From Spartobacteria bacterium (GTDB taxonomy: Bacteria; Verrucomicrobiota; Verrucomicrobiia; Chthoniobacterales; UBA6821), in NCBI GenBank assembly GCA_947471565.1, contig CANIVT010000004.1, positions 1-64,000 of the forward strand: a stretch of DNA of 64,000 bases, written 5' to 3'. A model generated the notes under the pieces. The model was not told the origin of the DNA, ran no database searches, and saw nothing but the letters and a program-made list of their open reading frames with translations. Shown here piece after piece: positions 1 through 64,000 of the stretch (position 1 is the first letter of the stretch; every line of letters begins with the position of its first letter). Position numbers and translations under genes: made by a program.

Positions 1-54
1 TGGCGGTCTTTTCTCTTTGAACTCCGGGGCCCCAACGGAAAGACTCTTTCCCCT

Positions 55-1134
55 GTGACGACTCCGCTTTCACCCTCCGTTCCGGCGTTGCCGGGAGGAC
101 GGGAACGCTTCCTGAATGCATGCCGTTGCCTACCAGTCGACGCAACTCCCATCTGGCTGATGCGACAGGCGGGTCGATCCCTCCCCGAGTACCGCGCCCT
201 CAAGGAGAAGCACTCCTTCCTTGAACTTGCGCGCACGCCGGAACTCGCTGCGGAAGTGACGCTTCAGCCAATCCGTCGGTTTGGCTTCGACGCGGCGGTC
301 CTCTTCAGCGACATCCTCGTGGTGCCCGAGGCCATGGGCCAACCCTACTCTTTCCGTGACAGCGGCGGGATCGAGATGGAGTTCACGATCGGGTCCGCCG
401 CCGACATCGGACGCCTCAGGACAGAAGGAGCGATAGAGCGCCTCGACTACGTCGCCAAGGCCCTTCGGCTTCTCAAGACCGAGCTTGCAGGCACGACCGC
501 CCTCCTCGGCTTTGCCGGATCTCCCTGGACTCTCGCCCGCTACATGGTCGAGGGGACGGGATCGGGCGGGCGTCATTCGATCAAGGAGCTCTTTTACACC
601 CAGCCCGTGCTTTTCGGAGAACTGCTGGAAAAGATCACCGGCGTCGTCTCGGAATTCCTCGCGATGCAAATCGAGGCGGGTGCCGAAGCCCTGCAAATCT
701 TTGACAGCAACGGCGATATGCTTGCCGACGGGGCCTTCGAGGCCGCCTCGGGACGTTGGATCCGCGAGGTGATCTCCTCGCTGGGCGGTAAGGTGCCCGT
801 CATCCTCTTCTCCAAGGGGGGCTATGGCCGCCTCGACCAGCTCGTATCCTCTGGTGCGAATGTCCTGAGCGTCGACTGGACCCAGTCGCTCTCAGCCGTC
901 CGCCGCGCTCTTCCCTCAAATGTCGGGGTGCAGGGTAACCTCGACCCCTTCCTGCTCACCACGACACCGGAGATCGTTGCCGCAGAAGCCGCCCGCATCC
1001 TGCGCGAGATGCGCGGGGTGAAAAAAGAGGGTCTGGAGGGCCATGTCTTCAACCTCGGTCACGGTGTCCCCAAGGAGGCGAAACTCGAATGCCTCGCAGC
1101 CCTGGTGCAGACCGTGCGCAACAACGCGGCATGA
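55..1134 (+). CDS. hemE: Uroporphyrinogen decarboxylase
   Basis: Cytosolic enzyme that decarboxylates the four acetate side chains of uroporphyrinogen III to give coproporphyrinogen III. The 359-residue product has the family's usual length. The N-terminal active-site segment WLMRQAGRSLPEYR (residues 34-47) supplies the conserved arginines R37 and R41, and the FSDI and GFAGSPWTLA motifs follow. Translation probably starts at the GTG at 55; no strong ribosome binding site is visible and the upstream sequence is cut by the window edge. It overlaps hemN by 4 bases (ATGA), so the two are probably translationally coupled as the first visible genes of the heme cluster. Confidence 0.97.
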   Translation: MTTPLSPSVPALPGGRERFLNACRCLPVDATPIWLMRQAGRSLPEYRALKEKHSFLELARTPELAAEVTLQPIRRFGFDAAVLFSDILVVPEAMGQPYSFRDSGGIEMEFTIGSAADIGRLRTEGAIERLDYVAKALRLLKTELAGTTALLGFAGSPWTLARYMVEGTGSGGRHSIKELFYTQPVLFGELLEKITGVVSEFLAMQIEAGAEALQIFDSNGDMLADGAFEAASGRWIREVISSLGGKVPVILFSKGGYGRLDQLVSSGANVLSVDWTQSLSAVRRALPSNVGVQGNLDPFLLTTTPEIVAAEAARILREMRGVKKEGLEGHVFNLGHGVPKEAKLECLAALVQTVRNNAA

Positions 1135-2507
1135 GCACGCTGCACGTCGATCTCGACCTCGTGCGAAAGCACAACGTGGCCGGCCCGCGATACACGAGCT
1201 ATCCGCCCGCGACCAAGTTCACGGGCGATTTCTCCCGCGAGGAGCTGGTGGCGCGAATCGAGGCGAACAACAGTTCCGACCGCGACCTCTCGCTCTATTT
1301 CCACATTCCGTTCTGCGAGACGCTCTGCTGGTTCTGCGGCTGCACCACGGTCATCACCACCGACCATTCGCGGGGCAACGCCTACATCGACCTGCTCGAG
1401 AAGGAGATCGCCACCATGCGCGGTCGCATCAACCCGGCGCGAAAGGTTTCCCAGCTTCATTTCGGGGGCGGCTCCCCAACCTTCCTTCAGCCGGACGAGA
1501 TCCGCAGACTCGGTGACCTGATCCGCAGGAACTTCGAGTTCTCACCCGATATCGAGGCGGGCGTGGAGGTCGATCCTCGCCGCCTGAGCCGCGATCATCT
1601 CGTCGCCCTGCGCGAGGCGGGATTCAATCGCGCCTCGATGGGCGTGCAGGATTTCGATCCCAAGGTGCAGGAGGCAATCCATCGCATCCAGCCGCGCGCG
1701 ATGACCGAGCAGGCCGTCGCATGGATGCGCGAGCTCGGCTTCGCCTCGGTGAACCTGGACCTCATCTACGGTCTGCCGCACCAGACGGTCGCCTCGTTCG
1801 AGCAGAGCCTCGCAACGGTGCTCGAGATGGGGCCGGATAGGCTCTCGGTCTTCAGCTACGCCCATGTGCCGTGGATCAAGCCGGCGCAGAAGATCCTCGA
1901 GCAGAAGAATCTCCCCGCCCCCGAGGAGAAGCTCCGGCTTCTCAAGCTCGTCATCGAGCGTCTCACCGAAGGCGACCGCTATGTCTATATCGGCATGGAT
2001 CATTTTGCCCGGCCCGACGACGAGCTAGCCGTGGCCCAGCGCGAGCGCAAGTTGCAGCGCAACTTCCAGGGCTATAGCACCCGTGCGGGAGCCGACATCT
2101 ACTCCTTTGGGATGTCGAGCATCTCACAGATCCCCGATGCCTACTGGCAGAACGAGAAGGACCTCTCCACCTACCAAACCGTGGTCGAGTCTGGACGGGA
2201 GCCCTGGCACCGCGCCTATCTGATGACGGGTGAAGACATGATCCGCAGGGACGTGATCATGCGTCTGATGTGCGATCTCTCGCTCGATTTCGTGGAGACC
2301 TCCTCACGTCTCGGGATCGATTTTGCACGGCACTTTGAGCAGGAACTGGCCGCGCTGGCCCCCTACGAAGCTGACGCGCTGGTGAGCCGCGATGCCTCCG
2401 GGATCCGTGTTACCGAGACAGGCCGCCTTTTCCTCCGCAACATCGCCATGTGCTTCGACGCGACGCTCTCCCCCTCCGCGGAACGCCGCCACTCCCAGAC
2501 CGTCTGA
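1131..2507 (+). CDS. hemN: Oxygen-independent coproporphyrinogen III dehydrogenase
   Basis: Radical-SAM enzyme converting coproporphyrinogen III to protoporphyrinogen IX without oxygen. Starting at the ATG that overlaps the hemE stop gives 458 residues, a standard HemN length; a longer upstream frame exists but only reads through hemE. The cysteine set C62, C66, C69 and C71 (sequence CETLCWFCGC) is that of genuine HemN rather than HemW-type paralogues: three cysteines bind the 4Fe-4S cluster and the fourth is the HemN hallmark. N-terminal YTSYPPA and DLIYGLPHQT are also family motifs. Sitting between hemE and hemY, it places this organism on the protoporphyrin route and able to make heme anaerobically. 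Confidence 0.96.
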   Translation: MSTLHVDLDLVRKHNVAGPRYTSYPPATKFTGDFSREELVARIEANNSSDRDLSLYFHIPFCETLCWFCGCTTVITTDHSRGNAYIDLLEKEIATMRGRINPARKVSQLHFGGGSPTFLQPDEIRRLGDLIRRNFEFSPDIEAGVEVDPRRLSRDHLVALREAGFNRASMGVQDFDPKVQEAIHRIQPRAMTEQAVAWMRELGFASVNLDLIYGLPHQTVASFEQSLATVLEMGPDRLSVFSYAHVPWIKPAQKILEQKNLPAPEEKLRLLKLVIERLTEGDRYVYIGMDHFARPDDELAVAQRERKLQRNFQGYSTRAGADIYSFGMSSISQIPDAYWQNEKDLSTYQTVVESGREPWHRAYLMTGEDMIRRDVIMRLMCDLSLDFVETSSRLGIDFARHFEQELAALAPYEADALVSRDASGIRVTETGRLFLRNIAMCFDATLSPSAERRHSQTV

Positions 2508-2510
2508 TCC

Positions 2511-3911
2511 ATGCAGGCGTCGCGTCCTTCCGTCGCGGTCATCGGGGCCGGCATCACGGGACTGACCGCCGCCTTCAGGCTTCGGCGTGCTGGGATTCCG
2601 GTCGTTCTCCACGAGTCCTCGGACCGCGCGGGCGGTGCCATTCGCTCCGTGCGTCAGGAGGGATATCTCGCCGAAGAGGGGCCTAACACGATTCTCGAGA
2701 CATCGCCGCTTATCGCGGAACTCGTGCGGGAGGCGGGGCTTGAATCCCGGGTCCTGCGGCCCGATCCCGACTCCGAAGCACGCTTCCTGGTGCGGAGAGG
2801 AAAACCCGTGGCCCTCCCCTCCTCGCCGCTCGGCTTCCTGACGACGCCCCTGTTTTCGCCCGCCGCCAAGCTCGCCGTCCTCCGCGAACCGTTCCTGAAA
2901 CGCCGTACCGACGGTATGGAGGAAAGCGTGGCACAGTTCGTCACCCGCCGCCTTGGGGGGGAATTCCTTGATCGGGCAGTCGACGCCATGGTGGCGGGCA
3001 TCTATGCCGGGGATCCCTCTCGGCTTTCGGTTAACCATGCCTTTCCGAAACTGGCCGCCCTCGAAGAGCGCTACGGATCGCTGATCCACGGACAGATACT
3101 CAGTGCACGGGATCGCCGGAAAAGCGGTGAGGTCGCCAAGGACCGTGCGCCGAAGCTCTCCTTTGACGAGGGGCTGGAGGTTCTTCCCTCGACTCTCGCC
3201 GCCAACCTCGGAGACGCCCTCCGCCTCAAGTCCCGCGTGGCCTCGGTCACCCGGTCTGATAAGGGGTGGATCCTGAGCACGAAGGAGGGGCTGGAGGAAC
3301 ATCATGCGGCACTCATCCATGCGGGAACGGCCCATGGCCTCGCATCCCTCCGGCTGCTGGATCGCGAAGTCCCTGTCGACCTTTCAGGGTTTTCCGAGAT
3401 CCGTCATCCCCCCGTGGCCAGCGTGGTGCTGGGATTTCGCAGGGAGGATGTCGCGTTCCCTTGCCGGGGATTCGGTGTGCTGGTTCCCGGTATCGAGAAC
3501 TTCCGTATCCTCGGGACGATCTTTTCCTCCTCTCTCTTTCCGAACCGTGCTCCGGCGGGCCATCTCACTCTCACGACCTACGTCGGAGGGGAGCGGCATC
3601 CCGAGCTGGCCCTCCTCCCCGAAGAGGAACTCGTCGGGGCGGTCTGCAGAGACTTGGAACGCCTGCTTGGCGTACGAGGCAAGCCTACTTTCCGTCATGT
3701 GACCCTCTGGCGGAAGGCGATCCCTCAGTACAATCTCGGCTTCGGTCATCACCGTGAGGCGATGACTCGGCTGGAGGAACGCCTGCCCGGTTTCCATCTG
3801 GCAGGCCATTACCGCGACGGCATTTCGCTGGCGGATTCCATCGTCTCCGGGTGGAAGATCGCGGAACGGGTTGAAAAGTCTCTCCGATCGGGACACGCTT
3901 CCTACCCATGA
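2511..3911 (+). CDS. hemY: Protoporphyrinogen oxidase, FAD-dependent HemY type
   Basis: Oxidises protoporphyrinogen IX to protoporphyrin IX. The 466-residue protein opens with an FAD-binding Rossmann motif (VIGAGITGLTAA, about residues 10-21) followed by the ESSDRAGG segment and EEGPNTI, as in PPOX/HemY proteins; the C-terminal part has HLAGHYRDGISLADS, the FAD-contacting end of the fold. It starts 3 bases after hemN and overlaps hemH by 4 bases. HemY enzymes usually need oxygen, so pairing with oxygen-independent HemN suggests either facultative use or a different electron acceptor; the latter is inference. Confidence 0.93.
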   Translation: MQASRPSVAVIGAGITGLTAAFRLRRAGIPVVLHESSDRAGGAIRSVRQEGYLAEEGPNTILETSPLIAELVREAGLESRVLRPDPDSEARFLVRRGKPVALPSSPLGFLTTPLFSPAAKLAVLREPFLKRRTDGMEESVAQFVTRRLGGEFLDRAVDAMVAGIYAGDPSRLSVNHAFPKLAALEERYGSLIHGQILSARDRRKSGEVAKDRAPKLSFDEGLEVLPSTLAANLGDALRLKSRVASVTRSDKGWILSTKEGLEEHHAALIHAGTAHGLASLRLLDREVPVDLSGFSEIRHPPVASVVLGFRREDVAFPCRGFGVLVPGIENFRILGTIFSSSLFPNRAPAGHLTLTTYVGGERHPELALLPEEELVGAVCRDLERLLGVRGKPTFRHVTLWRKAIPQYNLGFGHHREAMTRLEERLPGFHLAGHYRDGISLADSIVSGWKIAERVEKSLRSGHASYP

Positions 3912-4963
3912 AGAAGCAGGGTGTCCTCCTAATCAATCTCGGCTCGCCCGACTCCACCTCCGTCGGCAATGTCCGCACCTACCTGCGCGAGTTCCTGATG
4001 GACGGACGGGTGCTCGACGCCCCCTGGCCGATCCGCTGGGCCGTCGTCCATCTGGCGATTCTTCCCTTCCGTCCGAAACAATCGGCTCATGCATACGAAG
4101 AGATCTGGTCTCCCGAGGGATCGCCCCTCGTAGTCACGAGCAAAAAAGTCGCGGGGGCCGTCAGCCAGCGTCTGGGTGATGGGATCCCGGTGGAGTTGGC
4201 GATGCGCTACCGCAATCCCTCCATCGAGCAGGCAATCCGAAAGCTCAAGGCTCGCGGCGTCACCGACCTGCTGGTTTTTCCGCTCTTCCCCCACTACGCG
4301 ATGTCGAGTTTCGAGACCGCTGCGGTACGGGCCCGCGAGCTTGCCAACCGGCTGGCGCCCGAGATGAGCGTCACGGTCATCCCTCCCTACTACAATCATC
4401 CCGAGTATGTGGCCGCACTTGTGGAAAGTGCCCGGCCACATCTCCAAGGGGGATTCGATCATCTGCTCTTCAGCTTCCACGGCATTCCGGAGCGCCATCT
4501 GCGCAAGGGAGACCCCACCCGTTGCCACTGCCTCAAGGCTCCCGACTGCTGCAACGTCCCAAGTCCCGCCCATGCGACCTGTTACAAGGCCCAGTGTCTG
4601 GCCACCGTGCGCGCCTTTGTCAGTGAGGCGGGCATCCCCGAGGGGAAATACTCCGTTTCGTTCCAGTCTCGCCTCGGCAAGGATCCGTGGCTCCAGCCCT
4701 ACACCGACAAGGAGCTGGAACGCTTTGGCGCGGAGAAGAAAGGGAAGATGCTCGTCATCTGCCCCGCCTTTGTCTCGGACTGCCTCGAGACCCTGGAGGA
4801 AATCGCGATGCAGGGTAAGGAGTCCTATGAGGAAGCCGGCGGCGGCGAGTACGGCATGATCCCATGCATGAACGAGCATCCGCGCTGGATCACGGCCATG
4901 GAAACCATGATCCGCTCGGCTCTCGAACTGGGAGCCGCCAACGCACGCAAGGCACAGGCGTGA
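3908..4963 (+). CDS. hemH: Ferrochelatase with internal cysteine-rich insertion
   Basis: Inserts ferrous iron into protoporphyrin IX, the last step of heme synthesis. The 351-residue sequence carries LLINLGSP at the N terminus, the SFHGIPERH catalytic-histidine motif and VSFQSRLG. Between these last two lies an insertion with six cysteines (CHCLKAPDCC, then CYKAQC about ten residues later). Some bacterial ferrochelatases hold a 2Fe-2S cluster through an internal cysteine segment of this kind, so a cluster here is likely but inferred. The stop overlaps the start of the next gene as TGATG. Confidence 0.96.
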   Translation: MKKQGVLLINLGSPDSTSVGNVRTYLREFLMDGRVLDAPWPIRWAVVHLAILPFRPKQSAHAYEEIWSPEGSPLVVTSKKVAGAVSQRLGDGIPVELAMRYRNPSIEQAIRKLKARGVTDLLVFPLFPHYAMSSFETAAVRARELANRLAPEMSVTVIPPYYNHPEYVAALVESARPHLQGGFDHLLFSFHGIPERHLRKGDPTRCHCLKAPDCCNVPSPAHATCYKAQCLATVRAFVSEAGIPEGKYSVSFQSRLGKDPWLQPYTDKELERFGAEKKGKMLVICPAFVSDCLETLEEIAMQGKESYEEAGGGEYGMIPCMNEHPRWITAMETMIRSALELGAANARKAQA

Positions 4964-5583
4964 TGGGACGCGGCGCGGCGAGCATCACGGCGCTGGCGCT
5001 CTTGGTGGCCGTCCTTGTCGGTCTCTCCGGCTGCAAAGACCGGGAGGGCGTCAAGGTGCGCCGTGTGGCCAAAGGGGAACCGCAGGGACCTGTGCCAGAA
5101 GCGTCGCCTCCGATGGCTCCTGCTCCCTCTTCCTCATCCGGAGAGTCCGGGATCACCGACCAAGCGCCTGCTTCTTGGCAGCGCCAGCCTCCCTCGCCGC
5201 TCCGCAAACTCAGTTACCTGATCTCCGGCCCGGACGGCACCCGCTGCGAGGTCTCACTGGTGACCCTTGGGGGAGGAGCGGGTGGCACCCTCGAAAACGT
5301 GAACCGCTGGCGCACCCAACTCAGCCTACCGCCGCTCGATGACACCTCGCTCCAAAAGGAACTCAAGCCTCCCCTTGCGACTCCGCTCGGAAAAGTGCTG
5401 ATCGTCGACTTCACCGGACGCCCCGAAAAGGGTGATCCCGGGCGTGACGGCCGGATCATCGCAGGGATCCTCGACCGGGGGAACGAGACCGTCTTTTTCA
5501 AGCTCCGTGGGAATCCCGACCTGACCGGACGATCCGAAGGGGATTTCGTAAAATGGATCGGCACGGTTCGCTTCCAGCCATGA
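4963..5583 (+). CDS. Putative lipoprotein in the heme/cytochrome c cluster
   Basis: Product of 206 residues with no family I recognise. Starting at 4963, inside the hemH stop (TGATG), gives a hydrophobic signal segment ending in the lipobox LSGC (cysteine 24), so the mature protein should be lipid-anchored outside the cytoplasm. Next comes a proline/serine/alanine-rich linker (about residues 40-70), then a compact domain of about 130 residues containing SGPDGTRCEVS, NVNRWRTQL and ending FVKWIGTVRF. The domain's size and the NVNRWR segment recall small lipoproteins next to cytochrome c maturation genes. Its stop overlaps the resB start by 4 bases, so a role in cytochrome c assembly is a reasonable guess. 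Confidence 0.8.
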   Translation: MGRGAASITALALLVAVLVGLSGCKDREGVKVRRVAKGEPQGPVPEASPPMAPAPSSSSGESGITDQAPASWQRQPPSPLRKLSYLISGPDGTRCEVSLVTLGGGAGGTLENVNRWRTQLSLPPLDDTSLQKELKPPLATPLGKVLIVDFTGRPEKGDPGRDGRIIAGILDRGNETVFFKLRGNPDLTGRSEGDFVKWIGTVRFQP

Positions 5584-6746
5584 GTAAAGCGATGCGATTC
5601 CTGCTTGGGGCAGTCTCGTCGCTGAAGCTCACGGTGGTCTGTCTTTCCGCAGCGATGGTGCTCGTCTTTGTCGGGACGCTCGCCCAAGTGGACGGCGGCA
5701 TCCACGACGTGCAGAAGCGCTACTTTCAGAGCTTGCTGGTGCATTGGCCTGATACCCCGTCCGGTCTTCCGGTGTTCCCGGGAGGCCACCTCATCATCAT
5801 CGTCCTGCTCGTCAACCTGCTCACCGCGCACATTCGCCGCTTCCGCTGGACAGCGGCCAAGATTGGCATCCACCTCATCCACGGGGGACTCGTGGTGATG
5901 CTGCTCGGAGCCCTGCTCACCGATTTCTTCGCCGTCGAGAGTACGATGCGTCTCTCACCCGATCAGACGAGCGGCTATGCCGAGGACCAGCAGTCATGCG
6001 AGCTCGCGCTTGTGGAAACCTCCGGCAAGGACTTCGACACCGTGACGACCATCCCCGAGTCCCTGCTGGAACGCGGAGGGGAAATCACGGATTCCTCTCT
6101 CCCGTTCCGCGTCGTCGTCCAGTCCTTTCGCCGCAACGCCCGTTTCGTGGAACCCGGTCGGCCCGGTGTGGAGAGCAAGCCGGCCGCGACCCGAGGCGTA
6201 GGCGCCCGCACTGCCGTGGTGGGCGTCAGGCCCGCGACAGCGATGAATGAGCGCAATGTTCAGGCCGCCGTAATCACGCTCGCTCCGCTGTCCGGCAGCA
6301 ATGAGCTCTTGCCCGGAAGTTGGCTCACGGTCAACGATGCGATCGAGCCCCAGACCTTTTCCTACGGTGGAAAAACCTGGGCGCTCTTCCTCAGGCCAAC
6401 GCGTCATGACCTGCCGTTCCGACTCACGCTCCGCTCCTTCACCCACGATCTCTACCCCGGAACCCAGATCCCGAAGAACTTCTCCAGCCGAGTCCTGCTG
6501 GCTGACCAAACTCACAACGAGAGCCGCGAGGTGTCGATCTCGATGAACCGTCCTCTCCGCTACCGGGGCGTGACCGTCTACCAGTCGGGATTCCTGCCGG
6601 GTGATTCCGGAACGATCCTGCAAGTCGTGCGCAATCCCGGATTCCTCGCCCCCTACCTCGGCTGCCTGCTCGTGGGCATCGGGATGGTCTGGCAATTCGG
6701 GTATCATTTTGCGGGTTATCTGGCCCGCCGCCGCCGAACCGCATGA
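5580..6746 (+). CDS. resB: Cytochrome c biogenesis protein, ResB family
   Basis: Membrane part of system II cytochrome c maturation, thought to carry heme and reduced apocytochrome to CcsA. The ATG at 5580 overlaps the preceding stop and gives 388 residues. N-terminal hydrophobic segments (LKLTVVCLSAAMVLVFVGTL; HLIIIVLLVNLLTAHI; LIHGGLVVMLLGALL) are followed by a large extracytoplasmic domain and a C-terminal membrane helix near YLGCLLVGIGMVW. The conserved LAQ segment, the YRGVTVYQSG motif near the C terminus and the ATGA overlap with ccsA support the call. Confidence 0.9.
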   Translation: MSKAMRFLLGAVSSLKLTVVCLSAAMVLVFVGTLAQVDGGIHDVQKRYFQSLLVHWPDTPSGLPVFPGGHLIIIVLLVNLLTAHIRRFRWTAAKIGIHLIHGGLVVMLLGALLTDFFAVESTMRLSPDQTSGYAEDQQSCELALVETSGKDFDTVTTIPESLLERGGEITDSSLPFRVVVQSFRRNARFVEPGRPGVESKPAATRGVGARTAVVGVRPATAMNERNVQAAVITLAPLSGSNELLPGSWLTVNDAIEPQTFSYGGKTWALFLRPTRHDLPFRLTLRSFTHDLYPGTQIPKNFSSRVLLADQTHNESREVSISMNRPLRYRGVTVYQSGFLPGDSGTILQVVRNPGFLAPYLGCLLVGIGMVWQFGYHFAGYLARRRRTA

Positions 6747-8566
6747 AGAACCGCCTGCTTTTCTGGACCGGCCCCGTGATCGGCCTGCTCTGGGTCGTCT
6801 CCAATCTGGTCACCCGTCCCGATGTCGAGGGATTGGCCGATTTCTCGCGGCTTCCCGTGCTGGAGGGAGGGCGTATCAAGCCGCTCGACACCGTGGCCCG
6901 CACCTCCCTGATGATCCTGCACGGACGCCAGACGCTCCGCCTCCCTGAGGGAAGTATCCTGCCGCCCGACCGGTGGCTGACCGAGGCTCTCTTCAATGCA
7001 CCGCTCGCCGATAGCAGGCCGCTCTTCGCGATCAACAACCCCGAAGTACTCGCCCTTTTCGGCTGGGAGACGCAGGGTCGGAAATTCTTCTCCTTTGCGG
7101 AACTTGAACCCTCGCTCGGCGTCATTGATGCCCAGGGAGAGATGGCGGCCGCTGTGGACGCCGCGCGGCGCACCCCCTACCAAACAGCGATCCTGAATCT
7201 CCGCAACGGCCTTTACCTCTACCAGCGCCTCAAGAACAGTGTCCGTCCAGCAGGGGCGGAGGATTTCTCGGGGGAGCTTGCCGACTTCGCCACGGTCGTG
7301 CCTGCCGGGGCGCCGGCCCTCATGGCCAAACGCGAGGGGAAGCCTTACGACGAGGCGGCCTGCAATGAGTTCCTCGCCTTCGCCAAACGCTACGGCGGCA
7401 TGGCGCAAACCGCGCTGCTGCTCCCCGTGCCCCCTCCCACCGGAACGACGTGGCTACCTCTCGGTGAGGCCCTGCTCGGCATGGTCGCCACAGGCAGCAT
7501 TCCGGAGACCGTCTCGGCCTATGCCGCCGCGGGGGATGCCTGGCGACGAGGGGATGCCGCCGATTTTGCGTCGGCTGTGCATGCTCTAACGGATCTTCTT
7601 TCCCGCAGAGCCCCCGATGCCTCACGGCACGCAGCCTTCGAGGAATTCTTCAACAGGATCGAGCCTTTCTATCAGGCGATGGGGCTCTATGTGCTGGGCT
7701 TCCTCATCCTCTGCGCTTTCTGGCTTCGGGGCGACTCAGCGCTCCGGACGAGCGCACTCACGGTCATTATCGCGGCCCTGCTTCTCCACACATTCGGGCT
7801 GGCGGCACGGATGTGGCTCCAGGGACGTCCTCCCGTCACGAATCTCTACTCCTCGGCTGTCTTCATCGGCTGGGGAACAGCTCTCTTCGGTCTCTTCCTG
7901 GAACGCCTCCAGCGCGACGGCATCGGTGCGGCCTGCTCGTCGATCATCGGGTTCGTGACGCTGGTCATCGCGCAGCACCTTGCAGGCAGGGGCGACACGC
8001 TCGAGATGCTTCAGGCTGTACTGGACACCAACATCTGGCTCGCAACGCATGTGGTCGCGATCACGATCGGTTACTCGGCGATGTTCCTGGCAGGACTGCT
8101 TGCGGTGATCTACGTGGTGCGCGGGCTGTTCACCTCGGCTCTGACCCCGGAGACGGCCCGCTCGCTCACCCGCATGATCTACGGGGTGATCTGCTTCGCC
8201 ACGCTCTTCAGTTTTGTAGGGACAGTGCTCGGCGGGATCTGGGCCGACCAGTCGTGGGGTCGCTTCTGGGGATGGGATCCCAAGGAGAACGGGGCCCTGC
8301 TCATCGTTATTTGGTGCGCCGTCACGCTCCATGCACGGCTCGGCGGCTACATCCGGCAGCGCGGGCTGGTTGCCATGGCCCTCTTCGGCAACGTGGTCAC
8401 CTCTTTTTCCTGGTTTGGCGTGAACATGCTGGGCGTCGGACTGCACTCTTACGGGTTCATGGACCGTGCCGTGCCATGGCTGGCCGCATTCATGGGGCTC
8501 CAGATCGCCCTCATCGCCCTGACCCTCGTTTCACCCAGGATGAATCCCGATCCCGGCGCCAAGTAG
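6743..8566 (+). CDS. ccsA: Cytochrome c biogenesis protein CcsA with large N-terminal domain
   Basis: Heme-handling synthetase of system II cytochrome c maturation. The 607-residue protein has one N-terminal membrane helix and a roughly 280-residue extracytoplasmic region beginning with EGGRIKPLDTVAR, then a multi-helix CcsA core (from about residue 310) with the WWD signature WGRFWGWDPKENGA that binds heme and conserved histidines on both sides. CcsA proteins with this GGRIKPLDT-type N-terminal half are known from several Gram-negative phyla, and typical short CcsA proteins lack it. It overlaps resB by 4 bases, so the pair forms a complete ResBC-like unit. Confidence 0.93.
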   Translation: MKNRLLFWTGPVIGLLWVVSNLVTRPDVEGLADFSRLPVLEGGRIKPLDTVARTSLMILHGRQTLRLPEGSILPPDRWLTEALFNAPLADSRPLFAINNPEVLALFGWETQGRKFFSFAELEPSLGVIDAQGEMAAAVDAARRTPYQTAILNLRNGLYLYQRLKNSVRPAGAEDFSGELADFATVVPAGAPALMAKREGKPYDEAACNEFLAFAKRYGGMAQTALLLPVPPPTGTTWLPLGEALLGMVATGSIPETVSAYAAAGDAWRRGDAADFASAVHALTDLLSRRAPDASRHAAFEEFFNRIEPFYQAMGLYVLGFLILCAFWLRGDSALRTSALTVIIAALLLHTFGLAARMWLQGRPPVTNLYSSAVFIGWGTALFGLFLERLQRDGIGAACSSIIGFVTLVIAQHLAGRGDTLEMLQAVLDTNIWLATHVVAITIGYSAMFLAGLLAVIYVVRGLFTSALTPETARSLTRMIYGVICFATLFSFVGTVLGGIWADQSWGRFWGWDPKENGALLIVIWCAVTLHARLGGYIRQRGLVAMALFGNVVTSFSWFGVNMLGVGLHSYGFMDRAVPWLAAFMGLQIALIALTLVSPRMNPDPGAK

Positions 8567-8642
8567 CAAGAAACAACGGCCCTTCGGGCGGTTTCCCCGT
8601 TTCCTCCTTCCGGTTCGGTCACTCGGCTCTTATGATCCGCTG

Positions 8643-9425
8643 ATGGAACGCGCCGCCCTGATCGGGTCGTCCCTTTGCTATCTCTTTGCGCTGGGACACA
8701 CCCTCTTTTCGCTGTTCAAGGGTCGCTTCCGACCCGGGCGGTTCAACGTTGCCGCCGTTGCTGCGGGTGCCGGCCTACAGGGGTGGTATCTCACGCTGCT
8801 CGGCTCGCAGCTTCATGCCTGCCCCATCCGGACTCTCCCCCAGGTGCTCGTCTTCCTGGGCTGGTCGATGGCCCTCTTCTATCTGGCCATCGGCACCTCC
8901 TACCGGCTCTCGCTCATGGGGGCATTCACCGCTCCCGTCGTGCTGCTCCTGCAGGTTGCCGCGGTTTTCATTCCCGCCGGCAAGATCGATCCCGTCCGGG
9001 GGGTCGACCCCTGGATCGAGACCCATGCCTCGCTCTCTCTCGTCGCCTATGGGGCACTCGGCCTCTCCTGCATCGCGGGACTCATGTATCTGGTGCAGGA
9101 ACGTCAGCTCAAATCGCGCCGCCCCTCGGCCATCTTCCATGACCTTCCGCCGGTCACCACGCTTGCGGTGACGGTGCGCCGTCTTCTTGTGGCCGGTTTC
9201 GTCGTTCTCACGATCGGCTTTGCGGCGGGATTCCTGGCACGCACGCCGATCCCCAAAGTGAAGATCTGCTTTTCCGCTCTCATCTGGCTGCTCTATGCCG
9301 GTTTGCTCGCGGACTCCTTGAGCGGACGCTTGGGCAACCGCCGTACCGCCCAGGGAGCCATGCTCGTCTTCCTCCTCGCCCTGCTGCTTCTGCCCGTGAT
9401 CCAGCGTCTCTCCACACTTGGCTGA
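8643..9425 (+). CDS. hemX: HemX/CcsA-like membrane protein
   Basis: 260-residue integral membrane protein with about eight hydrophobic segments, related to the C-terminal core of CcsA (cytochrome c assembly family) but short, with CIAGLMYLVQERQLKSRRPS typical of HemX-type proteins. In Bacillus, hemX lies beside hemA and lowers glutamyl-tRNA reductase level; the same neighbour is found here, 9 bases downstream. A regulatory role for hemA is therefore plausible, while a direct part in cytochrome c assembly cannot be excluded. A 76-base gap with a small GCCC-TTC-GGGC hairpin separates it from ccsA. Confidence 0.82.
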   Translation: MERAALIGSSLCYLFALGHTLFSLFKGRFRPGRFNVAAVAAGAGLQGWYLTLLGSQLHACPIRTLPQVLVFLGWSMALFYLAIGTSYRLSLMGAFTAPVVLLLQVAAVFIPAGKIDPVRGVDPWIETHASLSLVAYGALGLSCIAGLMYLVQERQLKSRRPSAIFHDLPPVTTLAVTVRRLLVAGFVVLTIGFAAGFLARTPIPKVKICFSALIWLLYAGLLADSLSGRLGNRRTAQGAMLVFLLALLLLPVIQRLSTLG

Positions 9426-9434
9426 TCGATCATC

Positions 9435-10460
9435 GTGAACATCCTCTGCGCCGGCATCAATCACCGCACCGCCCGTCTCGACGTGCGGGAGCGCTTTGCC
9501 GTGGCGCCTGAAGAAGCCCCGGCACTGCTCTGCGACCTCCGTTCGGTGGAGGGGGTCTCGGGGGCGGTCGTGCTTTCCACCTGCAACCGCGTCGAGATCT
9601 ACGCCTCGAGTCTCTGTCCGGTTCGCGCGCTCGATGGCTTCCGCGAAATCCTTTCCGCGCGCACAGGTATGGAGGCCCCGCTCTACCACCACGACACGCC
9701 GCACGCAGTGCGCCATCTCTTCCGGGTGGCCAGCGGACTCGACTCCATGGTGATCGGCGAGACCGAGATTCTTGGTCAGGTGAAGAAGGCTTACTCGGTC
9801 GCAAGCGAAGCCGGCACGGCCACTCGTACCATGCACAAACTCTTCCAGCACGCTTTCCGCGTGGCCAAGAGCGTGCGGACCGAGACACAGATCACAAGCG
9901 GGCCAACCTCCGTCGGGTCGGTCGCCGTGGAGTTGGCCGAGAAGATTTTCGGCGACCTGCGACATCTCCGTGTCCTCATGCTTGGTGCGGGAGAAATCAG
10001 CGAGCGGACAGCCCGCAGCCTTCAGTCGCGCGGCGTTCGGAGCACGGTGGTTTCCAACCGCACCTACGAGCGGGCGGCTCAGCTCGCGGCCGAGATCGGC
10101 GGCATGGCAATCCACTTCGACCACTGGGACAAGGCCGTCGCCGATGCGGACATCCTGATCAGCTCGACCAATGCCGACGGGAGACTCGTCACTCCGGAAA
10201 AACTTGCACCCGTCATGAAGGGTCGCGGCGAACGGTCGCTTTTTGTCATCGATCTCGCCGTCCCTCGCGATGCCGATCCCGCGATCAACGACATGGAGGG
10301 AGTCTTCCTTCACGATGTCGACAGCCTTCAGCAGATTGCCGCGGAATCACTCGTGATCCGCCAACGCGAGGTCGAGCGCTGTGAATCGCTCATCGAGAGC
10401 CATGTCGGGGGTTTCATGAAGTGGCTCCAATCCCTGCACGACCCGGAGCGGCAACGATGA
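9435..10460 (+). CDS. hemA: Glutamyl-tRNA reductase lacking the C-terminal dimerisation domain
   Basis: Reduces glutamate on tRNA-Glu to glutamate-1-semialdehyde, the committed step of C5 heme synthesis. It starts at a GTG. The catalytic cysteine is C50 in the STCNRVEIY motif, the substrate-domain motif LDSMVIGETEILGQV is intact, and the NADPH domain has LMLGAGEISERTA. At 341 residues it is about 80 short of typical enzymes: it ends just after the spinal-helix segment (FMKWLQSLHDPERQR), where the dimerisation domain normally follows. hemC starts inside the last codons, so there is no room for a frameshifted tail. Dimerisation may differ, or the domain may be dispensable. Confidence 0.95.
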   Translation: MNILCAGINHRTARLDVRERFAVAPEEAPALLCDLRSVEGVSGAVVLSTCNRVEIYASSLCPVRALDGFREILSARTGMEAPLYHHDTPHAVRHLFRVASGLDSMVIGETEILGQVKKAYSVASEAGTATRTMHKLFQHAFRVAKSVRTETQITSGPTSVGSVAVELAEKIFGDLRHLRVLMLGAGEISERTARSLQSRGVRSTVVSNRTYERAAQLAAEIGGMAIHFDHWDKAVADADILISSTNADGRLVTPEKLAPVMKGRGERSLFVIDLAVPRDADPAINDMEGVFLHDVDSLQQIAAESLVIRQREVERCESLIESHVGGFMKWLQSLHDPERQR

Positions 10461-11368
10461 GACTCATTCTCGGAACACGCGGCAGCGATCTCGCCCTTGC
10501 CCAGAGCCGAATGGTGCGCGACGGCCTGCTCGCACGACACAGGGGCCTGGAGGTGGAACTGAAGATCATCACCACGACCGGAGACGCCCGCACAGTGATG
10601 CCCCTCCACGAGCCGACCGCCGAGGGGGCGGGGCTGTTCACCAAACAACTCGAGGAAGCGCTGCTCTCGGGAGACATCGACCTCGCTGTCCACAGCCTGA
10701 AGGATCTGCCGGTGGAGACGCCGGCCGGCCTCGTTCTTCCTGCGATCCTGCCCCGCGCTCCAGTCGGTGACCTGCTGGTGTCCCGCCATTCCGGCGGCAT
10801 GGCCGGGTTACCCGAGCGGGCGACGGTAGGGAGCAGTAGCCCACGCCGGGCTCTCCTCCTGCAGGAGAAGCGGCCTGATCTCAGGATCGTCCCGATCAGG
10901 GGCAACGTGCCGACCCGCATCGCGAAAATCGCCGAGGGTTCCTACGATGCGACGATCCTTGCCGAGGCAGGACTCACGCGGCTCGGTCATGATCTTTCGG
11001 GAAACACCCTTCACTCCACCGATCGGACGCTTTTCCTCGCATCGCTCGACTGGATGCTTCCAGCTCCGGGACAGGGAGCCGTGGCTGTCGAGACTCGCGG
11101 AGATGATTCCGCCGAGGCGATTGTCTCGGTCCTTCATGATCCGGTGACCGCCCGATGTGTCGCGGCGGAAAGGCTCGTGCTGAAATATCTGGGTGGCGGT
11201 TGTCATCTGGCTCTCGGCGCGCTGGCGCTGGAACGGGAAGGAATGATCTCCCTGAAGGCGGTCTTCGTTCCTGACCAGAATGATCGGCGCTCCCTGCGCT
11301 CCGCCGAGGCGGTAGCGCCGACTCCCGAGGAAGCAGCGCGACTCGTCGCCGCAAATCTGCTATCCTGA
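10457..11368 (+). CDS. hemC: Porphobilinogen deaminase (hydroxymethylbilane synthase)
   Basis: Joins four porphobilinogen units into hydroxymethylbilane. The ATG at 10457 overlapping the hemA stop gives 303 residues, the usual length. N-terminal LGTRGSDLALAQ, SLKDLPVETP and GSSSPRRALL are substrate-binding motifs, and the dipyrromethane cofactor cysteine lies in YLGGGCHLALGA. Its product feeds the HemD half of the next gene, 10 bases downstream. Confidence 0.97.
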   Translation: MRLILGTRGSDLALAQSRMVRDGLLARHRGLEVELKIITTTGDARTVMPLHEPTAEGAGLFTKQLEEALLSGDIDLAVHSLKDLPVETPAGLVLPAILPRAPVGDLLVSRHSGGMAGLPERATVGSSSPRRALLLQEKRPDLRIVPIRGNVPTRIAKIAEGSYDATILAEAGLTRLGHDLSGNTLHSTDRTLFLASLDWMLPAPGQGAVAVETRGDDSAEAIVSVLHDPVTARCVAAERLVLKYLGGGCHLALGALALEREGMISLKAVFVPDQNDRRSLRSAEAVAPTPEEAARLVAANLLS

Positions 11369-11378
11369 ATCACTCTTC

Positions 11379-12908
11379 ATGGCTCGTACCTCCCGCCCCA
11401 AGATTTCCGGGATCTGCTACCTTGTGGGTGCGGGCCCGGGTGATCCAGGCCTGCTCACCTTGCGAGGACGCGAGTGCCTCGCGGAGGCAGACGTGGTGAT
11501 CTACGACTACCTCGCCAATCCGGAGCTTCTGCGCCATGCCCCGTCGCAAGCGGAGCGCATCTATGCGGGCAAAACCTCGGGACGGCATGCCATGAAGCAG
11601 GAGGAGACCAACGCTCTCCTGCTTGCCAAGGCCCGCGAGGGGAAGCGTGTCGTCCGCCTCAAGGGAGGCGACCCGTATGTCTTCGGCCGCGGCGGCGAGG
11701 AGGCGGCCGAGCTTGCGGCTGCAGGGATCCCCTTCGAGATCGTTCCCGGCGTCAGCTCCGTGATTGCAGGTCCCGCCTACGCCGGTATCCCGCTCACCCA
11801 TCGCGAGAACAACGCGATGTTCACCGTCTTCACGGGCCATGTCGTTGAAGGGAAGAAACCGACGGGCGTCGATTTCGCGGCGATCGCCTCTGCTCCCGGA
11901 ACGAAGGTGATGCTCATGGGCGTGGAAAACCTTGCCCTGGTGACCAAGGAGCTCGTTTCCCACGGCATGGACGGTGAGACGCCCTCGGCCTTGATTCGCT
12001 GGGCCACCACGGGGCGCCAGAAAACCCTGACCGGCACTCTCTCAACCATTGCCACACTTGCAGTGGAACGGAAATTCCAGGCCCCCGCTGTCGCGGTCTT
12101 TGGCGACGTGGTTCTTCTCCGTGACACTCTCTCGTGGTTTGAGAATCAGCCCCTCTTCGGAAAGCGGATCGCCATCACCCGCGCGGCAGGAAAGCAGGCA
12201 GGCACACTCCTCACCTCGCTCCGGACGCTTGGAGCTGATGCTTTCGAGTTGCCGACAATCCGGATCGAGCCCCCGCAGGAGAGGATGCCCTTAGTCGAGG
12301 CGATCACCGGCATTCATGGCTATGACTGGATTGTCTTCACGAGCCCGAACGGCGTGGAGTCCTTCTTCAAAGCCTTCTATGCCGCCCATGACGATGCTAG
12401 GGAAATAGGAGGTGCGCGGATCGCCGCCATCGGTAATGGCACGGCGGCCAGAATCAAAGAGTTTCACATTGGTATCGACCTGATTCCCAAGGAGTTCGTT
12501 GCCGAATCACTGATCGATTCCTTTAAGGAAATCGATGTCGAAAATCTCCGTATCCTGCTTCCCCGCGCGGCCGGTGCGCGCGACCTGCTGGCCGTCGAAC
12601 TGGAGAAGCTGGGCGCCATTGTGGACGATGTGCCGGTCTACCGCACCGTTCCCGAAACAGCCGATCTCTCCGGCGGGATGGCCCGCTTCCAAGAGGAGGG
12701 TGCGGATCTGATCACCTTCACGAGCGCCTCGACGGCAACCCATTTCATGGCGCTGGGGCTTCCCCTTCCGGAGAATCTTCAGACCGCCAGCATTGGGCCG
12801 GTCACCTCCGCCGAAATGAAGAGGCTCGGATTGCCGATCAGTCTGGAGTCTTCACGGCACGACATCCCGGGACTCGTCGAAGCGATCCTAGAATTTTACA
12901 AGCCGTAA
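11379..12908 (+). CDS. cobA-hemD: Fused uroporphyrinogen-III C-methyltransferase / uroporphyrinogen-III synthase
   Basis: A 509-residue bifunctional protein. Residues 1 to about 245 are a SUMT/CobA domain with VGAGPGDPGLLTLRG and RLKGGDPYVFGRGGEE, which methylates uroporphyrinogen III toward precorrin-2 (siroheme, cobalamin). After about residue 255 comes a HemD domain (ITRAAGKQAG, DWIVFTSPNGVESF, LLPRAAGARDLL, ITFTSASTATHF) that closes hydroxymethylbilane to uroporphyrinogen III. The fusion therefore makes the branch-point metabolite and draws on it. Such fusions are known in several phyla. It ends the heme cluster; hemB and hemL must be elsewhere. Confidence 0.96.
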   Translation: MARTSRPKISGICYLVGAGPGDPGLLTLRGRECLAEADVVIYDYLANPELLRHAPSQAERIYAGKTSGRHAMKQEETNALLLAKAREGKRVVRLKGGDPYVFGRGGEEAAELAAAGIPFEIVPGVSSVIAGPAYAGIPLTHRENNAMFTVFTGHVVEGKKPTGVDFAAIASAPGTKVMLMGVENLALVTKELVSHGMDGETPSALIRWATTGRQKTLTGTLSTIATLAVERKFQAPAVAVFGDVVLLRDTLSWFENQPLFGKRIAITRAAGKQAGTLLTSLRTLGADAFELPTIRIEPPQERMPLVEAITGIHGYDWIVFTSPNGVESFFKAFYAAHDDAREIGGARIAAIGNGTAARIKEFHIGIDLIPKEFVAESLIDSFKEIDVENLRILLPRAAGARDLLAVELEKLGAIVDDVPVYRTVPETADLSGGMARFQEEGADLITFTSASTATHFMALGLPLPENLQTASIGPVTSAEMKRLGLPISLESSRHDIPGLVEAILEFYKP

Positions 12909-12995
12909 AACGCAACTCCGCAGCGCGCCCTGCATTTTGGTGGCGTCGCGTCCCCTTCGGCCTTACCTTAGTTCACAGAGAGAAACACCACGATC

Positions 12996-13352
12996 ATGCA
13001 AATCCATATCAGTCCCCGTCATGTCCAACTGACCGCCGCCATCCATGCCCACGTGGCTGACAAGGTGGCCCACCTTGAGGAATTCTGCGATACCATTCTG
13101 GCAGCCCACGTCGTCCTCCTGTTTGACGAGCACAAGTCCAAGAAGAAGGATTACCAGGTCAAGATCCACCTCGCCCTGCCCGGTCCCGACCTCCATGCCG
13201 AGGATGCAGAGGATGACCTCTACACGGCGATCGATCTCGCCGTCCACAAGCTCGCCCAGCAGCTCCGCAAGCGGAAGACCAAGACCAAGGAGACCAAGAA
13301 GCACAAGGTCCGCGTTGCTCGCGAAATCGAGCGCCACGGCTACCGCCGCTAG
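12996..13352 (+). CDS. hpf: Ribosome hibernation-promoting factor, short HPF/YfiA type
   Basis: 118-residue member of the S30AE family, which binds the decoding region of the 30S subunit in resting cells. The N terminus MQIHISPRHVQLT and the alternating strand-helix pattern are typical; LYTAIDLAVHKLAQQLRKRKTK is the basic second helix. It lacks the C-terminal dimerisation domain of long HPF, so it resembles HPF/RaiA of proteobacteria rather than long-HPF. The last 35 residues are strongly basic. An 87-base gap separates it from the heme cluster and probably holds its promoter, though I see no convincing -35/-10 pair. Confidence 0.92.
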   Translation: MQIHISPRHVQLTAAIHAHVADKVAHLEEFCDTILAAHVVLLFDEHKSKKKDYQVKIHLALPGPDLHAEDAEDDLYTAIDLAVHKLAQQLRKRKTKTKETKKHKVRVAREIERHGYRR

Positions 13353-13380
13353 TCCCGCAGACGTTCCCCTCAGCGGGTAG

Positions 13381-14166
13381 ATGGAGTCCGATCTCAAAGT
13401 CAAACTGGAGGTCTTCGAGGGTCCCCTCGACCTCTTGCTTTACCTCGTCAAGAAGGACGAGGTCGACATCTACGATATCTCCATCGAGAGGATCACTTCC
13501 CAGTATCTGGAGTATCTCGAGGCCTTCGAGGTCCTGCACATCGAGATCGCCGGCGAGTTCCTCGTGATGGCGGCGAACCTGCTCTATATCAAGAGCCGCA
13601 CGCTGCTCCCGAAGGATCAGCAGATGCCTGACGAGGAGACCGAGGAAGAGGATCCACGCTGGGAACTGATCCGTCAGCTCATCGAGTACCGGAAATTCAA
13701 GGAGGCCGCCTCGCACCTGCGCGACCAGGAGGAGCTCCAAGCCGCCCTCTTCCCGCGCGCCGTCTCGCTCGATCCGGCCCACGCGCCCGTCCTCGACGAG
13801 ACGATGATGCTCGGTGACGTCGGGATCTTCGACCTGATCAACGCTTTCCAAAAGGCCCTCAAGCGCCTCCCCGTGGAGGAGAAGCCGGGCGAGATCCGCG
13901 AGGAGACCTACACCGTCACCGACCGGATCAATCACCTGATGCACCGCATCGACCGCGGCGTCTCGGTCCGCTTCGAGGAGCTCTTCGGCGAGGCGACTAC
14001 CCGCAACGAACTCGTCGTCACCTTCCTTGCGCTGCTCGAACTGATCCGAATGAAACAATTCCGCGTGCGTCAGGAGGAGCAATTCGCTGAAATCTGGCTC
14101 GACCGCACCCTCGAGGGAGAGGAAGAGCCCACTGACGAAAACGAAGAACTTCAGGAATCCGCATGA
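13381..14166 (+). CDS. scpA: Segregation and condensation protein A
   Basis: Kleisin subunit of the SMC-ScpAB condensin. The 261-residue sequence has the family start (KLEVFEGPLDLLLYLVKKDEVDIYDI, shown here only as the segment at residues 6-31), FLVMAANLLYIKSRTLLP and a C-terminal winged-helix region (VVTFLALLELIRMKQFRVRQ). It overlaps scpB by 4 bases as is usual for the pair. The smc gene is not in the window. Confidence 0.95.
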   Translation: MESDLKVKLEVFEGPLDLLLYLVKKDEVDIYDISIERITSQYLEYLEAFEVLHIEIAGEFLVMAANLLYIKSRTLLPKDQQMPDEETEEEDPRWELIRQLIEYRKFKEAASHLRDQEELQAALFPRAVSLDPAHAPVLDETMMLGDVGIFDLINAFQKALKRLPVEEKPGEIREETYTVTDRINHLMHRIDRGVSVRFEELFGEATTRNELVVTFLALLELIRMKQFRVRQEEQFAEIWLDRTLEGEEEPTDENEELQESA

Positions 14167-15242
14167 GCAAGAAATCACGCAAGAACAAGAGACCGGAGGA
14201 AGCATCCGAGGTTTCGTCCATCGAGGAAACGTCCCAAGAATCCACGGAGAAGACGGATTCCGACATCGCTACGGATGAGACAGCCGTCCTTGGGGAATCC
14301 CCTGCGGAAATGACACCCGAGATCGCCGAAGAAGAGACCGCCGTTCACGATCTGCCTGATGGTGTGGCTCCCGGCACGCTCAGTGGAGAACCCGCATCCG
14401 GCGAGGCCCCTGCCCTTTCCCTGATCCTTGAAGCGATCCTTTTCGCCTCGCAGAAAGCGGTCACCGCCAAGGAACTCGTCACTCATCTCCGCAATGCCGC
14501 CGCCGCGGTTCCTGCGGAAACAACCTCCCCGGCCCTTGCCTACGCCAAGGTGAAGGAGGGTCAGGTCCATGATGCCCTCGTGGAGCTTCAGGCCCAGGTA
14601 GCCGCCTCAGGCCGTGCCTACCAAGTTCGCGAGACCGCCACGGGCTGGCTGCTCTCCAGCGCCCCCGGATACGCTCCATGGCTGCGTGCCCTCTACCCCG
14701 AGGCCAAGCCGACCCGTCTCAGCGCCTCGGCCCTAGAGACACTCGCCATCATTGCCTACCGCCAGCCAATCACGCGCGCCGACATGGAGGCCGTGCGCGG
14801 CGTCTCCGTCGACGGCGTGATGCAGACTCTTCTCGACCGCGGCCTCGTCAAGATCGCAGGCCGTTCCGAATCGGCGGGCCGCCCTCTTCTCTACGCGACC
14901 ACCCAATTCTTCCTCGATCATTTCGGCCTGCGCCATCTGGATGAGCTTCCCAATGCGGCGGAACTCCGTCACATCCCGCTACCGAAGGCGGATGTCGACG
15001 AGAGTGCCGCCACCTCGACATCCGACGAGGCGACTCCGGAACTTCCCGGGGTCTCCACGGAAGGTTCTGCCGAGGAATCTTTAGAAAACGACGGCGATCC
15101 CGCGCTGGAGACGGTCGAAGTGACGGAGATCATCGAGGTGCGCGAATCAGTCGTCTTTGAGGAAGTGGCCGAGGGGGCCTCTCCCTCCGGTCAGGAGGAA
15201 CTTCCCGGAGAGGATCCGGAAGAATCGCCCGATCACCGCTAA
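14163..15242 (+). CDS. scpB: Segregation and condensation protein B with acidic extensions
   Basis: Partner of ScpA in the SMC complex. The winged-helix core lies at about residues 85-260, with LILEAILFASQKAVTAKEL at its start and SASALETLAIIAYRQPITRADME, VRGVSVDGVMQTLLDRGLV and GRPLLYATTQFFLDHFGL in the second half. At 359 residues it is much longer than the common 180-200. An N-terminal tail of about 80 residues and a C-terminal tail of about 100 are rich in Glu, Asp, Ser and Thr and probably disordered. The core call is secure; the role of the tails is unknown. Confidence 0.94.
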   Translation: MSKKSRKNKRPEEASEVSSIEETSQESTEKTDSDIATDETAVLGESPAEMTPEIAEEETAVHDLPDGVAPGTLSGEPASGEAPALSLILEAILFASQKAVTAKELVTHLRNAAAAVPAETTSPALAYAKVKEGQVHDALVELQAQVAASGRAYQVRETATGWLLSSAPGYAPWLRALYPEAKPTRLSASALETLAIIAYRQPITRADMEAVRGVSVDGVMQTLLDRGLVKIAGRSESAGRPLLYATTQFFLDHFGLRHLDELPNAAELRHIPLPKADVDESAATSTSDEATPELPGVSTEGSAEESLENDGDPALETVEVTEIIEVRESVVFEEVAEGASPSGQEELPGEDPEESPDHR

Positions 15243-15269
15243 TCAGAAACTTTTTCGCCCATCTCACCC

Positions 15270-15806
15270 ATGGAGGAACTCAAGCGGCTCAGGGACGCGA
15301 TCGATGCGATCGACGGCCAGCTCGTGGGGCTGCTCAACGACCGCGCCCGACTCGCGCAGGAAATCGGCCGCATCAAGGAGCGCGACGGCCGCCCCGTCTA
15401 TGTGCCCGATCGTGCGGAACATCTCGTCACCAGACTTGCCTCGCAGAGCAAGGGGCCACTCGGGGAACAGGCGATCAGGGCGATTTACACCGAGATCATG
15501 TCTGCGGCGCTTGCTCTTGAAAAAGAGATGGTCGTTGCCTGCGATGGAGAAGCCGGCGGCGATGCCCATTTTGCCGCCCGTCGTCAGTTTGGCTCGAGCA
15601 TCCGTTTCTCCTTCCACCCCGGCCCCAATGAGGTCATCGAGGCCCTTCGGCGTGACAAAGCCGACTGCGGCGTGATTGAAGAGGGCAATCCTTACATCGA
15701 TAAAGCACTTAAAGAAAGCAACTTAAGCCTGCTTTCAAAAGTCTCTTCCGATCATAGCGCAGGAAGCACTTTCCTGGTTGTGGGAAGGGCTCAGAACCCC
15801 ACATGA
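15270..15806 (+). CDS. AroQ-type chorismate mutase with shortened prephenate-dehydratase-like tail
   Basis: Residues 1-88 are an all-helical AroQ chorismate mutase (LRDAIDAIDGQLVGLLNDRA; AQEIGRIKE; IYTEIMSAAL), converting chorismate to prephenate for Phe/Tyr synthesis. Residues 89-178 resemble only the two ends of a prephenate dehydratase domain: VACDGEAGGDAHFAARRQFG and EVIEALRRDKADCGVIEEGN match the start of the fold, and STFLVVGR matches its end, where active enzymes have a TRF motif. About 80-90 central residues and the ACT domain are missing. The next gene overlaps the stop, so this is a settled short protein and not a visible frameshift. A full PheA must be elsewhere. Confidence 0.85.
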   Translation: MEELKRLRDAIDAIDGQLVGLLNDRARLAQEIGRIKERDGRPVYVPDRAEHLVTRLASQSKGPLGEQAIRAIYTEIMSAALALEKEMVVACDGEAGGDAHFAARRQFGSSIRFSFHPGPNEVIEALRRDKADCGVIEEGNPYIDKALKESNLSLLSKVSSDHSAGSTFLVVGRAQNPT

Positions 15807-16303
15807 TCACCCCCTGCGCCGTCAGCGTTGCCTGTTTCGACCGGGAAGTCTGGATCCGGGTCGAAGGCCGGGGGAATTTTCAGGGGTGTGCCTCGCTGAA
15901 GAAATTCGTCGAAGCCATGATCGGGCGCGGGTATCGCCTCTTTGTCGTCGATCTCGCCTCCTGCGAACACATGGACTCCACCTTCATGGGAACGCTCACC
16001 GGCATCTCCCAAAACCTTCGGACCCTCGGGGAGGGATCCCTGCGCGCCCTCAATGTCAGCACACGGAATGTCGACCTGTTTGAGAATCTTGGCCTGAACC
16101 ACCTCTTCTCCGTGGAGCCTGCAGGTGCGTCGCCGATGACCCCGGCCGAACACGGAGCCAAGCTTCTTCCGCTCCCCTCGGACGCGGGACCGGAACGCGA
16201 GGTGGTGTTGGCGGCTCATGAGGCACTGGTCGCCGCCAATCCCGAGAACGCCCATCGTTTTCAGGACGTGCTGGAATACCTGAAGGGCGCCTCCCCTCAT
16301 TGA
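15803..16303 (+). CDS. STAS-domain protein (anti-sigma factor antagonist-like)
   Basis: 166-residue protein with a STAS domain at about residues 5-105. The segment CEHMDSTFMGTL contains the serine that an anti-sigma kinase would phosphorylate in the SpoIIAA/RsbV family. A roughly 55-residue tail (LPLPSDAGPEREVVLAAHEAL...) follows and is not part of the domain. It overlaps the chorismate mutase stop by 4 bases and lies 67 bases before a GAF-SpoIIE phosphatase, the enzyme class that removes this phosphate, so the two are likely a partner-switching pair. No kinase or sigma factor lies nearby. Confidence 0.85.
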   Translation: MITPCAVSVACFDREVWIRVEGRGNFQGCASLKKFVEAMIGRGYRLFVVDLASCEHMDSTFMGTLTGISQNLRTLGEGSLRALNVSTRNVDLFENLGLNHLFSVEPAGASPMTPAEHGAKLLPLPSDAGPEREVVLAAHEALVAANPENAHRFQDVLEYLKGASPH

Positions 16304-16370
16304 TCCTTCGCAGCACGCGACCGCCAGGCATGCTGGCATTCCGTACCGATCCCGTGCATGATCAGCGGTC

Positions 16371-17804
16371 ATGAGTCTGCAGTTTATCGAGGCCGCCCTC
16401 ATCGCCGCCATGCTTGTCGGCATTGTGGTGCTCGGCATCGTGCTCTTCGGTTCGCGGCGCCGCGTGGGCCAGCTCAAGCGGAGTTCGGCAGAGATCCATC
16501 AGGAGGAACGGCGGGTCTTTGACTTTCTCCACGGACTCGGGGCGGCCTTCTCCGAAGGGGTGCCCGCCGGAGAACTCCACCGCCTCATCGTCGAGGGGGC
16601 CCAGCATATCCTCAAGGCAGATGGCGGCGCCCTCTATCTGGCCGACAAGCACGGCACAAACCTTCTTCCTTCCTTTCTCTCCAAAGGCTGTCCTCCCCTC
16701 GTCGTGATTCCTTCAAGCGTCTCGGGCAATCCGCAGGCTACGGAAAGCTACCTCCGCCTCCACTCGATCGCGGTCGGCAAGGGCCTTGTCGGCGAGTCAG
16801 CCCACTGGTCCGAACCTCATTTCCTACGCCGCAAGGGTGATCTCCCCGAAGAGCTCGTCGCGCAGGGACTTGGATCGCTCGTCATCGGCCCCCTCCACTA
16901 CCGCAAGCGTCTCCTTGGAGTTCTTGCACTCACCCGCACCGTGGACCGCGATCCCTTCAGCAACACGAAGCTCGAGCTCTTTCAGGCGATCGCGGAGCAG
17001 TCGGCCTTCGCGCTCTTTAATCAGGCGATCCATCTCGCCGCTGGAGAGAAACACGCGATGGACCGGGATCTCGCGATCGCCCGCGAAATTCAGAAGATCC
17101 TCCTCCCTTCCGACGCACCGGACCTGCAGGGCTTCGAGTTGAACGGCCTGAACCTTCCGGCACGCACGCTCAGCGGCGATTACTTCGACTTCCTCCCGGT
17201 GGACGACGATCATATCGGGATCGCCATTGCCGACGTCTCGGGGAAGGGCGTCCCCGCTTCGCTCATCATGGCGATGTGCCGGAGTGCCCTGCGCAGCCAG
17301 TCGCGCGGGGAACTTTCGCCGTCGGCGGTCCTACGGGGTGTGAACCGCCAGCTCTATCCCGACATGAAACAGGACATGTTCATCAGCATGGCCTATGTGG
17401 TGCTCGACCGCCGGAACGGCCATGCCGTGCTGGCACGGGCGGGCCACGATGCACCGCTTCTCTACCGCGCCGCCAGCGGCGAGGCCGAGACGGTGAGCCC
17501 AAAGGGGATGGCCGTCGGCATTGACAGCGGCGGGGTCTTCGACAGGGTCTGCACCGACCATCCCTTTGTGCTGGAGTCCGGCGATCTCATCCTGCTCTAC
17601 ACGGACGGCATCACGGAGGCGCTGGATGCGAACGGTACGGAATACGGCGTGGAGCGTCTTCGTCAGGAGCTTCGCCTCAAGGCCTCCTCGGGATCCGCCG
17701 AAACGTTGCGGCACCTTGCCGATTCCGTCAGGACCTTTGCCGGTGACCAACCTCAGCACGACGACATCACTTTGATTGCGCTCCGGAAGAAGCCGGTTTC
17801 ATAA
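16371..17804 (+). CDS. GAF-domain PP2C (SpoIIE/RsbU-type) serine phosphatase, membrane-anchored
   Basis: 477-residue signalling phosphatase. One N-terminal membrane helix (about residues 8-28, AALIAAMLVGIVVLGIVLFG) is followed by a short coiled linker, a GAF domain (about 45-220, LHRLIVEGAQHILKADGGALYL) and a SpoIIE/PP2C domain (about 240-475) with the metal-binding motifs LSGDYFDFLPVDDD, IADVSGKGVPAS, YTDGITEALD and HDDITLIALR. It probably dephosphorylates the neighbouring STAS protein in response to a signal sensed by the GAF domain; both the partner and the signal are inferred. Confidence 0.92.
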   Translation: MSLQFIEAALIAAMLVGIVVLGIVLFGSRRRVGQLKRSSAEIHQEERRVFDFLHGLGAAFSEGVPAGELHRLIVEGAQHILKADGGALYLADKHGTNLLPSFLSKGCPPLVVIPSSVSGNPQATESYLRLHSIAVGKGLVGESAHWSEPHFLRRKGDLPEELVAQGLGSLVIGPLHYRKRLLGVLALTRTVDRDPFSNTKLELFQAIAEQSAFALFNQAIHLAAGEKHAMDRDLAIAREIQKILLPSDAPDLQGFELNGLNLPARTLSGDYFDFLPVDDDHIGIAIADVSGKGVPASLIMAMCRSALRSQSRGELSPSAVLRGVNRQLYPDMKQDMFISMAYVVLDRRNGHAVLARAGHDAPLLYRAASGEAETVSPKGMAVGIDSGGVFDRVCTDHPFVLESGDLILLYTDGITEALDANGTEYGVERLRQELRLKASSGSAETLRHLADSVRTFAGDQPQHDDITLIALRKKPVS

Positions 17805-17830
17805 TAACCATCCGCCTTGAACCATTACCT

Positions 17831-25113: not shown

Positions 25114-27021
25114 TCAGCTGATCGCGCCAGCTTTGGGAAGGGGTTTTGTCCGGGAAAGTTCCGAGCGGATTTTCGCCGCGATCGCCTCGGGTGTGAGGCC
25201 GTATTTCGCACGCAAGATCGGAACGGATCCGTGCTCGATGAATTGATCCGGCCAACCAATGCGCACCAAGGTCGTGCTGATCCCCGCGTCTGAGAGATGC
25301 TCGGCAGCGGCGGAGCCAAAGCCACCCGCGATCGCATGGTCCTCGAGCGTGCAGACAAGGCGGGTTCCTCGCGCAAAGAACTCCAGCGTCGCGGTATCGA
25401 GGGGCTTGATCCAACGGGGGTTGATGACGGCTGTCTTAATGCCCTCCTTTTCGAGGAGATCCGCAACATCGGCCGCGACCTCGCAGAAATTTCCGAGTCC
25501 GAAAAGGGCCACATCGGTGCCGTGGCGAATGACCTCGGCTTTGCCCACCTCGAGCAGGCGGGGTGTCTTTTTGGGCACAGCCCCTGTTCCCGCTCCGCGT
25601 GGGTAACGGATGGCGACGGGGCCCTCATGGTGATTGGCCATCGTCCAGAGCATGTCGGCGAATTCCTCCTCGTCCCTCGGTTGCATGGCGATCACGCCGG
25701 GAATGGATCGAAGATAGGCGATATCAAAGAGCCCGTGGTGGGTCGGGCCATCATCCCCGGAGAGGCCTGCACGATCCATGCAGAGCGCCACGTTGAGGTT
25801 CTGCAGGGCGATGTCGTGGACGATCATGTCGAACGCCCGCTGCATGAAGGTGGAGTAGATCGCAAGAAAGGGCTTCATGCCGCGAGTCGCCATCCCGGCG
25901 GCAAAAAGGGCTGCATGCTCCTCGGCAATGCCGACGTCGTAAAAACGATCGGGATGGCGCTTGGCGAATTGAGAGAGTCCCGTCCCGGTGGGCATAGCTG
26001 CCGTGACGGCGACCATCTTGCGATTGTGATCAGCGAAGTCGGCCAGCGTCTTCCCAAAGATCTCGGAATAGGTGGGCGCGGTTCCGGGAACAGTCTCCCC
26101 GGTATCGGCACTGTATTTGCCGAGGCCGTGGAACTTGTCAGGTTTGGCCATCGCGGGCGCGTAGCCTTTGCCCTTCTTGGTCAGGATGTGGAGGATGACC
26201 GGCTCGTTCTGCGTCTTGAGGAACTCGAAGGTGCGGATCAGCAGCGGGATGTCATGCCCGTCGATCGGGCCGTAATACCGCAGACCCAGCTCCTCGAAAA
26301 TGACTCCGGGGAAGAGGATCTGCTTCACCCCGGTCTCGATCTTGCCGACCAGCTGACGGGCTCCCTTGCCACCGATCCACTCGACGAACTTCGCCGCCTG
26401 ATCATGGAGGTGGGCGTAGGAGGGGCTGGTCGCGATCCTGTTCAGATAGCTTGCGATGGCGCCGGTATTCTTGGCAATCGACCACTCGTTGTCGTTCAGC
26501 ACCACGAGGAAACGCTTCGTGGTTTCGGCGACATTGTTGAGCGCCTCGTAGCTCACCCCGCAGGTGAAGGCGGCATCACCGGCGACGGCAACAACATGTT
26601 CCGTGCCTCCATTCATGTCCCGTGCAGCAGCCATGCCGAGCGCGGCAGAAAGAGCCGTGCCCGCGTGACCCGCGCCGTAGCAATCATGCTCGCTCTCTGT
26701 GCGGAGCAGGAATCCGTTGAGCCCGCCGTGCTGGCGCATGGTGGCGAGCCGCGTGCGGCGACCCGTGAGCATCTTATGGACGTAGCCCTGATGGCTGACG
26801 TCGAAGAGGATCCGGTCCGACGGCGTGTCGAAGACGCGGTGAAGGGCGATCGTCAGTTCGACGACACCGAGGTTGGGACCGAGATGGCCCCCCGTCTCGG
26901 CGAGGGTGCCGATGAGTTCTTCGCGGATCTCTTGGGCTAGTCGCGGAAGTTCGGCCTCTGGAATTTTTTTCAGGTCGGCGGGGGAGTCGATCCCGTCGAG
27001 CAGGCGGGAAGACGCGCTCAC
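25114..27021 (-). CDS. dxs: 1-Deoxy-D-xylulose-5-phosphate synthase
   Basis: Thiamine-diphosphate enzyme condensing pyruvate and glyceraldehyde-3-phosphate, first step of the MEP isoprenoid pathway. 635 residues, starting at a GTG that overlaps the xseB stop (GTGA). HLGPNLGVVELTIALH, the GDAAFTCGVSYEALNN segment of the diphosphate/metal site and the transketolase-like middle domain (DVGIAEEHAALFAAGMA; DRAGLSGDDGPTHHG) are all present. The xseB-dxs order is a frequent bacterial arrangement. Confidence 0.97.
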   Translation of the reverse strand: MSASSRLLDGIDSPADLKKIPEAELPRLAQEIREELIGTLAETGGHLGPNLGVVELTIALHRVFDTPSDRILFDVSHQGYVHKMLTGRRTRLATMRQHGGLNGFLLRTESEHDCYGAGHAGTALSAALGMAAARDMNGGTEHVVAVAGDAAFTCGVSYEALNNVAETTKRFLVVLNDNEWSIAKNTGAIASYLNRIATSPSYAHLHDQAAKFVEWIGGKGARQLVGKIETGVKQILFPGVIFEELGLRYYGPIDGHDIPLLIRTFEFLKTQNEPVILHILTKKGKGYAPAMAKPDKFHGLGKYSADTGETVPGTAPTYSEIFGKTLADFADHNRKMVAVTAAMPTGTGLSQFAKRHPDRFYDVGIAEEHAALFAAGMATRGMKPFLAIYSTFMQRAFDMIVHDIALQNLNVALCMDRAGLSGDDGPTHHGLFDIAYLRSIPGVIAMQPRDEEEFADMLWTMANHHEGPVAIRYPRGAGTGAVPKKTPRLLEVGKAEVIRHGTDVALFGLGNFCEVAADVADLLEKEGIKTAVINPRWIKPLDTATLEFFARGTRLVCTLEDHAIAGGFGSAAAEHLSDAGISTTLVRIGWPDQFIEHGSVPILRAKYGLTPEAIAAKIRSELSRTKPLPKAGAIS

Positions 27022-27263
27022 GCTTCCTCGAAAGGTTCCAGCACGGCGTTTCCGCGCTCGTCACGTCCGATGATTTCGATCCGCTTCTCCGCGGCATCAA
27101 GCCTCTCGCGGCAGGTGCGGAGCAGCTTCATCCCCTCTTCGTAGCGGTCGATGAGCGTTTCCAGGGGCGGCGGGGTTTTCTCGATCTCCCCGACGATCTC
27201 CTCCAGCCGGCCAAGCGCCTCCTCCAAGGAGGTTTCTTTCGACGGGGATTCGCTTTTTTTCAT
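27018..27263 (-). CDS. xseB: Exodeoxyribonuclease VII small subunit
   Basis: 81-residue small subunit of ExoVII, which degrades single-stranded DNA together with XseA. SLEEALGRLEEIVGEIEK and LETLIDRYEEGMKLLRTCR are the family helices. The start chosen is the ATG at 27263; a longer frame would add 21 residues that lie in the spacer after the glycosyltransferase gene. The xseA gene is not in this window. Confidence 0.92.
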   Translation of the reverse strand: MKKSESPSKETSLEEALGRLEEIVGEIEKTPPPLETLIDRYEEGMKLLRTCRERLDAAEKRIEIIGRDERGNAVLEPFEEA

Positions 27264-27279
27264 AGGACAACGGATCTCT

Positions 27280-28983
27280 TTACTTGCGGGACCAGCGCTC
27301 CCTGTCGGCGTAGAGGATACATTCACCGTCCACGGGCAGCGGCGTGAAGCTTTTGAGCAGGAAGTCGTTCAGGTTCACGGTCCGCATGATGACCGGTCCC
27401 CATTCCTTGTAAGGCCCCTTGATCAGCGAGAGAAAATCCTGCCCTCCGGAAACCGGCGTCAGGTAGAGCCCGACAATCGGCGTTCCCAAGACGCCGAAAT
27501 CGGAGATTTGGTTGAACTGTCGTACGGTCTCGGGAAGCAGAAGACACTTGCGGTTGGCATACCAAGCAACCGCCCAAGGCATGTCGGAGCAGAGGATTTC
27601 CTTGGGCTCATACCATTTTTGAAGCACTGAAATAAAGGGAGGAACATAAGGCGGCCACTGGATCTTGGCCTGTGCGCCTGCAACAAACCGCAGCAGCATC
27701 GGAGCCGCTGCCAACAGGAAAAGCGCGGAGAGGAAAACGATCCTGAGTTCCTTGAGCGAAATGTTAAGGCGGTTCCAGAGCACCAGCAGGAAGGCGAGCC
27801 CGTAGAGCAGGAAGGCCGGGAGGAAAACGATGTGCAGTTGGTTGCCGGAGACGGCCTCCTTCACGCCGAAGAGCGTCATGCCGACCACGGCACCCGCCCA
27901 CATGAGGATCACGATCCACCGCCAAAGAGCAGCGGTCGGATTACGAAATGGGTGCATGACGGCCATGAGCGCCGCCACGGCCACAACGTTGAGCCCCATG
28001 TATTCCCAGAGATGCGCGGCCTGATCGGTGAGCCCGGTGCGAAATTTCGTCGCCATGCCTCCTCCAAGACTGAGCCCGGTATTCACCCCCCTCATCACCG
28101 CCTCCTCCGTCACTCCGGCGCCGGCCAGCGCCGTGTAGACCGCAATACCAAGCGGGTTGCCGCAGGTCAGGTAGTTGTGGGCAAGCCAAGGCAGGACGGT
28201 CGTGAGAAAGACCACCAGCGAAACGAACGTGGCGGCCACGCGCTCGCGGAAGCCGATGAGACAAAAAGCAAGGAACCCAGGGAAGAGGAAGGCAGCGACC
28301 CCGTGGGTGAGGGCCATGAGCCCCAGCAGGAAGGCAGCCAACGCCAACCTCAGGATGACCGAGAGCGCACTCCGTTCCTGTTCCTCGGCGCGGAGTGCGG
28401 CAAACGAGCAAAGGGTCACCAGTCCGAACAGGATGATGAGCAGCAGTTGGGGCAACCCGGCCAGTGCATACTGCCACACCAGGTCGGTGACAAGCAGCAG
28501 CCCGGCAGCAAGAAGGGCAAGCTCTTGGTCAAAGAGCCGGCGTGCCACGAGATACCAAACAAAAACGCCGATCAGCAGGAGAAGGATCCCCAACCCGGCG
28601 GCAACCTTGTCGCCCTTGGAGAGTGTGTCGGTCGGAGCCATGTCGAGGTGTTTTCTGAAGGGAAAGAGAGCAGCAGCCTCGAGCATCGGAAAGAGCGGGG
28701 CGTTGTGAACTTCGGGAAAGTGATCCGCGGGAATTTTTCTCCCCGAATCCGACAACTGCTGAATGGCCAGAGGGCGGATGTACCGTGTGGTGAACCCCTC
28801 GCCCGAAACAAGGGATCGTGCGATCTGCGCCTGATCCATCGCGGCCTCGGTGCCGAGCCCCTTGAAATGGAAGAGGAAGTACAGCACCACGATGCCGGCA
28901 AGCACCACGGCAAGCATGCCGATTTTGATGATGCGGGCCGTGAAGCCGGAGTCGATGTCGCGTACGGTTTCCTGGAGAGCCAT
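27280..28983 (-). CDS. Multi-pass membrane glycosyltransferase-like protein (GT-C/ArnT-like)
   Basis: 567 residues with about 10-12 hydrophobic segments. After the first helix (IGMLAVVLAGIVVLYFLFHF) comes an extracytoplasmic loop with MDQAQIARSLVSGEGFTTRYIRP, matching the first loop of GT-C proteins where D in the (D)xAQ motif is catalytic; ALTHGVAAFLFPGFLAF and a C-terminal soluble region (about 440-567) follow. Probably transfers a sugar from a lipid carrier to an envelope component. The target is unknown. It lies 6 bases after the NtrC-type regulator gene. Confidence 0.8.
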   Translation of the reverse strand: MALQETVRDIDSGFTARIIKIGMLAVVLAGIVVLYFLFHFKGLGTEAAMDQAQIARSLVSGEGFTTRYIRPLAIQQLSDSGRKIPADHFPEVHNAPLFPMLEAAALFPFRKHLDMAPTDTLSKGDKVAAGLGILLLLIGVFVWYLVARRLFDQELALLAAGLLLVTDLVWQYALAGLPQLLLIILFGLVTLCSFAALRAEEQERSALSVILRLALAAFLLGLMALTHGVAAFLFPGFLAFCLIGFRERVAATFVSLVVFLTTVLPWLAHNYLTCGNPLGIAVYTALAGAGVTEEAVMRGVNTGLSLGGGMATKFRTGLTDQAAHLWEYMGLNVVAVAALMAVMHPFRNPTAALWRWIVILMWAGAVVGMTLFGVKEAVSGNQLHIVFLPAFLLYGLAFLLVLWNRLNISLKELRIVFLSALFLLAAAPMLLRFVAGAQAKIQWPPYVPPFISVLQKWYEPKEILCSDMPWAVAWYANRKCLLLPETVRQFNQISDFGVLGTPIVGLYLTPVSGGQDFLSLIKGPYKEWGPVIMRTVNLNDFLLKSFTPLPVDGECILYADRERWSRK

Positions 28984-28989
28984 GAATGA

Positions 28990-30339
28990 TCAGGATGCGT
29001 GTTTGGAAATACCCAGCTGGGCCAGATGACGATGGAGCGTGCGGCGACTGATGCCGAGCTTTTTTGCGGCGAGTGTCCGGTTGCCGGCACATTCTGAAAG
29101 TGCCTTGCCGATCAGAGCCTCCTCGGTGCGTGCCAGGTTGAGTTCCCCCTCTCTCACGCCCGGCTCGGCAGCTGCTCGGAGTGTCGAGGGGAGATCCCTC
29201 AGCGTCAGTTCCGTCCCTGCCCCGAGCACAATGGCATGCTCCACCGCGGCACGGAGTTCGCGGATGTTGCCAGGCCAGCCATAGCCCTCGAGACATTCCA
29301 TGGCCGCCGGATCAAATCGTCGGGCCGGCTTGTCGTGCTCCCGAGCCAACTCCTTCTCGAACGTATTGACCAACAATGGGATATCCTCTCTATGTTCCCT
29401 CAGGGGAGGCATGGTGAGGGGAACCACGTTCAACCTGAAATAGAGATCCTCACGGAAGGTTCCCTCGGCCACCATCGCCGCCAAGTCGCGATTCGTTGCT
29501 ACGATCAGGCGGACGTCGGCCTGCAGAGTCTGATTCCCGCCGACCCGCTCGAAGGTGCGCTCGCCGAGCACCCGGAGGATTTTCACCTGGACGGAGGGGT
29601 CGATCTCGCCGATCTCGTCGAGAAAAAGCGTCCCCCCGGCAGCCTGCTCGAACCTTCCGATCCGGCGTTCGGTCGCTCCAGTGAAGGCACCCTTCTCATG
29701 CCCGAAGAGCTCGCTCTCGAGCAACTGCGGCGACAGGGCGGCGCAGTGAACGGCAACGAAGGGTTTCTCGGCACGCAGACTCAAGGCGTGGATCGCCTTG
29801 GCGGCCACCTCCTTGCCTGTGCCGCTCTCACCGGTGATGAGCACGGTCGCCTTGCTCGGGGCGACCTGCCGGATCGTCTCAAAGACCCGCTCCATCGCGG
29901 ACGAGCGGCCGATCATCCGGTCGGGTGCACGGGATTTCACCACCTCGCGCTTCAATTCGACATTCTCACGGCTCAAGGTGCGCTCACGCAGGGACCGGCG
30001 CACCAGCATCTCGAGCCGGTCGATGTTGACCGGCTTGGTGACGAAATCGTAGGCTCCGCGCCGCATCGCCTCGACGGCTGTATCGACCGACCCGTAAGCG
30101 GTCATCATGATGCAAACTGGCGGATCGGGACGCTTCAGGAGACGATCCATCAGCTCCATCCCGTCATCGTTACCAATCTTGAGATCGGTGATGACCACGT
30201 CGGCTGGATCGGCCTCAAAAAGAGCCAGCGCCGCAGCGGCATCCCCAGCCACCGAGACCTCGTAGTGATCTTCGAGAGCAGATCGTAACCCCTCGCGGGT
30301 ATGCTTCTCATCGTCAACAATCAAAAGGGTCGGGTTCAT
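28990..30339 (-). CDS. Sigma-54-dependent response regulator, NtrC family
   Basis: 449 residues from the ATG at 30339. Receiver domain with phospho-acceptor D52 (ITDLKIG), AAA+ domain with Walker A GESGTGKE, the sigma-54 contact loop GAFTGATERR, TLFLDEIGEID, and a C-terminal Fis-type HTH (AGNRTLAAKKLGISRRTLHRHLAQ). It should activate sigma-54 promoters when phosphorylated. No histidine kinase is adjacent, so its partner is elsewhere. A 15-bp perfect palindrome lies 13 bases before its start. Confidence 0.95.
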   Translation of the reverse strand: MNPTLLIVDDEKHTREGLRSALEDHYEVSVAGDAAAALALFEADPADVVITDLKIGNDDGMELMDRLLKRPDPPVCIMMTAYGSVDTAVEAMRRGAYDFVTKPVNIDRLEMLVRRSLRERTLSRENVELKREVVKSRAPDRMIGRSSAMERVFETIRQVAPSKATVLITGESGTGKEVAAKAIHALSLRAEKPFVAVHCAALSPQLLESELFGHEKGAFTGATERRIGRFEQAAGGTLFLDEIGEIDPSVQVKILRVLGERTFERVGGNQTLQADVRLIVATNRDLAAMVAEGTFREDLYFRLNVVPLTMPPLREHREDIPLLVNTFEKELAREHDKPARRFDPAAMECLEGYGWPGNIRELRAAVEHAIVLGAGTELTLRDLPSTLRAAAEPGVREGELNLARTEEALIGKALSECAGNRTLAAKKLGISRRTLHRHLAQLGISKHAS

Positions 30340-30351
30340 AGGGGAAGTGGC

Positions 30352-30366
30352 GTGCCAAAGTGGCAC
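30352..30366. promoter_or_regulatory. 15-bp palindrome upstream of the NtrC-type regulator
   Basis: GTGCCA-AAG-TGGCAC, a perfect 6-bp dyad with 3-base centre, in the 50-base gap between the SDR gene and the regulator gene. It could be an operator for self-regulation. Each half contains the TGGCAC of a sigma-54 -24 element, but the -12 GC is missing on both strands, so I do not call a promoter. Confidence 0.4.
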
Positions 30367-30389
30367 AGATTCCCTCAAAACGCCATTTT

Positions 30390-31259
30390 TTACTCTAATG
30401 AATTCGCTTCGATGGCAGCTGCAAGGAGAGGCAAAGCGTCTCTATAGGAGGGAAAAGTGGGCGCCCAGCCGAGCCCGTGCATCTTTGCGTTGGAAATCCT
30501 TTTGGAGGTGACTCCCCTCCGAAGAGCCAGTCCAGGAGGCCCCTCGGGAGGGAGCGGTCGACCAAAAAAGTCGGCCATCCAACCATAGACCTCACGCTGA
30601 GTGGGGGGGGTGTCATCGGTCACGTTGTAGACTCCGGGAGAAACCTCTGGATCTCCCAGCCTCACCAAAGCGGCCGCCCCGTCGTCCCGGTGGATCTGGT
30701 TGATCCAGCGGCCTCCGCCGTTTTCCAGTACGGCCTCACCCGAGAGGAAATTCCGCAGGAGATACGATCTGCCCGGTCCATAAATTCCCGTCAGGCGCGC
30801 CGCAATCCCCCCGGCTTCGAGGGCGATTTTCTCGGCTTCAAGCAAGATCCTGCCCGTCTCGCGGGCCGGTTCGGTCGGCGATTCTTCAGTAATCCACGAT
30901 CCATCATCCTGACCATAGACCGAGGTGCTGCTCACAAAGATCACCCGGCGGGGCTGCCAAGCAGCGACGACCCGCTGCAGACCGTCTCGGTAAAGGGCGG
31001 CATAGGCTTCCTCACCTCTCATTCCGGGACTCACGGCATGGATGGCAACGGGTACCCCGGATAGTCTGGGGGACAGAGCGGCGACCGAGGCATCCGAGGT
31101 CACATCACAGAGCGCAGTCTCAAACGATGCGTGGGAAAGCGACGCCCGAGACGCCTCGGAGCGAACCAAACCGAGAACGCTCGCTCCCCGGGCGGAAAAC
31201 AAAGCGGCTGCGGCCTCCCCTAGGAAACCGCAGCCGATGATGACGATATCCGGAGACAT
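30390..31259 (-). CDS. NAD(P)-binding SDR/epimerase-like protein
   Basis: 289-residue extended SDR protein. The N-terminal nucleotide motif is VIIGCGFLGEAAA and the active-site set is FVSSTSVYGQDDG (Ser/Thr and Tyr-like positions) plus the later YGPGRSYLL. It resembles the YeeZ-type subfamily, whose substrates are unknown. It sits 13 bases after rpsU and is probably in the same transcript. Confidence 0.85.
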   Translation of the reverse strand: MSPDIVIIGCGFLGEAAAALFSARGASVLGLVRSEASRASLSHASFETALCDVTSDASVAALSPRLSGVPVAIHAVSPGMRGEEAYAALYRDGLQRVVAAWQPRRVIFVSSTSVYGQDDGSWITEESPTEPARETGRILLEAEKIALEAGGIAARLTGIYGPGRSYLLRNFLSGEAVLENGGGRWINQIHRDDGAAALVRLGDPEVSPGVYNVTDDTPPTQREVYGWMADFFGRPLPPEGPPGLALRRGVTSKRISNAKMHGLGWAPTFPSYRDALPLLAAAIEANSLE

Positions 31260-31272
31260 TCCGGAAAACTGA

Positions 31273-31470
31273 TTAGTTCAGCGTGAAGCGGACCTTGGCC
31301 TTGGCGCGCTTGGCGTTGGCCTTGGCCTTGCGCTTGGTGCGCTGGGTCGGGGTCTCGAAGGCACGCAGACGGCGGACCTCATCGAGGATTCCCTCGGTGT
31401 CGAGCTTGGACTTGAGGCGCTTGAGCGCGCGATCGATGGGTTCGCCCTTACGGACTGATACTTCCGGCAT
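31273..31470 (-). CDS. rpsU: 30S ribosomal protein S21
   Basis: 65-residue basic protein of the small subunit, needed for efficient initiation. PEVSVRKGEPIDRALKRLKSK and the Lys/Arg/Ala-rich C terminus match bS21. A good ribosome binding site (AGGTGA, 5 bases before the ATG) precedes it. It may head a long reverse-strand transcript: SDR protein, NtrC-type regulator, glycosyltransferase, xseB and dxs follow with short gaps. Confidence 0.96.
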   Translation of the reverse strand: MPEVSVRKGEPIDRALKRLKSKLDTEGILDEVRRLRAFETPTQRTKRKAKANAKRAKAKVRFTLN

Positions 31471-31502
31471 TTAATTCACCTGCTTTCTTTTGTGGGTCGG
31501 AG

Positions 31503-31531
31503 AGAATCGGCGCGAACCCACCTTGGGTCAA
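31503..31531 (-). promoter_or_regulatory. Candidate sigma-70-type promoter for rpsU
   Basis: On the reverse strand, a -35 TTGACC (31526-31531) and a weak -10 GATTCT (31503-31508) are separated by 17 bases. A start about 7 bases further on would give a leader of roughly 25 bases with the rpsU ribosome binding site. The -10 matches only three of six consensus positions. Confidence 0.4.
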
Positions 31532-31546
31532 GAACAGAGTTGGAAG

Positions 31547-31561
31547 ATGGACATTGTCCAT
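31547..31561. promoter_or_regulatory. 15-bp palindrome upstream of rpsU
   Basis: ATGGACA-T-TGTCCAT, perfect 7-bp arms with a single central base, 16 bases upstream of the candidate rpsU -35 and 7 bases beyond the MBL stop. Its centre is too short for an RNA hairpin without opening pairs, so a protein-binding site fits better than a terminator. Confidence 0.4.
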
Positions 31562-31562
31562 T

Positions 31563-31601
31563 AGTAGCTAGGAGTTTGCTCCTAACGCCCAGCTACCAGT
31601 T
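31563..31601. repeat. Short-period repeat (AGCTGGNAGTTGGGA type) inside the end of the MBL gene
   Basis: An imperfect inverted copy of the family found at 19521-19601. The last residues of the MBL protein (about GSWALGANS) and its TAG stop are encoded by the repeat. Confidence 0.55.
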
Positions 31602-32449
31602 CCAAACTTCTGTTTTCCGGCAAAGAAGGGATTGTGCTTCCGCTCCAGCGCCACCGTCGTCAGCGGGCCGTGCCCGGGACAGAGGATCGTCTGCGGCGGC
31701 AGGGAGAGAATCTCCTCCCTGTTGGTCCGGAGGCAGTCGGCGTACGAAACCATAGATCCGCCCATCGATCCGGCAAAGAGAGCGTCCCCGACGACGGCAA
31801 CAGGTCGCTCCAGTTCCCCGATGATGTAGGTGATCCCCCCAGGAGCATGTCCCTTGGTGAGTCGGGTCGCGATCCTGAGTGATCCGATGAGGAACTCCTT
31901 GCCGGGCGCAAAGGAGGTAATCCCCGGCACGCCCTCACCCTCGCCGATCCAAGCCTCGGCTCCGGTTTTTTCCAAAATCCGATCCATCTCAAAGAGATGG
32001 TCGCCGTGTCCGTGAGTCAGCAGGAGCAGGCGGAGCGTCAGACCGTGATCCTGCAGGAATGCCAGCAGGTCCGTAGCGTCGGCCCCGGTGTCGAAGGCCA
32101 CGGCTTCCCGCGTTGCCTCGTCCCAGGCGAGGTAGCTGTGCACCTGCATTCCACCCCAATCGGAGGTGAAAAGAGCCGTTCCCTTTGGAAGTGCAATCTC
32201 ACCGGGATGATACTCCCCCCGCGCCAGCGCCAGCAGGCTGGCACGATCCAGTCCGAGAGCACCGGCCGCTTTGTCCAAGAGAGCGGAGTCGGGTACAGGA
32301 TCGGTGTCCGCTCCGAGCAATCGGATCGCCTCCGCACCCGTGATCCCGGCACGCGAGGCGAGAGTCGCCTCCGTCAGATGCTGACCCCGTGAGGCCTTAC
32401 GGATCACATCAAGCCAGCTGTCCTCCAACGGGATGCGGCGGTTATCCAT
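31568..32449 (-). CDS. Metallo-beta-lactamase-fold hydrolase with N-terminal helical domain
   Basis: 293 residues from the ATG at 32449, 5 bases after the ABC-exporter stop. Residues 1 to about 75 form a helical region (VIRKASRGQHLTEATLASRA; LLDKAAGALGLDRASLLALA) that reads like an XRE-type HTH. From about 85 the MBL fold begins, with the metal site LTHGHGDH, GHAPGGI, VGDALFAG and CPGHGPLTT. The substrate may be a glyoxalase-II-like thioester or something unrelated. The C-terminal tail is encoded by an intergenic repeat and is probably not ancestral. Confidence 0.85.
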   Translation of the reverse strand: MDNRRIPLEDSWLDVIRKASRGQHLTEATLASRAGITGAEAIRLLGADTDPVPDSALLDKAAGALGLDRASLLALARGEYHPGEIALPKGTALFTSDWGGMQVHSYLAWDEATREAVAFDTGADATDLLAFLQDHGLTLRLLLLTHGHGDHLFEMDRILEKTGAEAWIGEGEGVPGITSFAPGKEFLIGSLRIATRLTKGHAPGGITYIIGELERPVAVVGDALFAGSMGGSMVSYADCLRTNREEILSLPPQTILCPGHGPLTTVALERKHNPFFAGKQKFGTGSWALGANS

Positions 32450-32454
32450 GACGA

Positions 32455-35400
32455 TCAACGGGTCAGTCGAATCTGTCGACGGAGGACGAAGAGCAGGATA
32501 AGGAACATGAACCAGCTGGTGCCGACCATGACGGCGGTGTTGAACCAGAGCATCGGAATCGAGAGCCCGAAATACCGTTTCACGGGGCCGAAGAAGACAT
32601 TCGGATGACGGCGGGAGCGGTAATCGTACTGTTCCATTTCTGCTTTGGAGACGAGGTCGATCACTTTCTGGTTCGTGTAGATCTGCTCGGCGGTCACACC
32701 CTCACCGCCCCCGGTCAGCTCGGCCCTGCGGAAGGGGGCGCCGGCGATGACGCGGTCAATCGCCCGGATCCGCTTGTCGATTTCCTTCGGATTGGAAGCC
32801 TCCAGCCCACTCAGGATAGCCAGCAGATCCTTGAGGTCCTCGAGACGGTCTTCTTGGGCTTCGGTCGGCCGCTTGATCGCGGCGAGTTGGTTGATCTGCC
32901 GCTGGATGCGGGCCTGACGGATGGTGAGCGGGTTGAGCTTGGCCTGTGCGTAGACCAGCCCCTCGTACGACCAACGCATCGGCATGATCTGGCAAATGGC
33001 TGGCACCTGCAGGTCGCTGCGCGGCTCCATCGCGGTGCCGGGATGCCGGTCGAACCATTCGTGGATCGCGTGGATGAAGTCGAGGTTGCGGTTCATCTCC
33101 TCGTACTTGGTGAAGGCCCCCGCAAGGATGAGCTGCGGGATCAGCACGACGGGGATAATCAGAACGCCCGTCTTGCTGTCGTTCACAAGTGCCGAGACGA
33201 GCAGGCCGATCGCCACACCGCTCATCGTCGTCAGGAAGAGCGCGGTGAAGATCACCCAGAACATCCCGCGTACCTCCAGCAGTGCGTCGCCTACCATGGT
33301 GTAGAGCACGCACTGCAGGAAGGCGAAGAGCCCGAGCGTGATCACCTTGGCCAGGACGTAGTACCCGAGGCGGACGTTCAGGTTGCGCTCGCGCAGGAGA
33401 ACCGGGCGGTCCCGGATGATGTCGTCGACGCTGTTGGTGAGGCCCAGAAACATCGCCACCACCAGCGAGAGGAACAGATAGGTCGGGATGTGGAACGCCG
33501 AGGCGAAGTCGTAATGCTCGCTCTCGGAATAGCGGTAGACGAAGCCGATCAGGAAGGCCAGGGCCGGTGCGGCGAGCAGGGTAATGACGAGGTTGGCCTT
33601 GTTGCGGAGCTTGCTGATGAAGGAGCGCTGGAGCAGAACGAGAAATTGGGAAAGTTCGTCGCGCCAACGGAACGGCTCCGCCGTCTGCGAGCGCTTTTGG
33701 AAACTGCTTTGTGCCTCCGGCCCGGTCGGGACGGGGACACGCGAGGAAGCCGGCTGGCGCACCTCCTTCATGAGGCGCCACGCCTCGAACTTATCGCGCC
33801 AGTATTCCGGAGAGAAGCGGCGGGCGGGGACGAGCTGGCCGCGGTTGTTCTCCTCGTAGATGATGTCGCCGCTCAGGTCGCGCAGCGGAGTCTCCAGGAC
33901 GTCGAAGACGAATTCCGGCCGCGTCGTGCCGCACGCCTGGCATCCGCCGAGCTCCGTGCCAAAGAGCTGCTCGTGCTCTGCCTCGGCAAAGTAGGCCAGC
34001 ATCTCGGCGGGCGTGCCGAAGAAGACAAGCTTGCCCCCCTTGTCGAGCAGGAGCGCCTTCTGGAACATCTGGAAGATCTTGGAGGTCGGCTGGTGGATCG
34101 TGACCAGCACGATCTTGTTGTGAGCCATGCCCCGGATGATCTCGATGACATGCTCCGAGTCCTTCGAGGAGAGGCCGCTCGTCGGCTCGTCAAAGAGGTA
34201 GACGTCGGCCGTGCTGACCATGTCCAAGCCGATATTAAGACGCTTCCGCTCTCCGCCGCTGAGCACCTTGCGCTGGGAGCCGCCGACAACCTCGCGGCGT
34301 CGCTCGTTCAGGCCCAGCTCCGCCAGCTTGCTGTCGATACGTCGCTGGCGTTCACGGCGGGAGAGGTGGGGTGCGCGGATCGCCGCGGCAAAGCGAAGGT
34401 TCTCCTCGATGGTCAGCTGCTCGTCAAAGGCGTCGTACTGCGGAATGTAGGTGATGTAGCGAAGCAGTGCGTCGAGGTTGCCGTAGAGGGAGCGCTGGTT
34501 GAGCAGCACCGACCCGGCTACCGGGCTGAACTGGCCGGCAAGCGCGCGGAGCAGGGTGCTCTTGCCGCAGCCGCTCGCCCCCATGACGCAGACCATCTCT
34601 CCGCGCTCGATCGAGAAGGTCAGGTTGTCGACCGCAGTACCCCCGTCGCGGAAGCGGCAGATCAGGTCGCGCACCTCCAGGGAGCGGATGATGTTGCGCT
34701 CCTCCTCGATGATCCGCTCGGTGAAGTCGCAGCGGAGCACCTGCCCCGCATCGATTCGGATCGTGTCGCCGTCCTCCAGATCCATCGCGCCGCGCACCGG
34801 GACGTCGCGCACGACGATCGGCCGGTCGGCCTGTAGCACCTCGACGCGTCCCTTGCGGTGCTGGTAGTCGCAGGTGATCCGCAGGGTCACCTCGCCTCCA
34901 ATACCGGGGGATAGCAGGATGTCATCGTCATCCAAGCGGCTCGGGTTGTTGGAGGCGATGTATTCGGTCTTGGATCCCTTCAGCTCGAAACGTCCTCCGA
35001 AGGCGCCCACACGGCGCTTCAGCTCTTCAAGGTCGAGTTCGCCTCCATCGCGGAAGAAGATCCTGTCCGAGAGCTGGGCATCGACCGTCGTCCCCTTGCG
35101 GAGCTGCGTCCCCTTGAGCGAGGCACGCAGATCCTGCAGCGCAGTGACCCGGACCTTCAGGCCGAAAGCGATCTCCAGATCGCTGTCACGGCTCCGCGAT
35201 TTCTCAAGGCGGACCTCCTCGTTGTTGATCGCCACAAAGATGTGCGGGAGCGTGACGTTCCGTTTCGCATTGAAATAGAAGACCAGATCCTGGGTGGTGA
35301 TCACCTGCTCTCCAACGAGCACCCGCTGGCCGGGATAGATGCGGCAGAATTCCCCCTGCTTGAGCAGACGCCCCTGCACGATGAGGCTGCGAGGGGAGAG

Positions 35401-36087
35401 GTTCTTGAGGATGATGAGGTCGTGGTGGCGGTAGGCCAGCAGACGCTCTCCGGGGGTGAAGTCGCGCAGGGCCACGTCGCAGGTAGCCGGATCGCCGAAG
35501 GAGAGCGCCTCGAGTGGGGAGACCCCCTCGTGAAAGAACGCCGGATCGGCCTGCTCGTTGGCGTTGAGCTGGTAGACGATGTCGATCGCCTGCGCGCCCA
35601 TGCCGAGCCGCGCCATGAAGTCGTGGTAGGCGGTCACCTGCTCCGCCTTCATCCCCGAGCGGGTGATCAAGTCGTAGAGCTGGACGCCGAGCAGGATCTT
35701 GCGGTCGTCGCTCAGGTCGGTGGCCAGCTTCGCCGCCATCGCCGCGAGATCCTGCTGCTGCTCAAGCGCCTGGCGGAACAGTTTCCTCAGTTCGGAGTAA
35801 ACCGCTTCGGGATAGTCGTAGCGCAGGAAGCCGAGGCTGGAATCGATCTCCTCCTCGAGCATCTCCCCGTCGACACGGGTGAACGCCGCCAGCACCTGGA
35901 TCAGAGTCGGCAAGAGATTGGCATCCGAGGCGATGGTCTGCGGACGTCGGCGAAGGCGGCGCCATCTGCGGGCAACCGAATGCTGAAGACGCGATGCCCC
36001 GCGCAGGATGCTGTCGATCGCGAGCACGCCCTTGCGTTTCTCAACAGGGCTTTCCTGGGTGACGGCGTCTGATCCTGCGGGCTCCAT
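32455..36087 (-). CDS. ABCG-type exporter fused to TerB-like and beta-rich regulatory domains
   Basis: 1210 residues. About 60-185: helical TerB-like region (TLIQVLAAFTRVDGEMLEEE; KILLGVQLYDLITRSGMKAE). About 190-465: beta-rich regulatory region whose end (MDLEDGDTIRIDAGQVLRCDF) is FHA-like. About 470-700: ABC ATPase with Walker A GASGCGKST (near 500), signature LSGGERKR (near 610) and Walker B VYLFDEPTSGLSS. About 820-1210: ABC2-type membrane domain, first helix near NLVITLLAAPALAFLIGFVY, interrupted by a charged helical region (about 1040-1150) before the last helices. Domain order ATPase-then-membrane is that of ABCG proteins. The cargo is unknown; the fused front end suggests regulated export. 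Confidence 0.88.
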   Translation of the reverse strand: MEPAGSDAVTQESPVEKRKGVLAIDSILRGASRLQHSVARRWRRLRRRPQTIASDANLLPTLIQVLAAFTRVDGEMLEEEIDSSLGFLRYDYPEAVYSELRKLFRQALEQQQDLAAMAAKLATDLSDDRKILLGVQLYDLITRSGMKAEQVTAYHDFMARLGMGAQAIDIVYQLNANEQADPAFFHEGVSPLEALSFGDPATCDVALRDFTPGERLLAYRHHDLIILKNLSPRSLIVQGRLLKQGEFCRIYPGQRVLVGEQVITTQDLVFYFNAKRNVTLPHIFVAINNEEVRLEKSRSRDSDLEIAFGLKVRVTALQDLRASLKGTQLRKGTTVDAQLSDRIFFRDGGELDLEELKRRVGAFGGRFELKGSKTEYIASNNPSRLDDDDILLSPGIGGEVTLRITCDYQHRKGRVEVLQADRPIVVRDVPVRGAMDLEDGDTIRIDAGQVLRCDFTERIIEEERNIIRSLEVRDLICRFRDGGTAVDNLTFSIERGEMVCVMGASGCGKSTLLRALAGQFSPVAGSVLLNQRSLYGNLDALLRYITYIPQYDAFDEQLTIEENLRFAAAIRAPHLSRRERQRRIDSKLAELGLNERRREVVGGSQRKVLSGGERKRLNIGLDMVSTADVYLFDEPTSGLSSKDSEHVIEIIRGMAHNKIVLVTIHQPTSKIFQMFQKALLLDKGGKLVFFGTPAEMLAYFAEAEHEQLFGTELGGCQACGTTRPEFVFDVLETPLRDLSGDIIYEENNRGQLVPARRFSPEYWRDKFEAWRLMKEVRQPASSRVPVPTGPEAQSSFQKRSQTAEPFRWRDELSQFLVLLQRSFISKLRNKANLVITLLAAPALAFLIGFVYRYSESEHYDFASAFHIPTYLFLSLVVAMFLGLTNSVDDIIRDRPVLLRERNLNVRLGYYVLAKVITLGLFAFLQCVLYTMVGDALLEVRGMFWVIFTALFLTTMSGVAIGLLVSALVNDSKTGVLIIPVVLIPQLILAGAFTKYEEMNRNLDFIHAIHEWFDRHPGTAMEPRSDLQVPAICQIMPMRWSYEGLVYAQAKLNPLTIRQARIQRQINQLAAIKRPTEAQEDRLEDLKDLLAILSGLEASNPKEIDKRIRAIDRVIAGAPFRRAELTGGGEGVTAEQIYTNQKVIDLVSKAEMEQYDYRSRRHPNVFFGPVKRYFGLSIPMLWFNTAVMVGTSWFMFLILLFVLRRQIRLTR

Positions 36088-36131
36088 CTCGGATCACGCT
36101 ATCGGGCTGGAAAACAAAGAGGGAGTCCTTT

Positions 36132-36146
36132 GTTGCCGCCGGCAAC
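36132..36146. other. Hairpin in the gap before the exporter gene
   Basis: GTTGCC-GCC-GGCAAC in the 110-base gap between the phosphoesterase 3' end and the exporter start. There is no T-run on the reverse strand, so termination is doubtful. It could form in the exporter's leader. Confidence 0.3.
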
Positions 36147-36197
36147 TTCCCCAAACGACTTGGCCCCCATTTCCTAGATCCTATTCCCCAGGCCCCA

Positions 36198-36989
36198 CTA
36201 AGGGGCTCCGTACCGCTCGGCCACGCGCGTCACCGACTTGGCACGTCCCGTCTCCGGGTCGACTTCGACCAGCACACCGGAAGCGATCACTGGGCCGCGG
36301 GCCACTGGGAACTTCACCGGCATTCCGGTGATGAACTGCCCCACCACGGCCTCGCAGTCGCGTCCGAGGACCGAGTCCTCGGGACCACACATCCCTGCAT
36401 CACAAAGGAAGGCCGTTCCCTTTGGGAAGATCCGCTCGTCCGCTGTCTGGACATGGGTGTGGGTACCGACAACCAGCGAGACCTGTCCGTCGAGATGGCG
36501 GCCCATGGCGATCTTCTCGCTGGTGGTCTCCCCGTGCACATCGACGAGGATCACGGGCGTCTCCTTCCGCAGACGCTCCACCTCGGCCGAGGCGGCGGCG
36601 AAAGGATTGTCCAACGGGTTCTTCATGAAGGTCCGGCACTGCACGTTCATGACGGCGATCGGGCCGTGGGCCGTTTCGAGCACGATGCTGCCCGCGCCGG
36701 GTGTGCCGGCGGGATAGTTCAGCGGGCGCAGGAGGCGCGGTTCGGTCGCGATATAGGGGATGATCTCCTTCTGGTCCCAGATATGGTCGCCAGAAGTGAT
36801 CACCGCGACCCCGCTGCGCATCAGATCGATCGCAAGCTTCGGCGTGATTCCGCGCCCGGCGGCGGCGTTCTCCCCATTGACCACCACGAAGTCCGCGTCG
36901 CCGCGCTCGAGATACAGCTCGGTCGTGCGGCAGGCGGCCATGCGGCCCGGCTCCCCGACGACATCGCCCAGAAAGAGAATCTTCACCAT
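36198..36989 (-). CDS. YmdB-family metallophosphoesterase
   Basis: 263 residues from the ATG at 36989 (the open frame runs much further upstream but only antisense to the next gene). The dimetal site is complete: LGDVVGEPGR, VNGENAAAGRG, TSGDHIWDQK, VDVHGETTSEK, VGTHTHVQTAD. This is the TIGR00282/YmdB family, cyclic-nucleotide or related phosphodiesterases linked to RNA and biofilm regulation in Bacillus. Divergent from the amidase gene, with only 51 bases between the starts. Confidence 0.9.
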   Translation of the reverse strand: MVKILFLGDVVGEPGRMAACRTTELYLERGDADFVVVNGENAAAGRGITPKLAIDLMRSGVAVITSGDHIWDQKEIIPYIATEPRLLRPLNYPAGTPGAGSIVLETAHGPIAVMNVQCRTFMKNPLDNPFAAASAEVERLRKETPVILVDVHGETTSEKIAMGRHLDGQVSLVVGTHTHVQTADERIFPKGTAFLCDAGMCGPEDSVLGRDCEAVVGQFITGMPVKFPVARGPVIASGVLVEVDPETGRAKSVTRVAERYGAP

Positions 36990-37040
36990 CCCTTGGGTTT
37001 TGATCGAAAGAGGGGTCCCGGACGATGTAAAAATCCTCCT

Positions 37041-38252
37041 GTGGTGAAGAAAACCCTCCTTTTCCTGCTCGGGACGGTCACCCTGCGGGCTGCCCTCCTG
37101 AGCCCGCTGGCCCCTCAGCCCGATTGGGACCGACTGCAGGCTTATTCGGGGACGATCACGGCCTCCGATTTCCGTCAGCTTCTCGACAAGGTCTACGTCC
37201 CGGACGGCTCGTGGAAGGAATGGATCACCCTCACGCCGACGCAGGCCTTGATCACACCCCATCCGGGGGCCTCGCCGATCCCGCTGACTCTGGCCACTTC
37301 GCCGGCCACGGAGGGAAGGGCTCCCCGCTTCTGGAAAGGTCGCGCCGAGCGGGTGCCTGTGCCCGGGAAGCCGCTGGCCGGACTCCGCATCGCCATCGAT
37401 CCAGGCCACCTTGGCGGACGGTTTGCCCAGATGGAGGCGCGCTGGTTCCGGATTGGCTGGAGCCGTCCGGTCGAGGAGGGGGAGATGACTCTGATCGTGG
37501 CCAAGCTCCTGAAGGAGCGACTCGAGCAGCTCGGCGCAGAAGTCTGGCTGACCCGCACAGCCAATGGTCCCACCACCGGAATACGTCCCGGCAATCTCCG
37601 CAAGGCCGCTGTCGCCTCTCTCTCGGAGGAAGGAGTTTCTCCTTTGGGTGAGCGCCTCCAAAAGGAGGCCGAGCGTCTCTTCTACCGTGTCGCTGAGATC
37701 CGCAACCGGGCCCGGCTCGTCAATGAGCGCCTCCGGCCCGATCTCGTGGTCTGCCTCCATTTCAACGCCGAGGAATGGGGCAACCCGGACCGCCCATCCC
37801 TCACCGACAAGAATCACCTCCACCTTCTGCTCAGTGGAGCGATGTCCCGCGAAGAACTTGCCCATGAGGACGAGCGCTTCACCCTGCTGGTGAAACTACT
37901 CGGCGGAACGCACGCAGAGGAACTCGGTGCTTCCGACGCCGTGGCCCGGTCGCTGGCGGAGGCGACGGGCCTGGAGCCCTTTGCCTACCATAATGCCAAG
38001 GCCATCCCCGCCTCCCCATCAAATCCCTATCTCTGGATCCGCAACCTCTTGGCCAACAGACTCTTCGAGTGCCCAGTTGTCTACTGCGAGCCGTATGTCA
38101 TGAATAGCCGCCCCGTCTTCACCCGTATCCAGCTCGGCGACTATCAAGGTCGCAGGAATGTCGGCGGGCGTGAACTGCCGAGCATTTACCGGGAATATGC
38201 CGACGCGGTGGCAAGGGGGCTTGCCGAGTACTACGGCCGGGGAGCAAACTGA
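37041..38252 (+). CDS. Exported N-acetylmuramoyl-L-alanine amidase-like protein
   Basis: About 403 residues, start at GTG 37041 (or the next GTG, 37044); upstream reading frame is antisense to the phosphoesterase. A signal peptide (KKTLLFLLGTVTLRAALL) is followed by an unassigned region of about 100 residues and an Amidase_3-like domain with IAIDPGHLGG, MEARW, NRARLVNERLRPDLVVCLHFN and a late glutamate in VVYCEPYVMN. It differs from the 19.6 kb amidase: no lipobox, a long N-terminal extension and an insert before the second zinc histidine. A cell-wall role is likely. Confidence 0.85.
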   Translation: MVKKTLLFLLGTVTLRAALLSPLAPQPDWDRLQAYSGTITASDFRQLLDKVYVPDGSWKEWITLTPTQALITPHPGASPIPLTLATSPATEGRAPRFWKGRAERVPVPGKPLAGLRIAIDPGHLGGRFAQMEARWFRIGWSRPVEEGEMTLIVAKLLKERLEQLGAEVWLTRTANGPTTGIRPGNLRKAAVASLSEEGVSPLGERLQKEAERLFYRVAEIRNRARLVNERLRPDLVVCLHFNAEEWGNPDRPSLTDKNHLHLLLSGAMSREELAHEDERFTLLVKLLGGTHAEELGASDAVARSLAEATGLEPFAYHNAKAIPASPSNPYLWIRNLLANRLFECPVVYCEPYVMNSRPVFTRIQLGDYQGRRNVGGRELPSIYREYADAVARGLAEYYGRGAN

Positions 38253-38271
38253 CCTTCCATCCTTTCCGATC

Positions 38272-39090
38272 ATGAAGACCAAAGTCATCGCCATCGCCAA
38301 CCAGAAGGGGGGCGTCGGCAAGACCACCACCTCGGTGAACCTCGCCGCCGCCATCGCCGAGGCCGGCCATCCCGTCCTGCTCCTCGATCTCGACCCGCAG
38401 GGGAACGCCTCAAGCGCCCTCGGTCTGGAGGTCGGGCAGGGGAGTAGCCTCTACGCCGCGATGGTCGGGGAGACCCCGATGGATGATCTCATCCAGGAGA
38501 CCCGCATCGCGAACCTCTGCGGCATCCCTGCCGATCTTGATCTGGCAGGTGCCGAGATCGAGGTGGCACGCATGGAAGGCCACCTGGGCCAGCTCCGCAG
38601 CGTGCTCGAGCCGGTCCGCAACTCCGGCCGCTTCGAATTCATCATCATGGACTGCCCTCCCTCTCTCGGCATCCTGATGACCAATGCCCTCACAGCCGCC
38701 GACGAACTCCTCATCCCGATCCAGTGCGAGTACTACGCGCTCGAGGGACTCGGCAAACTTGTCGGCGTCATGGAGCAGATCCGCGAATCGGGGGCCAATC
38801 CGACGCTCGCCATGAGCGGACTGCTCATGACGATGCTCGACGTCCGCACCAACATCAGCGCCGCCGTCGTGCGCGATGTCCGCGCCCACTTCGAGGAGGT
38901 GGTCTTCGAGACATCGATCCCGCGCTCCGTCCGCATCAGCGAGGCCCCGAGCTTCGGCAAGACGATCCTCGAATACGACCCGAAGGGCCCGGGCGCGACC
39001 GCCTACCGCGTGCTCGCAAAGGAATTCCTCGCGCGCCAGAAGAAAGGCCTCTCCTTCATCGGCGCCCCGCAGAAAAACGGGGAAAGTTAA
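38272..39090 (+). CDS. parA: ParA/Soj-family partition ATPase
   Basis: 272 residues from the ATG at 38272. Deviant Walker A NQKGGVGKTTTSVNLA, Walker A' DLDPQGNAS, Walker B FIIMDCPPSLG and C-terminal SFGKTILEYDPKGPGA place it with chromosomal ParA/Soj. It drives segregation of ParB-parS complexes. Unusually, parB does not follow; the next gene is pyrE after a repeat. The TAA stop lies in that repeat. ParB-site-like palindromes occur about 20 kb away at mnmG. Confidence 0.95.
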   Translation: MKTKVIAIANQKGGVGKTTTSVNLAAAIAEAGHPVLLLDLDPQGNASSALGLEVGQGSSLYAAMVGETPMDDLIQETRIANLCGIPADLDLAGAEIEVARMEGHLGQLRSVLEPVRNSGRFEFIIMDCPPSLGILMTNALTAADELLIPIQCEYYALEGLGKLVGVMEQIRESGANPTLAMSGLLMTMLDVRTNISAAVVRDVRAHFEEVVFETSIPRSVRISEAPSFGKTILEYDPKGPGATAYRVLAKEFLARQKKGLSFIGAPQKNGES

Positions 39091-39185
39091 AAGGGTTAAA
39101 ACCGTTGAAGCGTTAGAACGTCTCTCCCAACGTCATTCCATCTTGCAGCACTCTTTCACCTTCTAACCTTTTCACTTTTTAACCC
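39086..39185. repeat. GTTAAAA/GTTAGAA short-period repeat, inverted pair
   Basis: Left arm 39086-39120 (GTTAAAAGGGTTAAAACCG then GCGTTAGAACG) and right arm 39158-39185 (TTCTAACCTTTTCAC then TTTTTAACCCC) in opposite orientation. The parA stop is within the left arm. The same family occurs as an inverted pair at 55645-55748. Confidence 0.65.
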
Positions 39186-39196
39186 CACCCAATTCC

Positions 39197-39778
39197 ATGC
39201 CCGCCGTCCTTGATCTCTTCCGCCAGACCGGAGCACTGCTTCACGGTCACTTCATCCTCCGCTCCGGCCTCCACAGCAGGGAGTTCTTCCAGTGCGCCCT
39301 GCTCCTGCAGGACGCCCCGGTGGCCGCTCAGGTCTGCGGTGAGTTGGCGGAGAAGCTTCGGCCCTTTCACACGGCGGTCGACGGAAAATTCCCGACCGTC
39401 GTTTCCCCCGCCGTCGGCGGCATCATCGTCGGACAGGAAGTGGCCCGGCATCTCGCCACCCGTCACATCTTCGTCGAGAAGGACGGGACCGGCGGACTCG
39501 TCATGCGCCGCTTCGAGGTGAAGCCGGGTGAACGCTTCCTCGTCGCGGAGGATGTCGTCACCCGCGGCGGTCGCGTGCAGGAGACCATCGACATCATCCG
39601 TGCCCTGGGCGGCGTGGTCGTCGCCGCCGGAGCGATCGTCGATCGTAGTGCGGGAAATCTCCCCGACTTCGGTTGCCCCTTCGTGAGCCTCGTCCAGATG
39701 GCCCCCGAGACTTTCCCCGCTGATGCACTTCCCCCGGATCTCGTCGCCATCCCGGCGATGAAGCCGGGAAGCAAGTAA
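39197..39778 (+). CDS. pyrE: Orotate phosphoribosyltransferase
   Basis: Makes orotidine monophosphate from orotate and PRPP in pyrimidine synthesis. 193 residues with HFILRSGLHSREFFQCA, VVSPAVGGIIVGQEVA and the PRPP-binding loop FLVAEDVVTRGGRVQET. Length and motifs are standard for the shorter PyrE type. Stands alone between repeat-filled gaps. Confidence 0.95.
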   Translation: MPAVLDLFRQTGALLHGHFILRSGLHSREFFQCALLLQDAPVAAQVCGELAEKLRPFHTAVDGKFPTVVSPAVGGIIVGQEVARHLATRHIFVEKDGTGGLVMRRFEVKPGERFLVAEDVVTRGGRVQETIDIIRALGGVVVAAGAIVDRSAGNLPDFGCPFVSLVQMAPETFPADALPPDLVAIPAMKPGSK

Positions 39779-39784
39779 GAGGAA

Positions 39785-39951
39785 AAGATGAGGGATGAAT
39801 TATGAAGGATGAAAATCCTTCTTTCATGACTCTTCCCAGTCGCTCCCGTCGAGCAGCGTTTCTTTTCAAAAGTGTCTTTCTGGAAGTCTTCCGGCACCCG
39901 CTTCTCTTCCTGATTTCCTGAGTTCCATATTTATTCAGGTCTCATCCTTCA
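39785..39951. repeat. Intergenic stretch with GATGAAGGAT and TTCCTGAGTTCC repeats
   Basis: Between pyrE and the prenyltransferase gene: a GATGAAGGATGAA-type heptamer repeat at 39785-39817, a TTCCTGATTTCCTGAGTTCC repeat at 39906-39935, and a reverse fragment of the first (CTCATCCTTCATG) at 39942-39953 whose final ATG is the next gene's start codon. No gene is visible. Confidence 0.6.
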
Positions 39952-40793
39952 TGTCCCCCCTCGCCCGTTTCCTGACGTTCATCCGGTTTTCGCATACGGT
40001 CTTTGCGCTCCCCTTCGCGCTTGGCTCGATGGTTGTGGCGGCCGATGGGTTTCCGGGTTGGCGGATTTTCGGCCTGATCCTGCTCTGCATGGTCTTTGCG
40101 CGAACGGCCGCCATGACCTTCAACCGCATCGCCGACTGGGAGATCGACAAGCGCAATCCCCGCACGCAGGGACGCCACAAGCTCCTGGGTAGGAGTGCCG
40201 CGATCACGACCTGCGTGATCAGCGCGCTGCTCTTCATTGCCACGGCGTACTTCATCAACCGCCTCTGCTTCTTCCTCTCCCCGGTGGCCCTCGCGATCAT
40301 CTTTTTCTATTCCCTGACGAAACGATTCACCCACGCCGCCCAGTTCTTCCTAGGGCTCGCCCTTTCGGTCTCTCCCGTCGGAGCGTGGCTGGCTGTCACC
40401 GGCTCCTTCGCTTGGCCTCCGATCCTCCTCGCGGCCGGTGTGCTCTGCTGGGTCGCCGGATTTGACATCATCTACGCCACGCAGGACGTGGAGGCCGACC
40501 GTCGAGAAGGCCTGCGCTCCATGGTGGTCCGGCTCGGCGTGCCGAGTGCACTGCGGCTCGCTGGATTCCTCCATCTGCTGATGCTTGGGGGCCTGATCGC
40601 CTTCGGCATCTCGGCTCATCTCGGCAAGATTTACTGGTGGGGGCTCCTACCCGTTCCTTTTCTTCTACTCTACGAGCACCGGATCGCCCGGACGCTGGAT
40701 GTCGCACTGATCAACAAGGCCTTCTTCGAGACGAATGCCGTGGTGGGCCTCCTGTTCGTCGTCGTGACGGCGGCCGATCGGCTTGCGCGTTAA
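39951..40793 (+). CDS. ubiA: UbiA-family prenyltransferase (quinone biosynthesis)
   Basis: 280-residue membrane enzyme that attaches a polyprenyl chain to an aromatic quinone precursor. About eight hydrophobic segments; the two aspartate-rich motifs are NRIADWEIDKRNPRT (first) and YATQDVEADRREGLRS (second). Whether the acceptor is 4-hydroxybenzoate or the futalosine-pathway product (MqnP) cannot be told from sequence alone; the short 280-residue form with RTAAMTFNRIAD fits the MqnP/UbiA group. The ATG comes from the edge of an upstream repeat. Confidence 0.9.
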   Translation: MSPLARFLTFIRFSHTVFALPFALGSMVVAADGFPGWRIFGLILLCMVFARTAAMTFNRIADWEIDKRNPRTQGRHKLLGRSAAITTCVISALLFIATAYFINRLCFFLSPVALAIIFFYSLTKRFTHAAQFFLGLALSVSPVGAWLAVTGSFAWPPILLAAGVLCWVAGFDIIYATQDVEADRREGLRSMVVRLGVPSALRLAGFLHLLMLGGLIAFGISAHLGKIYWWGLLPVPFLLLYEHRIARTLDVALINKAFFETNAVVGLLFVVVTAADRLAR

Positions 40794-40799
40794 GCTGAC

Positions 40800-40938
40800 T
40801 TTCTCCCGCAGAAAACCGAGTGGCAGCAGCCACGGTTTGGCCTGCGAAGCAGCCCGAAGGGTGAGGACCTTGGAAAAGGTCGAGGCAAACGCGGAGGCGC
40901 AGAGGGAAATATTTCCTCCAACAGCCCGCAGCCTAATC
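40800..40938. other. Dense hairpin array followed by two short-period repeats
   Basis: Immediately after the prenyltransferase stop: perfect hairpins 40800-40814 (TTTCT/AGAAA), 40813-40838 (AAACC-GA-GTGGC with GCCAC-GGTTT), 40842-40852 (CTGC/GCAG), 40853-40861 (CCC/GGG) and 40866-40881 (GACCTT/AAGGTC), nearly without spacers. The 8-nt repeat (40889-40905) and a reverse TAGGCTG-type repeat (40919-40938) follow. The CCCGAAGGG and GACCTT/AAGGTC pieces also occur in the 20.4-20.6 kb element. Confidence 0.45.
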
Positions 40939-40946
40939 CCCTCGTT

Positions 40947-42458
40947 CTAATCAATCGGCTTTTCGCCGCCGGTCAAAGGCGCCGGGCTTTCCTGTGCGGG
41001 AACAGGCACGACGGGTGCCTCAGCCGTGGGAGGAGCAGTTACAGTAACAGGCTGCTCGACCGGTGGTGTTGGCGTGGAGGGTGACTCTACGGAAGGCGCC
41101 GAAACCTCCGCAGGAGCAACGACCGGCGGCACGGGGAGAGGAGGTGCTTCCACGACCGGGACCTGGACGGGCGGTGCAAGGGCAGGAGCGGGCGGGGGCA
41201 CCGCTTGAGGAAACACCACGGTCGGCGCGGGGGTAGGCATGGGCGTGGCCACCGGGATCGCCTTGCGGATCGGAACCGGCAGGGCTTTGCGGATGCGGAC
41301 TTTCCTTGGGCGGGGTGTCGGACTTGGAGTCGTGAAGGCGGGAACTGCAGGAGGTGCCGGCGGCGCAGTGAGAGATTGTCCGAGGGCTTCGTTTTCACGG
41401 ATGGCCAGGAGGAGGTTAGCGTCCGAGGCATTCACATGGTAACCCGCACCGAAAGGTAACGATCCGACACGCAGGGGGGATTCGTAGGCCTCGGTCAGCG
41501 CGGGATCCCGCTGAAGTTTGAAAATCGGCAGGGGATCGGTGTAGACGCCGTAGAGCGACAGACGCCACTCGCCCGGCAAAAAACATCGGTAGGGCAGTCC
41601 CGAATCATCCTGCAGGATCAGCTCGGAGGTGCGCGTCAGGAAGTTGCGCGTTTCGGAGAAGGAATCGAGCGGCAGGAGGTAGGAGGCCGCCTTGAGATAG
41701 GAGGCGCCGGGTCCCAGTTCACCGAGCCAAGCAAGAAAACGACGGCACTCCTTGCCGTTGGAGAGATCGGCCTGAAAGTACCAGAGCGTCTGCTGTAGGC
41801 CTCCCGGCCGGTGGTAGACGATGCGGACGCCGGGCGATCCGAACGGCCGCTCCGCCGAGACGGAGTCGATGCTGTTCCCCGTGAGCGCCAGTTCGGTGTA
41901 GAGCACCGGCAGGACACCCCGGAATGCCCCATGCGCGAGCTGGGGCTTCATCTCGGTCGTGATGAAGTAGCCGGCAAAGAAGGAGGTGTGAAGCGCCTCG
42001 TCAAGCGACTGAAGCGCGGGGCCGAGTGCCTCAGGCGCGAGGGCTTCGGGCGGAGGCACCTCGCCGACCGGCTCCAGTCCGCCGAGCACCATCACGCGGG
42101 TGTCGGGGAAGAACGCATAGGCGTTGAGGAAATCGGGCCCGCCAAAAAGATAGCGCAGCACACCCCGGGTCGCCGGATACCGGGCCAGATGATCGGAGGC
42201 CCAACGCTGTATCGCCCCGTAGCGAACCTGCCTGCAGAAGTTCCACTGCTCCTGCAGTGTCTTTTGATGGGCGCGGTATTCCGCCGACTGCTGCAGCGGG
42301 GCGAGGGGACTCTGTCGCGGCAAGAGAATGCCGGCCAGGAACCGGGCCTGTTCCTCAGGCGTCGAGGATCCCGGGCTAGTTTGGGCCTGCGCCGCACACG
42401 CCACGGCCAGCAGGAGGGAAACCGTCACCGTCTTCAGGATGTCGGCCGTGCGGATCAT
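40947..42458 (-). CDS. Exported protein with long proline-rich C-terminal tail, unknown function
   Basis: 503 residues from the ATG at 42458, which overlaps the permease stop by 4 bases. A signal peptide (VTVSLLLAVACAAQA, mature end near QTSPGS) precedes a globular part (about 30-370; LRYLFGGPDFLNAYAFFPDT, SSFFAGYFIT-like segments) that I cannot assign. Residues about 385-503 are Pro/Val/Ala/Thr-rich (PTPRPRKVRIRKALPVPIRK, then PPAPALAPPVQVPVV) and look like an extended wall- or membrane-spanning linker with a basic start. Function unknown. Confidence 0.8.
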   Translation of the reverse strand: MIRTADILKTVTVSLLLAVACAAQAQTSPGSSTPEEQARFLAGILLPRQSPLAPLQQSAEYRAHQKTLQEQWNFCRQVRYGAIQRWASDHLARYPATRGVLRYLFGGPDFLNAYAFFPDTRVMVLGGLEPVGEVPPPEALAPEALGPALQSLDEALHTSFFAGYFITTEMKPQLAHGAFRGVLPVLYTELALTGNSIDSVSAERPFGSPGVRIVYHRPGGLQQTLWYFQADLSNGKECRRFLAWLGELGPGASYLKAASYLLPLDSFSETRNFLTRTSELILQDDSGLPYRCFLPGEWRLSLYGVYTDPLPIFKLQRDPALTEAYESPLRVGSLPFGAGYHVNASDANLLLAIRENEALGQSLTAPPAPPAVPAFTTPSPTPRPRKVRIRKALPVPIRKAIPVATPMPTPAPTVVFPQAVPPPAPALAPPVQVPVVEAPPLPVPPVVAPAEVSAPSVESPSTPTPPVEQPVTVTAPPTAEAPVVPVPAQESPAPLTGGEKPID

Positions 42459-43786
42459 CGTGCGGTGTTGCGGGCGAGCCACGGGTGAATGAGCAGGGGG
42501 ACCAGCAGGATGCCGAGACCTCCGAGCGCCGTCCACGGCCTTGTCGACGCGGAGTAGAGGATCCCGGCAGCGGAGCAGACTAGAAAGATCAGGGGCGGCA
42601 GCGGGAGCAGCGGGCAGCGAAAAAGTCCCTCTCCCGGCGCTCCTGTGCGCACTCGGAGAACCAGCACCCCGGCAACTCCCATCATCAGGCAGAGAAGGAG
42701 CGGAATCTGCGCGAGCACCAACACTCCCTCAAAAGATCCGGCAAGCAGGAGCGCCAGCACAAGGGCGAGTTGGACGAGCATCGCGGGCACCGGAATTCCG
42801 GCAGGTGACCGCCGGGCAAGGAAGCCAAGTGCGGGATAATCCTCGCCGACACGCTGAGTGACGCGCGGTCCGGCCCAGATCATCGCGCTGATCGAGGCCA
42901 GCAGACCGATGGCGATGATCGTCGCCATGGCGCGCCCGCCCTGCTCCCCGAGCAGATGGGATGCCGCGACACTTCCGACATGGAGCACACCGCGCAGATC
43001 ATCCGCAGGTGCCGCTGTGAGAAAGACAGCATTCAGCACGATGTAGAGCATGGTGACCGCCAGCGTTCCGAGCACCAGCGAGAGTCCCACGGCACGCCGT
43101 CCGCTTCGAACCTCCCCGGCCAGATAGGTCGTCGCGTTCCATCCGGAGTAGGCATAGAGAACGAAGAGCAGGGCGATCCCCGAGGTGGGGCGGGCCAGTT
43201 CGTCAAACGATCCACTCCGAGGCAGCAGCACAGCGAGTGAACTGGGATGCAGGAACGCCGCACGGAGCCCGATCCCCACAAAGAGGGAGACGAGCAGGAA
43301 CTTCAGCACGGTCGCGGCATTCTGAACGACCGAGCTCGTCTCCAGCGACCGGAGGTGGAGCAGGGTGATCAGCACGACGGCGAGGAGACCGGGGAGTCTT
43401 TCCGGGCATAGCGGAAACGCGGCGTGGAGATAACTGCCGAAGGCCATCGCCGAGAGGGCGATCGGCGCGGCGAATCCCGCCATCAGAGAAACGCATGCCG
43501 CCATGAAACCGAGTGCGGGATGATAGATCTCCGAGAGATACGTGTATTCTCCGCCGGATCGCGGGATCCGTGCGGAAAGCTCCGCGTAGGAGAGGGCTCC
43601 GCACAGCGAGATCAGGCCACCCAGTCCCCAGAGCACGAGGATCGAGAATCCGCTGCGTAGATCCTGAAGCTGGAACCCGAGACTCGTGTAGACCCCGGTG
43701 CCGACCATCGTCGCGGTGACGAGCGCCACGCAGGTCGCCAGGCCAACCTCCCGTCGGACGGGTGAGGCAATCATTCCGGAAGGCAT
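42455..43786 (-). CDS. APC-superfamily amino acid permease
   Basis: 443 residues with about 12 membrane segments. The first helix region TATMVGTGVYTSLGFQL carries the unwound glycine-rich substrate site of the APC fold, followed by ARIPRSGGEYTYLSEIYHP, the conserved loop before helix 3. It resembles basic/neutral amino acid transporters (LAT/YfnA-like); the substrate is not predictable. It is the first gene of a two-gene unit with the proline-rich protein. Confidence 0.9.
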   Translation of the reverse strand: MPSGMIASPVRREVGLATCVALVTATMVGTGVYTSLGFQLQDLRSGFSILVLWGLGGLISLCGALSYAELSARIPRSGGEYTYLSEIYHPALGFMAACVSLMAGFAAPIALSAMAFGSYLHAAFPLCPERLPGLLAVVLITLLHLRSLETSSVVQNAATVLKFLLVSLFVGIGLRAAFLHPSSLAVLLPRSGSFDELARPTSGIALLFVLYAYSGWNATTYLAGEVRSGRRAVGLSLVLGTLAVTMLYIVLNAVFLTAAPADDLRGVLHVGSVAASHLLGEQGGRAMATIIAIGLLASISAMIWAGPRVTQRVGEDYPALGFLARRSPAGIPVPAMLVQLALVLALLLAGSFEGVLVLAQIPLLLCLMMGVAGVLVLRVRTGAPGEGLFRCPLLPLPPLIFLVCSAAGILYSASTRPWTALGGLGILLVPLLIHPWLARNTAR

Positions 43787-43848
43787 CGCGGGATTTAATC
43801 AGAGTTTCCCAAGCTTGGCACGGCCGCCGTGCCGCCCTACAAAGCGGC

Positions 43849-44253
43849 ATGACCCTGCGCCTGCTCCTCTCCCTCCTCATCACCAGTTTCCTGCTTACCG
43901 GCTGTGTCTCCAACCTCCAGCGCAAGGAACAGTATCTCCGCGAGGCGGGCTTCAAGGCCATCACGCCGACCACCCCCGCTCAGATCGCCAAGGTGCAGTC
44001 GCTCCCGCAGGGGCATCTCCGCCAATACACCCGCAAGGGACAGACCTACTTCGTCCTCGCCGATGCGAAGAAAAACCTCCTGCTCGTCGGCAACAACGCC
44101 CGCTTCGAGCGCTACCAGCAGATCCTCTACACCAAGAAGGTCGACCCGGCGATCGCCCAGGAACAGACCGACCGGATGATCGAGAACGATTGGGGTGGCT
44201 GGGACGGGATGATGGATCCCTTCTTCTTTGGCGGCCCGATGATGTTCTATTGA
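43849..44253 (+). CDS. Small lipoprotein, unknown function
   Basis: 134 residues from the ATG at 43849. A short signal segment ends in lipobox LLTGC (cysteine 19). The rest is mostly charged and helical (LQRKEQYLREAGFKAITPTT; AQIAKVQSLPQGHLRQYTRK) and ends in a Gly/Met/Phe-rich tail (WDGMMDPFFFGGPMMFY). The first part recalls small lipoproteins with SHOCT-like or DUF4148-like folds, but I do not recognise a family. A terminator hairpin follows 7 bases after its stop. Confidence 0.75.
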   Translation: MTLRLLLSLLITSFLLTGCVSNLQRKEQYLREAGFKAITPTTPAQIAKVQSLPQGHLRQYTRKGQTYFVLADAKKNLLLVGNNARFERYQQILYTKKVDPAIAQEQTDRMIENDWGGWDGMMDPFFFGGPMMFY

Positions 44254-44260
44254 TCCGGTT

Positions 44261-44304
44261 GATCCGTCCGAAAGGTCGGATCAGGGAGCTGGAAGTTGGG
44301 AGCT
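44261..44304 (+). terminator. Hairpin plus short-period repeat after the lipoprotein gene
   Basis: GATCCG-T-CC-GAAA-GG-T-CGGATC at 44261-44282, a strong stem with a GNRA-type loop, followed by an AGCTGGAAGTTGGGAGC repeat at 44285-44304. No T-run follows directly. Likely ends the lipoprotein transcript. Confidence 0.5.
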
Positions 44305-44382
44305 TTGTGCGTGGCCCTTCAGACGCAATTTAAACACCAGCCCGGTTGATTTTTTGTAATTCCAGTCTTAGGTATTAGTCCC

Positions 44383-44619
44383 ATGAGTATTGCTGAAATC
44401 GTAGAAGAACTTCCGAAGCTGTCGGCTGAGGATAGGGATGAGCTTCGGCTTCGGCTCCTCGAATTAGATCGAGAGATCTGGACCGATGCTTCGGATCCAC
44501 TGACGGACTCGGAGAAGGCACTGCTGGATGCTCGTCTTGCCGCATACAGGAAGGATCCCGATGCCGGCAGTTCTTGGGAGGATGTCGAGTCGCGCCTGTT
44601 GGTGACGCTCGGAAAATGA
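44383..44619 (+). CDS. Antitoxin of a ParE-type toxin-antitoxin module
   Basis: 78-residue acidic, helical protein: IVEELPKLSAEDRDELRLRL and LTDSEKALLDARLAAYRKDP resemble the addiction-module component family (TIGR02574), with no clear DNA-binding ribbon. Its stop overlaps the start of a ParE/RelE-fold toxin gene (ATGA), the usual antitoxin-first layout. It should bind and neutralise the toxin. Confidence 0.85.
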   Translation: MSIAEIVEELPKLSAEDRDELRLRLLELDREIWTDASDPLTDSEKALLDARLAAYRKDPDAGSSWEDVESRLLVTLGK

Positions 44620-44927
44620 CCCGAAGGGTCATCATCCGCAGTGAAGCGGAAGAAGATCTTCTGGAGGGTGCCCTCTGGTATGAGAGTCTTGAGGGGGGGT
44701 TAGGGAAGGATTTTCTTTTTGAGATACGCGCGGCGATTCATCGCACTGCTGAAAATCCCCTCCTTTATCCCAGCCTCCGCGCCAACCCGGATGTTCGCAG
44801 AGTTCTTACCCGCAGATTCAAATACCGGATCTTCTACATCCTGAGATCGGATGCGATTGTCGTTTTCGCCATCCTTCATGCCGCACGCCATGACAGGCGG
44901 TGGATCGGCAGAGTCGACGAGGCATAG
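44616..44927 (+). CDS. ParE/RelE-fold toxin
   Basis: 103 residues from the ATG overlapping the antitoxin stop. IIRSEAEEDLLEGALWYESL, ENPLLYPSL and VRRVLTRRFKYRIFYILR with VVFAILHAARHDRRW are characteristic of ParE-like toxins (RelE/ParE superfamily). The C-terminal H..R.....R residues are conserved in this group. Whether it acts on gyrase (ParE) or ribosome-bound mRNA (RelE) cannot be decided from sequence. Confidence 0.88.
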   Translation: MTRRVIIRSEAEEDLLEGALWYESLEGGLGKDFLFEIRAAIHRTAENPLLYPSLRANPDVRRVLTRRFKYRIFYILRSDAIVVFAILHAARHDRRWIGRVDEA

Positions 44928-44969
44928 GGCGTAGCGCTTTCTCCCTTCCTTATTTGTAGTATCCCGCGT

Positions 44970-45539
44970 ATGAGCACCCCGCGCATCCTCGCCTTTGGCG
45001 GAAGCCTCCGCCGTGATTCCTTGAACCAGAAACTCGTCGCCATCGCCGCCGAGGGGGCACGCGAGGCCGGTGCCGAAGTGACGCTCATCGAACTGCGTGA
45101 TTTCCCGATGCCGCTGTTCGACCAGGACCTCGAGGGGGAGATCGGCAAGCCGGAGGAGGCTAAGCGTCTCAAGGAACTCTTCCTCGGGCATCAGGGACTC
45201 CTGATTGCCTCGCCGGAGTACAGCAGCTCCTACTCCGCCGCGCTGAAGAACGCCATCGACTGGGTCTCCCGTGGCGATAGCCCCGACGAGCCACCCCTCT
45301 CTGCCCTCGCGGGAAAGAGTGCCGTCATCATGGCGACCTCACCCGGAGGACTCGGCGGCCTGCGCGGGCTGGTTCCCCTGCGGATGCTCCTCGGGAATCT
45401 CGGCATCACCCTGCTTCCTGATCAGATCGCCATCCCCTCGGCCTTTCAGGCCTTCGGACCGGACGGCCACCTCATCGATCCCAAGCAGGAAGCGAAGGTG
45501 AAAGCCCTCGGTGCAGCGCTAGCGGTGCAGTTGAAGTAG
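44970..45539 (+). CDS. NAD(P)H-dependent FMN reductase (flavodoxin-like)
   Basis: 189-residue flavodoxin-fold protein. The FMN phosphate loop is GGSLRRDSLNQKL; LLIASPEYSSSYSAALKNAID and SPGGLGGLRG are the other flavin-site segments. Related enzymes reduce FMN, quinones, azo dyes or chromate. Its physiological substrate is unknown. Not obviously part of the preceding toxin-antitoxin unit (42-base gap). Confidence 0.92.
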   Translation: MSTPRILAFGGSLRRDSLNQKLVAIAAEGAREAGAEVTLIELRDFPMPLFDQDLEGEIGKPEEAKRLKELFLGHQGLLIASPEYSSSYSAALKNAIDWVSRGDSPDEPPLSALAGKSAVIMATSPGGLGGLRGLVPLRMLLGNLGITLLPDQIAIPSAFQAFGPDGHLIDPKQEAKVKALGAALAVQLK

Positions 45540-45580
45540 CAACTCGTTTGATTCGCGGCTGAACTGGAATCTGCCATCCC

Positions 45581-45596
45581 ACGCGCCTCTGCGTGA
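45581..45596. terminator. Hairpin between convergent genes, derived from the 8-nt repeat
   Basis: CACGC-GCCTCT-GCGTG in the 77-base gap between the FMN reductase and Fic genes. Its sequence belongs to the CGCAGAG repeat family. A bidirectional terminator is plausible but the T-run is weak. Confidence 0.4.
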
Positions 45597-45616
45597 GTCG
45601 TAGTTTAAAGCGTTGT

Positions 45617-46687
45617 TTATCGAAGGGAGACGTTGCTCAGGAGTTGGAATAGGGGCTCATTGATGAAAAAGTTCGACTTCCCCCTCTTCTCTTTGCGGAG
45701 GATTCCTTCGGCGACGAGCTGCTCCAGATATTTCGATGCGGTGACACGCGAGACTCCGAGATCCTTCTCCACGAACTCGATCTTCGTGTAGGGATGGTGG
45801 AAGAGATTGTTGAGCAGATCCTGCGAATAGATTTTCTCAAGCCGCGTCCGGATCCGCTCCTTCGTCTCCTGCATGAGATCGCGGAGCGACTTCACCAGGG
45901 CGATCTCACTCCGGGCGGTCATGGAGACGCCACGGACCATGTAGAGACACCACTCCTTCCAGAGTCCCTTGTCCCGGGCTTCCTGCAGGAGCCTGTAGTA
46001 TTCCCCCTTGGTCGTGGTGATGTAGCGGCTTAGGTAGAGCACAGGGAGATCGAGGAGCCCCTCCCTCTGCAGGATCAACAAATTCAGGATACGCCCCGCC
46101 CGACCGTTCCCATCGTAGAAGGGATGAATGCTCTCGAACTGGTGATGGGCGATTGCCATGCGAAGGATCGGGTTCAGATCATCCTCGGCATGGAGAAATG
46201 AGATGAGGTTGTCCATCAGTGCCTCCACCTCGGCGGCGCTTTGCGGTGGCTCATAGACAATCCGGCCTGTGGCGGGATTTTTCAGAACAGTTCCGGGGAG
46301 TTTCCGTAGGCCTGCCTTTCTCGGTTCGATCCGCGCCTGCACATCCAGCAGCGTTTTCAGCCGGATCAGACCGCTCTGACGGACATCATCGAATCCCACT
46401 TGCAGGGCCTCGACATAGTGACGCACCTCCTTCACAGCACCGGGAGCAGCCTCCTCCTCACGGTCCGCGAAGATCTCATCGTGGCTCGTGATGATATTCT
46501 CGATCTCGGAGCTGTCCTTGGCCTCCTGAATGGCGAGCGAGTTGATCAGCATCGACTGGTTCGGCAGGGCTTCGCAGAGCCCCTTTAGCTCCGCAAGATG
46601 GCGCTCTGCCTCGGCAACAGCCATCCAGACCTCTCGGCAATCGAGCATCGAGAGATCAGAGATGGGAAGAGGAGATAGCGTGGACAT
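45617..46687 (-). CDS. Fic-domain protein with built-in inhibitory helix and C-terminal winged helix
   Basis: 356 residues from the ATG at 46687. The N-terminal inhibitory motif is complete: S59-S60-E61-I62-E63-N64 fits (S/T)xxxE(G/N). The catalytic Fic motif HPFYDGNGRAGR is at 188-199. A C-terminal winged-helix region (FHHPYTKIEFVEKDLGVSRVTASKYLEQL) would bind DNA or a partner. This is the class II Fic layout, with AMP transfer expected to be blocked until inhibition is released. Many such proteins carry their own antitoxin helix, so a separate partner is not needed. A small gene lies divergently. Confidence 0.93.
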   Translation of the reverse strand: MSTLSPLPISDLSMLDCREVWMAVAEAERHLAELKGLCEALPNQSMLINSLAIQEAKDSSEIENIITSHDEIFADREEEAAPGAVKEVRHYVEALQVGFDDVRQSGLIRLKTLLDVQARIEPRKAGLRKLPGTVLKNPATGRIVYEPPQSAAEVEALMDNLISFLHAEDDLNPILRMAIAHHQFESIHPFYDGNGRAGRILNLLILQREGLLDLPVLYLSRYITTTKGEYYRLLQEARDKGLWKEWCLYMVRGVSMTARSEIALVKSLRDLMQETKERIRTRLEKIYSQDLLNNLFHHPYTKIEFVEKDLGVSRVTASKYLEQLVAEGILRKEKRGKSNFFINEPLFQLLSNVSLR

Positions 46688-46718
46688 AGAAAGAAACTGC
46701 CAGAATCTTTTCACGAAT

Positions 46719-46776
46719 CACATAATGTGTAAAGAAAAGCTCTTATTCTATGCGTGATTCCTGCTTCATGCATAGA
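46719..46776. promoter_or_regulatory. Two dyads in the Fic/small-gene divergent region
   Basis: CACAT-A-ATGTG (46719-46729) and an inverted repeat TCTATGC (46747-46753)/GCATAGA (46770-46776) with a 16-base centre lie between the divergent Fic and small genes, the right place for a shared operator. The winged helix of the Fic protein is a possible reader; nothing in the sequence proves this. Confidence 0.35.
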
Positions 46777-46806
46777 ACATGGCGTCCGCATCGATACACT
46801 CGGGAG

Positions 46807-46998
46807 ATGCTGGATCACTATGATTTCAGCAAGGGAGTGCGCGGCAAGTGCGCGAAGCGGGTTGCACAGGGAACGAATCTTGTCCTCCTCGAGCCCGATG
46901 TGGCAAAGGCCTTGCCCGATGCCGCTTCGGTCAACGAAACATTGCGTACCCTTGCTGGAATCATCCGCCGGCAGAAAAAAGTCGCCGCTACTCGCTGA
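46807..46998 (+). CDS. Small protein of unknown function
   Basis: 63 residues if started at the ATG at 46807: MLDHYDFSKGVRGKCAKR then NLVLLEPDVAKALPDAASVN and a basic helical end TLRTLAGIIRRQKK. The YDFSKGVRGK opening recalls a common family of short proteins encoded next to toxin genes, sometimes antitoxins. An in-frame ATG at 46750 gives 82 residues. GGGAG directly abuts the 46807 ATG, too close for a normal ribosome binding site, so the start is unsettled. Confidence 0.6.
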   Translation: MLDHYDFSKGVRGKCAKRVAQGTNLVLLEPDVAKALPDAASVNETLRTLAGIIRRQKKVAATR

Positions 46999-47055
46999 AC
47001 TTTTCAGCTGCCATAGGACACTTGGTGTCCGAGTTAGTGGGTAGGATGGGGGTCT

Positions 47056-47361
47056 ATGAAAACTCCACTCCACCTCGCATTCCTCTCATTCCTAGCCGCC
47101 GCATCCCTGCATGCCGGCGATCCGACCACCACCGTTGCCATTCAGCAGGCACTCGCCACTCCCCGTGACGGCGTCTCCCGCCAGCAAGTGGTCAATAACT
47201 TCAACTCCGGCGGCTTCGCCACGGTGAATACCGACGGGCGCGGTAACGCTGTTATCTTCGCTCCCAAGGAGACCATCTACGTCCAGCCGTCGCCCTTGGG
47301 TGGGGTGAGCTTCTTCTCCACAGGTACGGCCCGGCCCAACTGCGCTGTGGAGTGTCCGTGA
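47056..47361 (+). CDS. Small secreted protein
   Basis: 101 residues with a clear signal peptide (MKTPLHLAFLSFLAAASLHA, cut before GDPTTT). The mature part has TVAIQQALATPRDGVSRQQV, NNFNSGGFATVNTDGRGNAV and two cysteines near the C terminus. I do not recognise the family. It may be a periplasmic or cell-surface protein. Confidence 0.7.
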   Translation: MKTPLHLAFLSFLAAASLHAGDPTTTVAIQQALATPRDGVSRQQVVNNFNSGGFATVNTDGRGNAVIFAPKETIYVQPSPLGGVSFFSTGTARPNCAVECP

Positions 47362-47542
47362 GCGATAGAGGAAAAAGGCGTAGCCACAAAAGGCACAAGA
47401 AACACAAAAGTATGAGCTGCTACCAACCTAGACTTAACTCCTTTAGGCTGCACTCGATGGTACTCAAAATCCCTGTGCATTCTGTGCATCTTGTGGCCAT
47501 GCATCAGTCAACGCTAAGCACCGAAGGAGTGAGTGAATCAAA

Positions 47543-48058
47543 ATGAAGAGCATGAAGCTGATGGCGGAGGGATTGGGGAGACCCGCTGTTTGGATTGCCG
47601 GGGTGCAGAAGCGATTCGGCCTGCCCGGGCTGGAGATCTATCCCGAGGGGTATGAATCCTTTTTGCGGAAGATCGTCCATCTGCGTGTGCTTGGCGTGAG
47701 CGAGGAGACGCTTCGGGAGTTCTGGGCGGTCGAGCGGAAGCTCATCGAGGTCCTCCATCTCGATCCGCAGAGCTCCCCGACTTGGATGGTCGATGCCTGT
47801 GCCTATCCCGCCGATCCCGATCGCCGACTCCTGCTCTCCAATATCGATCTTGGGTTCCCGCTACCTGCAACAGACCTTCAGATCGGCCTGAACTTCGCGG
47901 CCTCCGCACCAGAACTCTTCGCCGGGAAAGAGATGGGCGAGGACGCCCTACGGCTGCTCAGCGACTACCGCACCCGCCTCACGGCGATCCGCTCCACCGT
48001 GGCCTCGGAATCCCTCATCCTTCCCGCCGCCGTCAAGTGGGGGAAGGGGTTGGTTTAA
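47543..48058 (+). CDS. Protein of unknown function
   Basis: 171 residues: AVWIAGVQKRFGLPGLEIYP, then FLRKIVHLRVLGVSEETLRE and FWAVERKLIEVLHLDPQSS form a helical N-terminal half; the second half contains LLLSNIDLGFPLPATDLQIG and ends VASESLILPAAVKWGKGLV. The N-terminal helices resemble the MerR-like tail-and-turn of some small regulators, but a recognition helix is not evident. Its TAA stop lies inside a repeat (TTTAATATGGAA). Preceded by a 180-base gap without a gene. Confidence 0.65.
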   Translation: MKSMKLMAEGLGRPAVWIAGVQKRFGLPGLEIYPEGYESFLRKIVHLRVLGVSEETLREFWAVERKLIEVLHLDPQSSPTWMVDACAYPADPDRRLLLSNIDLGFPLPATDLQIGLNFAASAPELFAGKEMGEDALRLLSDYRTRLTAIRSTVASESLILPAAVKWGKGLV

Positions 48059-48082
48059 TATGGAAAGCAGGAAGACAGGAAG
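48055..48082 (-). repeat. ATATGGAA...CAGGAAG short-period repeat
   Basis: TTAATATGGAAAGCAGGAAG followed by ACAGGAAG, a reverse-oriented member of the family at 39906-39935 and 50096-50124. It supplies the stop codon of the upstream gene. Confidence 0.55.
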
Positions 48083-48103
48083 TTAACTGTAGGTTTCTGT
48101 CTT

Positions 48104-50092
48104 ATGACCTCCTCGGCTTGTTCCAATGCTTTTTACGCGGAGCCTATCTCCTCGTTTCTTGCACAGAGTAATGCCCATATTCTTGGAGAGCTTTCGCGTC
48201 CGGGAATCTTCGCCATCACCCCTGCTCAGTCCGCCGCCTGGGAAGATGAAATTGAGATCCTTAAAGAAGCGCTTCAGGGGATTGAGGGTTATCTCTGTCT
48301 GGAATTCGATGTTCCTCGTATTGGAAGTCGGATCGATGCCGTTGTTCTTTCCGGCGGATGCATCTTTGTTTTGGAGTTCAAGGTTGGGGAGAGCGCTTTT
48401 CACCGGGAAGCCATCAATCAGGTGTGGGACTACGCTCTTGATCTGAAAAACTTTCATCGAGCTAGTCATTACTCTCCTATCGTTCCAATCCTGATCTGCA
48501 CATTAGCAAAGAAGGGGTCCTCGGAGTTAAGCCAACCTTTTGCTGACCGGGTTTACGAACCTATCACCACGAATCCGGAAAACTTTCCTCTTCTAATTCG
48601 TTCCACTCTCTCGACGATCGATGCTGATCCCATTGATGCCGAAGAGTGGGTCTCTGCCTCCTATCAACCGACCCCAACGATTATCGAGGCGGCTCAAAGC
48701 CTTTACTCGCGACATTCGGTAGAAGCGATTTCTCGGCACGACGCCGGGGCCAGAAATCTTGCGATTACTTCCAAACGGGTTGAGGAATTGATCGAGCAGG
48801 CGTCTCGCCAGAGAGAAAAGCATATCATCTTCGTGACTGGTGTGCCCGGTGCAGGAAAGACGCTTGTTGGCCTTAATGTAGCCACCAAGAAGCGCGAGGA
48901 GTATCAGCAAACACATGCGGTCTTTCTTTCCGGCAATGGTCCCCTAGTTGCTGTGTTGCGTGAAGCTTTGACCCGCGATGAAGTCCAGCGCCTGAAGGCG
49001 CTTCAGACAAAAGTCCGCAAAGGCGAAGTCGGCCAAAAAGTGAAATCCTTTATTCAGAATGTGCACCACTTCAGAGATGCAGCTTTGCAAAGTGTGGAGG
49101 CGCCCAGTGATCGAGTAGTCATCTTTGACGAAGCTCAACGTGCCTGGGATAAAGCTATGACCAGTAGCTTCATGGCCCGAAAAAAGAATCGTCCCGACTT
49201 CAACCAATCCGAACCCGAATTTTTAATCTCCTATTTGAATCGCCATGTTGATTGGGCTGTCATCATTTGCTTGGTGGGAGGTGGTCAGGAAATTAATCGC
49301 GGTGAAGCTGGTATTTCCGGATGGCTTGATGCCATTCAGCAATCCTTCCCCGATTGGAATGTTCATGTTTCCCCGAACCTGACGGATTCCGAATATGCGG
49401 CAGGAGATGCGCTTTCTCATCTTTCAGGGGTCAGGGCAATAAGCAAAGATCCTGATCTTCATCTCTCGGTTTCAATGCGTTCGTTCCGTGCCGAAAACGT
49501 TTCCGCTTTTGTAAAGTCGGTCTTGGATTGCGAAATGGCTTCAGCCAAAGAGCAGCTTTCCCTACTCCGCGATCGTTTTCCTATCGTGATCACTAGAGAT
49601 CTGGCCAGGGCCAAGAATTGGATCCGGAGCAAAGCCCGAGGGTCTGAACGTTTCGGCCTAGTAGCCTCTTCGGGAGCCGAGCGACTCAGACCTCATGCCG
49701 TCGATGTGCGCTTTGAAATCAATCCCATCCATTGGTTCTTAAATGGTTCTTCTGATGTTCGATCGAGTTTTTACATGGAAGACCCAGCAACAGAGTTTCA
49801 GGTGCAAGGTCTTGAGCTGGATTGGGTCTGCATGACTTGGGATGCCGACCTGCGTTTGTCTCGTTCCAGAGATTGGAATTACCATTCCTTCCGGGGAGAC
49901 AAGTGGACAAATGTTCGGAAGGATGAGTTGCAAAGATACCTCATCAATGCTTACCGGGTGCTCCTAACCCGCGCCCGCCAGGGCATGGCCATCTTTGTTC
50001 CGCCGGGCGATCACGCTGACCACACCCGCAAGCCCTCTTACTACGATCACACCTTCAACTATCTCAAAGAGATAGGCATCGAAGTGATCTAG
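48104..50092 (+). CDS. DUF2075-type nuclease/helicase-like protein, probable defence gene
   Basis: 662 residues. An N-terminal PD-(D/E)xK-like part has D78 (GSRIDAVV) and E91-x-K93 (FVLEFKVG), the typical catalytic trio of restriction-type nucleases. An ATPase domain follows with Walker A GVPGAGKT (246-253) and a DEAQ box (342-345), then a C-terminal DUF2075 helicase-like part with YRVLLTRARQGMAIFVP. Proteins of this layout occur in phage-defence and mobile regions. The gene is visibly more AT-rich than its neighbours, supporting horizontal origin. The activity is inferred, not shown. Confidence 0.85.
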   Translation: MTSSACSNAFYAEPISSFLAQSNAHILGELSRPGIFAITPAQSAAWEDEIEILKEALQGIEGYLCLEFDVPRIGSRIDAVVLSGGCIFVLEFKVGESAFHREAINQVWDYALDLKNFHRASHYSPIVPILICTLAKKGSSELSQPFADRVYEPITTNPENFPLLIRSTLSTIDADPIDAEEWVSASYQPTPTIIEAAQSLYSRHSVEAISRHDAGARNLAITSKRVEELIEQASRQREKHIIFVTGVPGAGKTLVGLNVATKKREEYQQTHAVFLSGNGPLVAVLREALTRDEVQRLKALQTKVRKGEVGQKVKSFIQNVHHFRDAALQSVEAPSDRVVIFDEAQRAWDKAMTSSFMARKKNRPDFNQSEPEFLISYLNRHVDWAVIICLVGGGQEINRGEAGISGWLDAIQQSFPDWNVHVSPNLTDSEYAAGDALSHLSGVRAISKDPDLHLSVSMRSFRAENVSAFVKSVLDCEMASAKEQLSLLRDRFPIVITRDLARAKNWIRSKARGSERFGLVASSGAERLRPHAVDVRFEINPIHWFLNGSSDVRSSFYMEDPATEFQVQGLELDWVCMTWDADLRLSRSRDWNYHSFRGDKWTNVRKDELQRYLINAYRVLLTRARQGMAIFVPPGDHADHTRKPSYYDHTFNYLKEIGIEVI

Positions 50093-50095
50093 TCT

Positions 50096-50124
50096 CTTCC
50101 TGATTTCCTGAGTTCCAGATTAAT
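50096..50124 (+). repeat. TTCCTGATTTCCTGAGTTCC repeat after the nuclease/helicase gene
   Basis: Begins 3 bases after the stop codon and ends 8 bases before the secA end, filling the 40-base gap between the convergent genes. Same family as 39906-39935. Confidence 0.55.
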
Positions 50125-50132
50125 ACGTCTGC

Positions 50133-53120
<2,988 letters not shown>

Positions 53121-53196
53121 GAAAGAGGGCCTGTCTAGGGCGAGTGGTCAATCAACACGAATGCACTCCAACGGGCAAGCCAAGGGGAAGATATCT

Positions 53197-53410
53197 CGCG
53201 CGGAGGCGCAGAGGCGCAGAGAGAAGAAAATATGGGCGACCCGGTGATCTGCTGAAAACTCTGCCTCGGTGTTCATTCTGTCGGCACTCCTCTTTTTTGA
53301 CCTTTCCATACCCCCTCCGCGTCTCTGCGCCTCCGCGCGAACCCTTCTCAGTCCCCAGCCCCCGATTGCCTATTACCGATTACCCATTACCGATTACCCA
53401 TTACCGATCT
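53197..53410. repeat. Inverted 8-nt-period repeat pair and an ATTACCG repeat in the secA/methyltransferase gap
   Basis: The 273-base gap 53121-53393 contains no credible gene. The [GA]CGC[GA]GAG family has a left arm at 53197-53223 and an inverted right arm at 53314-53340. From 53365 to 53410 runs a heptamer repeat (ATTACCG/ATTACCC), which enters the methyltransferase gene and encodes its last residues and stop codon. Confidence 0.65.
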
Positions 53411-54935
53411 TCCGGTACATCTCCAGCCGGCACTCGAAGCCACCCATGTCGATGGCCTGACGATAGTCCAGCTTGAGCGACGGATTCTCAGGGCCGAGAC
53501 GCAGGGGATTGGCAAAGACCAGCCGTCCGCCCGGTTGGAGTGCCACACTGGCAACCTCGAAAAGATCGGCTATCAGACCGTGCAGATCCTTCACGCGGAT
53601 GCGGCGGCCGAGGGGAGGATTTGTGATGATCAAGCTCACCCCGCTCGGCCTGATCTCGGTGTCACGGAGGGCCTCCCGGAAGTCACGGCAGGACAAGCTC
53701 ACGTTGGCAATGGAAAGCCCTGCAGATGAGATATTTACCTTTGCAATATCGATGGCTTTTGGGTCCAAGTCCGTACCATAAAGGGCCTTGACCCCGCCCA
53801 GCAAGGCCCGCTCCACCAGCTCGAGACCGGAGCCGCAGAAGGGATCCCAGACCACGTCGTTCGCATGGGGTCCGGCCAGCCATGCCATACAGGCTGCAAG
53901 CGGGGGATGGGAGGCGGCCGGGATGTCATCCTGCCGATAAGCGAGCCTCGGGTCGGGGTAGAGTCGGGGACGGAGTTCGACGAATGATTCCTTCCTCCCC
54001 TCCCCCGTCGGGATCACGTCGAGCGACCAAGGAGCCTCGCGGGAGTCGTTCAAAATCTCCGGGGCGAGTGCATAGGCCCGCTCGACCACGCGCCGGATCG
54101 CTCCGCGCTGGTGTCCCCGCTCGGTGAAATCAATCCGGTAGCGGGGCACTCCTTTGGTTGCGGTCGTCATGATCCCCCGCGCCACGGGGGAGGCAATGCA
54201 GGCGGCAAGGTCATCGGCCCAATCAGGAGCGAGATCCCTCAACGTCCCGAGATGGAATCCAAGCGTTGCAAAACAGCGGAGCCGGTAGAGATCACTCAGT
54301 GAACGCTCCTCGGTAGCCTCGATCGTGACGCATCCAGGTCTCACCATGCCGATCCGAAAGCCTGGACCGAGTTTTTCACCCGCCTCCTCCTTCACCAGTT
54401 TCTCCAGACCGCGACGGCAGCGCAGATGGATGCGCTGACCTGCGTGCATCGGAAGCCGGGCCTTGAGATCGAGGGTGGCAGGCTGCGCGCGACGGGCCAC
54501 ACCGGCACGCACCTTCTGCTCGGTGAGGCTCGGCAGAACACCCTCTCCTGCCAGCGCGAGCGTGGCGGCACCGCCGACTTTTTCCAGCGCCCGGCCGAGA
54601 TGCCGCTGTTCGCGCACTTCAGAACTCTTGCGGAGCACATCGAGGATCCCCACCTCTCCCTGCTCCCCGGCACCGATCTTGGGCAGGGCATTGGCGGCGT
54701 AGCGCCGGATTTTTTCCTGCGGATCATTCAGCAGGGCGACGAGCCACCCGCGCACGGTCTCCTTTTCGTCCGGAGTACCGAAGCGGCCGAAGATCATGCC
54801 GACGGCGCGGATCACGGCGACACGCTCCATGCGCGTGCGCTCATCGGCCGCATTGAAACGCTCCACCTCCTCGCTCCAGAGTCGCTCCTTGGGCAGATCG
54901 CGGAGCTGCTTGTAGAGATCCTGGTCAGCCTTCAT
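53394..54935 (-). CDS. HEAT-repeat/RNA methyltransferase fusion (THUMP-like)
   Basis: 513 residues. About 1-145 is helical HEAT-repeat-like (LRDLPKERLW; VRGWLVALLNDPQEKIRRYA; REQRHLGRALEKVGGAA). About 165-280 is beta-alpha and THUMP-like. About 300-500 is a Rossmann-fold methyltransferase: VVWDPFCGSGLELVERAL (SAM motif I), GTDLDPKAIDIAKVNI, and NPPLGRRI (motif IV, as in RlmKL/TrmN-type enzymes). It probably makes m2G or a similar base in rRNA or tRNA. The product's last four residues and stop come from an ATTACCG repeat. The ATG at 54935 has no visible ribosome binding site. Confidence 0.82.
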   Translation of the reverse strand: MKADQDLYKQLRDLPKERLWSEEVERFNAADERTRMERVAVIRAVGMIFGRFGTPDEKETVRGWLVALLNDPQEKIRRYAANALPKIGAGEQGEVGILDVLRKSSEVREQRHLGRALEKVGGAATLALAGEGVLPSLTEQKVRAGVARRAQPATLDLKARLPMHAGQRIHLRCRRGLEKLVKEEAGEKLGPGFRIGMVRPGCVTIEATEERSLSDLYRLRCFATLGFHLGTLRDLAPDWADDLAACIASPVARGIMTTATKGVPRYRIDFTERGHQRGAIRRVVERAYALAPEILNDSREAPWSLDVIPTGEGRKESFVELRPRLYPDPRLAYRQDDIPAASHPPLAACMAWLAGPHANDVVWDPFCGSGLELVERALLGGVKALYGTDLDPKAIDIAKVNISSAGLSIANVSLSCRDFREALRDTEIRPSGVSLIITNPPLGRRIRVKDLHGLIADLFEVASVALQPGGRLVFANPLRLGPENPSLKLDYRQAIDMGGFECRLEMYRKIGNG

Positions 54936-54949
54936 CGGTGTAAGGGTAT

Positions 54950-55090
54950 CGCGCAGAGGCGCAGAGGCGCAGAGGAAAGAACATTAATTTGGTTTTTAAG
55001 GATGCAATGCACCTGATGGGCGAGCGGTGTGCCGATGACGCAGTAGCAACATTCCATCCCTTTCATCCCTTCTCCGCACCTCTGCGCGAG
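54950..55090. repeat. Inverted 8-nt-period repeat pair
   Basis: Left arm 54950-54975 (CGCGCAGAGGCGCAGAGG and more) and an inverted right arm 55073-55090 (TCCGCACCTCTGCGCGAG), with about 97 bases between. It fills the gap between tadA and the methyltransferase gene and so must contain or adjoin the latter's promoter. Confidence 0.6.
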
Positions 55091-55094
55091 ATTC

Positions 55095-55619
55095 TCAGCT
55101 TTCGGGGTTGGCCCGGCGTTCAGCGAAGAAGGTCTTGAGCAGGCGGGCGGATTCGTCGCCGAGCACCCCGCCGGTGATTTCGCAGCGGTGATTGAGCTCG
55201 GGCATCTGGAGGATATTGATCAATCCTCCGGCCGCACCACCCCGCGCATCGTGGCATCCGAAGATGACACGACGAAGACGCGCGTGGACGAGTGCCCCCG
55301 CGCACATCGGGCAAGGCTCCTTGGTCACGTAAAGGTCGCAGTCGGTGAGTCGCCAGTCTCCGAGAGCATTCTCTGCCTGGGTGATGGCAAGCATCTCGGC
55401 ATGGGCGGTCGCGTCCTTGAGCGTCTCCACTTGGTTCGCCGCGCGAGCGATGATCCTTCCCTCGCGCACCACAACGGCGCCGATCGGCACCTCCTCGGCC
55501 TCGTAGGCCTTCAGTGCCTGACGGAGTGCCTGCCCCATGAAGTAATCGTCGCTACGGAGATCGATGATCGGATCTTCCGACTGCTCCTCTCCGCTCGATT
55601 CGTTGAGAAAGATGCTCAT
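55095..55619 (-). CDS. tadA: tRNA-specific adenosine deaminase
   Basis: Converts A34 of tRNA-Arg(ACG) to inosine. The ATG at 55619 gives 174 residues; the frame extends 25 codons further but into repeat sequence. The zinc-deaminase motifs are ATAHAEMLAI (HAE) and EPCPMCAGALV (PCxxC). A N-terminal tail of about 28 residues (LNESSGEEQSEDPIIDL) precedes the core. Confidence 0.95.
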   Translation of the reverse strand: MSIFLNESSGEEQSEDPIIDLRSDDYFMGQALRQALKAYEAEEVPIGAVVVREGRIIARAANQVETLKDATAHAEMLAITQAENALGDWRLTDCDLYVTKEPCPMCAGALVHARLRRVIFGCHDARGGAAGGLINILQMPELNHRCEITGGVLGDESARLLKTFFAERRANPES

Positions 55620-55644
55620 AGGGCGCCGAGGTGGATACAGGGAA

Positions 55645-55748
55645 GGGGTTAAAAAGTTAGAACGTGAAGTGTTACACCGGTTGATGCAGAGCACTGCCTG
55701 CGGATTGGATCCTCTTTTTACCTTTTAACTTTCTAACGGTTTTAACCT
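55645..55748. repeat. GTTAAAA/GTTAGAA repeat, inverted pair
   Basis: Left arm GGGGTTAAAAAGTTAGAACG (55645-55664) with a short extension, and a reverse right arm (55715-55748, TTTAACTTTCTAACGGTTTT within it). Same family as 39086-39185. It lies between tadA and rpe. Confidence 0.65.
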
Positions 55749-55756
55749 AGATTTTC

Positions 55757-56419
55757 TTAGGCCCTCATCGCGCGAATCTCTGCGGCGCGGTCGGCTGTCT
55801 TAAAGACGGAGGTGCCTGCCACCATCACGTCAGCTCCTGCCTCGCGGCAGAGTGCTGCCGTCTTGGGATCGATCCCGCCGTCGACCTCGATGAGGAAGCC
55901 GAGGCCGAGTTGGGAGCGGAGCCTGTCGGCCTCGCGGATCTTGCCGAGCATGTCGGTCATGAAAGGCTGTCCTCCGAATCCCGGCTCCACGGTCATAATG
56001 AGCAGGATGTCGAAGCGTCCGAAGAGTTCCCGGGCCTGATCGAGCGGCGTGCCGGGCTTGATCGAGAGTCCGGCTTTCTTTCCCGCTGCGCGGACGCGGT
56101 CGAGCGTGATGCCGGCGTCGTGGTTTGCCTCAAGGTGGGAGGTGACAGAGGCGACGCCTTTCACCGCCATGAACTGTTCGATGTAGCGGTCGGGCCGCTG
56201 GATCATAAGATGCACGTCGAGTGGGAGCGCCGTATGGTGCGAGGCGGCCTCGACGATGGGCGCACCGAAGGAAATATTCGGAACGAAATCCCCGTCCATC
56301 ACATCGCAGTGGATCCAGTCTGCGCCTGCGGCCGTCACACTCTCCACCTCCGCTCCGAGTCGGGAGAAATCGCTCGCGAGGATCGACGGTGCGATGAGGG
56401 AGGTGTTGCGTCCGGGCAT
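55757..56419 (-). CDS. rpe: Ribulose-phosphate 3-epimerase
   Basis: Interconverts ribulose-5-phosphate and xylulose-5-phosphate in the pentose phosphate/Calvin pathways. 220 residues. IAPSILASDFSRLGAEVES, WIHCDVMDGDFVPNISFG, LDVHLMIQRP and MTVEPGFGGQPF contain the metal-binding His and Asp residues. It starts 23 bases after the lpdA stop. Confidence 0.96.
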   Translation of the reverse strand: MPGRNTSLIAPSILASDFSRLGAEVESVTAAGADWIHCDVMDGDFVPNISFGAPIVEAASHHTALPLDVHLMIQRPDRYIEQFMAVKGVASVTSHLEANHDAGITLDRVRAAGKKAGLSIKPGTPLDQARELFGRFDILLIMTVEPGFGGQPFMTDMLGKIREADRLRSQLGLGFLIEVDGGIDPKTAALCREAGADVMVAGTSVFKTADRAAEIRAMRA

Positions 56420-56442
56420 CAGGATTCCCTGCGAAAGGGAGA

Positions 56443-57831
56443 TTAGATGTGGATGGCGTGACCCTGCGCGGCCTCGGTGGCCTCGAACACCGCCTCGCTG
56501 AGCGTGGGGTGCGCGTGGATCGTGGCGGCGATGTCGTCGTAGGTGGCCTCAAGCGTGATGGCGAGGCCAAGCTCGGCGATCATCTCGGTGGCATCGGCCC
56601 CGATGATGTGCGCACCGACGATCTCACCGTGCGGCTCGTTGAAGAGGAGCTTCACGAACCCATCGATCTCGCCGACGGCGAGCGCCTTGCCGCTGGCCTG
56701 GAAGGGGAACTTGCCGATCTTGACCTTGAGGCCCTTTTCCTTGGCGTCGCGCTCGGTGAGTCCGACGCTTGCGACCTGCGGCTGGCAGTAAGTGCAGCCG
56801 GGGAAGGTGCGGCGGCGGACGGGCTTGCGCTTGCCAAACATTCCCTCGACGGCCTGGACGGCCTCAAAGCTAGCGACGTGCGCGAGCCACGGAGGCCCGA
56901 TGATGTCACCCGCGGCGTAGACGCCGGGGATGCTGGTCTCATACTTGTCGTCGACAGCGAGGTAGCCGCGCTCGTCGAGCTTGAAGGGGGCGGCACCGCC
57001 GGGCAGAAGCGGGGAGACGCCGATGGCGACCAGGGCCACGTCGGCCGAGAGGGTTTCATTCGCGCCTCCGGAGACGGTGATCTTCACGCCGTCCTTGGTC
57101 GCGGTGGCCTTCTCGACCTTGGTGCCGGTGAGGATGCGGATGCCCTGCTTGACGAGTGATTTCTCAAGCGCGGCGGAGACCTCGGTGTCCTCAACGGGGA
57201 GGATATTGGGCTGCATCTCGACGATGGTCACCTTGGTGCCGAAGCTGTTGAAGAAGTAGGCGAACTCGACGCCGATCGCACCTGCGCCGATGACGATGAG
57301 CTCCTTCGGCTGCTTGGCCAGGACGAGTGCGTGGCGGCTGCCGATGACGCTCGTGCCGTTGAATGGGAAGCCCGGCATCTCGCGGGTGACGACACCGGTG
57401 CTGATGAGGATCTTCGCACCCTGGAGCGTCTGCTCGGAGCCGTCGGCGGCCTTCACCTCGACCGTTCCGGCCTTGGGCACGCTGGCGTCGCCCTTGATGT
57501 AGTCGACCTTGTTTTTCTTAAAGAGGAACTCGATGCCGCCGGCGAGCTTGTCGGCGACCTTGCGGGAGCGACCGATCACCTTATCCCAGTCGTATTTGAG
57601 ACCGTCGACGGAGAGGCCGAAATCCTCGGCATGGTGCGCGATGGTCGTGTAGACCTCGGCATTCTTGAGCAGGGCCTTGGTCGGAATGCAGCCCCAGTTG
57701 AGGCAGGTGCCGCCGGCGCGCTCTTTTTCCACCACGGCAACGCGCTTGCCGAGCTGGGAGGCGCGGATCGCGCCGACATATCCGGCGGGTCCGCCGCCGA
57801 TGACGATGAGGTCGTAGGGTGTCGTGGCCAT
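56443..57831 (-). CDS. lpdA: Dihydrolipoyl dehydrogenase
   Basis: FAD-dependent E3 subunit of pyruvate/2-oxoglutarate dehydrogenase or glycine cleavage complexes. 462 residues: FAD motif VIGGGPAGYVGAIRA, redox-active disulfide GGTCLNWGCIPTK, NAD motif VIGAGAIGVEFAYFF and the C-terminal His-Glu base in IHAHPTLSEAVFEA. No other subunits of those complexes lie nearby. Confidence 0.97.
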   Translation of the reverse strand: MATTPYDLIVIGGGPAGYVGAIRASQLGKRVAVVEKERAGGTCLNWGCIPTKALLKNAEVYTTIAHHAEDFGLSVDGLKYDWDKVIGRSRKVADKLAGGIEFLFKKNKVDYIKGDASVPKAGTVEVKAADGSEQTLQGAKILISTGVVTREMPGFPFNGTSVIGSRHALVLAKQPKELIVIGAGAIGVEFAYFFNSFGTKVTIVEMQPNILPVEDTEVSAALEKSLVKQGIRILTGTKVEKATATKDGVKITVSGGANETLSADVALVAIGVSPLLPGGAAPFKLDERGYLAVDDKYETSIPGVYAAGDIIGPPWLAHVASFEAVQAVEGMFGKRKPVRRRTFPGCTYCQPQVASVGLTERDAKEKGLKVKIGKFPFQASGKALAVGEIDGFVKLLFNEPHGEIVGAHIIGADATEMIAELGLAITLEATYDDIAATIHAHPTLSEAVFEATEAAQGHAIHI

Positions 57832-57884
57832 AAAGAAGCGTTATTTCTAGAGAAGAGGGATGAAATCGGCAAGGAGGCTCTTGT

Positions 57885-58259
57885 ATGCTGCTCGTGCGCA
57901 GTTATCGTTCCGGGATGGAAATCACGCTCGGCATGTCGGGGGAAATCCCCGTTTTTTTCCTCTCGGGTCGCCTTGATGCGATCACCTCACCTCTTCTCGA
58001 GGAACGACTGAAGCCACTATTGGAAGATTCCTTGGGTTCCCGGCACCTCATTTTCGAGGGCTCTTCCCTTTCCTATGTGAGCAGTGCGGGGCTGAGGGTC
58101 TTCCTGATGGCTCAGCGCCAACTGGCCACCCGGAACGGTAGGCTAGCCTTTGCCGCTCTGACCCATCAGGTCCTGGACCTCTTCCATCTCGCCGGGCTGC
58201 AGGACCTCTTCGTGATCAAGGAATCGGTGGATGCAGCGGCCACTGGCTTAGCTTCCTGA
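57885..58259 (+). CDS. STAS-domain anti-sigma factor antagonist-like protein
   Basis: 124 residues. The ATG at 57885 is supported by a strong ribosome binding site AAGGAGG seven bases before it; an internal ATG at 57915 is an alternative. The core (VFFLSGRLDAITSPLLEERL; LIFEGSSLSYVSSAGLRVFL) is a single STAS domain with two serines in YVSSAG, either of which may be phosphorylated. It has no nearby phosphatase or kinase, unlike the 15.8 kb STAS gene. Its stop directly abuts the end of mnmG. Confidence 0.88.
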   Translation: MLLVRSYRSGMEITLGMSGEIPVFFLSGRLDAITSPLLEERLKPLLEDSLGSRHLIFEGSSLSYVSSAGLRVFLMAQRQLATRNGRLAFAALTHQVLDLFHLAGLQDLFVIKESVDAAATGLAS

Positions 58260-60152
58260 TTAGTCCGGAGTTCCTGCCGTGGCCGTGACATCCGGCGATC
58301 CAATCCTCTTCATCCAGACGGAGAGCACGGAAAGATCGGCTGGAGTGATCCCGCTGATCCGCGAGGCCTGACCCAGTGTCTCGGGAGCGTAGTCACGGAG
58401 TTTCTGCCGGGCCTCCAGGCGGAGGCTCGGAATGGCCGCATAGTCCAGACCGCGAGGGATTCGTTCCTCCTCCTGCCGGCGCTGCCGCTCGATCTGCTCC
58501 TCCTCACGGCGGAGATATCCCTCGTACTTGAGGTCGGTTTCCACCAGCGACCATAAGGCGGCAGGGTAGCGATCTCGGAGATCGCCGGGCAGTTTGTCGG
58601 CCGTATTCTCCGTCCGCTTGAGCCACTGGATTATGGGAATTCCATCCTGTTGATGCTGAGTGATTTCCTTGGAAAGCTCGGCAAGGGATGCCTTTTTGGC
58701 AAGGAAGGCGGATTTCCGATATTCACAAGCTGTTCCTAGATTTAACGCCTTGTCCGTCAACCTGATATCGCAATTATCTTGGCGAAGACGTAGCCGATAT
58801 TCCGCCCGGCTGGTGAACATGCGGTAAGGCTCCGGAGTTCCTCTCGTCACCAGATCATCCAGCAGGACGCCTATGTATGCCTCGTCGCGTCGGAGGATCA
58901 GGGGCTGTTTACCCTGCACCTTCAGAGCAGCATTGATCCCAGCCATCAGTCCTTGGGCGGCTGCCTCCTCGTAGCCGGAGGTTCCGTTGATCTGTCCCGC
59001 GAAGTAGAGACCCTCGATCTTTTTAGTCTCCATGGTGGCATGGAGTTGATGAGGGGGGCAGTAGTCGTATTCCACCGCGTAGCCAGGACGCAGGATCTCC
59101 GCTTTCTCCAACGCAGGGATGGAACGGATGAAGGCGTACTGCACCTCGTAGGGAAGACTGGTAGAAACCCCGTTGACGTAGATCTCTCCGGTGTGGCGGC
59201 CTTCAGGCTCCAGAAAGATCTGGTGGCGCGTCTTGTCGGCAAACTTCACCACCTTGTCCTCGATGGATGGGCAATAGCGCGGACCCACCCCGTCGATGAC
59301 TCCGGTGTAGAGGGGAGATTGGTGGAGATTGGAGCGGATGATCTCGTGGGTTTCCTCGGTCGTGTAAGTGATCCAGCAAGGGATTTGTTCCACATGGAAC
59401 ATTCCATCACGATGATGGTTGAGGGTGTGGAGGTTGTCCCTGCTTTTGGAAATTGATTCAGGGATATGGGAGAAGAGTGGGGCTGGGGTATCTCCGTCCT
59501 GTCGCTCACAGCGGCTGAAATCGATTGACTTGGCTAGGAGACGGCAAGGGGTTCCAGTCTTGAACCTCCCCACCTCGAAACCAAGCTCCTTAAGATTGTC
59601 GCTCAGCGTGGAGATGGAGTCTCCCATTCTTCCTCCCGTTTGGGTTTTCAATCCGACATGGAGGAGCCCTCTCATGAATGTGCCGGTGGTCACAATGACG
59701 CTACCAGCAAAGAAACGAAGCCCCAGATTAGTCTCTGCCCCCGTGACGCGATCACCTTCCACCGTGAGGGTGGTGATATTGGCCTGCATGACCGTGAGAT
59801 TGGGAAGATCTTCTAGGAGAGCCTTGATCCGGAATTGGTAAGCCTTCTTATCGCACTGGGCTCTGGGTGCACGAACGCTAGGACCTTTGGAAGCATTGAG
59901 CATCCGGAATTGAATCCCTGTCGCATCGGTATTCAATCCCATCACCCCCCCCAAGGCATCGATTTCGCGAACGAGATGCCCTTTGGCCAGACCTCCAATA
60001 GCCGGGTTACAAGACATCTGTCCTATCGTATCGGCATTCTGTGTCAGCAGGAGAGTCCGTGCCCCAAGACGGGCGGCGGCATGAGCAGCCTCGATCCCGG
60101 CATGGCCGGCACCAATCACCAAGACATCAAATTGATCAGGATAGGAAAACAT
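58260..60152 (-). CDS. mnmG: tRNA uridine-5-carboxymethylaminomethyl modification enzyme MnmG (GidA)
   Basis: FAD enzyme that, with MnmE, builds the cmnm5 group at wobble uridine 34. 630 residues: VIGAGHAGIEAAHAAARLG, GQMSCNPAIGGLAKGHLVRE, the IEGLYFAGQINGTSGYEEAAAQ FAD-domain motif and a C-terminal helical MnmE-binding part. A local insertion (about residues 232-256, including SRDNLHTLNHHRDGMFHVEQ) precedes IPCWITYT. Part of it is encoded by a ParB-site-like 16-bp palindrome. The start ATG at 60152 is preceded closely by a second copy. Confidence 0.96.
   Translation of the reverse strand: MFSYPDQFDVLVIGAGHAGIEAAHAAARLGARTLLLTQNADTIGQMSCNPAIGGLAKGHLVREIDALGGVMGLNTDATGIQFRMLNASKGPSVRAPRAQCDKKAYQFRIKALLEDLPNLTVMQANITTLTVEGDRVTGAETNLGLRFFAGSVIVTTGTFMRGLLHVGLKTQTGGRMGDSISTLSDNLKELGFEVGRFKTGTPCRLLAKSIDFSRCERQDGDTPAPLFSHIPESISKSRDNLHTLNHHRDGMFHVEQIPCWITYTTEETHEIIRSNLHQSPLYTGVIDGVGPRYCPSIEDKVVKFADKTRHQIFLEPEGRHTGEIYVNGVSTSLPYEVQYAFIRSIPALEKAEILRPGYAVEYDYCPPHQLHATMETKKIEGLYFAGQINGTSGYEEAAAQGLMAGINAALKVQGKQPLILRRDEAYIGVLLDDLVTRGTPEPYRMFTSRAEYRLRLRQDNCDIRLTDKALNLGTACEYRKSAFLAKKASLAELSKEITQHQQDGIPIIQWLKRTENTADKLPGDLRDRYPAALWSLVETDLKYEGYLRREEEQIERQRRQEEERIPRGLDYAAIPSLRLEARQKLRDYAPETLGQASRISGITPADLSVLSVWMKRIGSPDVTATAGTPD
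59386..59401. promoter_or_regulatory. ParB-binding-site-like palindrome inside mnmG
   Basis: TGTTCCACATGGAACA, one base from the perfect dyad TGTTCCACGTGGAACA and close to the consensus of chromosomal parS sites (TGTTTCACGTGAAACA type). On the coding strand it encodes the residues MFHVEQ in a local insertion of MnmG. It is the exact reverse complement of the site at 60158-60173. Confidence 0.55.
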
Positions 60153-60157
60153 GGTCT

Positions 60158-60173
60158 TGTTCCATGTGGAACA
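60158..60173. promoter_or_regulatory. ParB-binding-site-like palindrome at the mnmG start
   Basis: TGTTCCATGTGGAACA, reverse complement of the internal mnmG site, 5 bases upstream of the start codon, where a ribosome binding site would normally be. A damaged half-site, TGTTTTGTGGAACA, lies further out at 60295-60308. Confidence 0.55.
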
Positions 60174-60604
60174 TTTCTTAAGTTGCTTATTATTATCTGT
60201 TTAAGAATAAAATGCCGGTTTTGCGTTTTCTACTCTTGGGAAATGAATTTCTTGTGAACGCCTTGGTAAGAATTGTTGTTTTTACCGAACAACCTGTTTT
60301 GTGGAACATCGGATCAGTTCATCGTCACCAAGGGTCATGGGTTCGTTCACAGCGGGAAAATGCAGAAAACTCCTGTAGTGAAAGGAGGATACGGGGGAAA
60401 GGTCCCCGTCGTTCACACAATTATTAAGAAGAATCTTCCGGGATTGAAAACCATCCAATCTATCACCTTGGGAATAACCCTGAAAACGAAGGGACGGAGC
60501 GGCATCGTGGAAAGGCATCGTGGAAACCGCGATTGTAGCATGGCATGCGTCGGGAAGAAATCTTTCAGCAGGTAAAAGGATCCACTACGTTTTAGCCGCT
60601 ACCC
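60174..60604. other. Divergent intergenic region with AT-rich segment, hairpin and tandem repeat
   Basis: Gene-free gap between divergent mnmG and the OmpA-family gene. It holds an AT-rich part (about 60174-60290), the damaged ParB-like half-site (60295-60308), a hairpin ACGGGG/CCCCGT (60391-60409) and a perfect 13-bp tandem duplication GGCATCGTGGAAA (60501-60526). I see no clear DnaA boxes, so an origin of replication is not claimed. Confidence 0.5.
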
Positions 60605-61549
60605 ATGAAAGGAAGTTCCTCCACCATGATTCCCGAGTCAGGAGGGAAAGGACGGTTTGCTGTTTGGTTTGTGATGGCCGTGGTGATCTCGCTGGCAGCG
60701 CACATGATCTTTTTCGAACACTCCAAGGAATGGAGGATTGGCGGATTCTCTGCGGAATCCTACGACATGATCGTGCCAAGAACCTTCCGCATGAAGCATG
60801 TGGAGATCGATCCCGCTACCTTGGAGGAACCAGCCCAGCAACCAACGGAAACAAAGAGGGAACCTCGCCCGATCGAACTACCCCCGGAAAAGCCGGTTCT
60901 CGAAACGCGGAATACTCGGGAGGGAAAAACCAGCTCCGTCATGAAGGAACCGAGGCTGGATACAGAACGCCCGATAGCAGATGTCAACAAGGCGGTGGAA
61001 CAAGGACTGCGTCTCGATGAAAAAGCGATGAATCAGCTCCTGGAGGGGAGTCGCAATGCGCCGTCTCTTCCAATCGATCCTTTGAAAGATCTCGCAGGAG
61101 GGACAGGGAGTTCGTCGACCATACCTACATTCAGTTCCCTGGATACCCTCCTCGAGGGAAAGGAAATGCTGACTTCAGCGACAGCCCCCATCCTGATGCC
61201 GACGGATCTCCTCTTCGGATATGATTCGACCACGCTCAAGCCCGAAGCGGCAAAGTCGATGGAAAAACTCGGCATCTTGATCAAAAGGAATGACAGAGCC
61301 CGTTTTCGGATCGAGGGACATACAGATGCCTTCGGAAGCAACGACTACAACATTGCTTTGAGCCTCCGCCGCGCCGAGGAAGTGAAGGCTTGGCTGGTCA
61401 GAACGATGGGGATCGATCCATCACGGATCACCACAGCGGGTCTGGGCAAAGCCCGTCTTCTGGTACCTGGAACGGGATCCATCGATCAACAGCAGCTGAA
61501 TCGGCGCGTGGAAATCGTCATCACCCAGGCTGGAAACCTGAACCCATGA
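60605..61549 (+). CDS. OmpA-family peptidoglycan-binding protein
   Basis: 314 residues. An N-terminal membrane helix (about 18-37, FAVWFVMAVVISLAAHMIFF) anchors it; a charged, proline-rich linker follows (about 60-130). The C-terminal OmpA domain (about 195-310) has LLFGYDSTTLKPEAAKSMEKL, FRIEGHTDAFGSNDYNIALSL and NRRVEIVITQ, binding peptidoglycan. As there is one membrane helix and no barrel, this is a MotB/Pal-like envelope protein rather than a porin. Its stop overlaps the glnD start by 4 bases. Confidence 0.9.
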   Translation: MKGSSSTMIPESGGKGRFAVWFVMAVVISLAAHMIFFEHSKEWRIGGFSAESYDMIVPRTFRMKHVEIDPATLEEPAQQPTETKREPRPIELPPEKPVLETRNTREGKTSSVMKEPRLDTERPIADVNKAVEQGLRLDEKAMNQLLEGSRNAPSLPIDPLKDLAGGTGSSSTIPTFSSLDTLLEGKEMLTSATAPILMPTDLLFGYDSTTLKPEAAKSMEKLGILIKRNDRARFRIEGHTDAFGSNDYNIALSLRRAEEVKAWLVRTMGIDPSRITTAGLGKARLLVPGTGSIDQQQLNRRVEIVITQAGNLNP

Positions 61550-64000
61550 GCGGAAACGATCTTCTCGGAGCACAGCACGACCGCGTGCATCGCGAGGTGG
61601 CTGCGCAACTCGCGATCGTGATGGACGGGGAACGAGAACTTCCTGTCGCCAAATTGCAAAGCTTCCGCAAAAAGGAGGAGCATCGTCTCAAGCTCTGGCA
61701 TCGTGCCGGAGGAGGAGGAAAGGAAATCGCCGCGCGCCGCACGGAACTTGTCGATATTCTGTTCCGGGAAATTTTCCGACATGCGGTGCGGACGGTCTCG
61801 GGAAATGCCGAAATTTCCGGACTGCTCGCGGCGGCTTTCGGAGGATACGGGCGAAGAGAACTCAACCCATTCAGCGATGTCGACGTGTCATTCCTCCATG
61901 TGGGTCCGAAGCCAACGGATCAGATGGAGAAGATCATTTCCGCCTGCCTTATGGCCCTCTGGGATCTGGGGTTCAAAGTGGGTCATGCCACGCGGTCGGT
62001 CAAAGGGGCCATCGAGAGAGCGAACGCCGACATGGTCACCAAGACCGCCATGATCGAGAGTCGCCTGCTGGCGGGGGACAAAAAACTCTTCGACGCATTC
62101 CGAAAAGAATTCGAGTCATCATGCGTCCGCGGCAAGGAGAAGGACTACATCGCATTCCGAATCGAGAACCTGAAGGAACTGAGAGGACGCTACGGGGCCA
62201 GCGTCTTCATGCAGGAGCCCAATATCAAATCGGGGTGCGGCGGCCTGCGTGACTACCAGAATCTCCTTTGGACCGGTGCTTTCCACTCTGGCGCGACCAC
62301 CACGGCCAAGATGGTCGATCAGAAAATTCTCCGCGACAAGGAGCGCCGCTCGCTGGAGGAAGCCCATGATTTTCTGCTGCGCGTGCGCACGGAAATGCAC
62401 TACCAGACCGGCCGCGCCTCGGATCAGCTCACTCTCCAGCTGCAGGGAAAGGTGGCCACCGCACTGGGTTATCCGGAAAAAAGCATCCTTCGCCGTTGTG
62501 AGGCCTTCATGCGCGACTATTACAGCCATACGCGCACGGTTCACCTGGTAACGACACTGGCGCTGGCCCGGATCCGCGAGGAACGGGGCATGAAGCCCGG
62601 CATCCTGGCCAAGTTCCTCGGGAAGCGGCCCGAGAAGGCCGGGGCGTTCGTGATCACCAACGGCGAGATCTACCCGACGGCCCGCGATATCTTCAACAAG
62701 GAGCCGGCCCTCATGATGAAGGCCTTTCATCTTGCCCAGACCAGGGAGCTGGGGTTTTCCGCGGAACTTGGTGATCTTATCAAACGGCGCCTCCAACTTG
62801 TCGACAGGACATACCGCTACGACAAGGAGATCCGCACCGTCTTCCTCTCGATCCTCTCATCAAAGGGACAGGTCGGCCGGATCCTGCGGCTCATGCATGA
62901 CCTCGGTTTCCTCGGAAAATACCTTCCCGAGTTCGAGCCGCTGACCTGTCTCGTACAGCACGAGTTCTTCCACCGCTACACGGCCGACGAGCACACGCTC
63001 CGTTGTGTGGAGAAGATCGATGAACTGCTCTTCACCGCCAACCCGAAGCTGACGCGATACGGGGAGATTTTTCGCCATATCGGGGATGCCGCCGTGCTTT
63101 ATCTCGCGATGCTCCTACACGATGCAGGCAAAGCCGCCAATACCAAGAGGCACGAAGAGGCCAGCGCCCTCTCCGCCCAGCGAGTTGCACGACGGCTCCA
63201 ACTCACTCCCGCCCGGAAAAAAATGCTCATCACGTTGGTCTCCGACCATGGAGAAATGAGCGCCATGGCGCGGACGCGTAATGTGGAGGATCCGGCCACC
63301 GTCTCGGAATTCGCCGAAATTGTCCGCGATCCCGACATGCTCGACGCGCTGATGGTCATCACGCTCGCGGACGGGATGGGGACAAGCGACGAGGGATGGA
63401 GCGACTGGAAGGAGCAGATGGTCTGGCGGCTCTATCACCAGACCAAGGAATACATTGCCGACAGTGAAGGCTTCCTTGCCGAGCGCGCCCAGCGGCGCGA
63501 GGAACTCCACGGCGAGGTGACGCGATTGTTACCCGCTGAATTCACGGAGGAGTTGGAGGCACATTTTTCCGGAATGGAGGAACGCTATTTCCTGAGCCAC
63601 GACGCCCGCGAGATCGGTCGGCACATCCGGCTTTTCCGACGTTTCTTCACGGAGGGTCTCGGGAAAGAGGGGACCAATCTCGACGCCGTGGTCGAGTGGA
63701 TTGACCATGCCGAGGCCGGCCATGCCGAGGTACTCGTCTGCGGATGGGATCGGGAACGGCTCCTGGAGCGCATCTCCGCGGCATTCCTCGAGGCGGGAAT
63801 CAACATCCTTGGGGCTGACATCAACACGAGAGCCGACGGTCTTGTCCTCGATATCTTCCGCGTCTCCAACCACCGGAATGAACCACTTCCCAAACAGCGT
63901 GACCGAGACCGCTTTGAGAAGAGGCTCGAGGAATTGCTTTCCCTCCCCGGCAGCCGGGCTCTACCAAAGTCGAAACGGCCGGTCCATGTCCGTGAGGAGA
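61546..64000 (+). CDS. glnD: Bifunctional [protein-PII] uridylyltransferase/uridylyl-removing enzyme, partial
   Basis: Nitrogen-status sensor that adds UMP to PII when glutamine is low and removes it when glutamine is high. The ATG at 61546 overlaps the previous stop; 818 residues lie within the window and the frame is still open. N-terminal nucleotidyltransferase motif GGYGRRELNPFSDVD (99-113, catalytic aspartates D111 and D113), HD-domain phosphodiesterase site LLHDAGKAAN (H525, D526) and the first ACT domain (from about 728, VLVCGWDRERLLERISAAFL) are visible. The second ACT domain, which usually binds glutamine, lies beyond the edge. Confidence 0.93.
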   Translation, partial: MSGNDLLGAQHDRVHREVAAQLAIVMDGERELPVAKLQSFRKKEEHRLKLWHRAGGGGKEIAARRTELVDILFREIFRHAVRTVSGNAEISGLLAAAFGGYGRRELNPFSDVDVSFLHVGPKPTDQMEKIISACLMALWDLGFKVGHATRSVKGAIERANADMVTKTAMIESRLLAGDKKLFDAFRKEFESSCVRGKEKDYIAFRIENLKELRGRYGASVFMQEPNIKSGCGGLRDYQNLLWTGAFHSGATTTAKMVDQKILRDKERRSLEEAHDFLLRVRTEMHYQTGRASDQLTLQLQGKVATALGYPEKSILRRCEAFMRDYYSHTRTVHLVTTLALARIREERGMKPGILAKFLGKRPEKAGAFVITNGEIYPTARDIFNKEPALMMKAFHLAQTRELGFSAELGDLIKRRLQLVDRTYRYDKEIRTVFLSILSSKGQVGRILRLMHDLGFLGKYLPEFEPLTCLVQHEFFHRYTADEHTLRCVEKIDELLFTANPKLTRYGEIFRHIGDAAVLYLAMLLHDAGKAANTKRHEEASALSAQRVARRLQLTPARKKMLITLVSDHGEMSAMARTRNVEDPATVSEFAEIVRDPDMLDALMVITLADGMGTSDEGWSDWKEQMVWRLYHQTKEYIADSEGFLAERAQRREELHGEVTRLLPAEFTEELEAHFSGMEERYFLSHDAREIGRHIRLFRRFFTEGLGKEGTNLDAVVEWIDHAEAGHAEVLVCGWDRERLLERISAAFLEAGINILGADINTRADGLVLDIFRVSNHRNEPLPKQRDRDRFEKRLEELLSLPGSRALPKSKRPVHVREE

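Follow-up and report, generated by a model that had tools for sequence, protein, structure and literature searches.

Inverted palindromes at mnmG of a Spartobacteria bacterium as probable chromosomal parS sites, one of them within the coding sequence

Introduction

Palindromic DNA that lies in reading frames and is read as peptide is familiar from the Rickettsia palindromic elements, which are dispersed repeats.

The parS sites of bacterial chromosomes can also lie within genes. The accessible part of the work on P. aeruginosa gives TGTTCCACGTGGAACA as the sequence of both parS2 and parS3, and places nine of the ten parS most likely inside coding sequences, with four near oriC (PMC4368675). 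In C. glutamicum (Corynebacterium glutamicum), parS1 is described, again in the accessible part of the source, as lying inside trpCF, the other nine of ten being intergenic (PMC7083940). For twelve gut species, including Akkermansia muciniphila, parS has been located and Hi-C done, and mnmG goes unmentioned in what is available of that report (PMC10197239). Our search of the open-licence literature, which left most subscription papers outside, brought up no paper describing a parS within mnmG for the Verrucomicrobiota.

Here we analyse two inverted 16-mers at mnmG in a 64-kb stretch of DNA (the window) from a Spartobacteria bacterium of the phylum Verrucomicrobiota. An earlier note, made from the letters of the window alone, had taken these to resemble chromosomal parS sites and had suggested that a partition site may have shaped the MnmG protein.

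Results

The gene that hosts the internal site is mnmG (gidA; 58260–60152, minus strand), whose 630-aa product scores 790.6 bits against TIGR00136, the equivalog model of the tRNA uridine-5-carboxymethylaminomethyl(34) synthesis enzyme, above the cut-off of 524.85. The internal site, TGTTCCACATGGAACA, occupies 59386–59401 and reads on the mnmG strand as xTG TTC CAT GTG GAA CAx, that is, codons 251–256, encoding MFHVEQ. Its exact reverse complement lies at 60158–60173, 5 bases 5' of the mnmG ATG (60152). A single base separates each 16-mer from the perfect dyad TGTTCCACGTGGAACA, which is the sequence of P. aeruginosa parS2 and parS3. The positions, the inversion, the encoded peptide, the one-base distance from the dyad and the parS-like shape were thus all as the earlier note had described them.

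The window contains only these two places within three mismatches of the 16-mer, and none of 100 shuffled windows reached an equal match count. The earlier note had held that random occurrence around the genome would refute a partition role, and no such scatter was seen: in the 2,281,332 bases of the genome assembly (46 contigs, 97.25% complete), a search allowing one mismatch returned the two window 16-mers, 772 bp apart in 2.28 Mb, and no other place. Allowing two mismatches added one place, on contig 6 (L003:1501-1516), which encodes MFHMEH in a different conserved gene that we take to be a U32-type peptidase. We rejected this place as a real parS, given that it is a coding motif of a conserved gene, and an RNA family search there gave no match. 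Its codons were TTT CAC ATG GAG CAC in five of five loci examined. MFHMEH is nearly the same peptide as that of the internal site and is not spelled as parS, making it a useful control for codon choice. The look-alike, which is present in our own genome and in genomes of family f7, would mislead consensus scans that permit two mismatches.

We then asked how the site is distributed in the order, using 97 genomes including our own. The word TGTTCCACRTGGAACA, with at most one mismatch, is present in 87 of these. MnmG was found in 93 of the 97, and we read each of these 93 loci. L127, a partial gene too short to reach the relevant place, was left out of the count, leaving 92 readable loci. A site at the same mnmG codons (at most three mismatches to the dyad) is found in 78 of the 92, and 71 of these 78 are spelled TTC CAY GTG GAA CAR, the other seven differing by one codon each. 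An upstream site within 150 bases of the mnmG start is present at 53 of the 92 loci only. Some clades carry extra in-frame mnmG sites, at offsets near 571, 1249 or 1582. Genome-wide copies (at most one mismatch) mostly number one to three, with a maximum of five, in G042.

Fourteen order loci lack the internal site, namely the 12 genomes of family f7 together with G028 and G038. The latter two are single-contig 0.9-Mb genomes with no ParB hit, and their peptides at the site are FHVKQ and FHVRQ, with the codons TTT and AAG/AGG; judged by spelling alone, these codons look as those of a decaying site would. In G028, despite the lack of ParB, a remnant survives that differs from the looser word TGTTYCACRTGRAACA at two positions. 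Family f7 is a different case: ParB is present in 12 of 12 genomes and an mnmG site in none, so that this ParB-keeping lineage has its sites elsewhere than mnmG. The Q residue of the motif is retained even here. In genus g8 of this family, parS-like sites adjoin secA in five of six genomes (loci L288-L292, L299, L300). In the window, secA (50133–53120, minus strand) and mnmG are 5 kb apart; possibly mnmG moved out of this region in f7 and the centromere remained there.

For the phylum we drew 125 genomes evenly, of which 121 had mnmG (the four without a hit were dropped); one further locus, that of G126, was left out, so that 120 genomes were examined. A site was counted if the core with at most one mismatch, or the exact variant TTTCCACGTGGAAA, lay inside the mnmG reading frame. 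By this measure 75 of the 120 genomes have a parS-like site inside mnmG, and for 65 of the 75 its place is a single hypervariable loop that precedes a conserved cysteine. The ten that remain belong to genus g36 of family f15 (loci L314, L337 and L340-L347), where the site is at an mnmG offset of about 1589 and encodes MFHVEH; four more genomes of this genus (G101, G145, G162, G198) have no mnmG site although ParB is present. Site-less genomes otherwise comprise 39 from families f29, f34, f39, f40, f45, f51, f53 and f54, with the four of f15, G028 and G038 making up a further six. Genome-wide matches were listed for 40 of the 82 matching genomes, and among the places listed 71 of 75 are either inside mnmG or upstream of it by no more than about 0.7 kb.

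The same DNA word is not always read in the same frame. The 116 sites inside mnmG divide into 89 in phase 2 (read as FHVE), 17 in phase 1 (STWN or STWK; six of these are in one gene) and 10 in phase 0 (VPRGT), and 18 of the 75 genomes have one or more sites in a phase other than 2. G174 and G127 each carry three sites in three frames within one mnmG. Within genus g99 the frame is switched at the same place, G118 having RKEAE-SSTWN..EPWIPG where G186 has RKEAE-LFHVEH..EPWIPG. In G177 (L433), the mnmG frame has 872 codons, and a single enlarged loop holds TTTCCACGTGGAAA six times in frame. The variant dyad of G177 may reflect a changed ParB; the ParB hit in this genome (6.3e-43) is weaker than most.

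Codon choice was compared with each gene's own usage in a sample of one gene per genus (113 genera), which held 100 FHVE-type motifs. TTC was used in 100 of the 100 motifs against 52.7 expected, GAA in 100 against 46.3, and GTG in 96 against 36.2; GTA replaces GTG in the remaining 4, one base off the dyad. All three parS codons occur together in 96 of the 100 motifs, where 8.1 would be expected. VPRGT is parS-spelled in four of four cases (0.005 expected), as is STWN in four of four (0.44 expected). It is important to note that genera are not independent of one another, and we therefore treat these counts as descriptive only.

The species-genome collection was also scanned for F-H-V-[EK]-Q-x-P-C, whatever the codons, and this yielded at least 118 stretches. 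Among the matches listed, 107 are in frame in mnmG, nine are not mnmG, and two are near but outside it; the in-mnmG matches listed include Rubritalea, Roseibacillus and Luteolibacter, as well as MAGs titled Akkermansia, Prosthecobacter and Chthoniobacter. TTC, GTG and GAA are used in all 107. Relatives that kept the peptide with synonymous codons destroying the palindrome would, according to the earlier note, have spoken against its reading, and there are none among these 107 in-mnmG matches listed. Our conclusion from the use of three reading frames, together with a codon match beyond the genes' own usage, is that the DNA, and not the peptide, is conserved. These same two observations support the suggestion that a partition site has shaped the protein.

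The internal site falls in a hypervariable MnmG loop of about residues 228–257 (59382–59471, minus strand), a stretch that holds parS in numerous members of the phylum. The earlier note had seen this stretch as an insertion relative to ordinary MnmG and had proposed examining whether insertion and site co-occur in relatives. In an alignment with E. coli MnmG, the window protein does have 17 extra residues directly before the site. However, all 12 genomes of f7 keep the loop without the site. Loop and site are thus separable, and nothing indicates that the insertion arose through the site. A PC cysteine stands beside the site, and we considered whether it might be the catalytic C277 of E. coli; this was rejected, given that C277 aligns with C294 of the window protein, not with C259.

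An AlphaFold2 model of the window MnmG has a mean pLDDT of 90, with values of 85–92 over residues 231–260, and predicts a short strand at residues 251–253. Such fairly high confidence in the loop leaves some fold role for FHV possible in the order, and on this model the imposed residues may have been fitted into the MnmG fold there. F252–Q256 are invariant in the alignment used for the structure model (A1). However, A1 was built from loci found by the pattern FHV[EK]Q, and since its loci were preselected for the peptide, an invariant FHVEQ is no evidence.

Our genome encodes one ParB_N protein, on contig 17. It has three Pfam domains (ParB_N, HTH_ParB and ParB_C), scores 191.8 bits against TIGR00180, and has Spo0J/ParB as its closest solved relatives. 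The specificity positions of the ParB/Noc family are given, in the accessible part of the source, as R173, G201 and R204 in Caulobacter, the Noc choice being Q173 and R201 (PMC7383237). Reading the alignment by eye, we find R (of GKSR) at the R173 position and G at G201 in our ParB, so that its recognition residues at 173/201 are predicted to be of parS type, not Noc; at position 204 it has K, where the same partly available source gives R. The Noc model TIGR04285 gives this protein 233.2, below the cut-off of 315. A reading of the palindromes as Noc binding sites (NBS) does not fit, the ParB having R and G at the equivalents of Q173 and R201. A small pair of genes upstream of parB (L004:2173-2855) resembles, by eye, a VapBC-type toxin-antitoxin system, the second protein being PIN-like.

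The window itself encodes a chromosomal-type ParA (Soj) at 38272–39090 on the plus strand, about 20 kb from the sites, with 8ray (E 6e-73) and 1wcv (E 6.3e-64) as its best PDB relatives. The earlier note had pointed out that in other bacteria mnmG often lies near parAB and the origin. In our genome parA alone is near; parB is apart from parA, on another contig and unlinked to the window sites.

With a strong ParB defined by an E value below 1e-40, the 120 phylum genomes comprise 74 with both ParB and mnmG site, 41 with neither, four with ParB only (all f15) and one with the site only, an agreement in 115 of 120. With the order added (207 genomes), 143 have both, 41 neither, 18 ParB only and five the site only. 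The 18 are the 12 of f7, the four of f15 and two of f9 with decayed sites, while the five site-only genomes without a ParB hit are possibly due to assembly gaps. The agreement is dependent on the ParB cut-off chosen: two site-less f29 genomes (G123 and G185), whose weak ParB hits only narrowly pass the curated cut-off, were scored as lacking ParB. On an MnmG tree (FastTree, loop removed, the partial genes of G083 and G085 left out), a sign test found seven independent pairs that differ in ParB, in which the site followed in two and stayed the same in five, and was not significant. As there are just two independent co-changes, with ParB and site jointly absent in two lineages, this test cannot reach significance, and a Fisher p is not independent evidence. 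The agreement is consistent with parS, and is no proof of it.

The position relative to the replication origin was approached through GC skew. In G181, a single-contig genome of 4.73 Mb from which we took twenty 20-kb samples, the skew goes from -0.31 (about 1.89–1.91 Mb) to +0.24 (2.13 Mb), beside mnmG at 2.154 Mb, and mnmG is therefore origin-proximal in this genome. The opposite flip falls between 4.28 and 4.49 Mb, 0.2–0.4 Mb from parB (4.68 Mb). The skew of our own contig is weak, negative in the first 20 kb and then mostly positive, and that of G171 is noisy, with two minima in 20 sampled stretches. Origin proximity is thus supported in one relative only, and for the sites of our own genome it can be suggested just by analogy. 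In five single-contig genomes of family f17 (G181, G184, G192, G215 and G113), parB lies about 42–47% of the chromosome away from the mnmG parS, assuming circularity and with rounded sizes for three of the genomes; in G181 this puts parB 0.2–0.4 Mb from the skew terminus. It would be unusual for parB to sit near the terminus, unlinked.

Discussion

We consider it very probable, in the absence of binding data, that the two palindromes are chromosomal parS centromere sites, one of them in the codons of mnmG, and that selection acts on the DNA word. By inference from the ParABS family, ParB–CTP clamps would load at the two sites and then spread, ParB at the sites would load SMC, and ParA would move the ParB complexes so that newly copied origins separate. 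Selection would act on the DNA word, with the loop tolerating the encoded peptide in any frame, be it FHVE, VPRGT or STWN; sites could then multiply, shift and vanish within the loop, the enzyme sequence following them. The mnmG placement is probably old in Verrucomicrobiota.

One alternative is that FHVEQ is a functional MnmG motif of which the palindrome is a by-product. The invariance of F252–Q256 would suit such a motif were A1 not composed of loci chosen by this very peptide, and the predicted strand at FHV, together with a Q kept even in f7, can also be counted in its favour. What makes us sceptical is that the same DNA word is read in three frames as three peptides, and that the synonymous codons are fixed in 96 of 100 motifs where 8.1 would be expected, whereas the similar MFHMEH of another gene is written with TTT and GAG. 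Furthermore, in f7 and in the reduced genomes G028 and G038, which have lost the site, the peptide at this place varies. The retention of a DNA word through changes of peptide, frame and copy number is not easily accounted for by what the protein does alone, and we give a protein motif very little chance of being the answer.

We think it no likelier that a selfish palindromic repeat has inserted itself into the mnmG loop. The loop is hypervariable, and the number of copies in mnmG ranges from none to three, with six variant copies in G177; both facts can be counted for a repeat. Yet genome-wide copies are mostly one to three (five in G042), nearly all matches listed are at mnmG, and the common unit is just the 14–16-bp site, the bases on either side varying; no dispersed copies with a longer common unit were found in our own genome beyond the two sites. 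ParB and the site are, moreover, missing together in two lineages. An operator for some dimeric regulator of mnmG other than ParB would fit the 53 of 92 order loci with a site within 150 bases of the start. Such a regulator, however, would have to use a dyad exactly identical to a known parS, one present with chromosomal ParB and missing from families that have no strong ParB (f29, f34, f39 and others), and in f7, which keeps ParB, the sites lie away from mnmG. This possibility, too, appears to us highly improbable.

Our preferred reading, parS sites under selection as DNA, can be extended, although we hold the extension to be speculative and on balance unlikely. The mnmG loop would be the ancestral home of the centromere, loop and DNA having co-evolved across the phylum and the loop having been enlarged for up to six sites, as in G177; ParB clamps might in addition regulate transcription of mnmG, and so couple the segregation of origins to translation and the modification of the tRNA wobble base.

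If the palindromes are parS, a centromere has apparently been retained within a single enzyme gene, in all three frames, across a large part of a phylum, with a DNA function writing the sequence of a conserved enzyme. The positions of parS could then be predicted for many Verrucomicrobiota without experiments, the loop would offer a natural test of how far a protein tolerates an imposed sequence, and the effect of ParB spreading on transcription of a host gene would become testable. There is a warning here as well, in that conserved residues in protein alignments can be imposed by DNA.

Unlike the Rickettsia palindromic elements, the mnmG sites occur in small number at a single gene and correspond to a partition site. 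The parS of P. aeruginosa, as described in the accessible part of that work, share with them the same dyad and an intragenic position; the Verrucomicrobiota differ in using one gene, mostly one loop, and three frames, with a protein that tracks the site (PMC4368675). Corynebacterium glutamicum parS1 likewise lies within coding sequence, whereas no phylum-wide conserved placement is described for it in the accessible part of its source (PMC7083940). Compared with the ParB/Noc family as partially available to us, our ParB shares the R173/G201 choice and differs in its K at R204 and in a parB that lies apart from parA (PMC7383237). Intragenic parS is thus known already, while one that shapes a protein across a phylum appears to be new.
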